64,000 bases of DNA, taken from the NCBI RefSeq assembly GCF_025698545.1, contig NC_068569.1, positions 4,154,001 through 4,218,000 on the forward strand, given 5' to 3'. Numbering within the stretch: the first letter of the stretch is position 1; the number at the start of each line of letters is the position of its first letter. A program made the position numbers and the translations under genes. Positions 1 to 64,000 of this stretch are shown in pieces. Under the pieces are notes generated by a model. That model saw only the letters and a program-made list of their open reading frames with translations. It was not told the origin of the DNA and ran no database searches. This DNA comes from Gossypium raimondii. Taxonomy: Eukaryota; Streptophyta; Magnoliopsida; Malvales; Malvaceae.

Positions 1-1896
1 CACAGAGTAAGTCAGAATTGGCTGGAGGCCTGAAAACATCCCCATGGACCAGCTTCCACCCTGTCTCCTCCTGGGCTTCTTCTTGGGTTTCAAGTTGGTT
101 ATACTTGGAGATATCCCGATAAAGAGTTCGAAGCATGATCATAGCCACCATCCCTGAGAGGAAAAGTACGATCATCAATGAATTAACAATTGAGAACCAA
201 TGGATCTGATCATCAGCCATTAGAAGATAGGTATCCCATCGGGATGCCCACTTTATATCACTTTCCTGCAAGATGACAAGAAGTAGCTTGTTGATTAGCC
301 AAACTATAGCAAGTGGCATGGTATTCTCATTTTACAAGGAGAGACACAAGGCCGACCTGGAACTCGACATCATATGTAAATATGATCTCCTTTTTTTCTT
401 CAACCTCTTGAGGAGATTCAGAACTAGTAACAGCACGTTTTGCATGGGGATCACAGGTTGTCAGACGGGTCTTCTCATTCCACTCACCTTCGTATTCATG
501 TCTAACACTGCATTGTACATTCATGAAATTGGTTCGGTAAGAAATGTACAAAATAAAACCAGTGGTAAGAGAGGGTAACAGATATGCCTCCATCATAAAG
601 AATGAAATTTTTTAACCTGAATGGTTTGACCTCAAATCCAACAATCCTTGCAGAGCCTGACAATGGATCCTTGTGATATTTGACTGTAAAAGTCAAGTGA
701 TTGTGGATAAAGTGTTTTTCTTCCTTGCTCTACAAGTAAAGAAACCAAACCAGCACTGCTTGCATCATCAAATGGAAAAAATGATAAAAAAAAAAAAGTT
801 CTAAATAGATGCCAAACAATCTAGCACTTACCCCAGCATACCGTCCTCTGAGACCAACATGATATCCATACTGATACACTACAGCATTTTCCTGATCAGG
901 CCTTCTTATAGGAACAACCAATGGAAGGTTATCCAAAATCCTGTTGCAAACATATCATAGATATTACTTACTAAAAGAAGAAAGGGAAAACTACAAATAA
1001 GATTATCAAGAATGAGATACTCACATGTTAACTCGATACTCATCGTTGATCTTCTCCTTGAAAGCCTTTGCAGCTTTTTTATCAAGAATTTTACGACATA
1101 CAATATTGCACATTTGTGGTTCTCTCATTTTAAACTGTAAACAAATAATCCCTCTCAATCACTGAAAAAACAAGGCCCAGAAAAGAGATATAAAGAAGCG
1201 ATCTTAGGGTCCAAACGCACCACATAAGGAGAGTTTTCGATACGATCACCACGGAGGACTTCCCCAAGATTCTCTGCACTGTCAACTATATGCTCAGGCT
1301 GACAAAATGGTAGGGAATAATAGGAATAAGGAAGTTGAGTTTTAGTTGAAGTCAGCTTATTCACTTTCACCAACAATGGATCTCCCTGCATAAATACAGA
1401 GACAAGAATAGTAAACAAAACTACAATAAACCACCAGTTTGGTTAAAGCAAAGATCCCGTAGACTGATAATTGGGAATGACAGATTCAGTAAGCTTTAAT
1501 GAACATTCAAATTTCATATATAATCTTCAAACGTTAAGCCAAATTGATCATATAGAACTAAGGAAAAAAAATAAAAGCTTGAAACTGAACAGACTTAATT
1601 TCCAAAGAATCATCGTATCCAAATTCATTAAACCGAAACACCTATTCTAGAGATCATAAAACATAGATCTAAACAAAACCCAATAACAGAACGGAAAATC
1701 CAAGTCAACCCAAAGATCCAAAGCACACGATAATGCAAACATTAACTTACATGCATGTCCCGTGCATGCATGTGATGAAACTGACCTTTTTGAAATCTTC
1801 AGGAGCAACACCAGGGAGGTAGAAACAATGGGCTCGAAGGAAGAAGAGAGCTACCAAAGAGAAGGTCCATGCGACGTCAAACCTATGACCCGCCAT
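1..1896 (-). CDS. Transmembrane 9 superfamily (nonaspanin/EMP70) protein, N-terminal part
   Basis: Seven exons can be joined in phase on the minus strand: 1896-1786, 1385-1221, 1134-1025, 940-832, 729-617, 507-357 and 265 to the window edge, giving about 341 residues. The protein starts [20 protein letters not shown], a signal peptide, followed by the luminal domain with family-typical stretches such as [15 protein letters not shown] and [12 protein letters not shown]. The first membrane segment starts near residue 273 ([20 protein letters not shown]) and is followed by the conserved [13 protein letters not shown] and [16 protein letters not shown] blocks. TM9 proteins are Golgi/endosomal multispanning proteins with about nine C-terminal membrane helices; those lie beyond the left edge. 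All six visible introns are GT-AG. It looks closest to the Arabidopsis TMN7-type members, from memory. The start is the only ATG giving a signal peptide in phase with exon 2. Confidence 0.93.
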
Positions 1897-2390
1897 GGTT
1901 TCTGTCCGGATCTAGAGCCGTTTCCCAGATTCCCACTTTCCAAAGGAATTAAAAAGAAGAAAGAAAAAACCCTTACGTTACTGAGTTGAATTTTCTTGTT
2001 TGTGAGGGAAGAAATGAAGAGAAAGTAAGGGACAGAGAGAAGAAAAAGGGTGGTTCGTTGGTAAGCACGAGACGAAAGCCCTGCGGAGAGAGAGCAGTCA
2101 GAAACTATACGTTTATAGAGGGACCCCCCCTTCCCTAGTCACCAACCGTCTGATTTTAATTCTCTGATTTCCGATGTACGGTCTTGATTTTCATCAGGTG
2201 ACCTTGACGGTGACTGTCTGGGGCCATACGGTTTACATATGTTCTTTGTGTTTATGTCAGTCTACTTCTAGAAATGAAAACATGAATAAATTATTATTAT
2301 TATTGACAAAGGAAGAATTTTCAGATTGAAGAGCGCATTTTTTATTTCTCATAAATGAGAATAATAAATAATTGGTAAAAACCCTCACTG
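1897..2390. other. Leader and upstream region of the TM9 gene
   Basis: The stretch next to the start codon is purine-rich on the plus strand (pyrimidine-rich in the transcript), as is common for plant leaders. I see no further gene here. The DNA becomes AT-rich towards the repeat that follows. Confidence 0.5.
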
Positions 2391-2848
2391 GTCCCTCTTA
2401 ATTTCGATATTGGTCAAATTGACCCCTCTAAAAAAGTAATTTAGTCCCTATCCATTTTGAAAGTGAACAATTAAGGACAATTAAAAATGTTTACTTTTTA
2501 TTTATTTATCCTACTTTTAATTGGTATAATAACAATTTTAACCTTCAACACTTTCAAATTTTATCATTTTGGTATTGATTCTAAAAATTCAACAAATTTA
2601 GAATCGTAATTAAATTGATGAATATGTAAATAGTAAAGGCTAAACTTGTTAATTTATTTTTAGAATTAAGATAAAATTGATAGAATGTATAATTATTAAA
2701 GGCTATTATACCAACCAAAAGTATGATAACTCGATAAAGTAGTGAACACCATGATTAATTATTCTTGATTGCTCACTCGAATTTAAAAGGGACTAAATTA
2801 CTTCATTTTTTAAATGAATCAATTTATTAAATATCAAAATTAAAAAAC
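2391..2848. repeat. Long inverted-repeat (MITE-like) element
   Basis: The left arm (2391-2450) and right arm (about 2787-2848) are imperfect inverted copies: AGTAATTTAGTCCC on the left matches GGGACTAAATTACTT on the right, and the similarity continues outward. A second inner pair (GGTATAATA near 2523 and TATTATACC near 2703) shows that the inverted repeat runs inward towards the middle, so most of the 458 bp could fold back on itself. There is no coding capacity. This fits a miniature inverted-repeat transposable element; I cannot define a target-site duplication, so the family is unknown. Confidence 0.6.
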
Positions 2849-3854
2849 ATCATATAAATTACCTAAATAACTCTTAATATCTATCAGATTTATCCAGAGA
2901 AGCAAATTTGTTTAGACCTCTAAAACGTGTATGATTGATTCTGATACATTTTCCTTTTTATATTATAATAATTGACATAAACTAATAAATTATAAATTAC
3001 GTTTTCACATTTTTCCCTATCAAATAATAAGATCATAATTAATTTATTACGATTTCATTAATTATTTATTTATGTGTTTAATATAAAGAAAAAAAGGGTA
3101 TTTAAGTTATAAGCTCATTAAACCCAAAGAATAGACATGAAAGGACTGGATCTGTTCATGCACATTATGATCAAAACCCAAACGCAATAACTTCTAAAAT
3201 TGTTATTAGAAAAAAAAAAGGTTCATTTAAATATATGAGATTTGGTGTTTATATTGTTGGTGAGTGATCAATCTCTAGATTAGGTGTGATGATCCCACTA
3301 CGCTTAACTTAAGATGTTGGATCTAACTGGTAGTTTAAATAACAACTATCATCACAAAAAGTAAGAACACTTTTTTTCAAAGGCAAAATCTCCCTTTCTT
3401 AACATCAAATCTTGTCTTATTATCCCTAAAGTTTGCTGATTTATTATAAGCGTTTTATAAATCAATTACATAGCTATTTTTTCTATAAGCATATACTGTA
3501 GCATAGCTTGAATGATGATAATTAGCCTCATGTCTCCCACCACACCTTGTTCTCTGCACATATGTAATTGAAACAGGCGAACAGGAAAGAGCTCAGCCAC
3601 TATGATGAAGAAGATTTAAGTGCAGATACTCGATTGTGGTAAACTAACACAGAAAAGAAGATGAGCTATTCAATGCCAGGCTACCTGTTGGTGTGCCCGA
3701 AATTGGGAAGGTTTAGGAGAAAAAAAGCTTTGATAATATCTCCTGGTCTCACGTGTCATGTTTTCGCAAGATGCAACATAAAAGATCCAGTGCGGAAATT
3801 GGAAAAGAAAATGAAAATGAAAGAACAAATAAAAACATAATAAAGAAAAGCTGC
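2849..3854. other. AT-rich intergenic DNA
   Basis: No ORF with recognisable protein similarity was seen. The sequence is AT-rich with short homopolymer runs. Confidence 0.5.
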
Positions 3855-4247
3855 TCCTGGGGGTTTGATTTGCCCGAGGACTTTTGCTGTACCAAGAAGT
3901 GCCGCAGAACCTCCCGTGTCAGTTTTCATGGTCTCAGTCGAGCAACCAAGTCCGGTCTTGATATTTTGGCCACCACTAACAACATTTAAGACGAGCAATA
4001 TAAACTTGAAAAGAAAAAAGGCAGGCATCTAATCTCTATCCTTGTTTTGTTTCCTAAAGTAACTGAATTATACATGTATCTTCTTGTTAGAATATATTTA
4101 TGTAAGTATATGTGAAATTACCTGTCAAGAGTTGATCCTTTTCCAACTAGTGCTAACTTAGCTTTAATAGGTCCACTTGGGGGTTTGTAGCACAAATGGA
4201 TGAGATAAGGGGAATCTACAGAGGTTACAGCAACACCCATACATACT
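3855..4247 (-). pseudogene. Leucine aminopeptidase (M17) gene fragment, two exons
   Basis: On the minus strand 4247-4122 reads GVAVTSVDSPYLIHLCYKPP then SGPIKAKLALVGKGSTLD, and 3975-3855 continues with [20 protein letters not shown] and [21 protein letters not shown]. These match the core of plant leucine aminopeptidase (family memory: IHLCYKPP, LALVGKGLTFDSGGYNIKTG, MKFDMGGSAA, GQIKPPG). The two parts are separated by an intron with GT donor (4121-4120) and AG acceptor (3977-3976), at the position splitting the Asp-Ser codon. Intron retention means the fragment came by DNA duplication, not from an mRNA. The metal-site Lys and Asp of VGKGxTxD and the Asp of MKTD are still present. I found no further LAP exons on either side, there is no start, and several conserved residues have changed, so this is a relic of a host gene. 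Confidence 0.75.
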
Positions 4248-5180
4248 AAAATTAATCAAAATTAATCAATGGAAAAAGCGAATCCAAGGATCTAACTAGG
4301 GTCATCTTATAACATACATACTAAAAGCTGACCAACGTAGTTAGCTAATTCTTGCTCCTTCTATTTCAGAATTGCGCCTACACTCGTCAACCAATGGCAT
4401 GCACATAAAACTTTTAAAAGCCCTTTAAAGAATCAATCCACAGTCAAAGGTCAATGGTTTTTAAGAACAGAACTTTGTATCTCCAAACAATCAAAGTTGA
4501 CAGCTTTCTAAGAAAGATAAATACCCCTTCTAAGATTTCAGCAACCAAAATTTATAGTGTTAGGACTTTTTAACTTTTATGAAGTATTTATATCCAACAC
4601 TTGTATTCGACACACGGATATAGAGATATGACTTTTAAGATTTTTCAAATACATGAATTAACTTAGAAAAATTAACCATATTGTGTCAAATACATACTCA
4701 TATTCAACACTCACACTCGAATTCGTGTAACATAAATTAAAACAGAATTTTTTATATATTAGAAGGTTGAGTATGACCAAGAGTGACGCCAGCGAGAGTG
4801 TGTGCCACGAACTTGGCTCTTGGAGAACACAAAGAAACAAGTAGTAAATAAAATCTAAGCGTAGATAAACAATGTTACTTAGTGAATAACAAAGACGTTA
4901 AAAGGAAAAGAAGAAACTGATTGAGATAGCTGCAGAGACACAAATAGATTGTATCAAAGAAACAGTTTCTTGTGGTTAAATCCTTAGCAAGCACAAGCCA
5001 TGTTTCGACATGAATTGAGATTTGGTAATGAATCATCAGCTCGTGCAGATGACGGATGGCATTGACAATTGACATCATTTTAAAGGGCATCTCATGTCAT
5101 CTGAAGTCCTTGCTTTCACTTTATGGGTCTTTAGTCCTTGATTCGGCTTATTGCATTGCCACCGGACATTGGGAAAAAAA
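4248..5180. other. Intergenic DNA
   Basis: Short ORFs on both strands show no recognisable similarity. I looked here for upstream exons of the leucine aminopeptidase fragment and saw none. Confidence 0.45.
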
Positions 5181-5182
5181 AT

Positions 5183-5261
5183 CCTAAGCCCAATCAATTT
5201 AATCTCAGCCCAAATTGCCTGAATCACGTGCCTTCGCCTTGCAAGTCCTCACGATATATAC
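5183..5261 (+). promoter_or_regulatory. Probable core promoter of the PSMD9 gene
   Basis: Two AGCCCAA elements (reverse of the TTGGGCT/site II class, near 5188 and 5208), a G-box CACGTG at 5225-5230 and a TATA-like ATATATAC at about 5254-5261 stand in this order roughly 100 bp before the start codon. Site II motifs are common upstream of plant housekeeping genes. The elements are seen in the sequence; their use is inference. Confidence 0.45.
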
Positions 5262-5353
5262 AGTGGTTTTTTTCCCAGAAAATGAAAACCCCACAAACTC
5301 TATTTTCTTTTCCGCCAAGTTAGTTCTAAAACCTTACAGAACTACGCTTAAGA

Positions 5354-6714
5354 ATGGTAGGGGCAAATCTGAAATCGGAGACGATAAAGCTGATGGACAA
5401 GAGAAGTGCAATGGAGGCTGAGATGAACGCCATAATTGAACAGCTTTGTCAACCTGGGGGTCCTGGTCTCTCTGGCAACCTCGTCGATTCCGAAGTATTT
5501 TCCTTTTCTCTTTATTTGGATATCCATATTTTTTTATTTACTTCAATTTCATTTTTAGGATTGAAAGTTCCAATCTTTTCTATTTCTTGAAATTAGGGTT
5601 TCTGTATTTTCAGGGTTTTCCTCGTGCTGATATTGACATCCCAGTTGTTCGAGCACAACGGCATCGTCTTGCTGGTAGGCTCCAGTTTATTATTTTCATA
5701 TTTGTTAGGATGGTAGAGTTAGTGCATTTGAGGAAGGTTTGTGTTAAGTATATTATTATTAACAAAGTTAGCAACTTTTTTTTCATTTAATTTGAGCAGA
5801 ACTGAAAAATGATCACCAGGAAATTACAGAAAAAATTAATGTTAATATTCAAGTTTTGCATTCAGCAAAACTCACTTCAACTCCTAAAGATTCAGGTTAG
5901 TAGCCCAATTTCTTGCACCATTTGTTTAGATAAATGATTTTCTGCTATGATCTTCCAATTACCTTATGTTTTCCAATGGAAGTTTAAAATTACCTATTTA
6001 CGAATCCGATAGGTGTTGAAACGAATCAAAATGCATCAGTTGCCACTGCTGGTGCATCAGCGTCCTTGCAAAACCTTGTTTTGAGGGATTCTTCGAGTGC
6101 CAATGATGTGGATATGATTTCTAGTATGCCCTTTGCAATGGTAGATGAAATAGCTGATGCATCTCCGGCAGCTGAGGATGGTTTACAACTTGGAGACCAG
6201 ATTGTGAAATTTGGTAATGTGAAAGCTGGAGATAGTTTGCTACAACGACTTGCTTCTGAAGCTCAGGCTAATCAGGGTCATCCCCTACCTGTCATAATCA
6301 TGAGACAAGGAGCATTGCTTAATCTATCATTGACTCCTAGAACATGGCAAGGCAGGGGCTTGCTAGGGTATGTCATTTCTACTTAATCTGCTTATTGGTA
6401 ACAGCCTTAAATTACAAATCATGTCAGTACATCTATACCTTCAGTTTAGATTTTTAAAACAAATATTCAATTTCAAGAAAATAGTTTGAGGCCAGATATA
6501 ATGATTGGTCATGAATAGTAGTAATATATACTTATGCAATCAGTAGGAGAGCAAAGTAGGGCTTATAGATTATTGCTGTAGTGAATATTGTTGCTTAACA
6601 TATGCATGAACTGCAAAAATAAATTGCTTAGCGTTGCCTACTTACACACTTTGGAATATTTACTAATTTGTGGATGATGTTGATCTATGCAGATGTCATT
6701 TTCGTATCATGTGA
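5354..6714 (+). CDS. PSMD9: 26S proteasome assembly chaperone, PSMD9/Nas2 (p27) homologue
   Basis: Five exons join in phase: 5354-5494, 5614-5674, 5800-5895, 6013-6367 and 6693-6714, giving 224 residues. The N-terminal part (residues 1-95) is helical and contains MDKRSAMEAEMNAIIEQL and DIDIPVVRAQRHRLAELKND, as in Nas2/p27. After a Ser/Ala-rich linker, residues about 139-210 form the PDZ-like domain (FAMVDEIADASPAAEDGLQL, GDQIVKFGNV). The protein ends GRGLLGCHFRIM; the last seven codons lie in a 22-bp exon. In yeast and mammals this chaperone binds the Rpt5 tail during assembly of the proteasome base. Length and domain order are normal for the family. The ATG chosen is the first in the exon and gives the conserved N-terminus. 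Confidence 0.93.
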
Positions 6715-9002
6715 TTTTGCTGCATCAATGGATCAGAATACAGCAATTTGGTTGCCTTTGTTTATCTGTTAGACAACACTCAGACAGGCACATTGACATG
6801 ACTTTTTTTTTTCGTCTATATATACCTTGGATTCTTGAGGATATGCCAAATATTTTGTTTTTGAATGAATCCAATGTTTCTCTTGCACTGCTGAGATGGG
6901 GTTTTTTTAAGCTTTTAGATTGATCCTTCATTATTCTGTGTGCTGTGAGGTAAGGAAAGCTACTGCTGCTGTTATTCTGTCGCTTGTACAACTCAAATCT
7001 ATGTCAAGATGAATGAAGTTAATTTCTAGTAGGTGTTTCAGAGTCGTAGGTTCAAGGAGAAATGACTGATTTTTCAGCTAAATGATTAATTGAGTTCTTG
7101 TTCTTAAGAAGCCATTCTTCTTGATAGGAACTAGGAAGCCCCTAATATTAGCTAGTGAGAGTTAACAGAAGGAACATGACAAACTAGCCCATCACTAATA
7201 GTTTGTCAACTTGAAATTGAGATTTTTGAAGCATGGTTACATGGAGATCAGATTCAGATGCTTACATATGAGGTAGCCGGTGATATAGATTATATCTTAG
7301 GGAAGGGTTGTAGGGGCTTGAAAGTTTTATGTACACTGTTAATTTGTAGGCTTGGTTGGAGGGAGGTTGGGTTTGTTTGCAGTGTAAGTTTGGTTTAGCT
7401 TTCAATGAAAGCTGACGCAGAATGTAAAATTATGGGAGTGAGAAAAAGAATCCATAAACATTTGCACTATTTGAAGTGTTCAAACAAAGAAAGGTAGGGA
7501 TTTGAGTCTTGAGAAACTTTGCCTTCTCCACCACCCCATCCCATGTCAAACAAGTCTCTTAAGATTTGATACATTGCCCTCTAGTATGAGTTGAGAGTCT
7601 TGAGACCAATGACTGAATTTATGATTTTCAAGTTTTAAGAATGAAATCTCCCTTTTTCACCTCCTCTACTTGATTAATAGCAAGAAAGGGATTTGTGTAG
7701 CATTTCCTTGCTTTCGCTTTTGCTTTTCAAGTTTTATGTCTAAATCTTCCTTTCACCTCTTTAACTTTGATCCTAACTTTTCTTCTGTTGTACAATATTA
7801 AAAGTATATTTGTCAATAAAATATGACAAAAACATTCCCGTTCCTGCACTAGGTCAAATGCCTACAGCCTACCCCATGTAAATTATAGTTTACTCTATAT
7901 CTATTTAAAAGTGTTGGGTAAGAAATCTTGATTCATTTCTTCCCCCTTGTTTCTCGGTTGATGATTCCCACTTTCATATCCACTACAGCTGAAATGCGGC
8001 ATATATCCACTATCAGATAATAATCCATATATGCACTTTGATAAATCAAGAGTAAGTGGATCAGTAAGTTAAACTTTTAGCATTAGAAGATTACTTGGTT
8101 TTAAATTCTATTTTTATTCTTGAACCCCACACCGTAAAGATAATAAAATTTTGGACCCATCTTAAAGAAGTTTAACTGATTAAATAGGTTAGACAAGAGT
8201 AGATTACTCACCTAAATATTAGTTGCTTTTTCTTAGATGAAATATTGTCATTTCGGGAAATTGGACTGGTTAATACACATCTCCCTTCAAGCGCTAAAAT
8301 TGGATTTAGGCAGAGGTTAATACTTTGTAAACATACCTATTGTGGAAATGGTGGTGCAAACACGATACCTGGTGACAGCAAGCTTTTCTTCTTTTCAACA
8401 GGCAACGTATTGAGCAAGTTCCTTAAATTGATCTTTGTGCTGAAAACCCTAAACCACGTTTCTGCGATTAATTGCTTAGCAGAGGCCAAAATGAAGCTGA
8501 AGCCATTCGCTTAATTTTAGCCTTAACTCATGAAAAACTCAATTAAGAGTTAGCTGCGTGGGCCACGCTTAGAATTAACAACCATTGAATTTCTTGGTAA
8601 CCCAACTGGACCCAGAAGAAAAAAAAACTGGGTTACCATTGGTCATTGTCATACGATGAAATCTCAACTTGGAATGTAAAAGTAAAAAGCCAGAACCAAA
8701 AAATATCAAATCAAACCAAAGTCAAATTCAATTACTGTTCACCTTACAATTCTTTATTCTTCCCTCTCGTGGTGCTGCTAAACTTGGAACAAATTCCATT
8801 ACCACGGGCATACTACATATAATTATTGTCGTGGAGGATGGTCCCCTAAGTTGAGTTGTATAACTTAATATCGAGCAAGTTAATCATTTTTTGTTATTTT
8901 AAAGGCATTTTTTCTCATAAAATGAAATCCAGTTGCAGACATTAAAAAATAAGTTGATCCCCCTATTCTATGCTTATTTGGTACACCAAACCTTCATTAA
9001 CC
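6715..9002. other. 3' region of PSMD9 and intergenic DNA
   Basis: The first few hundred bases are likely 3' UTR. The rest has only short ORFs; one of 89 codons (8245-8514) has no recognisable similarity. No RNA gene or clear mobile element was recognised. Confidence 0.4.
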
Positions 9003-9010
9003 TATATATA
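9003..9010 (+). promoter_or_regulatory. TATA box candidate for the TAG-type glycosylase gene
   Basis: The sequence TATATATA lies about 900 bp before the start codon. It is followed by a pyrimidine-rich stretch typical of a plant leader. A TTTGTAG acceptor-like site at about 9591 suggests a leader intron, so the long distance to the ATG is plausible. The position is seen; its role is inferred. Confidence 0.4.
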
Positions 9011-9641
9011 GAACCGGTCACTCTCATATAAAATACAGCAAGCAAAAGGCCAATCTTCACTTTTCTTTATCTTCCATTCATTGGTTCGTTACTTCTTTGT
9101 CTACGCTATTAATATAGTAATTTTGAGACAGTAATCCAGTTCTCATAGGTCGAACACTTTTTTTTTTTTTTGAAGTTTCCAATCAAATTTTCTCGGTCAC
9201 TTTCCTGCATTTATTCGAGAAAAAGAAAGAAGAAAGTATGGAGATGCTTGCAAATGTGTTGTCTTTTTTTCTTCCCTGAGAGAGTGACTGGAAACGGCAC
9301 AGTTTGAAAGCACTTTTCTTTTGGGGTAACAGAATAACTTTTTCTCTCGTTTCCACAGTGCAGAATAGAATCTCTGTTTTCTTTTAAGCTAAATTCGAAT
9401 GCTTTAAATGAATATACAACGTGATCCCTTTTTTTTTTTCCTTTTTCTTTTCTAATTTTTTTATGTTTAAAGTTTGAACCTTTAGCTTCTACTTCTTAAA
9501 AAAGTAATCTCATTTTTGTTTAACTTTGGTTTGGGTATTCGTTCTTTTGTGTTTTCATGCTGATTTGAAGACCTTGTTTTTAACTTTGTAGGACATCTTG
9601 TGGGGTGAAAAGCTAAGATCTGTTTGAGAGGCTCTCAAGGG

Positions 9642-9713
9642 ATGAATGTGTGTACTGTAAGCTCAAAATATTATGCAATTGTTGGCGTTGAAGGGTTTGA
9701 TGAAGTTGTTTAA
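9642..9713 (+). promoter_or_regulatory. Upstream ORF (23 codons) in the glycosylase leader
   Basis: An ATG with an in-frame stop at 9711-9713 lies between the likely leader-intron acceptor and the main start at 9917. It would encode MNVCTVSSKYYAIVGVEGFD followed by three residues. If the transcript includes it, it would lower or condition translation of the main ORF. No homologue is known to me. Confidence 0.35.
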
Positions 9714-9724
9714 CCTTTTCCTTT

Positions 9725-9814
9725 ATGAGGAATGTGATTGCTTTTTGGATTTTATTAGTGAGTTCTGATAATTTTGAGGTTGGATTGACAATGTTGAGGA
9801 TTGGAATGAGCTAA
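9725..9814 (+). promoter_or_regulatory. Second upstream ORF (29 codons) in the glycosylase leader
   Basis: This small ORF starts MRNVIAFWILLVSSDNFEV and stops 102 bp before the main ATG. It contains two further in-frame ATGs. It follows the first upstream ORF by 11 bp. Presence in the mature transcript is inferred. Confidence 0.35.
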
Positions 9815-9916
9815 AGAGCTGATAAAGTGAGTGAACTTTGGACTGTTTTGAGGTTTTCAAAAGAAAAAACTGAGATCCCTTAATAATTAGTGTTGATTTG
9901 ATAGATTTCTTAACCT

Positions 9917-12531
9917 ATGTCTGGTGCTCCAAGATTGAGGTCGATGAATGTGACCGATTCTGAGGCAAGGCCTGTACTAGGACCTGCCGGAAACAAAGCT
10001 GGTTCGTTGAGTGCTAGAAAACCAGCTTCAAAGCCTTCGAAGAAGGTTGAAAAGTCTTCCGTTGAGGTGACTGTAGTAGAGGAGAAAAAGGCACTTCCAT
10101 CATCAACTGTTAATTCTCTTTCTCCAAAAACTCATTCTCTGAGTGTTCCTTCAGTGCTACGCCGCCATGAACGTCTATTACATTCTAGTTTATCGCTAAA
10201 TGCCTCATGTTCATCGGATGCTTCCACAGATTCATTTCAAAGTCGAGCATCAACTGGTAGGTTAAGTCGTTGCGGTAGTTTAGGAAGTAGGAGGAAGCCA
10301 TATGCATCAAAGCCGAAAAGTCTTGTTTCTGATGACAGTTTGGATTTGTCATCTAATAGTTCACATCATAAGAAGAGATGCACATGGGTGACACCAAATA
10401 CAGGTGTGTTCCCATGTCCTCTAAGTTCTCAGTGTTATTCCATGATTGATTAGAAATTCTGTTAACATCTTCTTCCCAAGACTGCTTTGAATTGTAGTTA
10501 TAGCTGCAGAAGCTCCTCTAAGTATCATGTTAGGCAAATTCCCCTGCATATACCATCTTACTGTCATAAACAAAAGAATTATTTGGGATGGCCACGGCCA
10601 TGGGCATACGGAATAGGATATATTTATTTTGTTCTGCACCAAGAACAAAGCAATGCATTGTATAATTCACACTTTTCATGTTCTCAAATCCCAGCTGCAG
10701 TATTAGGTTATTCGAGTAGTATAGTTATAGTGCGCCAGGAGGGTTCAGAATTTATCCAAATGAACCATAGGTGGCATCTCAAGTTCTTGACCTATGCAAA
10801 AGTAAAACAGTGCCTTTGAACTATCCATTTACTTTACATTTTTCAGTTTTGTATGGTTATCTCCAAATACATTATATGGCAGTAATAGGATAAATGTGAA
10901 TTGGTTGCACTTTCAGAGGTTCAGGCATTACATTCTAAGTGAGAGACTGTCTAACAGACTATTGTTTTCAAGTCATCTCTAATCCATGGAGGGAGTTCTA
11001 TTTCATTTAATGAAAGCTTTCCACTTTGGTTTCGTTGATCCTTTGATTCCTCTTATCGCATGTTTTCTGCGTACTTATTTGTGTTTTTTCGGTATCAGAT
11101 CCAAGTTATGCTGCTTTCCATGACGAAGAGTGGGGAGTTCCTGTACATGATGACAAGTACGTGGTCTCATCCGTCTGTTTGCTTATCAAAAGGGCTGTCT
11201 CTCTAACAATAAAATTTCGTTTGATATTGTTGTCCACATGCAGGAAACTGTTTGAGCTGCTTGTACTCTCGGGTTCATTATCTGAACTTACATGGTCTGC
11301 TATCCTAAGCAAAAGGCACATATTTAGGTATTGTTTCCTTGTAAGTTCAATTTACTCCATTGAATAAGCAGACTCATTGCTGAACTGTTATGTTTTATGC
11401 AGAGAAGTTTTTATGGATTTTGATCCTGTTGCTGTATCAAAATTGAATGAGAAGAAGTTAATAGCACATGGTAGCGTGGCAAGTTCTTTGTTATCAGAAC
11501 TAATGCTGCGAGCTATTGTTGAGAATGCACGCCAAATATCTAAGGTAGATCATCTCATTCTTCTTTTAACCATTATTTTTTACCTTGGTTGGCATGAAAG
11601 GTAGCGCTCCCTGAATCACTTATAAGTAGAATAAATTAGTAATAGTGCTGCATACCAGATAGAATATGACAAAGAGTTGGTTAACAGTGGAAGATATAAT
11701 TCAATGCTATCTTGAAAGATAAATCACACTTCTGGCCTTATGCTACACACATATTTCTTGATGCAAAATTCATTGAATTGACCGTTACACTCAATATTAA
11801 GACCGCTCACTTTGTTCTTTCTTGTTCTAGCAAGTAGTTAAACAAAAAATAAAAGGTGCTTAGTGATCACTTATTTTATTAGGTTAGATAAAAAGCAGCT
11901 AAATAGTGGTCCTAAACCCTCTCTGAATCATATGGAACAAAAATACCAAATGACTAAGATGTACAATTTGATGACATATTAATGTTATTTTAATGACAAG
12001 ACTTAAAATTTCCCTTCCATTAGATGCCAGGTCGCATAGTTGGTAAGTCCCAAGTCATTCATATGGATTAATTACTTTCCATTGCCAACCTTTAGCTCTT
12101 GTCACTGAAGTAAGTACTTTCCATCATTGCAACTGACCTTTTGTAGGTTTTGGTGATGCCAGGTTATAGATGAGTTTCGGTCGTTCGACCAGTATATTTG
12201 GAGTTTTGTGAACCACAAGCCTATAGTTAGCAGATTCAGATACCCTCGTCAGGTTCCAGTTAAGACCCCAAAAGCAGATGTCATAAGCAAAGATCTCGTA
12301 AGAAGAGGTTTCCGAAGCGTTGGGCCGACAGTCATCTACTCTTTCATGCAAGTGGCGGGAATAACAAACGACCATCTCACAAGTTGTTTCAGATTCCAGG
12401 AATGTATAACTGCAGCAGAAGCAAAAGAAGAAAATGTAACCAAAGATACGACTGAAAAGAAAGAAACTGTTAATGTGATCAACACAGAATTGTCCGTAGC
12501 TATCGATGAATTGAGTTTCTCCACCGAATGA
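9917..12531 (+). CDS. DNA-3-methyladenine glycosylase I (TAG family), plant type
   Basis: Five exons join in phase: 9917-10403, 11099-11156, 11244-11327, 11403-11544 and 12163-12531, giving 379 residues. Residues 1-155 are a Ser/Lys-rich, low-complexity extension found in plant members and absent from bacterial TAG. The glycosylase domain starts at KKRCTWVTPNTDPSYAAFHD and includes KLFELLVLSG, LTWSAILSKR, YIWSFVNHKP and RRGFRSVGPTVIYSFMQVAG. The four metal ligands of bacterial TAG (Cys of RCTWV, His of AFHDEEWG, His and Cys of DHLTSC) are all kept. The E. coli Glu38 position (LEG) is Ser here (LSG), and Tyr16 is Phe (AFHD); other plant homologues share this as far as I recall, so the exact substrate is uncertain. 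A basic linker suggests nuclear location. The C-terminus after FQEC is a charged tail. Confidence 0.92.
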
Positions 12532-13617
12532 CGCTGGGTGGTGGTAGATGGCGTTCCAGGTTCGACCATCAGTTTACCACATTAATTGATTCAATACACT
12601 TACTCTTGGGTAATAACGTAAGTGTCTTTTGCATATAAAGGTTTGTTAAATACTTGCTCATAATGACTTTGCCAGATTAGAGATTTCTGGAAAGTAAATT
12701 AAAAGTTAACCGGTGAAATGTGCTGTTGATGGGGGCCTGCCTGTTTGTCATAAAAGTATTAAATTATGATGCACCATTTTCTTTTTCTCTTTTGTATAGT
12801 TGAAAAAGTTCAGTAAGTAAAGATCATCTTTTACATACCCGACACTGGCATTGGTTGCTGCTGCCTAGATTTGCCACTGGATCTGTGGCCATCAGTTTCT
12901 TTACCATCATATTATTATGTGGGACTGGCTGAAGGTGTGGACTCAAACCTTGTAAGTTGCTGGACAGCTAAAACTTACAGTTGACAAAAGTCTGTTTGCT
13001 TTAAATGAGCCGGGTAAAACATTTTTGTGTCCTGAAGGAGTCCCATCTTTACTACGCATGCTTGTTTGTTGTGTTGGACCCAATATTACAAATGCTGTAG
13101 GGTACCTCTGTTTCCTTTGCTTCTTGTTGAGATAATAATGGCTTGATGATGGATGCTTTTGTCTGAGAAAACACTAGAAAACTTCCAATGCTTTGTTGAG
13201 CTTTGCATTAGATCAGAAAAGTAAATAGTAGATGGTCGACCGTTCCAATATAAATGAACAATGTCCCAAGTCCTGGATTAAGAGGAATGCATTGTTGCAA
13301 TGCAATAACACAGATTAACAGAAAAATGAACTTCATTAAGAAAAAAAAAAAAAAACCATCTCAGAAGAGTTGCATGTATATCTTTGTAGCTTCAAAATGG
13401 AAGTAAGAGATCATGAAAGGATTAACTTTTCAAAACCTTTATTATAAAAATGATGAATATTTAATATAATTACTAGATGTGCTCAGCAACAGGTCTAGGT
13501 TTGATATCCACTTAAAACATCATCCATTTCTTCCACAGTAAGATAAATATAAAGTTTCAATAAATTTTCAAAATATAAATGAAGAAATGCCTTTTAATGT
13601 ACAAAATAGCAAATAGA
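12532..13617. other. 3' region of the glycosylase gene and intergenic DNA
   Basis: The first part is likely 3' UTR. There is an A-run at about 13340-13355. No further gene was seen. Confidence 0.4.
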
Positions 13618-13618
13618 A

Positions 13619-13690
13619 ATTACCCTTTTCCTGCAGGGAGGCCTTGGTGTTCTCGATGCCAGCCTTAACAGAGGCAGGCAGGTACATCAT
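13619..13690 (-). pseudogene. Possible LEA_1 (D-113)-like exon fragment
   Basis: The minus strand reads MNDVPASVKAGIENTKASLQ then EK, ending at a GGTAATT donor-like site. The segment resembles the N-terminus of group 4 LEA proteins (from memory, an SAKSGMDKTKATLEEK-like block), with about half the residues identical over 16. The local GC content is higher than its surroundings. No second exon was found, so this is at best a fragment. Confidence 0.28.
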
Positions 13691-14266
13691 TCATTGACTG
13701 CAAATGAACTTGTACTCCTTTTTATCATTGAAATTCTTACAGGTTAGGATTCAGCCATATGAGAAACATGTAAAGGTGAGTTGGGCAGATGTCAAATTGA
13801 ACTAATATCATCATTTTTCTAATTTTCTTTCTTTTAATTTTGGTAGACAATCCTACCATCATTCTCAAAAAAATCAAAGTAATTTTGAGACAACTAAGAA
13901 CTATTAGTAAATTTATATTTTGGTCACTCAACTTCAAAAAGTTACTAAATGGTCATTCAATTATTCAAAACTTTTCATACTCTTAAAATCGTTGTTGCAT
14001 GGTCTTCTCTGTTCGCGCTAATTGTACCAATTGAAAGCTTTTCTTCCCCTTCTCTTCTATAGTTAAGTTTTTTTTTTCCTCAAACAACTTTAAACAGTAA
14101 GAATATGCGAAACAAAATTCAAACAGCTATCTTCTTCGATCTCCGACAGTGACCATTAGATCAACTTAGATCTAAGGTATGTTCTTCTACTCGTTGATGG
14201 GTACTGATCTACTGTACCGTTCATCTAATCGTCACTTGGAGCTCACTACTTGGACTTAAATAAAAA

Positions 14267-16521
14267 TGTAATAACCCAATTTTCAGTGGTGTCGGAAACA
14301 GTGGTTTGAGACCACTAAATCCGACAACTGAGCTCATAAATTTTATTATATAGTGTTTATGAGTCGATTATGAATTTAGGAAGGCTTCTGAATTAGTGAA
14401 TTATGCTTTAAAAATATTTGTTTGATTAATTGGTTTTGAAAACAAGGTATCGAAACCTTAAATTTATAAACCGAGTTGTAAATATTTTTATAAATATTTA
14501 TGGAGTTTCATTAAGGTAGTATTAAAGTTTCGTTAGAAAATTTTAACGTTTTGATAGTTAATTAACTAAAAGGACTAAATTAAAAATATACAAAACTTGC
14601 TAATTAAAGAAATAGTAATTAAATGACTTTATTAATGAACAAAGGAGAACTTAAAGGAGAAATTATGCCTAAAATAAAGGCATGAGGCCGCATAAGCAGA
14701 AAAGAGAACAAAAATCATGTGATTAAAGGGTAAAATTAAAATTTTGTGAAATTAACTTAAACAAATTGAATTCTATACTTTTCTAGGCTATTCTTTTCTA
14801 ATTTTTAGTCCAAAAATTCCATTTAAGGTCCTATAAGCTGGTTTTTCATATTTTTGCATCATGTGAGTTCAATTTTGCTCTTTTCTTGTAATTTTGTGCT
14901 TTTAAGACTTTTACAATTAGGTCCAATTATCTAATTCATTAGTTTTTGATATTATGGGTAATTTTGAAAGTTACCATTGATGAGTTCTGGATTTTATAAT
15001 GAATTAACATGGATTTGAAGCTTTAATTTTGTTATATGATGATTTTATCAAGAAATTTCAATAGAATTTGATTTTAGGACCTAATTATGAAGAAGATTAA
15101 ATCTTAGGGTTTGACATTAAATTATGTTTATCAAATTTTGTGTAATAGCTTATAATATTTAGATAAAGTGTTAGTTGAGAAAAATTAGCTCATTTGATGA
15201 GTTAATTGGTAAGGGACTAAACTGAAAAAATTGTAAAAGTTGGGGTAATTGTGTAATTTTGAAATTTTAAGGGTATAAATTGTGAAGTGGACTGAAATTG
15301 AAATATATGCTAATGAATGAAAAATTTTACATTCTAGATCAATAGCTCGTAGATCAACGAGAAAAAGGGAAATTAGTCGAGTAGTCTCTGAACTATTACC
15401 AATTTTACAATCCAACCCAGGTAAGTTTATATGGTTAAACTTTCTTGATTATTTGTTAACTTAGGAATGGTATAATATATTTATTCATATTTTGTTGTTG
15501 AAATTAAGATTATTGTAAAAGTATGAAAATTGAATTGAATTTTTAAATTGAGTAGAACGCAGGATTGAGTACGATCGTTCCGTGGCAAAGAATGAATTGA
15601 CGGATAAGACCATGGTTGGACCATGGCAATGTTTAAATGTAAGACCATAGCTGGGCTATGACATTTTAATGAAAAGACCATAGTTAGGTTATGGCACCTT
15701 GAACATAAGACCATGGTTGGACCATGGTAGTATAGATACATGTGTAAGACCATACCTGGGCTATGGCATTCTGATGATAAGACCATAACTGGGTTATGGC
15801 ACTACAAATGTAAGACCACGGCAGGGCCATGGCAATGCATGTTTAAGACCATAGTTGGACTATGGCACAAAAAGAACGATGTACTCATATCCGAAGCCGT
15901 TCTTCGATTCAATAAGAAATGGTAAGAGACTTATGTGATTGAATTGAAAGCTTTATAGATTATTATTGATATTGATCTGAAAGAAATGTGTCTATTGATT
16001 ATATTGTATTTGACAGGGAAAAATGTATGATTTATTTACAATTTAATTTATTTTATTATATTAAATTCGGTAAGATCAATGTTTAACCTATTTAACTTAC
16101 TAAGTTTCATTAAGCTTACTCGTGTTGTTTAATGTTCTTGTAGATTAACGTGTAGTTTGAAGATTGAATCAACACATCAAGCTACACTATCTAGTTTAAT
16201 CCGTAGTTTTGCAATATAAATTTTGGTCTATATGGCATGTATAGGGTAGAATTAGCAATGATATAATTTGAAATGCGGTTGTGAATGATATATATATTGT
16301 ATGTATGTTTATGTAATTAGTAGTAGAATTTGATAAATCAATGAAATGAGTTAAATAGGTAGGTATAAGTAAATGAAATATTTTTTATGTTATATCATGT
16401 TGAGAACATGTTTTAGTTAGTATGTGTAACAAAGGTTGGGAAATGTCCGTATTTAATTCGTAAAGTTCGGTAATGCTCTGTAACCCTGTTCCGATAACGG
16501 ATAAGGGTTAGGGGTTTTACA
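14267..16521. mobile_element. Solo LTR, probably Ty3/Gypsy type
   Basis: The segment starts TGTAATAACCC and ends GGGGTTTTACA, giving the TG...CA ends of an LTR and a short inverted terminal match (TGTAA/TTACA). It is flanked by AAAAA on both sides (14262-14266 and 16522-16526), which fits a 5-bp target duplication, though that sequence is low complexity. The length of about 2.25 kb is within the range of large Gypsy LTRs. There is no internal protein-coding region and no second LTR, so it appears to be the product of LTR-LTR recombination. The family is assigned by resemblance from memory to LTRs in cotton genomes. It carries the hairpin array listed separately. Confidence 0.6.
15610..15865. 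repeat. Array of eight 17-nt hairpin repeats at about 33-bp spacing
   Basis: Eight units of form CCAnnnn-TGG-nnnnTGG start at 15610, 15645, 15678, 15711, 15750, 15783, 15816 and 15849. Spacings are 35, 33, 33, 39, 33, 33 and 33. Each unit is two 7-nt arms around a 3-nt loop. The arms differ between units but keep pairing: CCATGGT/ACCATGG, CCATAGC/GCTATG, CCATAAC/GTTATGG and CCATAGT/ACTATGG. Unit 3 pairs with two G-U wobbles, units 5 and 7 each have one mismatch, and unit 2 lacks the last pair. Linkers between units are AT-rich and less conserved. The 33-bp period is a multiple of three, which explains the open frames on both strands here. Confidence 0.85.
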
Positions 16522-16679
16522 AAAAAACTTGCTAATATCTCAGTGGTTTGAATGAAAAATTTTAAATAATTCAGTGACTATTTTGTAATGTTTTGAAGTT
16601 GAATGATCAAAATATAAACTTACTAATAGTTTAGGGACATTGGGTGTAGTTTGCTCTACTTTTTATTAGTATAACAAGT

Positions 16680-16905
16680 TCAACCCTTAAAGTTTACACA
16701 TTTTGCCAACTTGATCTTAATTTGACAAATTTAGCTAGTAAGACTTCTTGATCCCTTCAACATTTACACAATATATAAACATTATAGGCTAGATTTGTTA
16801 TTTATTAGTAATCAAAATTATGTATAATCGACATAAAATATTAACGTCATGATTAATTATTTTTAGTTACTCACTTCCAAAATTGATAGGATTAACTGCT
16901 CCTAT
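16680..16905. repeat. Relic related to the 2.4-kb inverted-repeat element
   Basis: The stretch around 16852 (CATGATTAATTATTTTTAG followed by TTACTCACTTCC) closely matches the right part of the element at 2391-2848 (CATGATTAATTATTCTTG, GCTCACTCG). It suggests a second, more decayed copy of the same family. There is no coding sequence. Confidence 0.4.
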
Positions 16906-17323
16906 TTTTTTCAATTACTACGTGTCAGAATTTTAACAGTATTGGCCAGTTAAGTAACTTTATGAGTTGTGCAGGACTGACTCAATGTGAGGGTAGAAAA
17001 ACAAAATTAAAATCCAAAGCTCTGACTCAATATGCCAAATCTATTACATTTAGACAGCTTTAAGAACAGTAGTACAAGTACTTATTAGATATATATGAAT
17101 GTGATACAATGTACGAATGCCGTAAACGTAAATTTGAACAGCATTTTCGTTTGCACAAACTTGCAATACATGGGAAATAGGAACACACTCACTGGACGAT
17201 TGGAATTTCCTCTTTATTGATACCGTCTTGTCTTTCCTCTTATTTTCGGTCCCACTACTAAACAAGAGACGATGCTCAAATAAAAATGCACACAACTGCA
17301 AAACAATCGAAATCGATTGCCCT

Positions 17324-18707
17324 CTAGAACTCGTAAAAAAGCTGCCCAAAAATTTTCATATGAGAAGTATCCAAGCATGACATAACAGACAAGCTCCCAT
17401 CGTTAGCCGGACTTGGTAGTATATATGTCTTCCCATCTTGGGACACTTTGGCTGGTCCTAACCATATGGGACGACCCCATCCGAAATCTGCATCATAGAG
17501 AGGCAACCACATCCAACTGTTGATACTCAGATTGGGGCACTGAAACCCCCTTGCTCCTCGGACTGGAGCCTTTATATTAGGTTCTTTTTCCATGTAATCA
17601 ATAGCTGACTTTAAATATTCATCGTCTGTTCGCCTCAATATGTTCTGGATTCTCTTTGCTGTATCCGAAAACGACTCACATTGTATATCACCATGTGAAG
17701 CTATCGTGGCAGACATAAAAATTACATTGCCAAGATAACCAGGTGGGAGAGGAGGTCGCAATCGAGATCGTCCATCAATCGGAATGTACAACTTAGTTGC
17801 TTGATCATCAAGGAGGCATCGGGCCTTATTCACACAACGCCATATGTGTGCTGCGAGGCTGTTGTAGGTACTGTAAACACCACCATCGCTGTTTTTGTTT
17901 GCCTTGGCTTTCAAAGTGTTGAGTTGATCACGAGTGAGTTTGAAAACGGAGACAGTAGTTTCAGGATCCGATCGGGGTCCTTTAGTAGCGGCCATGGAAA
18001 GAGGTGGGTCATACTCAACATGGTGAAAAGTTGGAGTTGGTGGAACTCGAGCTAGAAGCAGTGACCTATCTATGCAAGGCCGAGTGCTAAGTGGCAGCCC
18101 TCGAGCCATTTCAGCCAAACTGTTGATGAAATGAACCGAAGTTGGACCATCTGCTAAAGTATGTTGTATTCCAATCCCAAAGCCAACTCCTCCACACTTA
18201 AACCTTGTCACCTAACAACATTAATATATGACGTTAAAACTATTCAAAAATCAATTAATATCTAATGTATATATACATTAATACCTGTACTAGAATGAGA
18301 GGATATGACGAAATATCAGCAAAATAATCAACTTTTGGAACTAATCGCCAAAGCTCTGAGCTATTTATCATGGTATCGCCAATCAAGTCATCGATTACAT
18401 AATCAGTTTCAGCTTCTAAGAATAAAGCTCCTTTTCCATTGCAGACTATCTCGATCCTTCCATTTTCGTCCCTTCCCAATCTCCCAGCCATGGGGTAGAA
18501 TGGAACAAGAACCTTGCTCAAAGCTTCCTTAAGCACACGAGTGTCGAAGAAATTGGAAGAACCGTTTGGTCTGAAGAAGTAAACAGTAGGGACATGATGC
18601 AGTGTCATCAATAGTTCTAAGTTTGAGCTCCATAGCCGATGCTTTGGTGTCTCCTCAGCTGGATACACCATGCTCGACTCTTTTATGGTAATCTCCATAT
18701 CTCTCAT
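17324..18707 (-). CDS. BAHD acyltransferase, hydroxycinnamoyl-CoA shikimate/quinate transferase-like
   Basis: Two exons join in phase: 18707-18285 and 18211-17324, giving 436 residues. The N-terminus MRDMEITIKESSMVYPAEET resembles HCT; the fourth codon ATG (18698) gives the start most like characterised HCTs. The catalytic HxxxD motif is present as HTLADG just after the intron (QHTLADGPT), and the structural DFGWG motif is present near the end (YDADFGWGRPIWLGP). The intron lies at the usual place for this family, after the LILVQVT block. BAHD enzymes transfer acyl groups from CoA thioesters to alcohols or amines in the cytosol; HCT makes lignin and chlorogenate intermediates. HCT itself usually has HHAADG, so this may be an HCT-like enzyme with another acceptor. 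Length is normal and no defect is seen. Confidence 0.92.
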
Positions 18708-19069
18708 CTCTCTCCCCTACACAAAATATATCCAACATAATATCAGCTTTTATAATTGGATCAAACCCTAAAGTATTATATCATTCATATACCTCCACAT
18801 AAAATCAGTGAAACAGATTAACATTAATATTTGAACTATGAACTTACAAAGAATATACGTAATTCGTTGTAAATTTTTATAGGCTGAGCATTCTTCAACT
18901 ACCACAATTTGTCTACATTTAAACATTGATGTTTAAGATATTTTCTTCAAATTTATTTTAGGTTTGAATTCTTTATAGATTTTAATATAATAATATAATA
19001 TTATCTATTATTTTATAAAAATAAAACTAATCATATCCAAATTACTTGTCATGTATTTTTAAATATAAT
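18708..19069. other. Upstream region of the BAHD gene
   Basis: AT-rich DNA with no gene seen. It would hold the promoter of the minus-strand acyltransferase gene. Confidence 0.4.
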
Positions 19070-19930
19070 GTCAATAAATTATATAAGAGTATCCGTTAAG
19101 TTCTAGAAATGATGTTTTTTTCTTGAGTAACACGTTGACTTTCTCAAAGACACTTGGATTTGGCTAAAATTTTCCTTAATCGTTATAGTAATAAAATATT
19201 TAAAAAAATAAAAAGAGACGTATGGTTGTAAAGTAGTGTTGAGCAACTTAACACAAGGTCCAATAGAAGAAAACGATGACTAGAATTTAAGATTTTATAT
19301 TAGAAATTTTGAGTTTTCAAATTTATATGATAGCTATTGTCCGCACCCTCCTAGGTAAAATTTAGATGATGAGAGTCAAACGCATAAAAGGTAACATAGT
19401 TTACTTGTCTCACTCTTCCATAGTTTACTTGTCTCATAGATTACTTGTCTCACTCTTCCATCTTTCTTCCTTTTAATAAGGTTTCAAATACATTCACTGA
19501 AACCCTTAAGAAAACCAAAAGCAATCTACTACCAACCAACACGAACCCAGTCCCACAACAACACCATTTCGCACATACCATAATTCAAACCAGAAAATTT
19601 TACAGGTGTTAATGCCTCAGACATTCAGAGTATTATGTCTATGGCGTCACGATATCACGAGAGAAGAAAAATAATCAAATCCATCCAGAAATGAAAGGCT
19701 GATTCATTTGATGACGATAAGTAGCTGTGGAAATTAATTATAAATATTTTATTGATAGAAAAATAAATATTTTTTTCACAAGTTAGATCGAGTAAAATTG
19801 TAAATAATAAATTGATTTTTAGATAATATTTGAAAAATTACCCAATAAATAGATTTAAATGTAATTATTTATACAATAACATGCTTAAATAATAATTACA
19901 ATTAGTGGATCCCATAGAGTTGAGTGTAAT
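19070..19930. repeat. Tandem duplication, copy 1 (861 bp)
   Basis: The unit runs from GTCAATAAATTATATAAGAG to GAGTTGAGTGTAAT and is followed directly by a second copy that starts GTCGATAAATTATATAAGAG. The two copies match over their whole length with scattered substitutions. The unit holds a short internal repeat (CATAGTTTACTTGTCTC, near 19397). It has no recognisable coding sequence. Confidence 0.9.
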
Positions 19931-20814
19931 GTCGATAAATTATATAAGAGTATCCGTTAGGTTCTAGAAATGATGTTTTTTTCTTGGGTAACACATTGAC
20001 TTTCTCAATGACACTTTAGTTTGGCTAAAATTTTCCTTAACGGTTACAGTAATAAAATATTAAAAAACTAAAAAGAGACGTATGGTTGTAAAAGTAGTGT
20101 TGAGAAACTTAACACAAGGTCCAATAGAAGAAAACAATGACTAGAATTTAATATTTTATATTAGAATTTTTGAGTTTTAAAATTTATATCATAGCTATTG
20201 TCCGCACCCTCCTAAGTAAAATTTAGATGATGAGAGTCAAACGCATAAAAGGTAACATAGTTTACTTGTCTCAATCTTCCATAGTTTACTTGTCTCACTC
20301 TTCCATAGTTTACTTGTCTCATGGTTTACTTGTTTCACTCTTCCATCTTTCTTCCTTTTAATAAGGTTTCAAACACATTCACTGAAACCCTTAAGAAAAC
20401 CAAAAACAATCTACTACCAACCAACACGAACCCAGTCCCACAAGAACACCATTTCGCACATACCATAATTCAAACCAAAAAATTTTACAGGTGTTAATGT
20501 CTTAGACATTCAGAGCATTATGTCTATGGCGTCACGATATTATGAGAGAAGAAAAATAATCAAATCCATCCAGAAATGAAAGGCTGATTCATTTGATGAC
20601 GATAAGTAGTTGTGGAAATTAATTATAAATATTTTATTGATAGAAAAATAATTATTTTTTCACAAGTTAGATCGAGTAAAATTGTAAATAATGAATTGAT
20701 TTTTAGATAATATTTGAAAAGTTACCCAATAATTAGATTTAAATATAATTATTTATACAATAGCATGCTTAAATAATAATTACAATTAGTGAAGCCTATA
20801 GAATTGAGTATAAT
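19931..20814. repeat. Tandem duplication, copy 2 (884 bp)
   Basis: This copy repeats copy 1 to the end motif GAATTGAGTATAAT. It is about 23 bp longer, mainly because the internal TTTACTTGTCTCACTCTTCC block has one more unit (20258-20345). The flanks outside the two copies are unrelated to each other, so the event was a simple tandem duplication. Confidence 0.9.
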
Positions 20815-21639
20815 TAAAACATTCAAATTACGCTTTTCATTTTAGCTGGGTGAGAATTGGACCCAAATCCAATATTAAAAATTATTTTATAAGTATGACA
20901 TGTATGACCATTTGAGATGGTTATGGCAAAAATATATATTATAAATATTAAAAATTATATTATAAAAATAATTTGTATATTTCATAAAGTTATAACAATA
21001 AAATATTATTTAAATCCTAAAATATTCTAAAGTTATCATCAAAATTTTAATATTATAAAAGTTTTATAATATATTTATTTATAAAAATTATGTTGAATGA
21101 CATAATTTATTTATGCCTCAATGTTGTTTATTATAAAATAATATATTTATTTGTAAAAAAATTTAAAAGTTAAAACAAAAATTATATTCTTTATAAGATT
21201 TTTTTATAAAGGTTGAATATTATAAAATTTATATTATCTTAACTTAATTTATGTATTATAAAAGGGATATAACCTAACATAAGTCTTTCTTCAAATTATT
21301 TTGACTTAATTTACGTATTATAAAAGGTTTCAAATATGGTTGAGAAGACATTTGTTGTTATAATAAAATATTTCTCATATTAACATCACCACATTATTAT
21401 AGCATAAAAATTAACATGGTGGATTTTATAAGCATGTTGCATATTTTATAGTTTCAATCATAGGTGGAATTGAGATTATCTATATACTTCAAAGAGTACA
21501 TAGAAGAAGGCGATTTTGATAATCTTGATGGTGTAGGTTCAAATTCAAGTGATAGTGAACTTGGTCAAAGACTAACAAATGATGGTAAAAACCATATGTT
21601 AAATATTAAAAATGGAATAACCCAACAAATATGCACTAG
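20815..21639. other. Very AT-rich intergenic DNA
   Basis: This stretch is rich in short A/T repeats such as TTATAAAA. An 84-codon ORF (21464-21718) runs into the LTR-like relic that follows and shows no recognised similarity. Confidence 0.4.
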
Positions 21640-22439
21640 TGTAACACCCCGATACCTGACCCGAGCAAGTCAAGGCACTAGGATGTCACATTCGTTGTCA
21701 AATTGTAAAGTTAATTAATGTAGATCATTAACTCATTTTAGTAATAATTGAATTTACAACAGAACTAATTATGAGTTAAAGGAGCTCATTAAAACATCCA
21801 CAATTGATCAAAGGCCAAATTGTAAAGTTCATAAATAAATTATTGAAACTATAAGTATGTTTGCAAATGTGGTTTGCTAATATGATGATTATGATTGATT
21901 TGGAGTGGTTTTAAGTAGTTTTAATACATTTTGAATTGGTCTTAAGTGTTGAGAAGAATATAATATATTGCAGGGGGTTTAGTGAACTTTTAAACTGATT
22001 TTTGCCAAAATTTACCTAAGCTATTGATACCAAGGCTTTGAAATACAAAATTTTCAAAATAGAATGTGATTTTGGTATCATTTTTGTCACTGGTATCGAT
22101 ATCGTATCGATACCTTCATCAAAATTTGAATTTTCAAAGTTCCAGAATGCTATTTTGGTATTGATTTTGTTCAGTGGTAGAGATTTTTTTTAAAAGGTAT
22201 CGATACCTTTTGTTTTGGTATCTACACTTTTCCCCTCTTTTGAGTAAAAACAAAGCTAAAATAATTTTCAAACAAAATCTAACATCATACATTTATATTA
22301 ACAATTTTTGGGTTAAATAAGTTAATATATGATGGATAAATGTTTAAATTATATAGAGTATAACCAAAATCACTTTGGCACCAAATATAATATTCTTATA
22401 CCGAGTTCATACGATCAGACCGAGTATAGAGGTGTTGCA
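21640..22439. mobile_element. LTR-like relic, 800 bp
   Basis: It starts TGTAACACCCCGATACCTGA, a start typical of plant Gypsy LTRs, and ends GAGGTGTTGCA, so TGTAACACC and GGTGTTGCA are near inverted ends. I see no matching target duplication on its flanks, and no internal region or partner LTR. It contains repeated GGTATCGATACC-like palindromic motifs. It is probably an old solo LTR; the bounds are approximate. Confidence 0.45.
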
Positions 22440-23116
22440 GGGTTCAAGATAAAATATTTTTAAACTATGAAAACATGACAAAATCTCATTAACCACGAAA
22501 GTAACATTTGAAACATGATAGAATTATTAGCCGCAATAAATAAGTCATTACACGTGAAAAAATATTTAAATTATTTTAAATAAAAACAAGGAAAACAAAA
22601 TATATCTAAATTCTAAAAAAATCTAAAAATCAATAAATATGTAAAAATATTTCTAGAAAGCTGAAAACAAAAAATTCAAAAAACACAGTATTTTAGAAAA
22701 CAAGAATTTTAAAAATAAAAAATACATAAAGTAAAAATTAAATGGAAAAAATTAGAAGTACAAAGAAAAAAGATATTGTTCTTAATTATCAGAAAAAATA
22801 AAAACTCCAACCGGTAAATCCCCTTTCCATAAAGCGAAGCGAAGAACCCTGAGTCTTCGTTACAGTAAAGCTCAACTAAAAACAGGCAAAGCCCAATCGA
22901 CCCCGAGAAAGCGGAGCCCACAAGGCCCAGAACATTCTTTTATTGTATGAGTTTCGAAAACCCGAAACTTTTCCTTTCCCACAGGTTGCAGTCTTTTGAT
23001 GAAAAAAGCAACCATGATGAGAAATATACTTCTTTAAGATCTATGTTTTCACTTATGAAAGAAATTAAAGATTGATTTTTGATGAACTGCAATGACTTTA
23101 CTTCCAACGTCTCTAC
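22440..23116. other. Intergenic DNA and PPR gene upstream region
   Basis: The first part is A-rich. From about 22800 the sequence becomes more mixed in composition, which fits the promoter and leader of the PPR gene. No other gene was seen. Confidence 0.4.
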
Positions 23117-24949
23117 ATGCAAACTTCAATCCCAAAACCCAAGCTTTTGTTTATTCTCCGTACAATCGCAACATCGGCCACCGGCAGCTACAGCACTCAA
23201 AGTGCTGCGTCGGAACGCGGCTTCCTTACCCTTCTTCATTCTTGCAACACATTCTCAAACCTCCTCCAACTCCAAACCCAAATTCTCAAATTGGGTTTCC
23301 ATAACAACCCTTTAATTCTCACCAAATTTATAGCCAAATCCTCTGACCTCAACTCCATTCATTACGCTCATTGCTTCCTCTTTTCACCCCATTCCAACAC
23401 CGATTTCTACGATGCTTTCCTTTTTAACACTCTTATCAAAGCTTATGCCCAATCTGGGGACTTGAAGCTCAAAGCTTTATGGGTTTTCAATTTCATGCTT
23501 GAATGCCAAGTTTTGCCTAATAATTTTACGTACCCTTTTGTTTTAAAGGCCAGTGCTGGCATTGGGGACTTGAATTTAGGCAAGTCCGTTCATGGGTCAT
23601 TGTTAAAATTTGGTTTTGATGGGAATAATCATGTTTTAAACACATTGGTACACATGTATTGTAGCTGCAAAGGAGGGATTCAGATTGGTCGTAAACTGTT
23701 TGATGAAATGACGAAAAATGACTCAGTTCCTTGGAGCGCTATGATTGGTGGGTATGTTCGTTTGGGGCGATCGAATGATGCAGTTGACTTATTTAGGCAA
23801 ATGCAGATACAAGGTGTTTGCCCTGATGAGATTACAATGGTCGCTGTTTTGTGTGCTTGTACTGATTTAGGTGCACTTGAACTAGGGAGATGGGTTGAGT
23901 CTCTTATTGAAAAGAGAAAACTGAACAAATCTGTAGAGCTCAATAATGCGCTTATTGATATGTTTGCCAAGTGTGGTGATGTTGACAAAGCTTTGAAATT
24001 GTTTAGGACCATGAATGAGAGAAGTATTGTTTCTTGGACCTCTGTCATTGTTGGTTTAGCCATGCATGGGCGTGCATTGCAGGCTGTTTCTTTGTTTCAG
24101 GAGATGATAAGAGATGGGGTTGAACCAGATGGTGTTGTTTTCATTGGGTTGCTCTCTGCTTGTAGTCATTCTGGATTTGTTGAGAAAGGAAAGGAATATT
24201 TTGATTTGATGAGGAAGGAGTTTGCTATTTTGCCTAAAATCGAACACTATGGATGCATGGTAGATATGTTATGTAGGGCAGGACATGTTAGAGAGGCAGT
24301 GGAGTTTGTTCAAAAGATGCCTATTGAGCCAAACTCTATTGTTTGGCGAACATTGGTAAATGCTTGCCGTACACACAGTGAACTCAAGCTAGGAGAGAAC
24401 CTTGCCAAACAACTAATACAAAACGAGCCTACACTCGAGGCCAATTACGTCTTGCTTTCCAATATATACGCAAAGATGTCCCATTGGGAGGAGAAAACCA
24501 AGACTAGGGAAGTGATGGACAAGAAGGGGATGAGAAAGATCCCAGGGAGCACTATGATAGAGCTAAATAATAAGATTTATAGATTTGTTGCTGGAGATAT
24601 GTCTCATAATCAGTTCAAGGAAATATTTGAGATGGTAGATGAGATGGGGAGAGAAATGAAGAGGGCTGGATATGTTCCTTCTACTTCGGAAGTTATGCTT
24701 GATATCGATGAAGAAGACAAGGAAGATAATTTGAATAGGCATAGTGAAAAACTGGCCATTGCTTTTGCTCTTATGAATACTCCACCAGGGACTCCTATTA
24801 GGATTGTGAAAAACCTGCGAGTTTGTAATGATTGTCATTCTGCCACTAAGTTTATATCAAAGATTTATAATCGAGAAATTATAGCAAGGGATCGGAGTCG
24901 GTTTCACCATTTCAAGGATGGTTTATGCTCATGTAAGGATTTCTGGTAA
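23117..24949 (+). CDS. Pentatricopeptide repeat protein, PLS class with E and DYW domains
   Basis: A single exon encodes 610 residues. The first 30-40 residues are basic and Ser/Thr-rich, fitting an organelle targeting peptide. PPR motifs follow from about residue 95 (for example [60 protein letters not shown]). The E/E+ region starts near [16 protein letters not shown]. The DYW domain holds the deaminase zinc motif HSEKLA (HxE) and the CNDCH (CxxC) motif. The last residues are CKDFW instead of CKDYW, a conservative change. Such proteins bind organelle RNA and most carry out C-to-U editing at defined sites. The organelle and target site cannot be told from this sequence. No intron is typical for the family. 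Confidence 0.95.
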
Positions 24950-27162
24950 CAAAGGACAAGGATGAAAAACTATGTTACTCGAGTCTTCTTTAATCACCAA
25001 AGTATTTCAAAGTAGTAGAACTCCATTGGAATGGAGAGTTCTTGTCTGTAACATGCTTGTCTGGTTAGTTTAAGGTACAAGAGAAATAAAACAGTTCACT
25101 GTTTTTTTTATGCAAATCCTCGCTTGAATATCATGCTTTAGTAATGAATGCTGACCAAATTTTATCAGAATATAGATAGATATTCCTCAAGGTGAAAGTT
25201 AGGTAATCCCAATTAACGATATTGAAGGTTTGAAATGCTGCCAAAATTTTAGGTCACTACTCACTAGCCAGTAGACTGGAGGAGACATGGGGTGTGAAAC
25301 TAGTTAAAAGCCTTAAAAAGCAAGTCATTGAATCAATTCATTAACTCAAATTTTGGTTTTCAACCAAGGGTATGAATGAATATGTGAACTTAAAATGGAT
25401 ATCCAAACCTCCCCTTTCTCGCCATTTCAGCCAAACTTTACTTGTTAGCCGAAATTTATTCGACAGGGAGCCACTGCCATAGGTAAATCTGTTCAGATAT
25501 TACCAAACCAGCATAAAAACTGAAATCATGCTCATAATCACACGCAACCAGGTATTATTCTCCTTGCTGAAAAAGAATCGACTCAACCACTGCAAAGAAC
25601 TACAAGGAATCCCTTGCAATCTTCTTCATTTTAAGTGTCTTTGCCCCATTTGATTCACCATGATTATCCATCAGTAACATATAAAGCATTACTAGTTTCT
25701 GTAGTAGGTAAAATCGTTTTCATTCACCAACAACAAAGTTTATGCGGCACAAACTCTTTTGTCTAGTGGTATGTGAACCTGCGCACCAGCATCAAGTCAA
25801 AATCATAAGCGTGAAACTGGAAAATTATAAAGCTTTGGGATTAAATTATGATCTAAGAAGCCCACTTCAACTACCAAGCTCCATTTTATCTTAGGAAGAT
25901 TCAACCGCTAGTGCCCAACGACAGGGAAAGAAAGGATACTTTTTGAGCATCTAATGCCCCTTTTGCCTTTCTTTAATCTAGGATGGTTTCCTCCATGGCA
26001 GGACCAAATATTTTTAATGCGAGTTAACTGTGGTGAGAAAATATCAGACTGAACAATCCTTATAACAACCTCCAGCAACTCACAGAACACGGTTGTGGTT
26101 TTCCTGTATCAAATTCTAGGAATTGAGAAACCAACCCATACCAAAAGCCATGGGGGACACAAGTAGCACAACAGTCTACAAGAGGAACTAGCTCAGTGTT
26201 GAAAAAATGAAACATAAACTCATCTTTTGCATAACTAGATACAAAAAAGCCTGGTGCCTGCGGACCTTTCCTTTTGGCACAAAAGGGACTATATTAGAAA
26301 AAGGCAGTTTCAATATTAGATTGAGTTTACGTCACATATTTGGACTGATTTCAAGGTAAATCTAATTTGTCACAGTACTATGTCATGCCAAACCTAGCTA
26401 ACATGTAGGAATCAGTACACAAGAGGGCGATTTCAAGGTAATCCAATTCTTATGGTAGACAACGTCATGCCAAACCTTGCTAACATGTAGGAATCAGTAA
26501 GCAAGCTGCGTTATTAGCACTGCCATTGACAACACTTTCTCTAGTCCCTCATTTGTGCTTCAGAATCATTATATATCTCAGAATTCATAACTCTCCCAAG
26601 ACCTAAATTTAAAACTACGGGGAAAAAAACAAATAAAAAAGAGAATCTACAAATTAGATCCAATGTATGTTATTAATCAAGCTGTGAGCGAAACATTGAG
26701 CAAAACAAAGAAACCAGATAATAAGGAAGAAACATATATAAAATAAAATAAAAAAGCATTAAAACCCCGTGAATGGAAGGAGTACCTACGGTAATATTTG
26801 TCAACATCCCAAAAGGAAGAAGACATAAAAATTAAATAAAAAACAACAGAGTACAGGGCATTTTAGATTGTTCTTCCTCTACTAACATACATTAACCTGT
26901 GAAATAAGCAACATATGTGAATCGCAATCCCCTGGTATTACTAAGAAATGGCCATAACAACTAGTCTATGGAACGGAGGCCTAAAAACACAACATACCAA
27001 AACCCAAATGCAGCCAAATGGGGCAAAAGAAATCCGATCACCTCGTTTCCTTTTGCCCTTAAATGCAAACCTTCACGATCATCACCCCAACCACTGTCCC
27101 TTTAGCCCTTATCTGCTACCTCCTTCCATATTTCATATCCTAAAATTAACCACCGACAAGAT
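24950..27162. other. Intergenic DNA between PPR and translocator genes
   Basis: Both flanking genes end towards this region, so it holds two 3' UTRs. I saw no coding sequence. A short tandem duplication is listed separately. Confidence 0.4.
26347..26506. repeat. Short tandem duplication (about 80-bp unit, two copies)
   Basis: Copy 1 (26347-26428) and copy 2 (26429-26506) both start GATTTCAAGGTAA and share GTCATGCCAAACCT and GCTAACATGTAGGAATCAGT. They differ at several bases and in the middle. No coding role is visible. Confidence 0.75.
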
Positions 27163-28212
27163 CTAATTCTGAGATTCGCTCTTTTTGTCAGTTCCCTCAC
27201 TTTCCCTTTCCTCCAGCAACCTCCCACCTTCCTCGTCAGCTTGTGCAGCCTTCTTTTGTGCTTCTTTCGCCTTTAAAGCCTGTAACTTGGAATGATTATA
27301 ATAGGCAACACCCAAAAATGCCAGACCATACCCAAACAAGTTGATGGGTGTTACGGTATCCTTAATAACAGACCATGAGAATGCAATCAACAACCAGTCC
27401 TTGACAACCCCAGCTACATTCATGGTCAAGGCAGAAGTCTTTCCAACAAGCAAGAACACAGCAAGATTAAGAGCAAAAGCACATAAAGAATTGGTCCCAA
27501 AAATGACGAAATTGAAATGGAAACTGGATGTCTCTTTCAAAACTGGGAGCTCAACAAAAATCCATGGCACCAACAAGAAAACGAAACAGCATGGCGCAAC
27601 ATAATACAGAGAAGTAATCGGATTCAAGGTGATCCCTTTAGAAGTAAGCAAGATCTGGATCATAACCAACCTGGTAGCCTCAAAAGCAACGGCTCCCAGC
27701 TGCAACATCACTCCCCAGGTATCAAATTTAGCTTCACCGTAAGCAGCAATGGCGACCCCTAAAGAGATCGACAACATGTTGGCCATAGTGTCAGTCTTAA
27801 AGCCCTCTTTTTTAAAAAGAACCCCAATGGAATAAACGGCAACAGGCATCAGGGCTTTGAGCATCTGAATAAAGGAAACAGACAAGTAAATGTAAGCGGA
27901 GTTAGAGAGCCAGAGGCTGAGAGAGTAAAGAGCACCGATGGGGACAACGGAGGAGAGATAAAGCTCTCGAGACATGGAAACGGGCTCGACGACTTTGAAG
28001 ACTTTGATGAGGAGGAAAGCAAGGGTGGCACAGAAAGACATGTGAATCATGGTTAGAGAGATGGGGAAAGGCCAATTGTACATCTTCTTGTCGAGGATGT
28101 ATTTGTTGTAGACGATGACGGTGAAGCTGAGGAAGATCCAGATTGCAACATAGGTGTAAGAGAGAAGGATCTTCTTGATGACGCCGTCGCTCAAAGACCC
28201 GCCCTTGCCCAT
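27163..28212 (-). CDS. Nucleotide-sugar / triose-phosphate translocator family protein
   Basis: One exon encodes 349 residues on the minus strand. It starts [20 protein letters not shown] and has about ten hydrophobic helices between residues 15 and 310. Family landmarks include [20 protein letters not shown], the [19 protein letters not shown] block and the [20 protein letters not shown] block. The C-terminal tail is charged and cytosolic ([15 protein letters not shown]). This matches the plant TPT/NST subgroup of Arabidopsis At4g32390 and At5g25400, members of which have been described as Golgi UDP-arabinofuranose transporters; that functional name is recalled, not shown here. A Golgi antiporter exchanging a nucleotide sugar for a nucleotide monophosphate is likely. 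Length and single-exon structure look normal. Confidence 0.92.
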
Positions 28213-28276
28213 TGTGTGTGATTTGGTTGATTGGGGAGATACCCAGATGGGGGAAAATGGTGGAGGAGGCGGCGGT

Positions 28277-28301
28277 GGGGAGGGTGAGGGTGAGGAAGGG
28301 G
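28277..28301 (+). other. G-quadruplex motif opposite the translocator leader
   Basis: Four G-runs (GGGG, GGG, GGG, GGGG) are separated by loops of 1, 3 and 7 nt on the plus strand. This is the template strand of the translocator, 65-89 bp before its start codon, so the mRNA would be C-rich and the quadruplex could form only in DNA. Confidence 0.5.
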
Positions 28302-28430
28302 TCAGAGCGGATTATAGGGAAGGAGTTTTCTCTGTCTTGACTTTTTGTGTGTGAGCGATCGACTGATGAAAAGATCTGGTTTTTAACGTAGCAAAAATGG
28401 TAACTTCCTTCGGCTGTTTCCGTCTGTCGA

Positions 28431-28453
28431 TTGGGCCTCTTCTTCTTGGGCTT
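28431..28453 (-). promoter_or_regulatory. Paired site II (TGGGC) elements upstream of the translocator gene
   Basis: Two TTGGGC elements (TTGGGCC near 28431 and TTGGGCT near 28447) lie about 230 bp upstream of the start codon. Site II pairs bind TCP factors in many plant housekeeping promoters. The function here is inferred. Confidence 0.35.
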
Positions 28454-31400
28454 TTCCAATAATATTATCCTAATAATTTATTTGCTTGTAATTTTCACTT
28501 TTAATCTCATGACTTCATTTTTAAGTCGACAAAGAATGGAGTTTTCATATCTTTATTTCATTTCATAAAATTTCCGGCGCTGCATCAGAAGCGTGGTAGA
28601 AAAAGACTTTACGGATAACGCTACAGTACCAACTCTAACAAAGTCGCACCCTAAATTAGGCTTTTTGTTGTAACGCCTATTTTTCATGTCTGTTTAATTC
28701 TTAAAATTTAGTCATTCCGTAATTTATGATTTCTTTTAATAAATTTATTTTTAAATTAAACATGAATTCTTACAAAACCATTACATTCGTGAATAATTTT
28801 AGTATTAATCGATTTCTTTTTTGCCATTTTCAATTCAGAATTGTTAAAAGCTTTTACAATATCTGAATACGTAATTTGATAGGATTAGGTTCCATTCCTC
28901 ATGAATACATACAAAATTTTTAGTCTAAAAATAACTTCATTATTTCAATTTACAACCAAAATCACTTTCATAATTCCATTTTGTTAAATTTAATGATTTC
29001 GTTACTTATAATCCTACTTGGTTGATTGAATTATTGTTATCATGTCACGGTTTGATTAAAAATTTTCATATACTCCATTATTTTACAAAATACAAATACA
29101 TATTTATTTTTTAATAATTTTATATAATATTTCGATATGATCATATTTGAATTATTGTTGAATTAGTTACACCTACTAATTCAATCCCAACTTAATTTTA
29201 TTTTATAAAGTCACAAATATTTTTTATGTTTTATATAGAAAATACATGTAGGTGACGACCACATTATATTTATAAATCACATTTAAATTTTATTTTAATT
29301 TTTATTACATAATTTCCACATTCTGCTCTCATCCAGTTCTATTTATGATTTTAGCCAAGGGAGTTGCAAGGAAAGGAAAAAAGTTTTGAAGTGGGGAGGG
29401 TAGATTCGGAGATGGAAAAACCTGCGCGTCCAAAGTCCAATGAGATTCATCACGTGGGCTGCATGCGCTTACGCTGCGCCTTATTCACTGCCTTTGCCAC
29501 GTGACTGCCGCGTGTCTCACCACTTCCCCATCAGTTTTTTTACTCGCGCTTGCTTTTCGCCTTTTTTGCCTTTTCTTTTTTCTTCCCAAAATGATAAATT
29601 TTAATTTGTTTTCCAAATGAATTTTCATTGTTTTCTTTTCATTTCTTCCAAGTTAATAATTTTAAATTTTCATTCAACTTATTGAAAATTATTAATTATT
29701 AACTCAGGATACGCTGGCGATATGAGTGAAGAAAGATCACGTAATTATATAAAATCAAATGAAATTTTACTTAAAATAATTAAATTAAAGGTCTGAAGAT
29801 TATTATACTATAATCATATTGTGAACTAATATTTTATAAAAATAAATAAAATAATATTTGTTATTAAATTTATATGTGATTTACTTGTAACATTAATTCA
29901 AGAAATTAAAAATATGACACTTTTATATGTTATTTAAAATAATACTCATTAATTAAAAAGATACACAACATACCGTGTTAAAATTTTCACTTTTAATTAA
30001 CGAGATATTATTTTGTATACAACACAATAATCATTTCATATTTAAAATAATCAAATTATCGGTTATAAATGCTACATTAATAATATAGTGGCTCACGTTT
30101 TTCCTTTTAACCATACTAAAGTTAATGTCGTGCTTACGCAGGAATTATATCAAATAATAAAACTTAATTATAAATTAAATTATTTTAATTAATAAATTTT
30201 TATATAAATAGAGGATAGAATTCTGCATCACTCCATAGAAAATAAGATTTTAAATAATAATACCCATTTTATATTTTTAATTGTAAATTGTGAAAAGAAA
30301 TAATGTGTTTGTAAGCAAAAATGTGTATGAGTCGAAAATTAATGAGCAAGCGAGCACATTGAACAAAATATTTAAATATATGAAGTGATTGTTTACTCTA
30401 AAAAACTTTAAATATATCATTTAAAGTAAAATTAAGAATATTACTATTAGTAATATCATATTTGTTAATAGTTATAATTAAATGAATGGTAATTTAAGAA
30501 AATCAATTAAGTTCAAATATTAAATCAATCAATAAAGGTTTAAAAAGTGTATATCAAAAATATTTTTATACAATTTTGACCGTTTAAATACTTAATTGAG
30601 AGGAAAAAACTTAAAAGTTTGAATATCTTTCCTTAGTTTTCTTCTTCCATCCCACCCAAACAAATAGAAGAGAAAAAAAAAAAGAAAAAAAGGCTAACGT
30701 GTCAAGATTAGAAGGTATAACATCTATAGTATCTTCCTCTATCTATAATTATAGAAAATTTTCCTTAAGGAATGCAAAAATGGTGTCCAAATCCATCACC
30801 AAAGAGCAGATGAGTAATATAAAAGCCTTCTTAGACTTTTCCATTGAGTAATGCAAATAGCAACGGGAATTGGTCGTTGTTTTCAAGACCAAATCATGTT
30901 CACACACTTGATTTCTAAGAATAACTATCCACTTTTCTATGTAATTAGATGGAAATCCAACAAAGAAGAAGACAAAAATAGACAGATATAATAATATGTA
31001 ATTAGATGGAAATAATTCTTACCATGGTTGGAAATTCAATATTGATTACTAATTAGTAATTATCGGTTATTAGGAAATCAAATAAATAAAAATTTTATTT
31101 TATGATTTACAAGTCAATGCAGACGCATAATTAATAATTAATTAAGCTTTGAAGATGCGAGGCATGTACTTGGAATATTACTTGTTTGTTGAGACGTGGG
31201 TGTTCTGTCTGAAAAATAAAATTAAAAGTAAAAAAGAAGAAGCTTTTTATTAATTGGGATTAGGCGAGAAATATAATTAAAGAAAACACTTTTAGCTGGC
31301 AAAATATGACATTTTTTTCTTAAAATAATAAGGAAAAAAAGTGCGATATTTTTGGAGGTTTTTTTTTTTTTGGTTCGAACAACTTCTTGGCGTATTGAGA

Positions 31401-31972
31401 AAAAATATATTTGGGGGAGTTTGAATATTATTAATGCATGTTAAAGAGTCCAATATAATACCTAACCTAATTTATTGTCTCCATGGAACCTCCATATTTT
31501 CTTCAAATTATTTAATGGGCCATATTTCAGTTTTGATTTCACTTTCAATTCCACTTATTTCATACTCTTTTTCTTTTTGTTGTTGTTGTCATTTGGATGC
31601 ACAAGGAACAGCTGAGTTTGAGTTGGTCATATTTTATTTATTATAGATCTGACCCCTTCTCTTTTAATGCTTTGCCAATTTCAAACTCTTCCCTTTCACC
31701 TCTTTATTGAGAGGAGAGAAATCTTCCCCCCCAAACGTCACTTACTTATTTATTTTTTCCATAAAAAGTATTAATATAAATAATTTAAAATTCCATACTT
31801 AATTTTGGATAAGTTTAAAAATATTATTTAAATTTGAATTTTTAACTTAATTTAGAATTCATTGTTATTATAAGTTTTAATTAAGTATGATAATTGATGC
31901 CAATTTTGTGCAAGCGGTTTCGCCATTATTATTAATTAGACAATTAATTAATTAATAAAATAATGTGAAGAT

Positions 31973-31990
31973 GAGAGAGAGAGAGAGAGG
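31973..31990. repeat. GA microsatellite
   Basis: About eight GA units followed by GG are seen in an AT-rich spacer. Confidence 0.85.
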
Positions 31991-32096
31991 GATCAGATTG
32001 CACCTTGGTCCCATACGATGAGTCAAGCATGTTCTTTTTTTTTTAATTAGCAAAAGAAAAGTATGTAATTATGAATTAATCGTGACAATACTACTA

Positions 32097-32114
32097 ATAT
32101 ATATATATATATAT
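32097..32114. repeat. AT microsatellite
   Basis: Nine AT units in a row are seen. Confidence 0.85.
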
Positions 32115-33327
32115 GCATGTCCTCGAGTTTTTATTAATTTAAGTGTTTAGGTCCAGTATTTAAAGAATACCCATTATTGATTGCTTGTAATGTTTCTATA
32201 TGCTAGTGCATAGGTTTGTAGAGAAATAGGGTTAAACATATATCAATAGTGCATTAATTCGATCGGCATAAATTTTGCTCTTAATGCAAAAGGACGTGAA
32301 TTTGAGTGTGTAAAAAACTTATAAATAGGGTTACCAAATTTATAAATCTTTTTTTCAACGACTTGTTCGTGTGATAATAAATTAAAAACTTAGTCAAACA
32401 AAAAATAAAACCATTTTAATAAGCATCCATTAAATTTGTGGGCAGTTAAAAACCTATTTACATAATTGTTAATGGGTATTTAAGGGTTAGTAATAGTATT
32501 TAATATATTTTAAAATATTTATATTGTGACACTTTGAAAGAATATAAATAGAGTTTTTAAATACGTATATTTTCCATAAAGTATAGAAAATTCTTAGTCA
32601 ATATCAATATACATTGACTACACAAACCTAACCAATAAAATAATCATAATCGATGATTAATGGAGAGCCATTAACATGACCCTGCTCTCGATATGGGGCA
32701 ACGAGCACCTCTTTTTCATTAACGAGGAGGCCAAGTGTGAAGGAATGGTTTGCTGCCAATTTATTGAGTCCCTACAAAGATTAATTATGGTTAAAAATTT
32801 GGTAATTTTAGGTGATGAGTCAGAAATTCCAAAGCACTTTTATGAATACACATGTAATTAAGGAGAGAAGGTGCCCCTGCCCCGTATGCTAAATGAGTAA
32901 ATGTCTGTGTAACTGAATAACTTATGTTAAGGCTAAGTAATCGATCCAGACATATATGTCGGGTTCACTTAAATTGCGACAAAATTTATATTGAATACTG
33001 GTTAATAGAATTATTAACAGAAAATTCTGAGCAGGCAGATAACCATTTTTCGTTCAAAGATCTTCTGCTTCTCTGAGTCATTGGTGTGGTTAGATTCATT
33101 CAGTTTCAGACAGCGCCTGGAAAGTGAAGCTAAGTGATTATAAAATGGTTGAGCAGAAGCTTCACGTCAGTCACTTTCTGGTCCTACTGAACCTCAGAGT
33201 AAACAAAGCAACGCCATTAATGTTTGTTGTCCTTCCGAGTAGGACAGATTTTCATTGTCGGTGCTTCAAAATGAAGAAAAGTTTTGACAGAAATTTTGTT
33301 CTGTACTTCTCTCAACTAAAGCTTAGG

Positions 33328-33362
33328 AGCAATAAACCCGGGTTCGACTCCCGGCAAACGCA
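33328..33362 (+). pseudogene. tRNA-Gly 3' half fragment
   Basis: The segment contains ACCCGGGTTCGACTCCCGGC followed by AAACGCA: a perfect T arm (CCGGG/CCCGG with the TTCGACT loop) and the 3' acceptor strand. From memory, plant tRNA-Gly(UCC) has AAGCAATAGACCCGGG and ends CCCGGCAGACGCA, so this copy differs by only a few bases. The 5' half (D arm and anticodon arm) cannot be recognised upstream, so it is a truncated tRNA copy rather than a working gene. A B box alone remains. Confidence 0.7.
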
Positions 33363-33492
33363 TTTTTAATGTAAATTTTTTAATATTAACGGGAAAGAAT
33401 ATATATTTTACATCGATTTTACTCTCATAAAAATGTTGGGGAAAATGCATTTATTTACTTTTAATCCCTATAAAATCGAAGAACCTTGCGCG

Positions 33493-35774
33493 TCAGAAAT
33501 CGCATTGAAGAACAACGTCATCAGCTTTTGATGAGTCAAGTGAAGGCAACTGTGGGGCACTCTTGGACTCAATATTGGTTGTGGTGGTGGAACCAGAGGA
33601 AGAAACTGTTATATAAACAGCACTCGGTCGTGATTCTGGCAAATCCATTAAAGGTTCATCAGGGTTCAGGAATATTTGAACCACTTTCCTTATCTTGGGA
33701 CGTTGTGTAGAATCAGGATGCAGGCAAGCAAGACCAACTATTAATGTCCTCTTTACTTGTTCTTCATCAAATTCACTTCCTAGCTTGGGATCCACACAGT
33801 TTAGCAGTTCATTTTGACCATATGAATTCCATACATAATCCACTAAGCTGTTTTCGTCCATAATTCCCTTTGATCTTCTCCCACAAACGACTTCAATTAC
33901 TACCATACCGAAGCTATAAACATCAGATTCCGGCGTTGATTTCCCGGTGAAGCCTAATTCTGGAGCCAAATATCCTGGAGTTCCTGCTAACATGGTTGTC
34001 ACCGAGTCATCGTTCTGGAGCAACCTTGCTAGCCCAAAATCACCTAGATGAGCATTGAATTCCTCATCCAACATAACATTGTTAGGCTTAACGTCTCGGT
34101 GAACGACGGGGTTACTGCTGTCTTCGTGGAGATAAAGCAATGCCGATGCTAATCCTGTTAATATCTTGAATCTAGTATCCCAATCGAGAAATTGCTTGCC
34201 GATATAACGATCAAGGCTCCCGTTCGGCATGTACTCGTAGACCAAGAGGTGATGTTCGCCTTCATGGCACCACCCTTGGAGTTGCACTATGTTTTTGTGC
34301 CTTAGCCGCCCTATGGTACATATTTCCGCAAAGTACTCCTTCTCACCTGTTACGTGCATGTTAAGAAACCATGAAAAGTTCACAAAACTTGTTACTAATG
34401 AAATAACAAATCATGCTCTATAATTTCTGACGTATTGCTAAGTAGAAGAAACCTTGTTTTGAAGTTGCTGAAATCTTCTTAACAGCTACGATTGTTGGGG
34501 GATCACCTTTTAAGGTTCCTTTGTAAACACTTCCAAATCCACCAGTTCCAAGCAGATTTTCCTTACTGAAATTATGAGTAGCCTTTGCAAGCATCTTGTG
34601 GGTGAACATTTTCGGCACGTTTGCCGCAGTTCTCGATCGGATTTCAATATCAACTTTCTGCTTAACCATCTCCTTTTTCCTTTTTACAAGTCTTCGAAAT
34701 GATGGGAGAAAGCATATTAATACAATCAATAATCCCATGATGAGAGGAACAACGATCAACAAAATAGTTTTCATCTTATCGTATTTGGAGCCATGGTTGT
34801 TGAGATCCGGCAATGGAATTGTTGAGAAAGTCCAATCAAGGACATGATGGCTCTCTGGGACTCGGCCAGTTGCTGCAGTGAAGCCGACAAAGACACTGCT
34901 TGGAACTGTGTCTTCCATCTCAATAAAGTGGTTAAGTACGCTCACTAACATGTCCCCAGAGTATGCCATAGATATCTCGAGCAGCTTTTTCCAACCGTGA
35001 TAATCGATCCTAACCTTGATGTTTCTTCCACTTTTAAGATCAATACCTGTAGCGTTAAGGCTTTCAGCAGCAACTGGGTTAATTATACTTATTGTGTCGA
35101 TACCAATGTGGTTTGCATCTGGATCCCATTCATTCTTGTAAGTATCCAACTCCACAGCTAACTGCTGAACCACGCCACCTGAAATTTGGTATGAAATTGG
35201 TTCTTGATTACTTATAAGATGTAGTAATGCAAAAAGGACTAGAGATGGTGCAGATTGTGAAATTACATAAAAACGTACAAGGGAAAGATTTTGTATAATG
35301 TTTTAAAGGAGATTTTGGGCTACCTTGAGTTGATGGGCCCAAGATGCCAAGATATGATCCAGTGCTGGAAGGTGGTGAACTTGCATTATCTTGTGCAAAA
35401 ATGAAAGCCATACCATCCCCAGAGACATTAGAATTTGGGAAGGGAGAAATCCTGATGGTAAAGGTGGTGGAGAAAGAGGCTGGCCAGGCAACCACAGGGT
35501 GGTGGAATAGAACCCGACCAACCTTCTCTAGTGGTGAAGTTGAATTGTTGTTAGGCTCTGGTGTCAGGCTCAGGTATCCATTGCCTGCTGTCACGGAGCC
35601 CATGCAGATTAAGCTGCCACTTGTGCAACTGTTAGGATCAAAGGACGGGAAAGAAAAAGTGCGTGGATCAATAAGAAAGGTTGAAGAGGCTTTGTCTAGG
35701 AAGGTATAGAGGAATAGCAGCAACAACATGGTTGCAATTGCAAATTTGTAAATGGAAACTACAATATAAAACAA
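33493..35774 (-). CDS. L-type lectin-domain receptor kinase
   Basis: Three exons join in phase: 35774-35324, 35178-34453 and 34346-33493, giving 676 residues. A second in-frame ATG at 35729 would give a tighter signal peptide (MLLLLFLYTFLDKASS), so the start is uncertain between these. The legume-lectin domain covers roughly residues 30-260 (GDGMAFIFAQDN, VAVELDTYKNEWDPDANHIG-like block, VSVGFTAATG-like block). One membrane segment lies near residues 285-307 (ILLIVVPLIMGLLIVLICFL). The kinase has the glycine loop GTGGFGSVYKG, VAVKK, HRDVKPNN near 476, DFGLAR near 496 and APELG, so it looks active. The tail is Ser/Thr-rich. LecRKs act at the plasma membrane in perception of extracellular signals; ligand unknown. 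Two introns in an L-type LecRK is a little unusual because many are intronless. Confidence 0.92.
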
Positions 35775-36583
35775 AGGTTACTTTCCATTGCAACGAACAT
35801 ATATACAAGGGTGAAATTTTGATGTTTATCTTGTCCTTATCGTTTGTTTTCATGAAGTTGGAATGTTTTAAAGAAATATTGCAAAATTCATTTTTCTGTA
35901 GTCATACGCAAGCCAGTAATAACCAGTATCGTTTGACTCAAACAAGAAATGCAAGTGCTTGTCTTTTTCAGCAAACTTCTAAATTAGAGAGAGAGAACAA
36001 AATCTCATTGGACTTCCTTTCTAGCAAAAACAAGATGTCCAGGTAAATAAAAAGTAATTCTATTGTGATGATAAGGATCTATTCCAAATATTAATATTTC
36101 TTGTTCATACCATTACTCCTCATTAGAGCCTTATTATAAAGGGCCGAGCTAGAATAAGAACAGATACTGGGCTAAAATAGACGTGCAACGTGATATAACA
36201 TCCAAAACAAAACCCGTGATCATCATTTTTGTAATTAGTAAATCATAATGAGCTTCTAATCTAACTAATACAGAGTGGTAGTTACTATCTCCAAATTATA
36301 ACAGATACTAAAATATAGCATGCAACTCTATAGCATAGTGAAAACAATGTCCTCAAAGGGAAAATTTTCCCAAAAGATAAAGCTGAATACCAATTTAAGT
36401 TCTTAACAAGGCTACAATACTCTCTTAAAAAGTTAAAACCGACCGGTACTGCATCTGCTGCTCCTCCCAAGCAACTGATTTAAAAGCATTCCATATCTGA
36501 GAACTACACGTGGCCTCCAGCAAACCACACAATCAATTCCTGATTTAGACTAGAAAACTAGGCTGCTGCAGAACGAACTTCCT
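35775..36583. other. LecRK upstream region and 3' UTR of the RH56 gene
   Basis: Both functions share this stretch: the LecRK promoter on the minus strand and the 3' UTR of the next minus-strand gene. No other gene is visible. Confidence 0.4.
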
Positions 36584-40188
<3,605 letters not shown>

Positions 40189-40192
40189 TTGT

Positions 40193-40305
40193 CTACAAAA
40201 TCCCAATAAAACAACAAAACGTTAGGGCTTCAACAAAAATAGAAGATCGAAAAGTAAATAACCCGAACAAGGGTTTCAAAGAGAGGTAGATTCGGGAGCT
40301 TTACC
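40193..40305 (-). other. Probable leader intron of the RH56 gene
   Basis: On the minus strand a donor CAAAG/GTAAAG lies near 40305 and a TTTTGTAG acceptor lies 4 bp before the start codon. The sequence between is T-rich, as plant introns are. Exact ends are inferred. Confidence 0.55.
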
Positions 40306-40584
40306 TTTGAGCTTAACTAAAGCAGGGAGAAAATTGAAGGTACTAGGGCTAGGGTTTGTGGTGTCTGCAAAGCAAAAAAGGGTTAGCTCTTTAAATGTGA
40401 AAAATATATATATTTTGAGTGTTCGTACTCGTGGCGAGAAAAAGATGGGGATTTTGAGAGAGATCTTTATACACAGCGGAAATTTTATTTTATTTCCCCA
40501 AATGCCCTAGCTTCTTTTCATTAATTACCATCTCCTGCGGCTCTGCGCTGGACCTAGATGGCTGCTGACGCTATGGTACATACA

Positions 40585-40600
40585 AGCCCATTTTGGGCCC
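40585..40600 (-). promoter_or_regulatory. Site II-type elements upstream of the RH56 gene
   Basis: AGCCCA and TTGGGCCC lie within 16 bp, about 400 bp upstream of the RH56 start. They form an inverted pair around a short spacer. The role is inferred from their frequency in plant housekeeping promoters. Confidence 0.35.
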
Positions 40601-42770
40601 AAAATTTTCCCCTTTTAAAGTCGGTATTAAATTATTAATTAAAGGGTAAACTACACTGATGACCAACTATTATTTTTTTATCTTTTAATTACATAATGTT
40701 ATTAATGTTTACTTAATTATTTAATTTTTCTTATTTTAATCGTTGACTGTTAAATGGAGTTTACATGAAATTAAAAGAAGAATAACCATCATATTAGATA
40801 TTTAAATCATTAAAATTAAAAAATTATAAATAAAAAATTCCAATAGGTAGTTTATTGGTTGATTGTTTATTTATTTTGAGAATAGTATAAATTTAATATA
40901 GTTGAAAACAGAAACAAAACCGGATACGATGATTAATATTGTTTTTTTAATTTATTGATTAATATATTAAATTATTTAATTTTTAAAATAATTATTTAAA
41001 AGATTATTTTTTTAATTAAGTAATTCATAATGCATGGAAGAATTATTTATAACATTAAAATTATTTAAAATGGCACTGGGGCACTTCTTGCTAAGCCTTC
41101 CCTGTTGCATCAAAATGGCATCTACTTCCTCTTTAGTAATTAGATGTCCTCGCGATGATATTGCTGTTGCAGATGATGCCTCCTTCGACGGAAGCGAACT
41201 TGTATTCATTTAACGATGGTGGATTTTGCAGCGGAAGGGAGCATTTGTTTCTCTTTCAATTTTTATGATGAATATCTCCTTCTTGACCAACCTTTGCTCT
41301 TGGCTTGCTTCCCAAACAGTGCTTCAGTTATTTGGTGAATCTTGGGCTCGCTTTTAGCTTTCAAGTTGGTCTCTTCCACTAATGGTGTTTGTAGGGGATT
41401 TTTTTAAGTAAAGAAGAAGATAAATGAAACAAGAAAAGAAAAGAAAAGATAAATGTTGTATTGTTATGAAAAAGAAATCAAAATTACATGTTAGTATTTT
41501 AGTAAATTAAATGACGTGGATTAGTGTAAATGTATTTGTTTTATCGATTTAAACATTCAGATTAGAAATTTTTTAAAGAAAAATGGTTAATGGGTTGAAT
41601 TTGGTGTATTAAGTGTAATATTTTCGTCCATGTACATTTGAATTTTTCGAACAAATTGATTTAATAAAATTATCCATAATTTACATTAATATCATTTGCA
41701 TATTGTACTTAATGATTTTTGAATGCAAAACAAAATAATATATCATTGATCTAACATAATAAAATGTGAGTTTGAACCTATTGAAATACGTTTATCCTCC
41801 TATTTAAGAGTTGATGAGAAATAATGCTTAATCTTAAGCACTGTTGCAAGATTCCTTTAATGTGTTTACCATATTTGGAGTTAGTCTCATGTTTCTATAA
41901 GTGTTAAGTTATCAAAATTAACTCTAAAAGCACTTGTTTTTTATTATATAATTTTACAATATTTTAATCAATTTCAATAATGTTAAGTCAGAGCAATTCA
42001 AATGTCACATTTTCCTTGATAATTTTATTGAAATTTTATATTTCAGTATTTTATTCAATTTTGATTTTTTTACTTAAATAAAATATAAGTTCAGTTACAA
42101 ACACTCCTTTCAACAAGCGTTTCACTTTCACACACTTTTTATCACTTGATTATTATTAATTTTTCATATTACTTAAAAAATATATTTTTGAGTTTCCAAC
42201 AATTTTAGTTGATGATGCAATCAGATTTATAAATTAATTTCAATATTATACAAGTATTAATATATAAACTGTAATAAAAATAAGAATTAAGACAAATGAT
42301 ATGAAAGAAACTAAACTGGTTAAAAGATTTGATAAATAAGACAATTTAGTAAAGTTGTTAAAAAGATAAAGAGTCTAAAAATATATATGAAAATATGTTT
42401 AAAAGTATCATAAATAGGAGATTCTCTCTAAACATCAAAATTTTACGATGGAAAAAAGCGCACTCAATTTTAATCCAATTTAGCTAATTTAAATTCTACT
42501 AATAAAATATTTCTTTTGTACTCAATACAAATGACAATAAAAATGGCAAAAGCGCGAAATGGAAACAACTTCTCCAGCAAGTAGTAAGAAAGAAAAAAAA
42601 AAAAGGGGGGGAGGGGGAAGACCTGAACTGGAGACTAAAGTTCTTTGTCTTTCTCCTAAACAACTTCTTCGTGAAGTGCTTAAGAATCAAGACACGATAA
42701 AAGCACACTTGTTTATATACTGGGTCCATCCCTCTAACTCTAAGCTCACTCCCTAAAACTCACAAATACT
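40601..42770. other. AT-rich spacer between RH56 and RDR6
   Basis: These two genes are divergent, so the spacer holds both promoters. Apart from the two small minus-strand ORFs near 41.0-41.4 kb, no coding signal is seen. A homopolymer tract (A-run followed by G-runs) lies at about 42592-42617. Confidence 0.4.
41012..41395 (-). other. Two small unrecognised ORFs with coding-like composition
   Basis: The first frame (about 41395-41263, open at its upstream end) reads PLVEETNLKAKSEPKIHQIT then EALFGKQAKSKGWSRRRYSS before a stop. The second (41209-41012, 65 codons) starts MNTSSLPSKEASSATAISSR and contains TKEEVDAILMQQGRLSKKCP. Both are GC-richer than the flanks and have charged, protein-like composition. 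I do not recognise either. They may be parts of one decayed or spliced small gene. Confidence 0.25.
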
Positions 42771-43995
42771 TTGCTTTCTCTTTCTCTCACTCCTACTCTG
42801 CAAACGCGTTCAAAGTTGCTTCTCTTCTTGTGTCAAACCAATACGCTTTCAGGTTAGCAGATTTTTCTGACAACCCAATTTTCTTTTCAAGTTTAATTTC
42901 GTTTGTTTTCTAACCTTGCAATGACCACATTTTGTTTTTGAAGGGGTTTCTGTTTGAAATTAAAATGAGAAACTGGATTTGGGTATTTCGATTTTTATCA
43001 CATCATGTTAAATTTGATGTTTTATTTTTCTTTTTTCTTTTTTATTTCTGTAATTTGCTAAATTGTCGATTTGATTGTTTGGCTGTATGTGATTTAGCAG
43101 AAGATTAAAAGGTTGAATTTGATCTTCTGATTAATAGACACAGGGTTGACAATTAAAGTGAGGCATCATGTTGTTTGTTATGGTCTCTTTAAGGTTATCC
43201 AAGCTTTTACCTAAAACAATGCAAGAAGATGAATTTCATACTACTAGTGATAATTGGAATGGATTCTGTTTTGCATCAATTAGGTATATTTCGTACGGTT
43301 AAATTACGAATCCTCGATTAGGATGTGGAATGTAAGGATAAGGGCAGAAAATGAAGTCTATATAGTATACATGTTCCATAGAATAAGGGTGGATCGTTTC
43401 CATTTTCCTTTGTTATTTTCTACTAAAGAAAAAGAAAAAAAAAGGGTTAAATCACTGTTCTGCTATTAACGATTCTTCAATTTGTTCCGAGAACATGAAG
43501 AAGTTACTCCATAAGTTTCGATTGCATGATACATTCTGTTTCCACCATTGTCGAAGCACAAAGCTCTAACCTTTGAAACTAAAGTATGTAGTTTGTTTCT
43601 CAGTCCAACTTAGTGCTAATGCATTTTCAAAGATACCATGGCTTGAATTAACTTTTTAGTTCCATTATTTGCTCACCTATTATGGGGCACTTAAATGGCT
43701 TGAATTCCATGGGTTGGTAGCAAATTGATGCCTGTAATTTCCCCCTCTGGATAAAATGCTTTTGAGAGGAAATTTACCTAGTATTGTTGCTGAGTATGTT
43801 AGTGTTAATCCACCTAGTCGCTGCGGAGGTTGTTGTAAAAGAAAATTAAGGCTTATTTTCAATTGACTAATATAACAGAAGTCTGTGTGCTGATTTCTTA
43901 ATTTGTTTTCTTTTTCTCTTATGAATATGTTGTGTCTAGTTTTGTTTCAGGAACTTATTGGCTTTCAACCCGAACTGGTTAATTTTCTGAAATAT
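42771..43995 (+). other. RDR6 promoter-proximal region and leader
   Basis: A pyrimidine-rich stretch near 42770-42850 ends with CTTTCAG/GTTAGC, a good donor, and TTTGTTTCAG at about 43941-43950 is a good acceptor. A leader intron of about 1.1 kb is therefore likely, leaving about 45 bp of leader before the ATG. Confidence 0.5.
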
Positions 43996-46900
43996 ATGGA
44001 GTTAGAAGGGAGTGTAAAGGAGACTGTGGTGACACAAGTTAGTGTTGGTGGATTTGACCGACATGTCAAAGCCAGAGATCTGATGAAGTACTTGGAGAAT
44101 GCAGTTGGCGTTGTCTGGAGGTGTAGACTGAAGACCTCATGGACACCACCAGAATCGTATCCTAATTTCGAAATTACTGACACTTCTGTTATCCAAAGAA
44201 AAGATAACTATAAGAAGGTGGAGCCCCATGCCTTTGTTCATTTTGCTTCACCGGAAGCAGTGACTTGGGCTGTGGATGCTGCAGGTCGTACTGAGCTTGC
44301 TTTCAACAATCAGCTGTTGAAGGTTAGTTTGGGGCCTGAGAATCCTTATTACTTGAATCGACGGAGGAGGGACACAGCACCCTTTATGCTACCTGATGTC
44401 TCCCTGGAGATTGGAGCACTGGCTAGTTGCGATGAATTCTTTGTTGGCTGGAGAGGACCTCCTTCTGGTGTTGAGTTTCTTGTGGATCCATTTGATTGTA
44501 CCTGCAAATTTTGTTTCTCCAGAGATACAGCCTTCTCGTTCAAAGGCACAAATGAGCGTGCTGTCATAAAGTGTGACTTTAAGGTTGAATTTCTGGTTAG
44601 GGAGATCAATGAAGTTAAGCAGTATTCAGAACAGACGGGTTTTGTAGTGCTCTTGCAGCTGGCTTCGTCACCTTGGGTCTGGTATAGAACTGCTGATGAC
44701 GACTTTGAAAAATCAGTTCCATTTGATCTGTTGGATGATGATGATCAGTGGATCCGGACCACTGATTTTACTGCAAGTGGAGCTATCGGTCGTTGTAATA
44801 CATACAGAGTCCTAGTCCGTCCTCGTCATGGTTTAAAGCTGAAGAAGGCCATGTATTATCTCAGAGAACGAAGAGTACCAGTGAAAGATCTCAGATCACA
44901 ACTTAGGATCTGTGATGAACCTTATTTTGGGAGGTCCATGTCTGATCACTTCTATTATACTTACAAGGAAGGGATTCCTTTTGAAATAATGTTTTTGGTT
45001 AATGCTGTACTGCATAAAGGCATATTTAATCAGCATCAGCTATCAATGGACTTCTTTAAGCTACTGAGAAATCAATCAATGGAGGTCAATGTGGCTGCAC
45101 TAAGGCACATCTATTCCTCTAGGCATCCAGTGTATGATGCCTATAAGAGGCTGAAAGATGTTCATGATTGGCTGTTGAAGAATCCCAAACTCTTTAGGAG
45201 CCCTCCGCAGTTGGATGATATTGTTGAAATCAGAAGATTGGTCATTACCCCAACCAAAGCTTATTGTCTTCTTCCGGAAGTTGAGCTTTCTAATAGGGTT
45301 CTCAGGAAATATAAAGATGTTGCTGATCGGTTTTTAAGGGTCACATTTATGGATGAAGGCATGCAGACAATGAATGCAAATGTGCTCACTTACTATAATG
45401 CCGCAATTGTAAGGGATGTGACGTCTACCTCTTTTTCTCAGAAAACGGGAGTATTCAAAAGGGTAAAGTCTATTCTAACAGATGGATTTTACTTGTGTGG
45501 TCGCAAATACTCTTTCCTTGCTTTCTCAGCCAATCAATTGAGAGACCGCTCTGCATGGTTTTTCGCTGAAGATGGGAAGATAAATGTGCTTCAAATTATA
45601 GGTTGGATGGGGAAGTTTGCAAACCGGAATATTGCTAAATGTGCTGCCAGGATGGGTCAGTGCTTCTCGTCAACGTACGCAACAGTGGAAGTTCCTTCAG
45701 GACAGGTTAACATGCACCTTCCAGATATACAGAGGAATGGATATGATTTCTCTGATGGGATTGGCAAGATCACTCCCGATCTTGCAATGGAAGTTGCTCA
45801 GAAATTGAAGCTGGACTTGAATCCTCCTTGCGCTTATCAAATTAGATATGCTGGTTGTAAAGGGGTCGTGGCTTGTTGGCCGGAAGAAGGTGATGGGATC
45901 CGTCTTTCTTTACGGTCCAGTATGATTAAGTTCTTTTCTCACCACACAACACTGGAAATCTGTTCTTGGACAAGATTTCAGCCTGGCTTCCTGAATAGGC
46001 AAATTATTACATTGCTTTCAACACTAGGTGTGCCTGACAAAGTATTTTGGGGAATGCAAAAGTCCATGGTTTCTAAGTTGGACAAAGTCCTTGTGGACAC
46101 TGATGCAGCATTTGAAGTCGTTATTTCATCATGTGGTGAGCAAGGGCATACTCCAGCAATAATGTTGAGTGCAGGTTTCAAGCCTCAAACAGAACCTCAT
46201 TTACGAGGAATGTTGACTTGTGTGAGAGCATCTCAACTTTGGGGCCTTAGGGAAAAATCTAGGATTTTTATTCATTCAGGCAGATGGTTAATGGGCGTTT
46301 TGGATGAACTAGGTGTACTTGAACAAGGTCAGTGCTTTATCCAAGTGTCAAATCCATCTCTACAAAACTGCTTCCTTAAACATGGTTCTAGGTTTGCTGA
46401 AACAAAGAAAAATTTTGAAGTAATTAAGGGGCTGGTTGTCATAGCTAAGAATCCTTGTCTTCACCCTGGAGATGTAAGAATTCTAGAAGCAGTTGATGCC
46501 CCTGGTTTACACCATTTGTATGACTGTCTGGTCTTCCCTCAAAAGGGTGAGAGACCCCATACGAATGAAGCTTCTGGAAGTGATCTTGATGGGGACCTTT
46601 ATTTTGTCACATGGGAAGAGGCTCTTATCCCCCCTAGCAAGAAAAGCTCACAACCCATGCAGTATAACCCTGATGAGCCTCGGGAGTTGCATCGCCCAGT
46701 CACTCATAAGGTAACTGTTTGTTCTGTTTTATTATTATCATTGAACTTTTATGAACCTGTGGTTTTCCAGAATTGTTTTTCTCTTATTTCCTTTTTTCCA
46801 ATTGGCGAATTTCCAGAATTTTTTTTTAATTTCCTTATTCTCAATTGCAAAATATAAGTACCAGCACTTCTTAATAAAACCAACAATTTGTTCCTACAAA

Positions 46901-48325
46901 ACAGTATTGTTTTCTAGTATGGTACTTGGAAGCTAGTATTGAAAGGAATGTTTCTATCATAGACATGCATGTTTGAGCGCCTAACTATCTGTTTTAATGT
47001 TATTATTCTTTTATGGTTATATAACCGGCTGTCTTAATGTTGTAATGGCACTATGTTGTTGGGTTGAAACCTGATTGACAGACTGTTTTTGAAATGGTTT
47101 TTCTTGTCACTGGTAACTGTTTGTGTTGCTATAATTTCCATAGGGCAATGAGAAAAACTGTGGCGGTAACACTAGGAAGTTCTCAAGTATAACATATTAA
47201 TAAAACAGGAAAAGCGGGTTTTGGATTTATATCATGGTGAATACCTTATTATAATTTCCTAGTGTGCTAAAGAGGAAAAGAATCCTCAAATGGTAGAAAC
47301 TGGAGCACAATCGTGGGAATATAATCTTGTATACAATATATCAAAAAGGGGGGTCATCAGTTTATATTCTGATGAATGAACTATTTTTAAGTTCCAAGTA
47401 GGTGAAAGACATAATCTTTTGACTCTTTTGTTTCACATTTACTCTACAGGACATAATTGAGTTTTTTTCAAAAAACATGGTGAATGAGCACCTGGGAAGT
47501 ATCTGCAATGCACATGTGGTTCATTCTGACCTTAGTGACCATGGTGCTTCAGATGAGAAATGTATACATCTCGCAGAGTTAGCGGCTATAGCTGTTGATT
47601 TTCCTAAAACCGGGAAGATTGTGTCGATGCCTGCTCACTTAAAACCACAACTTTACCCAGATTTTATGGGTAAAGAGGAGTTCCAGTCATACAAGTCAAA
47701 CAAAATTCTGGGAAGACTATATCGTGATATCAAAGATGCGTATGACGAAGATGTCTCTGAATCTTCTGGGCTCAATTTTTGTGCTAGTGACATCAATTAT
47801 GATGCAGATCTTGAAATTACAGGATCCGCTGACTACATAGCTGATGCATGGGCTAAAAAGTGCTCCTATGACGGGCAGCTGATTGGACTACTTAAACAGT
47901 ACAAAGTTAAGAGGGAAGAGGAGGTCGTAACTGGCCAAATCTGGTCCATGCCCAAATATGCCAGTAAGAAACTAGGGGATTTGAAGGAGAAGCTTGGTCA
48001 TTCTTATGGTTCCCTCAGGAAAGAATTCAGACAACTTTTTGAGAACATGGATTCCGACTTTGAGCAGCTCAATGAGGATGAGAAGAACAAGTTGTATGAA
48101 AGAAAGGCTTCAGCATGGTACCAGGTCACTTACCATCCTGAATGGGTTCAGAAGACGTTAGAGTTCCAGAAGCCTGATGGTGATGAAGGTGTTGTGATGT
48201 TAAGCTTTGCTTGGATTGCTGCTGATTACCTAGCTCGAATAAAAGTTAGGCACCAGGGCACTGAAAATCTTGACTTTGCTAAGCCTGTCAACTCTCTAGT
48301 AAGGTACCTAGCCGATCGAATATAA
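43996..48325 (+). CDS. RDR6: RNA-dependent RNA polymerase 6
   Basis: Two exons (43996-46710 and 47450-48325) join in phase to give 1196 residues, the same length I recall for Arabidopsis RDR6, with a single intron. The N-terminus (KETVVTQVSVGGF, VGVVWRCRLKTSWTPPESYP) and many blocks (KVEPHAFVHF, TDFTASGAIGRC, SQKTGVFKRVKSILTDGF, FSDGIGKITPDLA) match RDR6 rather than RDR1 or RDR2. The catalytic DLDGD motif is at residues 863-867 within NEASGSDLDGDLYFV. RDR6 copies cleaved or aberrant RNA into dsRNA for trans-acting siRNA and sense-transgene silencing, with SGS3 and DCL4. The reading frame stays open for 31 codons upstream, but that crosses the probable leader-intron acceptor, so the ATG at 43996 is preferred. 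The gene looks intact. Confidence 0.96.
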
Positions 48326-49476
48326 CCAGTATTTGACTGTTTTGGCAGCAAATTCATTTGCTGGATCCGGCTTCTTGGTCGCAAAGCCACTCTGCCATTT
48401 TGAAAGATAAGTTGTAATGTTGGTTTGTAATGCAGTACATCTCTCTTGTTACCCTATTGTTGCTATGACCTATTGTGATTGTTCAAAGATGATTTTCCAT
48501 GCTTTGTATGAAAGTAATATTTTTCAATTTTCTTGCTTTGCTTGAATATAATCATGGTCTTGTCTCAGTAAATGGATTAGCAAGTGGTTTTGGTCCCTCC
48601 AGTATAACCGTTGCTCATTGTAAGTTCTGCTTATTGTGATCCTTCAAAGGCTATGGATCAAGAGGCTGCCCTGCCTGTCTCAATCATTATTGACCCTTTC
48701 TTTTGGTCTTAAGTTTCATTTTTACATGCTTTGTTCTATTTAGGTTCTTTATTATCGATGAGATCAATAATAAAATATTTCTTCTTATAGCATATTCATT
48801 TGACCCATCCTAGCATTTTGCCTTCTCATTTGTCTCTACCCAAAAGCTTTTAAAAGGAGAAGAACAAAGCAAAGAAAGAGATTTGGAATCTTGACATTTA
48901 ATACCTCTTAAATTCTTTGTCTTTGATTCACATGCTCCAATATCCAAGCAAAGAATGACTTTAAATGCATTGCTAAACCCAGTTTTGTTGGATTACCCTT
49001 TTTTTTTTTGGGGGGGGGGGGGTTGTTACGAATCATGCACGCTACCTGTAATAAACAACATTAACGTTTAGAAAAAAAAACCTTAAAGGCCTATCCTTGT
49101 GCATGTAAAATGTTCCAAATGTTAACATCTGGACTTTAAAGTCTTAACGTTTAAATTCCAGCAATTCCGGTTTTTATATATTTATTTAAAAAATTCATAC
49201 ATTGCTTCGGGCAAAGTGTTTACCGGGAAGCAAAGTTGGGAACTGATTCCTACTTTAAATGCATATGAATATTTTTCTTCACACTTCTATACTAAAGAAA
49301 GCAATTCTAATTATAATTTTGAACAACATGCCACATCAAAATCTCTCCCCTGGAGTTCATCCATTAAGCTGTCTTTAAGGCAATCACCCAAAAGCTTTTC
49401 TCTTTTGCTCTTTTTAGAAAAGTTCATATTGTGGGTGTATTTTTACTCATCTTTTTAGGAATTCGCTGGTCAAACA
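48326..49476 (+). other. RDR6 3' region and PLD upstream region
   Basis: Likely 3' UTR is followed by intergenic DNA. A T11-G13 homopolymer pair lies at 48999-49022. An 80-codon ORF (49216-49458) just before the PLD start is not recognised. Confidence 0.4.
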
Positions 49477-52459
49477 ATGACGCAGGAGGAGCAGAAACAT
49501 TTGCTGCATGGGACACTTTCTGCAACAATATATGGGATAGAAGAGCTACCATTTGGATGTAGAGAGAATTTTTGCCTCCAGGTAAACCTGTACATATTTA
49601 GGGACTATTTATTAGAGCTGCATTAAAATTATATCATGTCTGGAATAATTTCTCATATCTCATGTTATCCATTCTTTTCATTTTAGTTTAAACTATATCC
49701 GTTCTAACATATTCGAATTTAACTGTAAGAGAATGGTCCTTTAAATTTACATAATACGAAGATATTACAATGTCTTGATCACGATATTACAGTGATTTAT
49801 AGCACGAACACATTCTTAACTGTTTGATTACCTTGTGTTAATGTTGAATGTAAACAAAACTAATGGACTTTTTTATTTTTATTTCTAAAGGAATTAAATC
49901 CTCGTCCTATTGTTTTCTTTAAATGTAGGGGACGATGACTGCAAGCAAGTTCCAGAAAAAATGTCTCGCCACATTCAAGAGAACGGTGCGATACCTGCCA
50001 TACTCTTCCACCTTTCACTCATCTCACATGCTCTGAAACATTCCAATAACTTCTTTTGCAGGCCTTAGGTCCACAGCTGTATGCTACGGTTGATCTAGAC
50101 AAAGCCAGGGTTGCCCGAACAGGAGTTGTAAGACACAAGCCATCTTCACCCCAATGGAACGAGACCTTCCGCATATATTGTGCCCATTTGATCTCACATG
50201 TTATATTCACTGTAAAGGATAACAGTCCCATAGGAGCAGTGCTAATAGGCCGAGCTTATTTGCCTGTCAAAGATATTATTGTAGCCAATGGGGATACCGT
50301 GATTCGCTATCTTAAAATACAGGATGAGGAGCGCAAGGCACTACCTGGACAGCCCCAAATCCATGTTGCATTGCAGTTTCGAAGTGTTAGCCAGGAGGAA
50401 AGTTGGGGTGTGGGAATTAAAACCCCGGGTTTTGAGGGAGTTCCTTACACTTTCTTTCGACAGCGACAGGGCTGCAAAGTTACTCTGTATCAAGATGCCA
50501 ATATCTCCGATGGTTTCAAGCCTGACATACCTGGGATGACTTATGACCCTCGTAGATGTTGGGAAGACATCTATGATGCAATTAATAAGGCCAAACACTT
50601 CATTTATATAACCGGTTGGTCTGTTTACACTGAGATAACTTTGATAAGGGATCCAAAGAAAGAAAAGCCTGGAAGTGATGAAACACTTGGGAACCTGCTT
50701 TTGAAGAAGGCCAAGGAAGGGGTGAAAGTTCTTTTGCTTGTTTGGGATGATAGAACTTCCATTGAGTTGCTGAAACAGGAAGGCTTGATGTCAACCCATG
50801 ACGAAGAAACATCGGCCTATTTTCGGTTTAGGGGAGTGCATTGCGTTTTATGTCCTCGTAATCCTGATAATAAACGAAGCTTTGTTGAGGGCATTAAAAT
50901 TGCTACCATGTTTACTCACCATCAGAAGACACTTATAGTTGATAGCGAAAACCCGAACCCGGGAGAGAAGCGAACGGTTGTCAGTTTTATTGGCGGTATT
51001 GATCTTTGTGACGGAAGATATGATACGCAAGATCATCCTTTATTTGATACATTGAAAGACATCCATCATGATGATTTCCATCAGCCAAACTTCAATTACT
51101 CATCAATCGAGAAAGGCGGTCCGAGGGAGCCTTGGCATGATATTCATTGCAAACTAGAAGGTCCGGTTGCTTGGGATGTCCTTTACAATTTCGAACAAAG
51201 GTGGTTAAAACAAGCTGTGTGTAGGAAACATCACCTGTTTTCTACGAAGAAGATAGAAGAAATGACAGTCCGACCACCAAAGAACCTGCCTTTAGATCAC
51301 AGTGAAACATGGTGTGTCCAGTTGTTTCGATCCATTGATAACGGGGCGGTTGTTGGCTTTCCTGAAAATGTTAAGATAGCACATCAATATGGCCTTCTAA
51401 GTGGAAAAAACACCATCATTGAACGAAGCATTCAAGATGCATATATCAATGCAATTCGCCGAGCAAAGAACTTCATTTACATTGAAAACCAATATTTCCT
51501 AGGAAGCTCCTTTGGTTGGAACTCTGAGGACGTCAAGGATGAAGATATTGCTGCTTTAAATCTCATACCAAAAGAACTCTCCCTAAAGATTGTAAGTAAA
51601 ATTAAAGCAGGCGAGAGGTTTTCAGTGTACATTGTGATTCCAATGTGGCCTGAAGGCATACCAGAGAGTGGTCCTGTCCAGGCAATCTTAGATTGGCAAA
51701 GGAGAACCATTCAAATGATGTATCGTGATGTTGCTCAAGCCCTTCACAATGAGGGCAATCCCCGAGACTATTTGACATTTTTCTGCCTTGGGAACCGGGA
51801 GAAAGAAAACAAGAGTGGAGAGTACTTACCTAATGAGAAACCAGACCCTAATTCAGATTATGGGAGAGCTCAACAGTCACGCCGATTTATGATCTATGTT
51901 CATTCAAAGATGATGATTGGTATGTAATGAACTTATCATAGTTTTATTTTAGCAGAAATCTCTCAACCTTTTTATTTATTTAATTTTCCCATTTGAACAT
52001 GTTTATAGCTTCTTGTTCTTCTCAGTTGATGATGAGTACATAATCATTGGCTCTGCCAACATCAATGAGAGATCAATGGCTGGTTCAAGAGACTCTGAGA
52101 TTGCAATGGGGGCATTTCAACCATATCATTTAGCTACTAAGCAACCGGTTAGGGGTCAGATATATGGTCTTCGTATGGCTCTTTGGAAAGAACATCTCGG
52201 TCAGCGCCATGACTCTTTCGCTACTCCAGAAACCGAGAAATGCATCCAGGAAGTGAATTCTATTGCTGAAAGAAACTGGGTTTTGTACTCAAGTGAAACA
52301 CTGGAGGAGGATCTGCCGGGTCACCTGCTTCGCTACCCCATTAATGTTGGAGAAGATGGCTCAGTTTCATCCCTTCCAGGGGCTGAAAATTTTCCAGACA
52401 CCAATGCTCCCGTCCTTGGAAGCAAATCAAACATCCTTCCTCCAATAGTAACTACTTAG
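49477..52459 (+). CDS. Phospholipase D, alpha class (PLD alpha 3-like)
   Basis: Four exons join in phase: 49477-49581, 49929-49985, 50062-51919 and 52026-52459, giving 817 residues. The start [20 protein letters not shown] opens a C2 domain (about residues 1-160) containing [19 protein letters not shown] and [17 protein letters not shown]. The two catalytic HKD motifs are present: [10 protein letters not shown] and [19 protein letters not shown], the second split by the last intron. The C-terminus ends in PPIVTT, as in other alpha-class enzymes. The stretches [25 protein letters not shown] and [14 protein letters not shown] are closest, from memory, to Arabidopsis PLD alpha 3. The enzyme hydrolyses phosphatidylcholine and related lipids to phosphatidic acid in a calcium-dependent way, often in drought and salt responses. 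The second exon (57 bp) codes a basic linker less conserved between paralogues. Confidence 0.93.
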
Positions 52460-53027
52460 TTTCATAGCTGCCAATACAGGATTTGATTGAAAAATATTTG
52501 TAGCCATGTATGCTATCTAACTTCATTATTTCAGCAAAAGAAGCTCTCAAGTTAAACCTTTTAAGGAATCGGAACGGATTTATATATTTAATAATATATA
52601 TTATATTTTCAAAATTTAGGAAAAAATAGTATATACTAAAAGGTAACCGACTTCGAGGATAAGATTTTAAAGAAATTTACAATTTCACGCCATTCAATAA
52701 AACTAGAAAACAGATTAATTTAGGAGGCAACAAAGGAGAACTGAAGGAGAGCCCTTTGGTAACTGAAGGAGCTGGAAACCAAGGTCTTTCCAGTAACAAG
52801 ATTTACGTTTTAATCACGAAATATCCGTATCCATTTCTAAACATGCCGTTTTCAAGGTCTTCTTTCTTTTCAGAAAACCCTTTCTTTTTTCCTTGTTTCA
52901 TTTTCTAGGAAAAAGTCCGGGGTAAAGATTTTGAAAAAGAAAAGCAAAAAGTATTGATTTTTTTTAACCTTGCAGGAATTTTAATCTTTTCTTTCCTGGA
53001 ATTTTGGTTTTGCTTTGGGGATTTTAG
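52460..53027 (+). other. PLD 3' region and leader of the next gene
   Basis: The last base before the next start codon follows GGGGATTTTAG, an acceptor-like site, so the small gene that follows probably has a leader intron ending exactly at its ATG. No other gene is visible. Confidence 0.4.
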
Positions 53028-55141
53028 ATGCAATCTTCTGGTTACCTTCCCACTTGGGTCTCTGCCCTTCTTGCTTGCATGGGGTCAGTTCTTCTTCTTC
53101 ATATTTTTTTTACTGCAAGGAGAAAAAGTTTGAGTGGATATTATCACATTTAGCTCTTAGCTCTCTTGGTTATAAAACAATGTTGTCAATGCTTTGTTTG
53201 TGTAGTTCAAGTTTGCTTTTATCTTTAAGTATAGAATCTTTGGGCTATGTTTAGTGCTTACTTGTTGTGTAAGCGAGCTATAAGATGAGACGTACGGAGG
53301 GAAGGGGGAAACGGTTTTAGGGGACTTTTTCGATTTTGGGGGGCATTCTTTGCTTGAAGCATTGGATAGCTGATTGCATGACACAAGAGATTTTGTTTTG
53401 CTTTTGGGATTTGAGGTTCCACGGGAGCTATGAACCCTAGGTGTTGTTTATTACCTCAGACTGAGAGATGTTTTGGGAAGAAACCATTTTGTTCGTTTGT
53501 TTTCTTTTCTGGAGCTTATTTACGTGCTCTAACACACTGGCTGATGGACACATTCAAGGCTAAATGCAAAGCTCTCTTCAGTGTGAGAGACTACTTTTTC
53601 CTTTTTATGTTTCTCTGTATTGAAACTTTAGTAAAATGGGCTTAAGTGATTTTTGTAATTGCATTTAGTTCCTGCACAAATATGATCCTCTACATGTTGG
53701 AGATTAAGCTGGTGTAATTTGCATAATTTACCTTCCCTGCATTTATGTATTAGGGAAAATGGGCTTGATTTATATTTGCATGTTTGCTTTTAGTTACTGC
53801 ACAAATTTGATCCCCTACTCATTGGAGATTAAGCCTAGATATCGCCCCTTCGCCACCAAAGGTTTAGCTGTTTGCCTGGCGTAATTTGCATTATTCACCT
53901 GCCCTGTGGTCATATTTGTAGTTCATGTCATCTAGACTCAGGAAAATGATTGATATGTCAATGTCACTATGTTTCATGTGCAACCACTCATTGATTATCT
54001 TCAACATCACACATTTTGAAGCTTCCCTTTTTTTTTCAATTATTCTCAGATTTTTATATTATTATGGCTGCAAAATTGATGGCTTTTTCTTCCAGCTGGT
54101 AGATTTAAGGATTAAGTTGTTATAGTTGATACTTGATACCAATCATGCACTTGGTTAATCCTGGTTTGTAACAGAGCAGAGGTTGTTTTGGGTGCTTCAT
54201 TGCGGTGGATGATCCATCTAAGCGTCTAAAGATTCGAGGCCGGAAAGCAAAGAGATCTAGCTGTTCTGAGGATTTCTGGAATAGCAGTGGGTGCGAGATG
54301 GAACATAGTGGAGTCCAGTCCCAGGGAAGCATTTCATCAACCAACGCATCTAATCTCGATCCTTCTGGCAGCACAAGTCATCCTTCTGAATTTGTAAATC
54401 ATGGCAAGTTCACCTATGTTAGCTTCTATATGCTACTAAACAAAGTTGAATAGCATCCCCTTGTTTCATTTATTTTCATGTGATATTGCAAGTTTGTAGC
54501 AGCATTATAGCGAATGTACCGGAAACATCTGCCTACCGTTGGATAATCATATTGGTGAGGTAAATTTTCTCAAGATGACAATTTTGCTTGCAGGCCTTCT
54601 TCTTTGGAGCCAAACAAGGCAACAATGGCTTGGAAATAATAAGTCCGAGAAACGGGTGCAACCTCGGCAACCCACGATAAGGTTCTTAACTTTAGTTGTT
54701 CTTAATTTAAAAGTATAGAACATTAACTCCAACACATAGGAGAGGGAACTTGAAGCCCAGACCTTAACCCTCTTAAGGAGAGGATAACAACCATTAAGCC
54801 AAGTTTTAGTTGTTTCAACCACTCTTTACAACTTTACATGTTAAAAACAGGGCTTTTTCATTTTTATTCTTTTTTTTAAAGACCTATATCCTGGTGGTGC
54901 TTATTATCTACACCATTTTATTGCAGTTGGAATACAATCTACGAGAGTTTACATGGGAACTATAAGTCATTTCCGCACCCAATCCCCCTTCCTGTAAGTT
55001 TTATATGCCTATTTTCTTATGCTTATTAGAAACTATATATATCCTCCTCGTACTGTTCCTCAAGCCTTGTCGTGTTAACTGTGACAGGAGATGGTGGATT
55101 TCCTAGTTGATGTTTGGGAGCAAGAGGGCTTATATGGTTAA
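53028..55141 (+). CDS. Gag1-like clamp domain (DUF4050) small protein
   Basis: Five exons join in phase: 53028-53083, 54180-54403, 54594-54681, 54927-54993 and 55088-55141, giving 162 residues. It starts MQSSGYLPTWVSALLACMGG followed by CFGCF, then AVDDPSKRLKIRGRKAKR, SEDFWNSSGCEMEHSGVQSQ, SEFVNHGLLLWSQTRQQWLG and the C-terminal PLPEMVDFLVDVWEQEGLYG. The C-terminal part matches a plant family I recall as At1g15350-like with a putative Gag1-like clamp domain (name only; not a viral gene). The molecular role is unknown to me. The first intron is 1.1 kb. Intron 2 has a GC donor (CATG/GCAAGT), needed to keep the conserved VNHGLLLW block in frame. Conserved cysteines near the N-terminus could be lipid- or metal-linked. 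Confidence 0.85.
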
Positions 55142-56931
55142 AGCAGGATGATGCAAAACTAGAGAAAGGAAATATATTTTTCCCCATAAATTATCGAGAT
55201 TGCCTATTTACTTATCCTCTTCTCTGTATTATTCTTGCATACGCTATAGTTTTCAAGTCCTTTCAAATTGGCAAGAAAAAGATGCAAATATCCCACTATT
55301 TCTATATCAACTTCTTGGCCTCTTTGCTGATAGTTAACAAATGGACTGTCGTTTGTGCGTTTTTGTCTTTTTAGTTACAAGAAACAAGATGCCATCAATA
55401 ACCCATTTAAAGGGAGCTGGGTCTAGCCCACTATCTCAAAACTTGGAAACAGTTGCCCTATGCAAATGTTAGGCTCAAAACATTAATAGCACCTCTTGCC
55501 TGTGGGTTCCTTTGTCACAAAAACAATCGGCCCCAGTTGTATTACAATGCACATGCACCACACCACAACTGCATATACTTTACATATATAAAAGACAAAC
55601 TCCAAAATTACAAATATCATAATCTAATATACATAAAAAAAAAAAAGGTTTTTGAAGGTTAATCTTAAGCTGTCTCAAAGGTGTGGTATTTTCGTGTGGG
55701 GAAGCCATAGGAAATTTCTTGATAACCACCAGACAATCAGACCTTAAATTCAACTAAAGCAACTTGAATTGACTAAATGTGTTTCACATTTAACTTAATA
55801 ATGAGCATATTAACCTAATGTTGTAACACATAATATAATGTCCTATATTTTAATTAATATTCTAAAAGATCAGTTTCAAAAGTAATAGTAAATGAAAGTT
55901 TCGAGAATACTTTCACAACCGTGTTTAAACTGGAACTTGCTAATGAAGTCACTGTTTCTGGAAGCATGCATCGAATTTGACAACCAAATTTAAAGAAAAG
56001 ATGGCTTGTTCATCCTCCAGCATACAAAGTGGGCGTTGTTGGGCCCCACTATTTCCCCCATCCTTTACTCGTATCTTTTCCTTGCCCCCCTTTCAAACAA
56101 AACAAATGGTCAGCCTTTTTTTTTCTTCCTTTTACCACGTACATCATTGAGCCAAAGAACCCGGTGTCAAGTTGTCTTTTCTTTCAACAACCCCTGTTCC
56201 TCTTTTATGCTTTTCTTTTTCTTTAATACCATTAGCATTTTATGATTAACTTTATATCATTAAATTTTAAAATTAATTTCTTTTCAATTATCACGTCCCA
56301 TTTTATATTTTGTGTCATTTATATTTGCTTTTTTTATATATAAAAAATTAATATGATAAAAACAGTGAAATAGAATAAATATAGATTGAAACTGGGAGGT
56401 TTCACGTATTGAATGAAGAGAAGTGAGTAGGTAATTCCCTCACCTTAATTAATGCACCCCAAAAAATAAAAAAAATAAATGGAGAAAGCAAGTGGTTGAT
56501 GATAATAGATTAGTCAAATGGAGAATATGCACATTACATGATGAGTTGGGCACATTTAGAAGTAGTAGTGATAAGAAGATAAAGAAAGACTTGGGGATGG
56601 TCCTTGCTCCTTTTATAATTTAATAGTGTCCCTCATGGATATCATGGAAGATTTTTAGTCCAAGTGGTTGGTTTCAACTTTCAACTTTAAACATTAAAAT
56701 CAATTTTAAAATAATAACAACCTAGGAAAATAATTAATGCTATATATTTGTTAATTATTTATGCTTATACTAATGCAAGTGATATGCAACTTTAGAGGGA
56801 AAAAATTAATTAAATTACAAAAGAAAGGGAACCTTAATCTTTGGTCAAAAGCGTATATTTACGTTCACTAAAAATCAATGAACCTGGGAAGAATAATCTA
56901 TGCATCTGCCTGTGATAAACTCAAATGATGC

Positions 56932-56949
56932 ATATATATATATATATAT
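56932..56949. repeat. AT microsatellite
   Basis: About nine AT units are seen. Confidence 0.8.
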
Positions 56950-58906
56950 TTATGTGTATGCAGTAACCTAGAAATAATATTTATACTTTTCATGTGTACA
57001 CAGTAACCTAGAACTGGGGTAGATTCAAAGGTTCCGTAGTTATCATTAGTATATACACTAACCTAGAAACTTGGGTCATTAGGTAAAATGGAAGTATTAC
57101 ATTTTGATCCCGTTAAAATTAATAATTAAATTTAGATCCGTTTAATACAAAATTCTACACATAATTCAAATGGAAGGACGTCGTTTTCCTTGTATATGGC
57201 TGATTTGACATTCCAGAATGAACAATGAACCTATCCATTTTCTTGCATTCCTTGCTTCTTAATGGTTAAAATTAACATATATATGGAAAAAAAGTTTTAT
57301 ATATTCAAATCATAATAACCAATAATTAAATTTTGAGAATGGGAAAATAGTTGTTGTCATCTCTCAAACCCTGCCTGCTAAACTATGAATTTCATCTTAT
57401 CTCATCAATTGGTTTTTTATGTATGTTTTACACTAATCAATAATACCGATATTTTTCCAAGTCAAAATGTTCATATTTGAGAAGTGCCATTGCCTATGAG
57501 GGGCAGGGTTGGACTGCCGTTGGAGGTGGGGCAGATTATGTTTCAAATGGTATAGCTAAAAATATTTTCTAGGATTATTCTATTTATTAAATATATTGAA
57601 ATTAATATAAAGTTTATCAATAAATGCACTTGGTACAATATAGTTATTATAACTAATGTCTAAATTCTAAAATATCTTTATTTTTTGGTGACTAATTATC
57701 TCAAAAAAATTTAATTTATAAAATAATTCATACTTTTTTATGTTTGAAAAACTGTGGATTAATATTCCTAGTGTCATGTGTGGTTGAAATTTAAGATATG
57801 GGAAATGTATGTATGTGGCCATCAATCTTTTCTATTGCCCACATACATTGCAATTTGCAAGTTGATATATTATAGGACAACTAGTGGTGCTTTTTTTTTT
57901 TTTTCTCATTAATATTAAAAATTCTATTTCCATAAATTATTAAGTCCCTCTTTTTTTCTTTAATAACGCTTTCCCCGTTTCACGTCCTTCTCATGGACCT
58001 CACTATTTGGTTTTTATCACCAAAATTTTCATGTATAAATATTGAAAATAAATGTGTAGGGTAGTACGGGGTCCTTACCAAATCTTTTCGTATTATTTTC
58101 TTGGTCCACTGAGTTAGTGACAACACGTAATATACATTTTTATATATAATATTAATTGCTCTAATTTCTTCGATAATGCAATGCATATGAGTTGGGTTTA
58201 GCTCTGCGTAATTATGGGTGTCATTTCTTTTATGCTATTATTATTAATGTCCTTAATTCATGGGGGGATTCATCTCTGGACACACAACTGGATCCGTCAA
58301 AAGGTTTGTATAAAATTCCAACTTGAACCTATAATTATATATGAATGCATATGCAAATGAAGATTGGGAGATTAGCAAAAGCTGCTAGCAATTATATTTA
58401 TATATATATATATAATGAAATGCATGCATACACGTGCATTTCTGGATTTCATGAGTTGGAAGAGACAACTTGTAATTAAAAGATTTTTATTTAATTTTCA
58501 TTGATTTCGAGTTGAGCTTGTTTAACCTAGCTAATTAAGCCTAATAATATAATATAATAATAACAAAAATAAGCTACCACATATTAAATCATGTTTGGCA
58601 ATGAAGTAATATTAATTAATATGTTTAAAATTAACTAATAGCCTTGCATGCGGTATTTTCCAAGTTGCAATTATTTATTTTCCTTCTTCAGTTTACAAGT
58701 TACAACCATAAATATATGCTTAAAATTAATTCAATTGAAAATATAAATAAATTAATAACCGAAATAATTCGAATCTAAAATTTATGCAGTAAAAGTAGAG
58801 ACCTAAACATAATAAAAGTTACAATTATTATTATTTTTGGACCATAATAAAATGTTAGAATTCAAAGTGATTATGAAATAATTAAATTCAAAAGTTATAT
58901 CATATA

Positions 58907-59124
58907 CAGAGGTGAATCTAGGGGCTGGAAGGGTCCAAGTCCCTTAAATTGAAAATTGTTATTTATGTTTTTTAGAAATTTTAAAATTTAAAATTAATAA
59001 ATGTAAAATTACACTTTGACCCTAAATTATAAAAATTAATTTAATCATTTAAAATTAAAAAATATAGACTGTTAACAATTAAAATTCTATTTCGGTCCCA
59101 AAAGAATTTCCTAACTTTGCTCTG
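58907..59124. mobile_element. Small hAT-like MITE
   Basis: The element starts CAGAGGTGAATCTAGGGG and ends CCTAACTTTGCTCTG, which are imperfect inverted copies (CAGAG...CTAGGG against CAGAG...TTAGGA). The flanks ATCATATA and ATCATAAC match at six of eight bases, which fits a decayed 8-bp hAT target duplication. At 218 bp with no ORF it is non-autonomous. Confidence 0.5.
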
Positions 59125-60839
59125 ATCATAACAAATCAATATATTTGAAGCATGTCCTAAGACAATACATGTTTTTGTTATATGCATGGTATATGATAAC
59201 AACAACAATACAAATATTTTAAACATGTTTTAAAACAAAATTATTGGAATTCAACGCCAAATGATTTTAGCAATTGGGTTGATTTCTCTTAATTTTATTG
59301 ATAAAAAGTATTTAAAGTATTTTAATTAAATTCTTAATGTGTCATATTAATTAAGTTATTGTGATGTAAAATATATTTAAAGTAAATGGATTAAATTTAA
59401 GGATAGCAATGAAGGGATGAAGATGAATACATGTCGTCAAATATTTTATATGTGCCCACCTCAATTTCATTTATGCTGGTATATTTGAAACAAACCATCC
59501 AAGGTCTTGAGCAAATCCTCAGAATGTGGCAAACCAAGGCTTCCTCGCCTGCCCAGTTCTGTTGATTGATCTGCAACAAATTATCACTTTCCCATTCAAC
59601 TTTTCTAAGCCCCATTTCCTAGACAATTTCCAGACCGTCTGCTAATGCGGATTCTCTATACTCGCTATTTAAAAAAATCCGTCTCACACCTGCATTTCAG
59701 TAGAAAAAACAAAACTCCATTTAGGGCAGACCTAATCGAAATACATTAGACAATTCAAAATTTGTCATTCTTAATTAAATTATAAACACGTGTCTATCTG
59801 CAACGTTAACAGCATGAATTTATTGTGTTAAAAAGAAAGAAAATATTATCTCAAAATTAATTGACATGTTTGTTTTTATCGCTTCAAATTCAAGTTATCT
59901 ATAAGGTAAGTACACACATGTTTACAATTTAATTAACATATTTTAAATATGCTTCAATAAAAATAATATATTTTAAATATGCTTCACATCATACACCTAA
60001 AATGATGATTTGACGGAAAGTCTTAATCAAAGGAATTAACCCTAAACAATTTATAAAGAAATAGCTAATCTTCATGCGATCGGTTAATAAGTATTTATAG
60101 ACATACAATGTTTAGAATTATCTTAACTCAATTTTAACCCGTAAATAGGAAGATAAAATGTACTAATATTAACTGAGCTAAAATCCAATTTGTAATATAG
60201 TATTTTATTTAAAAAAAAGAGTGGACCTAAAAATTCCTTGAATTAATCTTGCAGGAATGGTTGGTTGGTTGTTAGCATTGTGTAAAAACACCAAGTCATG
60301 TACATGTACCCACTTAATTAAGTAGGTCCTAATTAAGAAGTTTCCCCTTTATTTCCTCTAAATTATATTTTAGAACACCCAAACCACAATAATAGTATTT
60401 TTCTTTTGACTTTAAACATGCATTAATTCCCAAATTTAATACTCTCTTCTCATTTTCTAACCTAACCCACAATTCAATCTCAAAGGAATAAATATATTCC
60501 AAAATTGCAAGGCGGATATATTGTGTAATTGGTATAGAATCTTCTACATAAAATAATAAAAAATAAAATTGATTGAATGATTATGAAATGATAAAAAATT
60601 TAGCAGCAATCTTTTTACTTGATATCAAAATTGGATTCGATTCATGGAAAATCCTCAACCTATCCCCAAATATGTAGATTAAGAATAGCTTATTCCATTA
60701 TAGGATTCAACAACCGTGACGGAGTAATGTATAGATTAATTGAGTATCCAAACACATGGCGATAATGAAAGAAGAAAAAAAAAAATCAGCAATAAGCGGT
60801 AAGCGGTATTGAAAGGAAACGGCAAAGCGTTCCACTTTC

Positions 60840-61189
60840 TCAGCTCAGATACATTGCATGTGGGTTATTTTAATGTGTATTGTCGCGTACCCAAATCTCT
60901 CTCCTATCATCATAAAAACCATCCCTTTTTTTCTCTTTGCTCATCCATCTTTTCCTTGCTCTTCCTCCACACTTTCTATTTTTCTTCTTCTCTCTTTTTT
61001 TTACCCTATTTGATAGGGTTTTCATGTCCTTCTAGCTCCAATCCATCTCATGCATTCGTGTCTTCCAGCTACATACGTTGACGTTTTAGCCTTCTTCCTT
61101 GTCGGGTCTCTCTTTTTTCTCTCTTTGGAGGGTTTTTGGGCGGCTAACGGTCCAGATTTCACCTTCCGGGGTTTTTTTGAGCTGTACCC
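60840..61189 (+). promoter_or_regulatory. Pyrimidine-rich leader of the EBF gene with upstream ATGs
   Basis: The stretch 60895-61010 is strongly pyrimidine-rich (CTCTTTGCTC, TTTTTCTTCTTCTCTC), typical of leaders of strongly expressed plant genes. An ATG at about 61024 opens a three-codon ORF, and an ATG at 61050 opens a frame that overlaps the main start. The transcription start is not known. Confidence 0.4.
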
Positions 61190-64000
61190 ATGTCAAAGCT
61201 CTTTTCTTTTAGTGGTAATTTCTCCATCTTTGCTAGTTTTTAGCTTCGTTTTTTTTCTATGTGGGTATCTTTGATTTCGTTTTTGTTCAACTTGGTTTGT
61301 AGATCGGATATGATTAGGTTATACTTTATTTCAATATGGAAAAAGTTTGAGAACGTACATGGTAGCTTAGGGTACTGATCTTTGTTATTATCGTGAAATA
61401 TCATTGATGATTTTTATAGCTTTTGATATAATCCCAATTTGATTTTTACAAAAGGGTCTTTCTTTGGTATTTGGTTGATTAGGTAAAGTTTGAATTTTGA
61501 GTCTTGGTTGTGAATTAGTCGGATTTAGGTTGATCTAGTGGAAGAACTCCAGTTGACTTTACGTTTTCTAGTTGCTGATTTTGTTTCTTTAAATACCCAA
61601 GTTCGTGAACTGGTTCTAGTTGTAGATCAGGCCGTGACCTGTCTAATTTATGGGAGATTTTGATGTTGCAGAGGAGCTACGTGTGTTTCTTACCTGGATC
61701 TATTTGTGGTTTTATGTATCTTTCATGTTGAGAACAATAGAGGGGTTTTGGTTGTAGATCTGGTCTATTCTGAAGGGATCAGCTAAGGTTTAAGGTTCAG
61801 ATGGCTTTCTTTTTGGGTTGTAGGTTGATTTTTCTGAAATATATGGGTCTGTGGGACTATATTTGAGATGGATTTATGAGTTATAGGTTCAAAGCCCCAT
61901 ATAGTTCATGGATCTTGTGGATTTGCATTTATGGGGCTTCATATGAACCACTGGAGTCGAAAGTTTGGCCTCTAAGAAAATATTCATGGGTGTCTTTTCA
62001 TTTTCTTTGTTTTGTTCCAAATGATATTGGTAGAGATGTGGTTTTTGAAAGTTTTTATATGGTCAAACAACTTGATTTCTTAGCTGGATTTTCTTATTAT
62101 CGTCTTGTGTACTTCTGTGTTCTCATCGATGTTTTCTTATCTTGGTTTTCAGGAACTGATGATTTTTGCCCTGGGGGGTCGATCTACACAAACCCCAAGG
62201 AATCAAGTCTCTTTTTGTCCCTTGGACGTCATGTGGATGTATATTTTCCCTCTCGCAAGAGGTCCCGCATCAGTGCGCCTTTTGTTTTCTCTGGAGAGAG
62301 GTTTGAGCAGAAGAAACCATCAATTGAGGTTCTCCCTGATGAATGCTTATTCGAAATTTTCAGACGATTACCTGGGGGACAAGAGAGGAGTTCCTGCGCT
62401 TGTGTCTCCAAGCGTTGGCTTACAATTGTAAGCAACATCCGCAGCAATGAAATCAGTGACAACAAGACCACCCAAGCATTGGATCTTAACTATGAGAGCA
62501 CAGATAAGAAGGGTGGAGATGTTTCTGAGGTTGAAGATGAGGATGTTGCAGGTGGATACCTCTCTAGGAGTTTGGAAGGGAAGAAAGCAACAGATGTTAG
62601 ACTTGCTGCTATTGCTGTTGGAACTGCTGGTCGTGGAGGATTGGGCAAGCTTTTCATTAGAGGAAGCAATTCCAGTCGTGGAGTGACTGCTGTTGGCCTG
62701 AGGGCCATTTCTCGTGGATGTCCTTCTCTAAGGGTTCTTTCCTTGTGGAATTTGGCTACTGTTGGAGATGGTGGTCTTTGTGAGATTGCTGAGGGATGTC
62801 ACCAGCTACAGAAGCTTGACCTTTGCCACTGTCCTGCTATTACTAATGAGTCTTTGCTTTCCCTTGCAAAGGGCTGCCCTGATTTGACTGATCTGACCAT
62901 TGAAGGTTGTGCAAACATTGGAAATGAAGGTATCCAAGCAATAGCTCGCTGCTGTCCCAACCTAAAGTCTGTTTCGATCAAAGATTGCCCCCTCCTTGGA
63001 GACCAAGGAATTGCAAGCCTTTTGACTTCAGCCTCATATTCCCTCTCAAAATTAAAGCTTCAGGCCTTGAACATTACCGATGTCTCTCTAGCCGTTATTG
63101 GGCACTATGGCAAGGCAGTGACTGACCTATCTCTCACTAGCCTTCCAAATGTGACTGAGAAGGGCTTCTGGGTTATGGGTAATGGTCATGGGCTACAGAA
63201 ATTGAAGTCTTTCACTGTTAAAGCCTGCCGTGGAGTGACAGATTTGGGACTTGAAGCTATTGGCAAGGGTTGCCCGAATTTGAAGCAGTTCTGCCTCCGC
63301 AAGTGTGCCTTCTTATCTGATAATGGGTTGGTGTCTTTTGCCAAAGCAGCAGGTTCACTAGAGAGCTTGGAACTGGAGGAGTGCCACAGGGTCACCCAAT
63401 TTGGGTTTTTTGGTTCTCTTATTAACTGTGGTGCAAAGTTCAAAGCTATCTCTCTTATGAACTGCTTGGGGATCAAGGACCTAAATGTAGGATTGCCTCC
63501 TCTACCACCTTGTGAGTCCCTTCGATCACTGTCTATCCGTAACTGCCCTGGGTTTGGTGATGCTAGCTTGGCTGCGTTGGGGAAGTTGTGCCCTCAACTG
63601 CAGAATGTGGAGTTGAGTGGGCTTCATGGAATAACAGATGTTGGGTTTCTCCCATTGCTCGAGAGTTGTGAGGCCGGTTTGGTGAAGGTTAATCTCAGCG
63701 GTTGTCCCAATTTGGGTGACAAAGTTGTTTGTAAGATGGCTGATTTGCATGGTTGGACTCTAGAGATGCTGAACCTTGATGGATGCAAGGTCAGTGATGC
63801 TGGCTTGGTTGCAATTGCAGAGAACTGTCGGGTGCTCAGTGATCTTGATGTCTCCAAGTGCACAATAACCGACTCTGGAATTGCAGCTCTTGCTTGTTCT
63901 AATCTGATCAATCTGCAGATCCTATCTGTGTCTGGTTGCAATCTGGTCTCCGACAAAAGCCTGCCATCACTTGGAAAATTGGGTCAGACCCTCTTGGGGT
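61190..64000 (+). CDS. EBF1: EIN3-binding F-box protein (EBF1/EBF2 type), 3' end missing
   Basis: Exon 1 (61190-61214) codes MSKLFSFS and the first base of a Gly codon; exon 2 starts at 62153 and runs off the right edge, giving about 624 residues. The short first exon and long intron (938 bp) match the EBF gene plan as I recall it, and MSKLFSFSGTDDF fits the family N-terminus. The F-box lies near residues 63-110 (EVLPDECLFEIFRRLPGGQE). It is followed by LRRs from about residue 150, with GCPSLRVLSLWNLATVGDGG, NVTEKGFWVMGNG and CHRVTQFGFFGSL. EBFs are SCF substrate receptors that target EIN3/EIL1 for degradation and so damp ethylene responses. Only the last few tens of residues are missing. Whether it is EBF1 or EBF2 cannot be told here. 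Confidence 0.94.

Follow-up and report, generated by a model that had tools for sequence, protein, structure and literature searches.

What keeps an array of hairpins in shape inside a plant LTR: its action as DNA, its action as RNA, or mutation and duplication alone? LTRs align poorly and their repeats are easily dismissed as filler, so to speak, of the element. If a module proved better conserved than the spacers around it, this would point to a functional signal in the LTR, and one that is testable where the family has many copies. We addressed the question at one array in a 64-kb window (the whole stretch of DNA analysed). The initial annotation of this window described eight 17-nt units, each with a 7-nt arm, a 3-nt loop and a 7-nt arm, at 15610-15865 within a solo LTR, and all eight were found at exactly these coordinates (Table 1).

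Table 1. Positions of the LTR-like segment, the hairpin array, its super-repeat and its eight units in the window.
Feature	Position	Strand	Description
LTR-like segment	14267..16521	+	2,255 bp; TGTAATAACCC...GGGGTTTTACA; AAAAA flank on both sides
Three-unit super-repeat	15604..15867	+	ABC-ABC-AB; self-blastn and Tandem Repeats Finder
Array	15606..15867	+	eight 23-nt modules AAGA-CCATnnn-TGG-nnnATGG-CA
Unit 1, class A	15610..15626	+	CCATGGT-TGG-ACCATGG; Watson-Crick 7/7
Unit 2, class B	15645..15661	+	CCATAGC-TGG-GCTATGA; 6/7, C.A at the stem base
Unit 3, class C	15678..15694	+	CCATAGT-TAG-GTTATGG; two G-T and five Watson-Crick pairs
Unit 4, class A	15711..15727	+	same hairpin as unit 1; 7/7
Unit 5, class B	15750..15766	+	CCATACC-TGG-GCTATGG; 6/7, C.C mismatch
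Unit 6, class C	15783..15799	+	CCATAAC-TGG-GTTATGG; 7/7
Unit 7, class A	15816..15832	+	CCACGGC-AGG-GCCATGG; 6/7, C.A mismatch
Unit 8, class B	15849..15865	+	CCATAGT-TGG-ACTATGG; 7/7

The window has the appearance of plant nuclear DNA. A domain scan of six open reading frames (ORFs) found that they encode a DYW-type PPR protein, an RDR6-like RNA-dependent RNA polymerase, a phospholipase D-like protein, and Transferase-family (presumably BAHD), legume-lectin domain and triose-phosphate-transporter-family proteins. The RDR6-like polymerase lies at 43894-48325, with RdRP, RDR6_2nd and RBD_RDR6 domains in the ORF at 43894-46857; the following ORF (47423-48325) resembles, by eye, its continuation. 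The segment that hosts the array combines TG...CA ends with a short target-site duplication, as expected of a solo LTR. The duplication is weak evidence because the AAAAA flanks are of low complexity. Self-blastn of the LTR (E up to 0.01) detected no second LTR in the 64-kb window; the array's own repeats aside, its two matches spanned 52 and 36 columns. The segment was therefore read as a solo LTR, and its origin from a plant LTR retrotransposon is plausible. We take it to resemble the Ty3/gypsy Tekay LTRs of cotton, with the + strand presumably the sense strand. TATA-like motifs on the + strand flank the array, upstream at 14489 and 15274 and downstream at 16215, 16289 and 16291.

The spacing had been given as about 33 bp. 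Measured from start to start, it is 35, 33, 33, 39, 33, 33 and 33 bp, that is, exactly 33 bp in five of the seven steps, with 35 and 39 bp in the other two. The arm pairs quoted earlier (TGGT/ACCA, TAGC/GCTA, TAAC/GTTA and TAGT/ACTA) are all present, as is the wobble pairing of unit 3, with its two G-T pairs. That every arm variant keeps its complementarity is true of most positions: 51 of the 56 arm pairs are Watson-Crick and two are the G-T pairs of unit 3, but mismatches in three of the eight units (2, 5 and 7; 3/56 pairs) had been omitted. The AAGA flank is invariant in all eight units, and the loop carries T in 7/8, G in 7/8 and G in 8/8 units at its three positions, with variants restricted to units 3 and 7. 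The lower stem and loop are thus nearly invariant, and the upper stem is variable but paired. Read as half-sites, 15 of the 16 arms start with RYY and 13 carry the full RYYATGG. At the inner pairs, arms match their own partner in 21/24 positions, compared with 83/168 for arms of different units and 7/21 for a 3' arm against the 5' arm of the next unit. This preference is an average only, since for units 3 and 5 there are foreign arms that match equally well or better. The number of stems is a different matter. The 64 kb contain 21 perfect 7-3-7 stems, four of them array units, and stems with at least six pairs number, per 260 nt, eight near 29.9 kb and seven near 20.9 kb (83-90% AT), as against seven in the array. 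Because AT-rich stretches are equally dense, stem count alone was dropped as evidence; what is unusual in the array is its register and its sequence conservation.

The strongest functional sign in the data is the contrast between module and spacers. On the unit tree, 15 changes fall in the 23 columns of the module, compared with 26 in 10 columns of upstream spacer and 31 in 10 columns of downstream spacer. Column permutations were as extreme in 1 (upstream) and 0 (downstream) of 50,000 cases. The two spacer sets are not independent, as most bases recur in both, allotted to adjacent units, and the alignment was anchored on the core, which somewhat inflates core conservation. Between unit classes (16 unit pairs, units 2-8), core identity is 0.79 against 0.49 for the gapped spacers; within classes (5 pairs) the values are 0.86 and 0.54. 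Residual kinship of the spacers is weak, the upstream identity being reached by 2 and the downstream identity by 80 of 2,000 shuffles. Like the array itself, its super-period and the pair counts, this contrast is an observed property of the sequence.

The classes follow from a longer periodicity. Self-blastn aligned 15604-15768 with 15705-15867 (76% over 169 columns), and Tandem Repeats Finder reported a period of 105 with 2.3 copies, giving a super-period of about 101-105 bp and the classes A (units 1/4/7), B (2/5/8) and C (3/6). Part of the arm diversity was therefore copied in blocks. With core and flanks together, 2 of 10,395 trees are most parsimonious; with the core alone 84 trees tie, so the unit tree is weakly resolved. 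The printed best tree groups units 2/5/8 and units 3/6 and leaves 1, 4 and 7 outside, in agreement with the super-repeat classes. On both best trees, column pair 9/17 has one change per side, pair 11/15 three changes on the left and two on the right, and pair 10/16 two on the left and one on the right.

We favour, with a probability of about 0.4, a reading from sequence features in which the array is a multi-copy palindromic protein-binding DNA element of the LTR-enhancer type, selected while the element was active. A 23-nt palindromic cis-element, carried in units of ~33 bp, would have been duplicated in blocks of three within the retrotransposon LTR, and selection would have kept the module as a multi-copy binding site during the activity of the element as the spacers drifted. 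The candidate half-site is RYYATGG, on either side of a TGG centre and with the asymmetric flanks AAGA and CA; the units would be dyad-symmetric protein-binding sites in DNA, with an RNA hairpin as the main functional alternative. Paired arm differences between classes would predate the block duplications, those of units 7 and 8 would be later, and one-sided pair breaks may most simply be decay after insertion. Selection, protein binding, the enhancer role and this timing are what we infer from several features that support a cis-element: the module-spacer contrast, the invariant AAGA, the 33-bp regularity and the RYY half-sites, together with the better match of arms to their own partners, the agreement of classes and tree, and the precedent of U3 repeats. 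For a dimer site, half-sites that match are enough and covariation is not required; covariation, if real, would better fit RNA pairing or arm copying. The CArG box (CC[AT]6GG), the sole named binding site compared, matches 0 of the 8 units, and an array of CArG boxes was rejected.

Whether the arms change together was assessed against several null models. A comparison with a shuffled null had been proposed in the initial annotation; for this array alone, it singles out three of five measures. None of 500 shuffles reached the observed percentage paired (standard pairs make up 94.6% of arm cells), the number of two-sided changed cells or the covariation score, but 49 reached the count of pairs with two-sided changes and 396 the number of pair types, neither of which is exceptional. 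Exact permutation of the 3' arms reached the observed Watson-Crick count in 48 of 40,320 cases, or 24 of 5,040 with unit 4 dropped. A neutral coalescent that starts with a single palindrome, accepting 4,000 runs for each transition bias, gave P for the Watson-Crick count of 0, 0 and 0.0005 at transition biases of 2, 6 and 20; P was up to 0.006 with G-T counted as paired, and pair types gave 0.01-0.11. With the tree held fixed (two trees, 3,000 runs for each), the corresponding ranges were 0 to 0.0013, 0.0003 to 0.027 and 0.06 to 0.33. Conditioning on the per-branch change counts (40,000 runs each) gave P values as low as 0, with low bias and all 14 sites free to change, the highest being 0.065 and 0.084 (two trees) for the inner six sites with transitions only. 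Within classes alone, P for units 7 and 8 both being compensated was 0.004 to 0.08. The tree, the per-branch counts and the tests all draw on the same few sites, and the sample is one array copy with eight units, two of which have an identical hairpin. Arm covariation is thus suggestive, with P from below 0.001 to 0.084 depending on the null, and not proven from one locus.

The individual steps between units were also compared. Thirteen of the 28 unit pairs differ at two or fewer inner arm positions: seven by one clean base-pair replacement, five in ways related to unpaired or mismatched positions, while the remaining pair, units 1 and 4, has identical inner arms. All seven clean paired steps are pairs of transitions, and they involve single base pairs, not tracts.

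These results bear on the possibility, which we consider a real one, that mutation alone produced a functionless array. A few palindromic ancestors would have been block-duplicated and then have undergone transition-biased decay with occasional copying of one arm onto the other, by template switching at quasi-palindromes in replication or reverse transcription. The three-unit super-repeat accounts for much of the arm diversity, the clean steps are transitions throughout, and, among the runs conditioned on per-branch change counts, P is highest when the inner six sites alone mutate and by transitions only. Against this, under a deamination-only coalescent (300,000 runs, of which 3,772 were accepted) a number of one-sided pairs this small has P = 0.007, and neither the regular spacing nor the retention of AAGA, CCAT, ATGG and CA beside near-random spacers is explained by mutation. 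Template-switch hairpins resemble this explanation in that an arm is copied onto an arm without selection (PMC8794818). In the rRNA data of that study, 94.7% of compensatory cases are described as isolated, and as such they say nothing on how the mutations arose; the clean steps of the array, as isolated single base pairs, are of this kind. Single base pairs in place of tracts also count against arm copying. The informative footprints described there (PMC8794818) are inversion, changes in the loop, or more than one compensatory change in a single event, and none was seen among the seven clean paired steps, for which the inner arms were examined. Block duplication of a few palindromes had been named beforehand as an outcome that would refute the reading of arms that change together; the classes 1/4/7, 2/5/8 and 3/6 do explain much, but paired changes remain. 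Likewise, the statement that neutral decay of a tandem repeat is unlikely gains from the module-spacer contrast and the own-arm match, and is weakened by block duplication and by P values of up to 0.084. Overall, the initial annotation is partly confirmed in what it observed and partly supported in how it interpreted it.

Selection on hairpins in the transcript, in a leader or at the 3' end, for example for Gag binding, packaging or translation, appears unlikely. The lower stem and UGG loop would then be sequence-specific and the upper stem structure-only, an arrangement to which we would assign the same low likelihood. It would account for the covariation score absent from all shuffles and for the high proportion of standard pairs, for a lower stem and loop that are nearly fixed beneath a variable upper stem that stays paired, and for paired steps that are all transitions, as G-U intermediates would give. 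The RYY start of 15/16 half-sites is equally compatible with a degenerate dimer site and with pairing under a transition bias. Folding predictions point both ways. The 273-nt region folds better than shuffled sequences on both strands (z -5.2 on +, -5.9 on -), but in 150-nt array windows z is less extreme, ranging on + from -0.6 to -1.9 and on - from -1.9 to -4.3. The predicted + ensemble favours pairing between units, and local hairpins are not dominant in it, with mean local pairing probabilities of 0-0.03 in units 1-6, 0.42 in unit 7 and 0.91 in unit 8; on the - strand they are 0 in units 5 and 6 and 0.27-0.88 in the others. As single-stranded DNA, the array region also beats shuffles (z -3.6). 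As an argument for RNA folding, the G-U wobbles fail: of the five non-Watson-Crick cells, two (both in unit 3) read as G-T on + and C-A on -, and two others (in units 2 and 7) the other way round. With two such cells on each strand, wobbles are uninformative on strand or RNA folding.

An Rfam search of 14200-16600 (E up to 1) gave no match at gathering score and none within the array, which also speaks against structured RNA; a known RNA family was rejected on this basis. The single sub-threshold hit, at 14287-14325, lies outside the array. A bolder form of RNA signal, a multi-hairpin packaging or dimerisation structure in the LTR of an active plant retrotransposon lineage, is quite improbable in our judgement, and so is its proposed division into fixed elements for recognition (AAGA, the lower stem, the UGG loop and CA) and an upper stem that changes only pairwise. 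That the self-complementary units are dimer-linkage sites between two genomic RNAs is very improbable: the homodimer is predicted to be more stable than two monomers in 8/8 units on both strands, but this is expected of almost any palindrome, and the transcript strand is itself inferred.

Several further candidates were rejected. Dicer would be expected to need stems longer than 7 bp, which makes small-RNA production unlikely, and small-RNA hairpins were set aside on stem length; stems of this length also make cruciform DNA unlikely. A coding gene was considered, as 33 bp correspond to 11 codons and the third + frame repeats a KT.xGLWH-like peptide. This frame has stops in units 2 and 4, two minus-strand frames over the array have several stops and the third is open but for a single stop, and the variation is spread over all codon positions; the coding reading was rejected. 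Pattern scans of IMG/VR and GTDB genomes for relatives of the array gave 66 loci (1, 62, 0 and 3) and no plant relative. One of them (L040) has a single motif with three inner positions paired, none has two such motifs, and all 66 were taken as chance. A literature search with exact unit strings gave no relevant match, with one 13-letter string alone found, in three human-genetics papers.

The BII box goes with the U3 repeats of tobacco Tnt1. Tandem repeats in the U3 of LTRs, including Tnt1, are described as having a possible role in transcription control (PMC3601003). The array is similar in having several short tandem copies in a plant LTR with candidate transcription control, and differs from the repeats as described there in its near-perfect 7-3-7 palindrome with class-specific matching arms. 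Short repeated hairpin elements, sometimes in tandem, are reported from sponge mitochondria, in two types a few complementary substitutions apart (PMC2800124). The likeness lies in short repeated hairpins with complementary differences; however, the sponge elements are mitochondrial, lie in several intergenic regions and genes and have variable loops according to that account, whereas the array is a single nuclear LTR array with near-fixed spacing and conserved loop and flanks. A possible parallel for structured RNA on a plant retroelement is offered by retrozymes, which are non-autonomous plant retrotransposons that carry hammerhead ribozymes (PMC4918200, PMC11722881); unlike them, judging from these descriptions, the array has stems of 7 bp, and the Rfam search over the same interval as above gave no ribozyme match.

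In Gossypium, ICRd is a tandem repeat region of plant LTR retrotransposons with a 133-bp unit, adjoining a conserved sequence of ~860 bp that its authors consider neither LTR nor coding (PMC6944119). It was rejected as the identity of the array, being a different repeat whose description contains neither "palindrom*" nor "hairpin*" in the main text. The main text of a 2025 cotton LTR study lacks the terms hairpin, motif and tandem repeat (PMC12557855). Reports on insertion preference for palindromes (PMC6911290) and on satellites from transposons (PMC12628747) have, as far as their accessible content goes, no bearing on the array. Judged by title or abstract start among the matches listed, with few subscription journals covered, no such array in a plant LTR was found; nor was a covarying structured LTR signal, retrozymes being nearest. 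If the arms covary in intact copies of the family, this would be a structured signal of a kind absent, for a plant LTR, from the matches listed.

Other features were noted along the way. The 5' end of the LTR contains a nested hairpin fold at 14282-14332 (-24.5 kcal/mol for 14275-14345), and the window 14267-14416 folds with z -3.7 on + and -4.8 on -, which is stronger than the three 150-nt array windows on either strand. Upstream of the array, a consensus-like 5' splice donor (CAG/GTAAGT) is present on + at 15418-15426 and holds the only GTAAGT on that strand of the LTR. Outside the LTR, tandem repeats of 24 and 16 bp that have CATAGTTTACTTGTCT in common occupy 20256-20337, and a related 16-bp array is found at 19419-19452.
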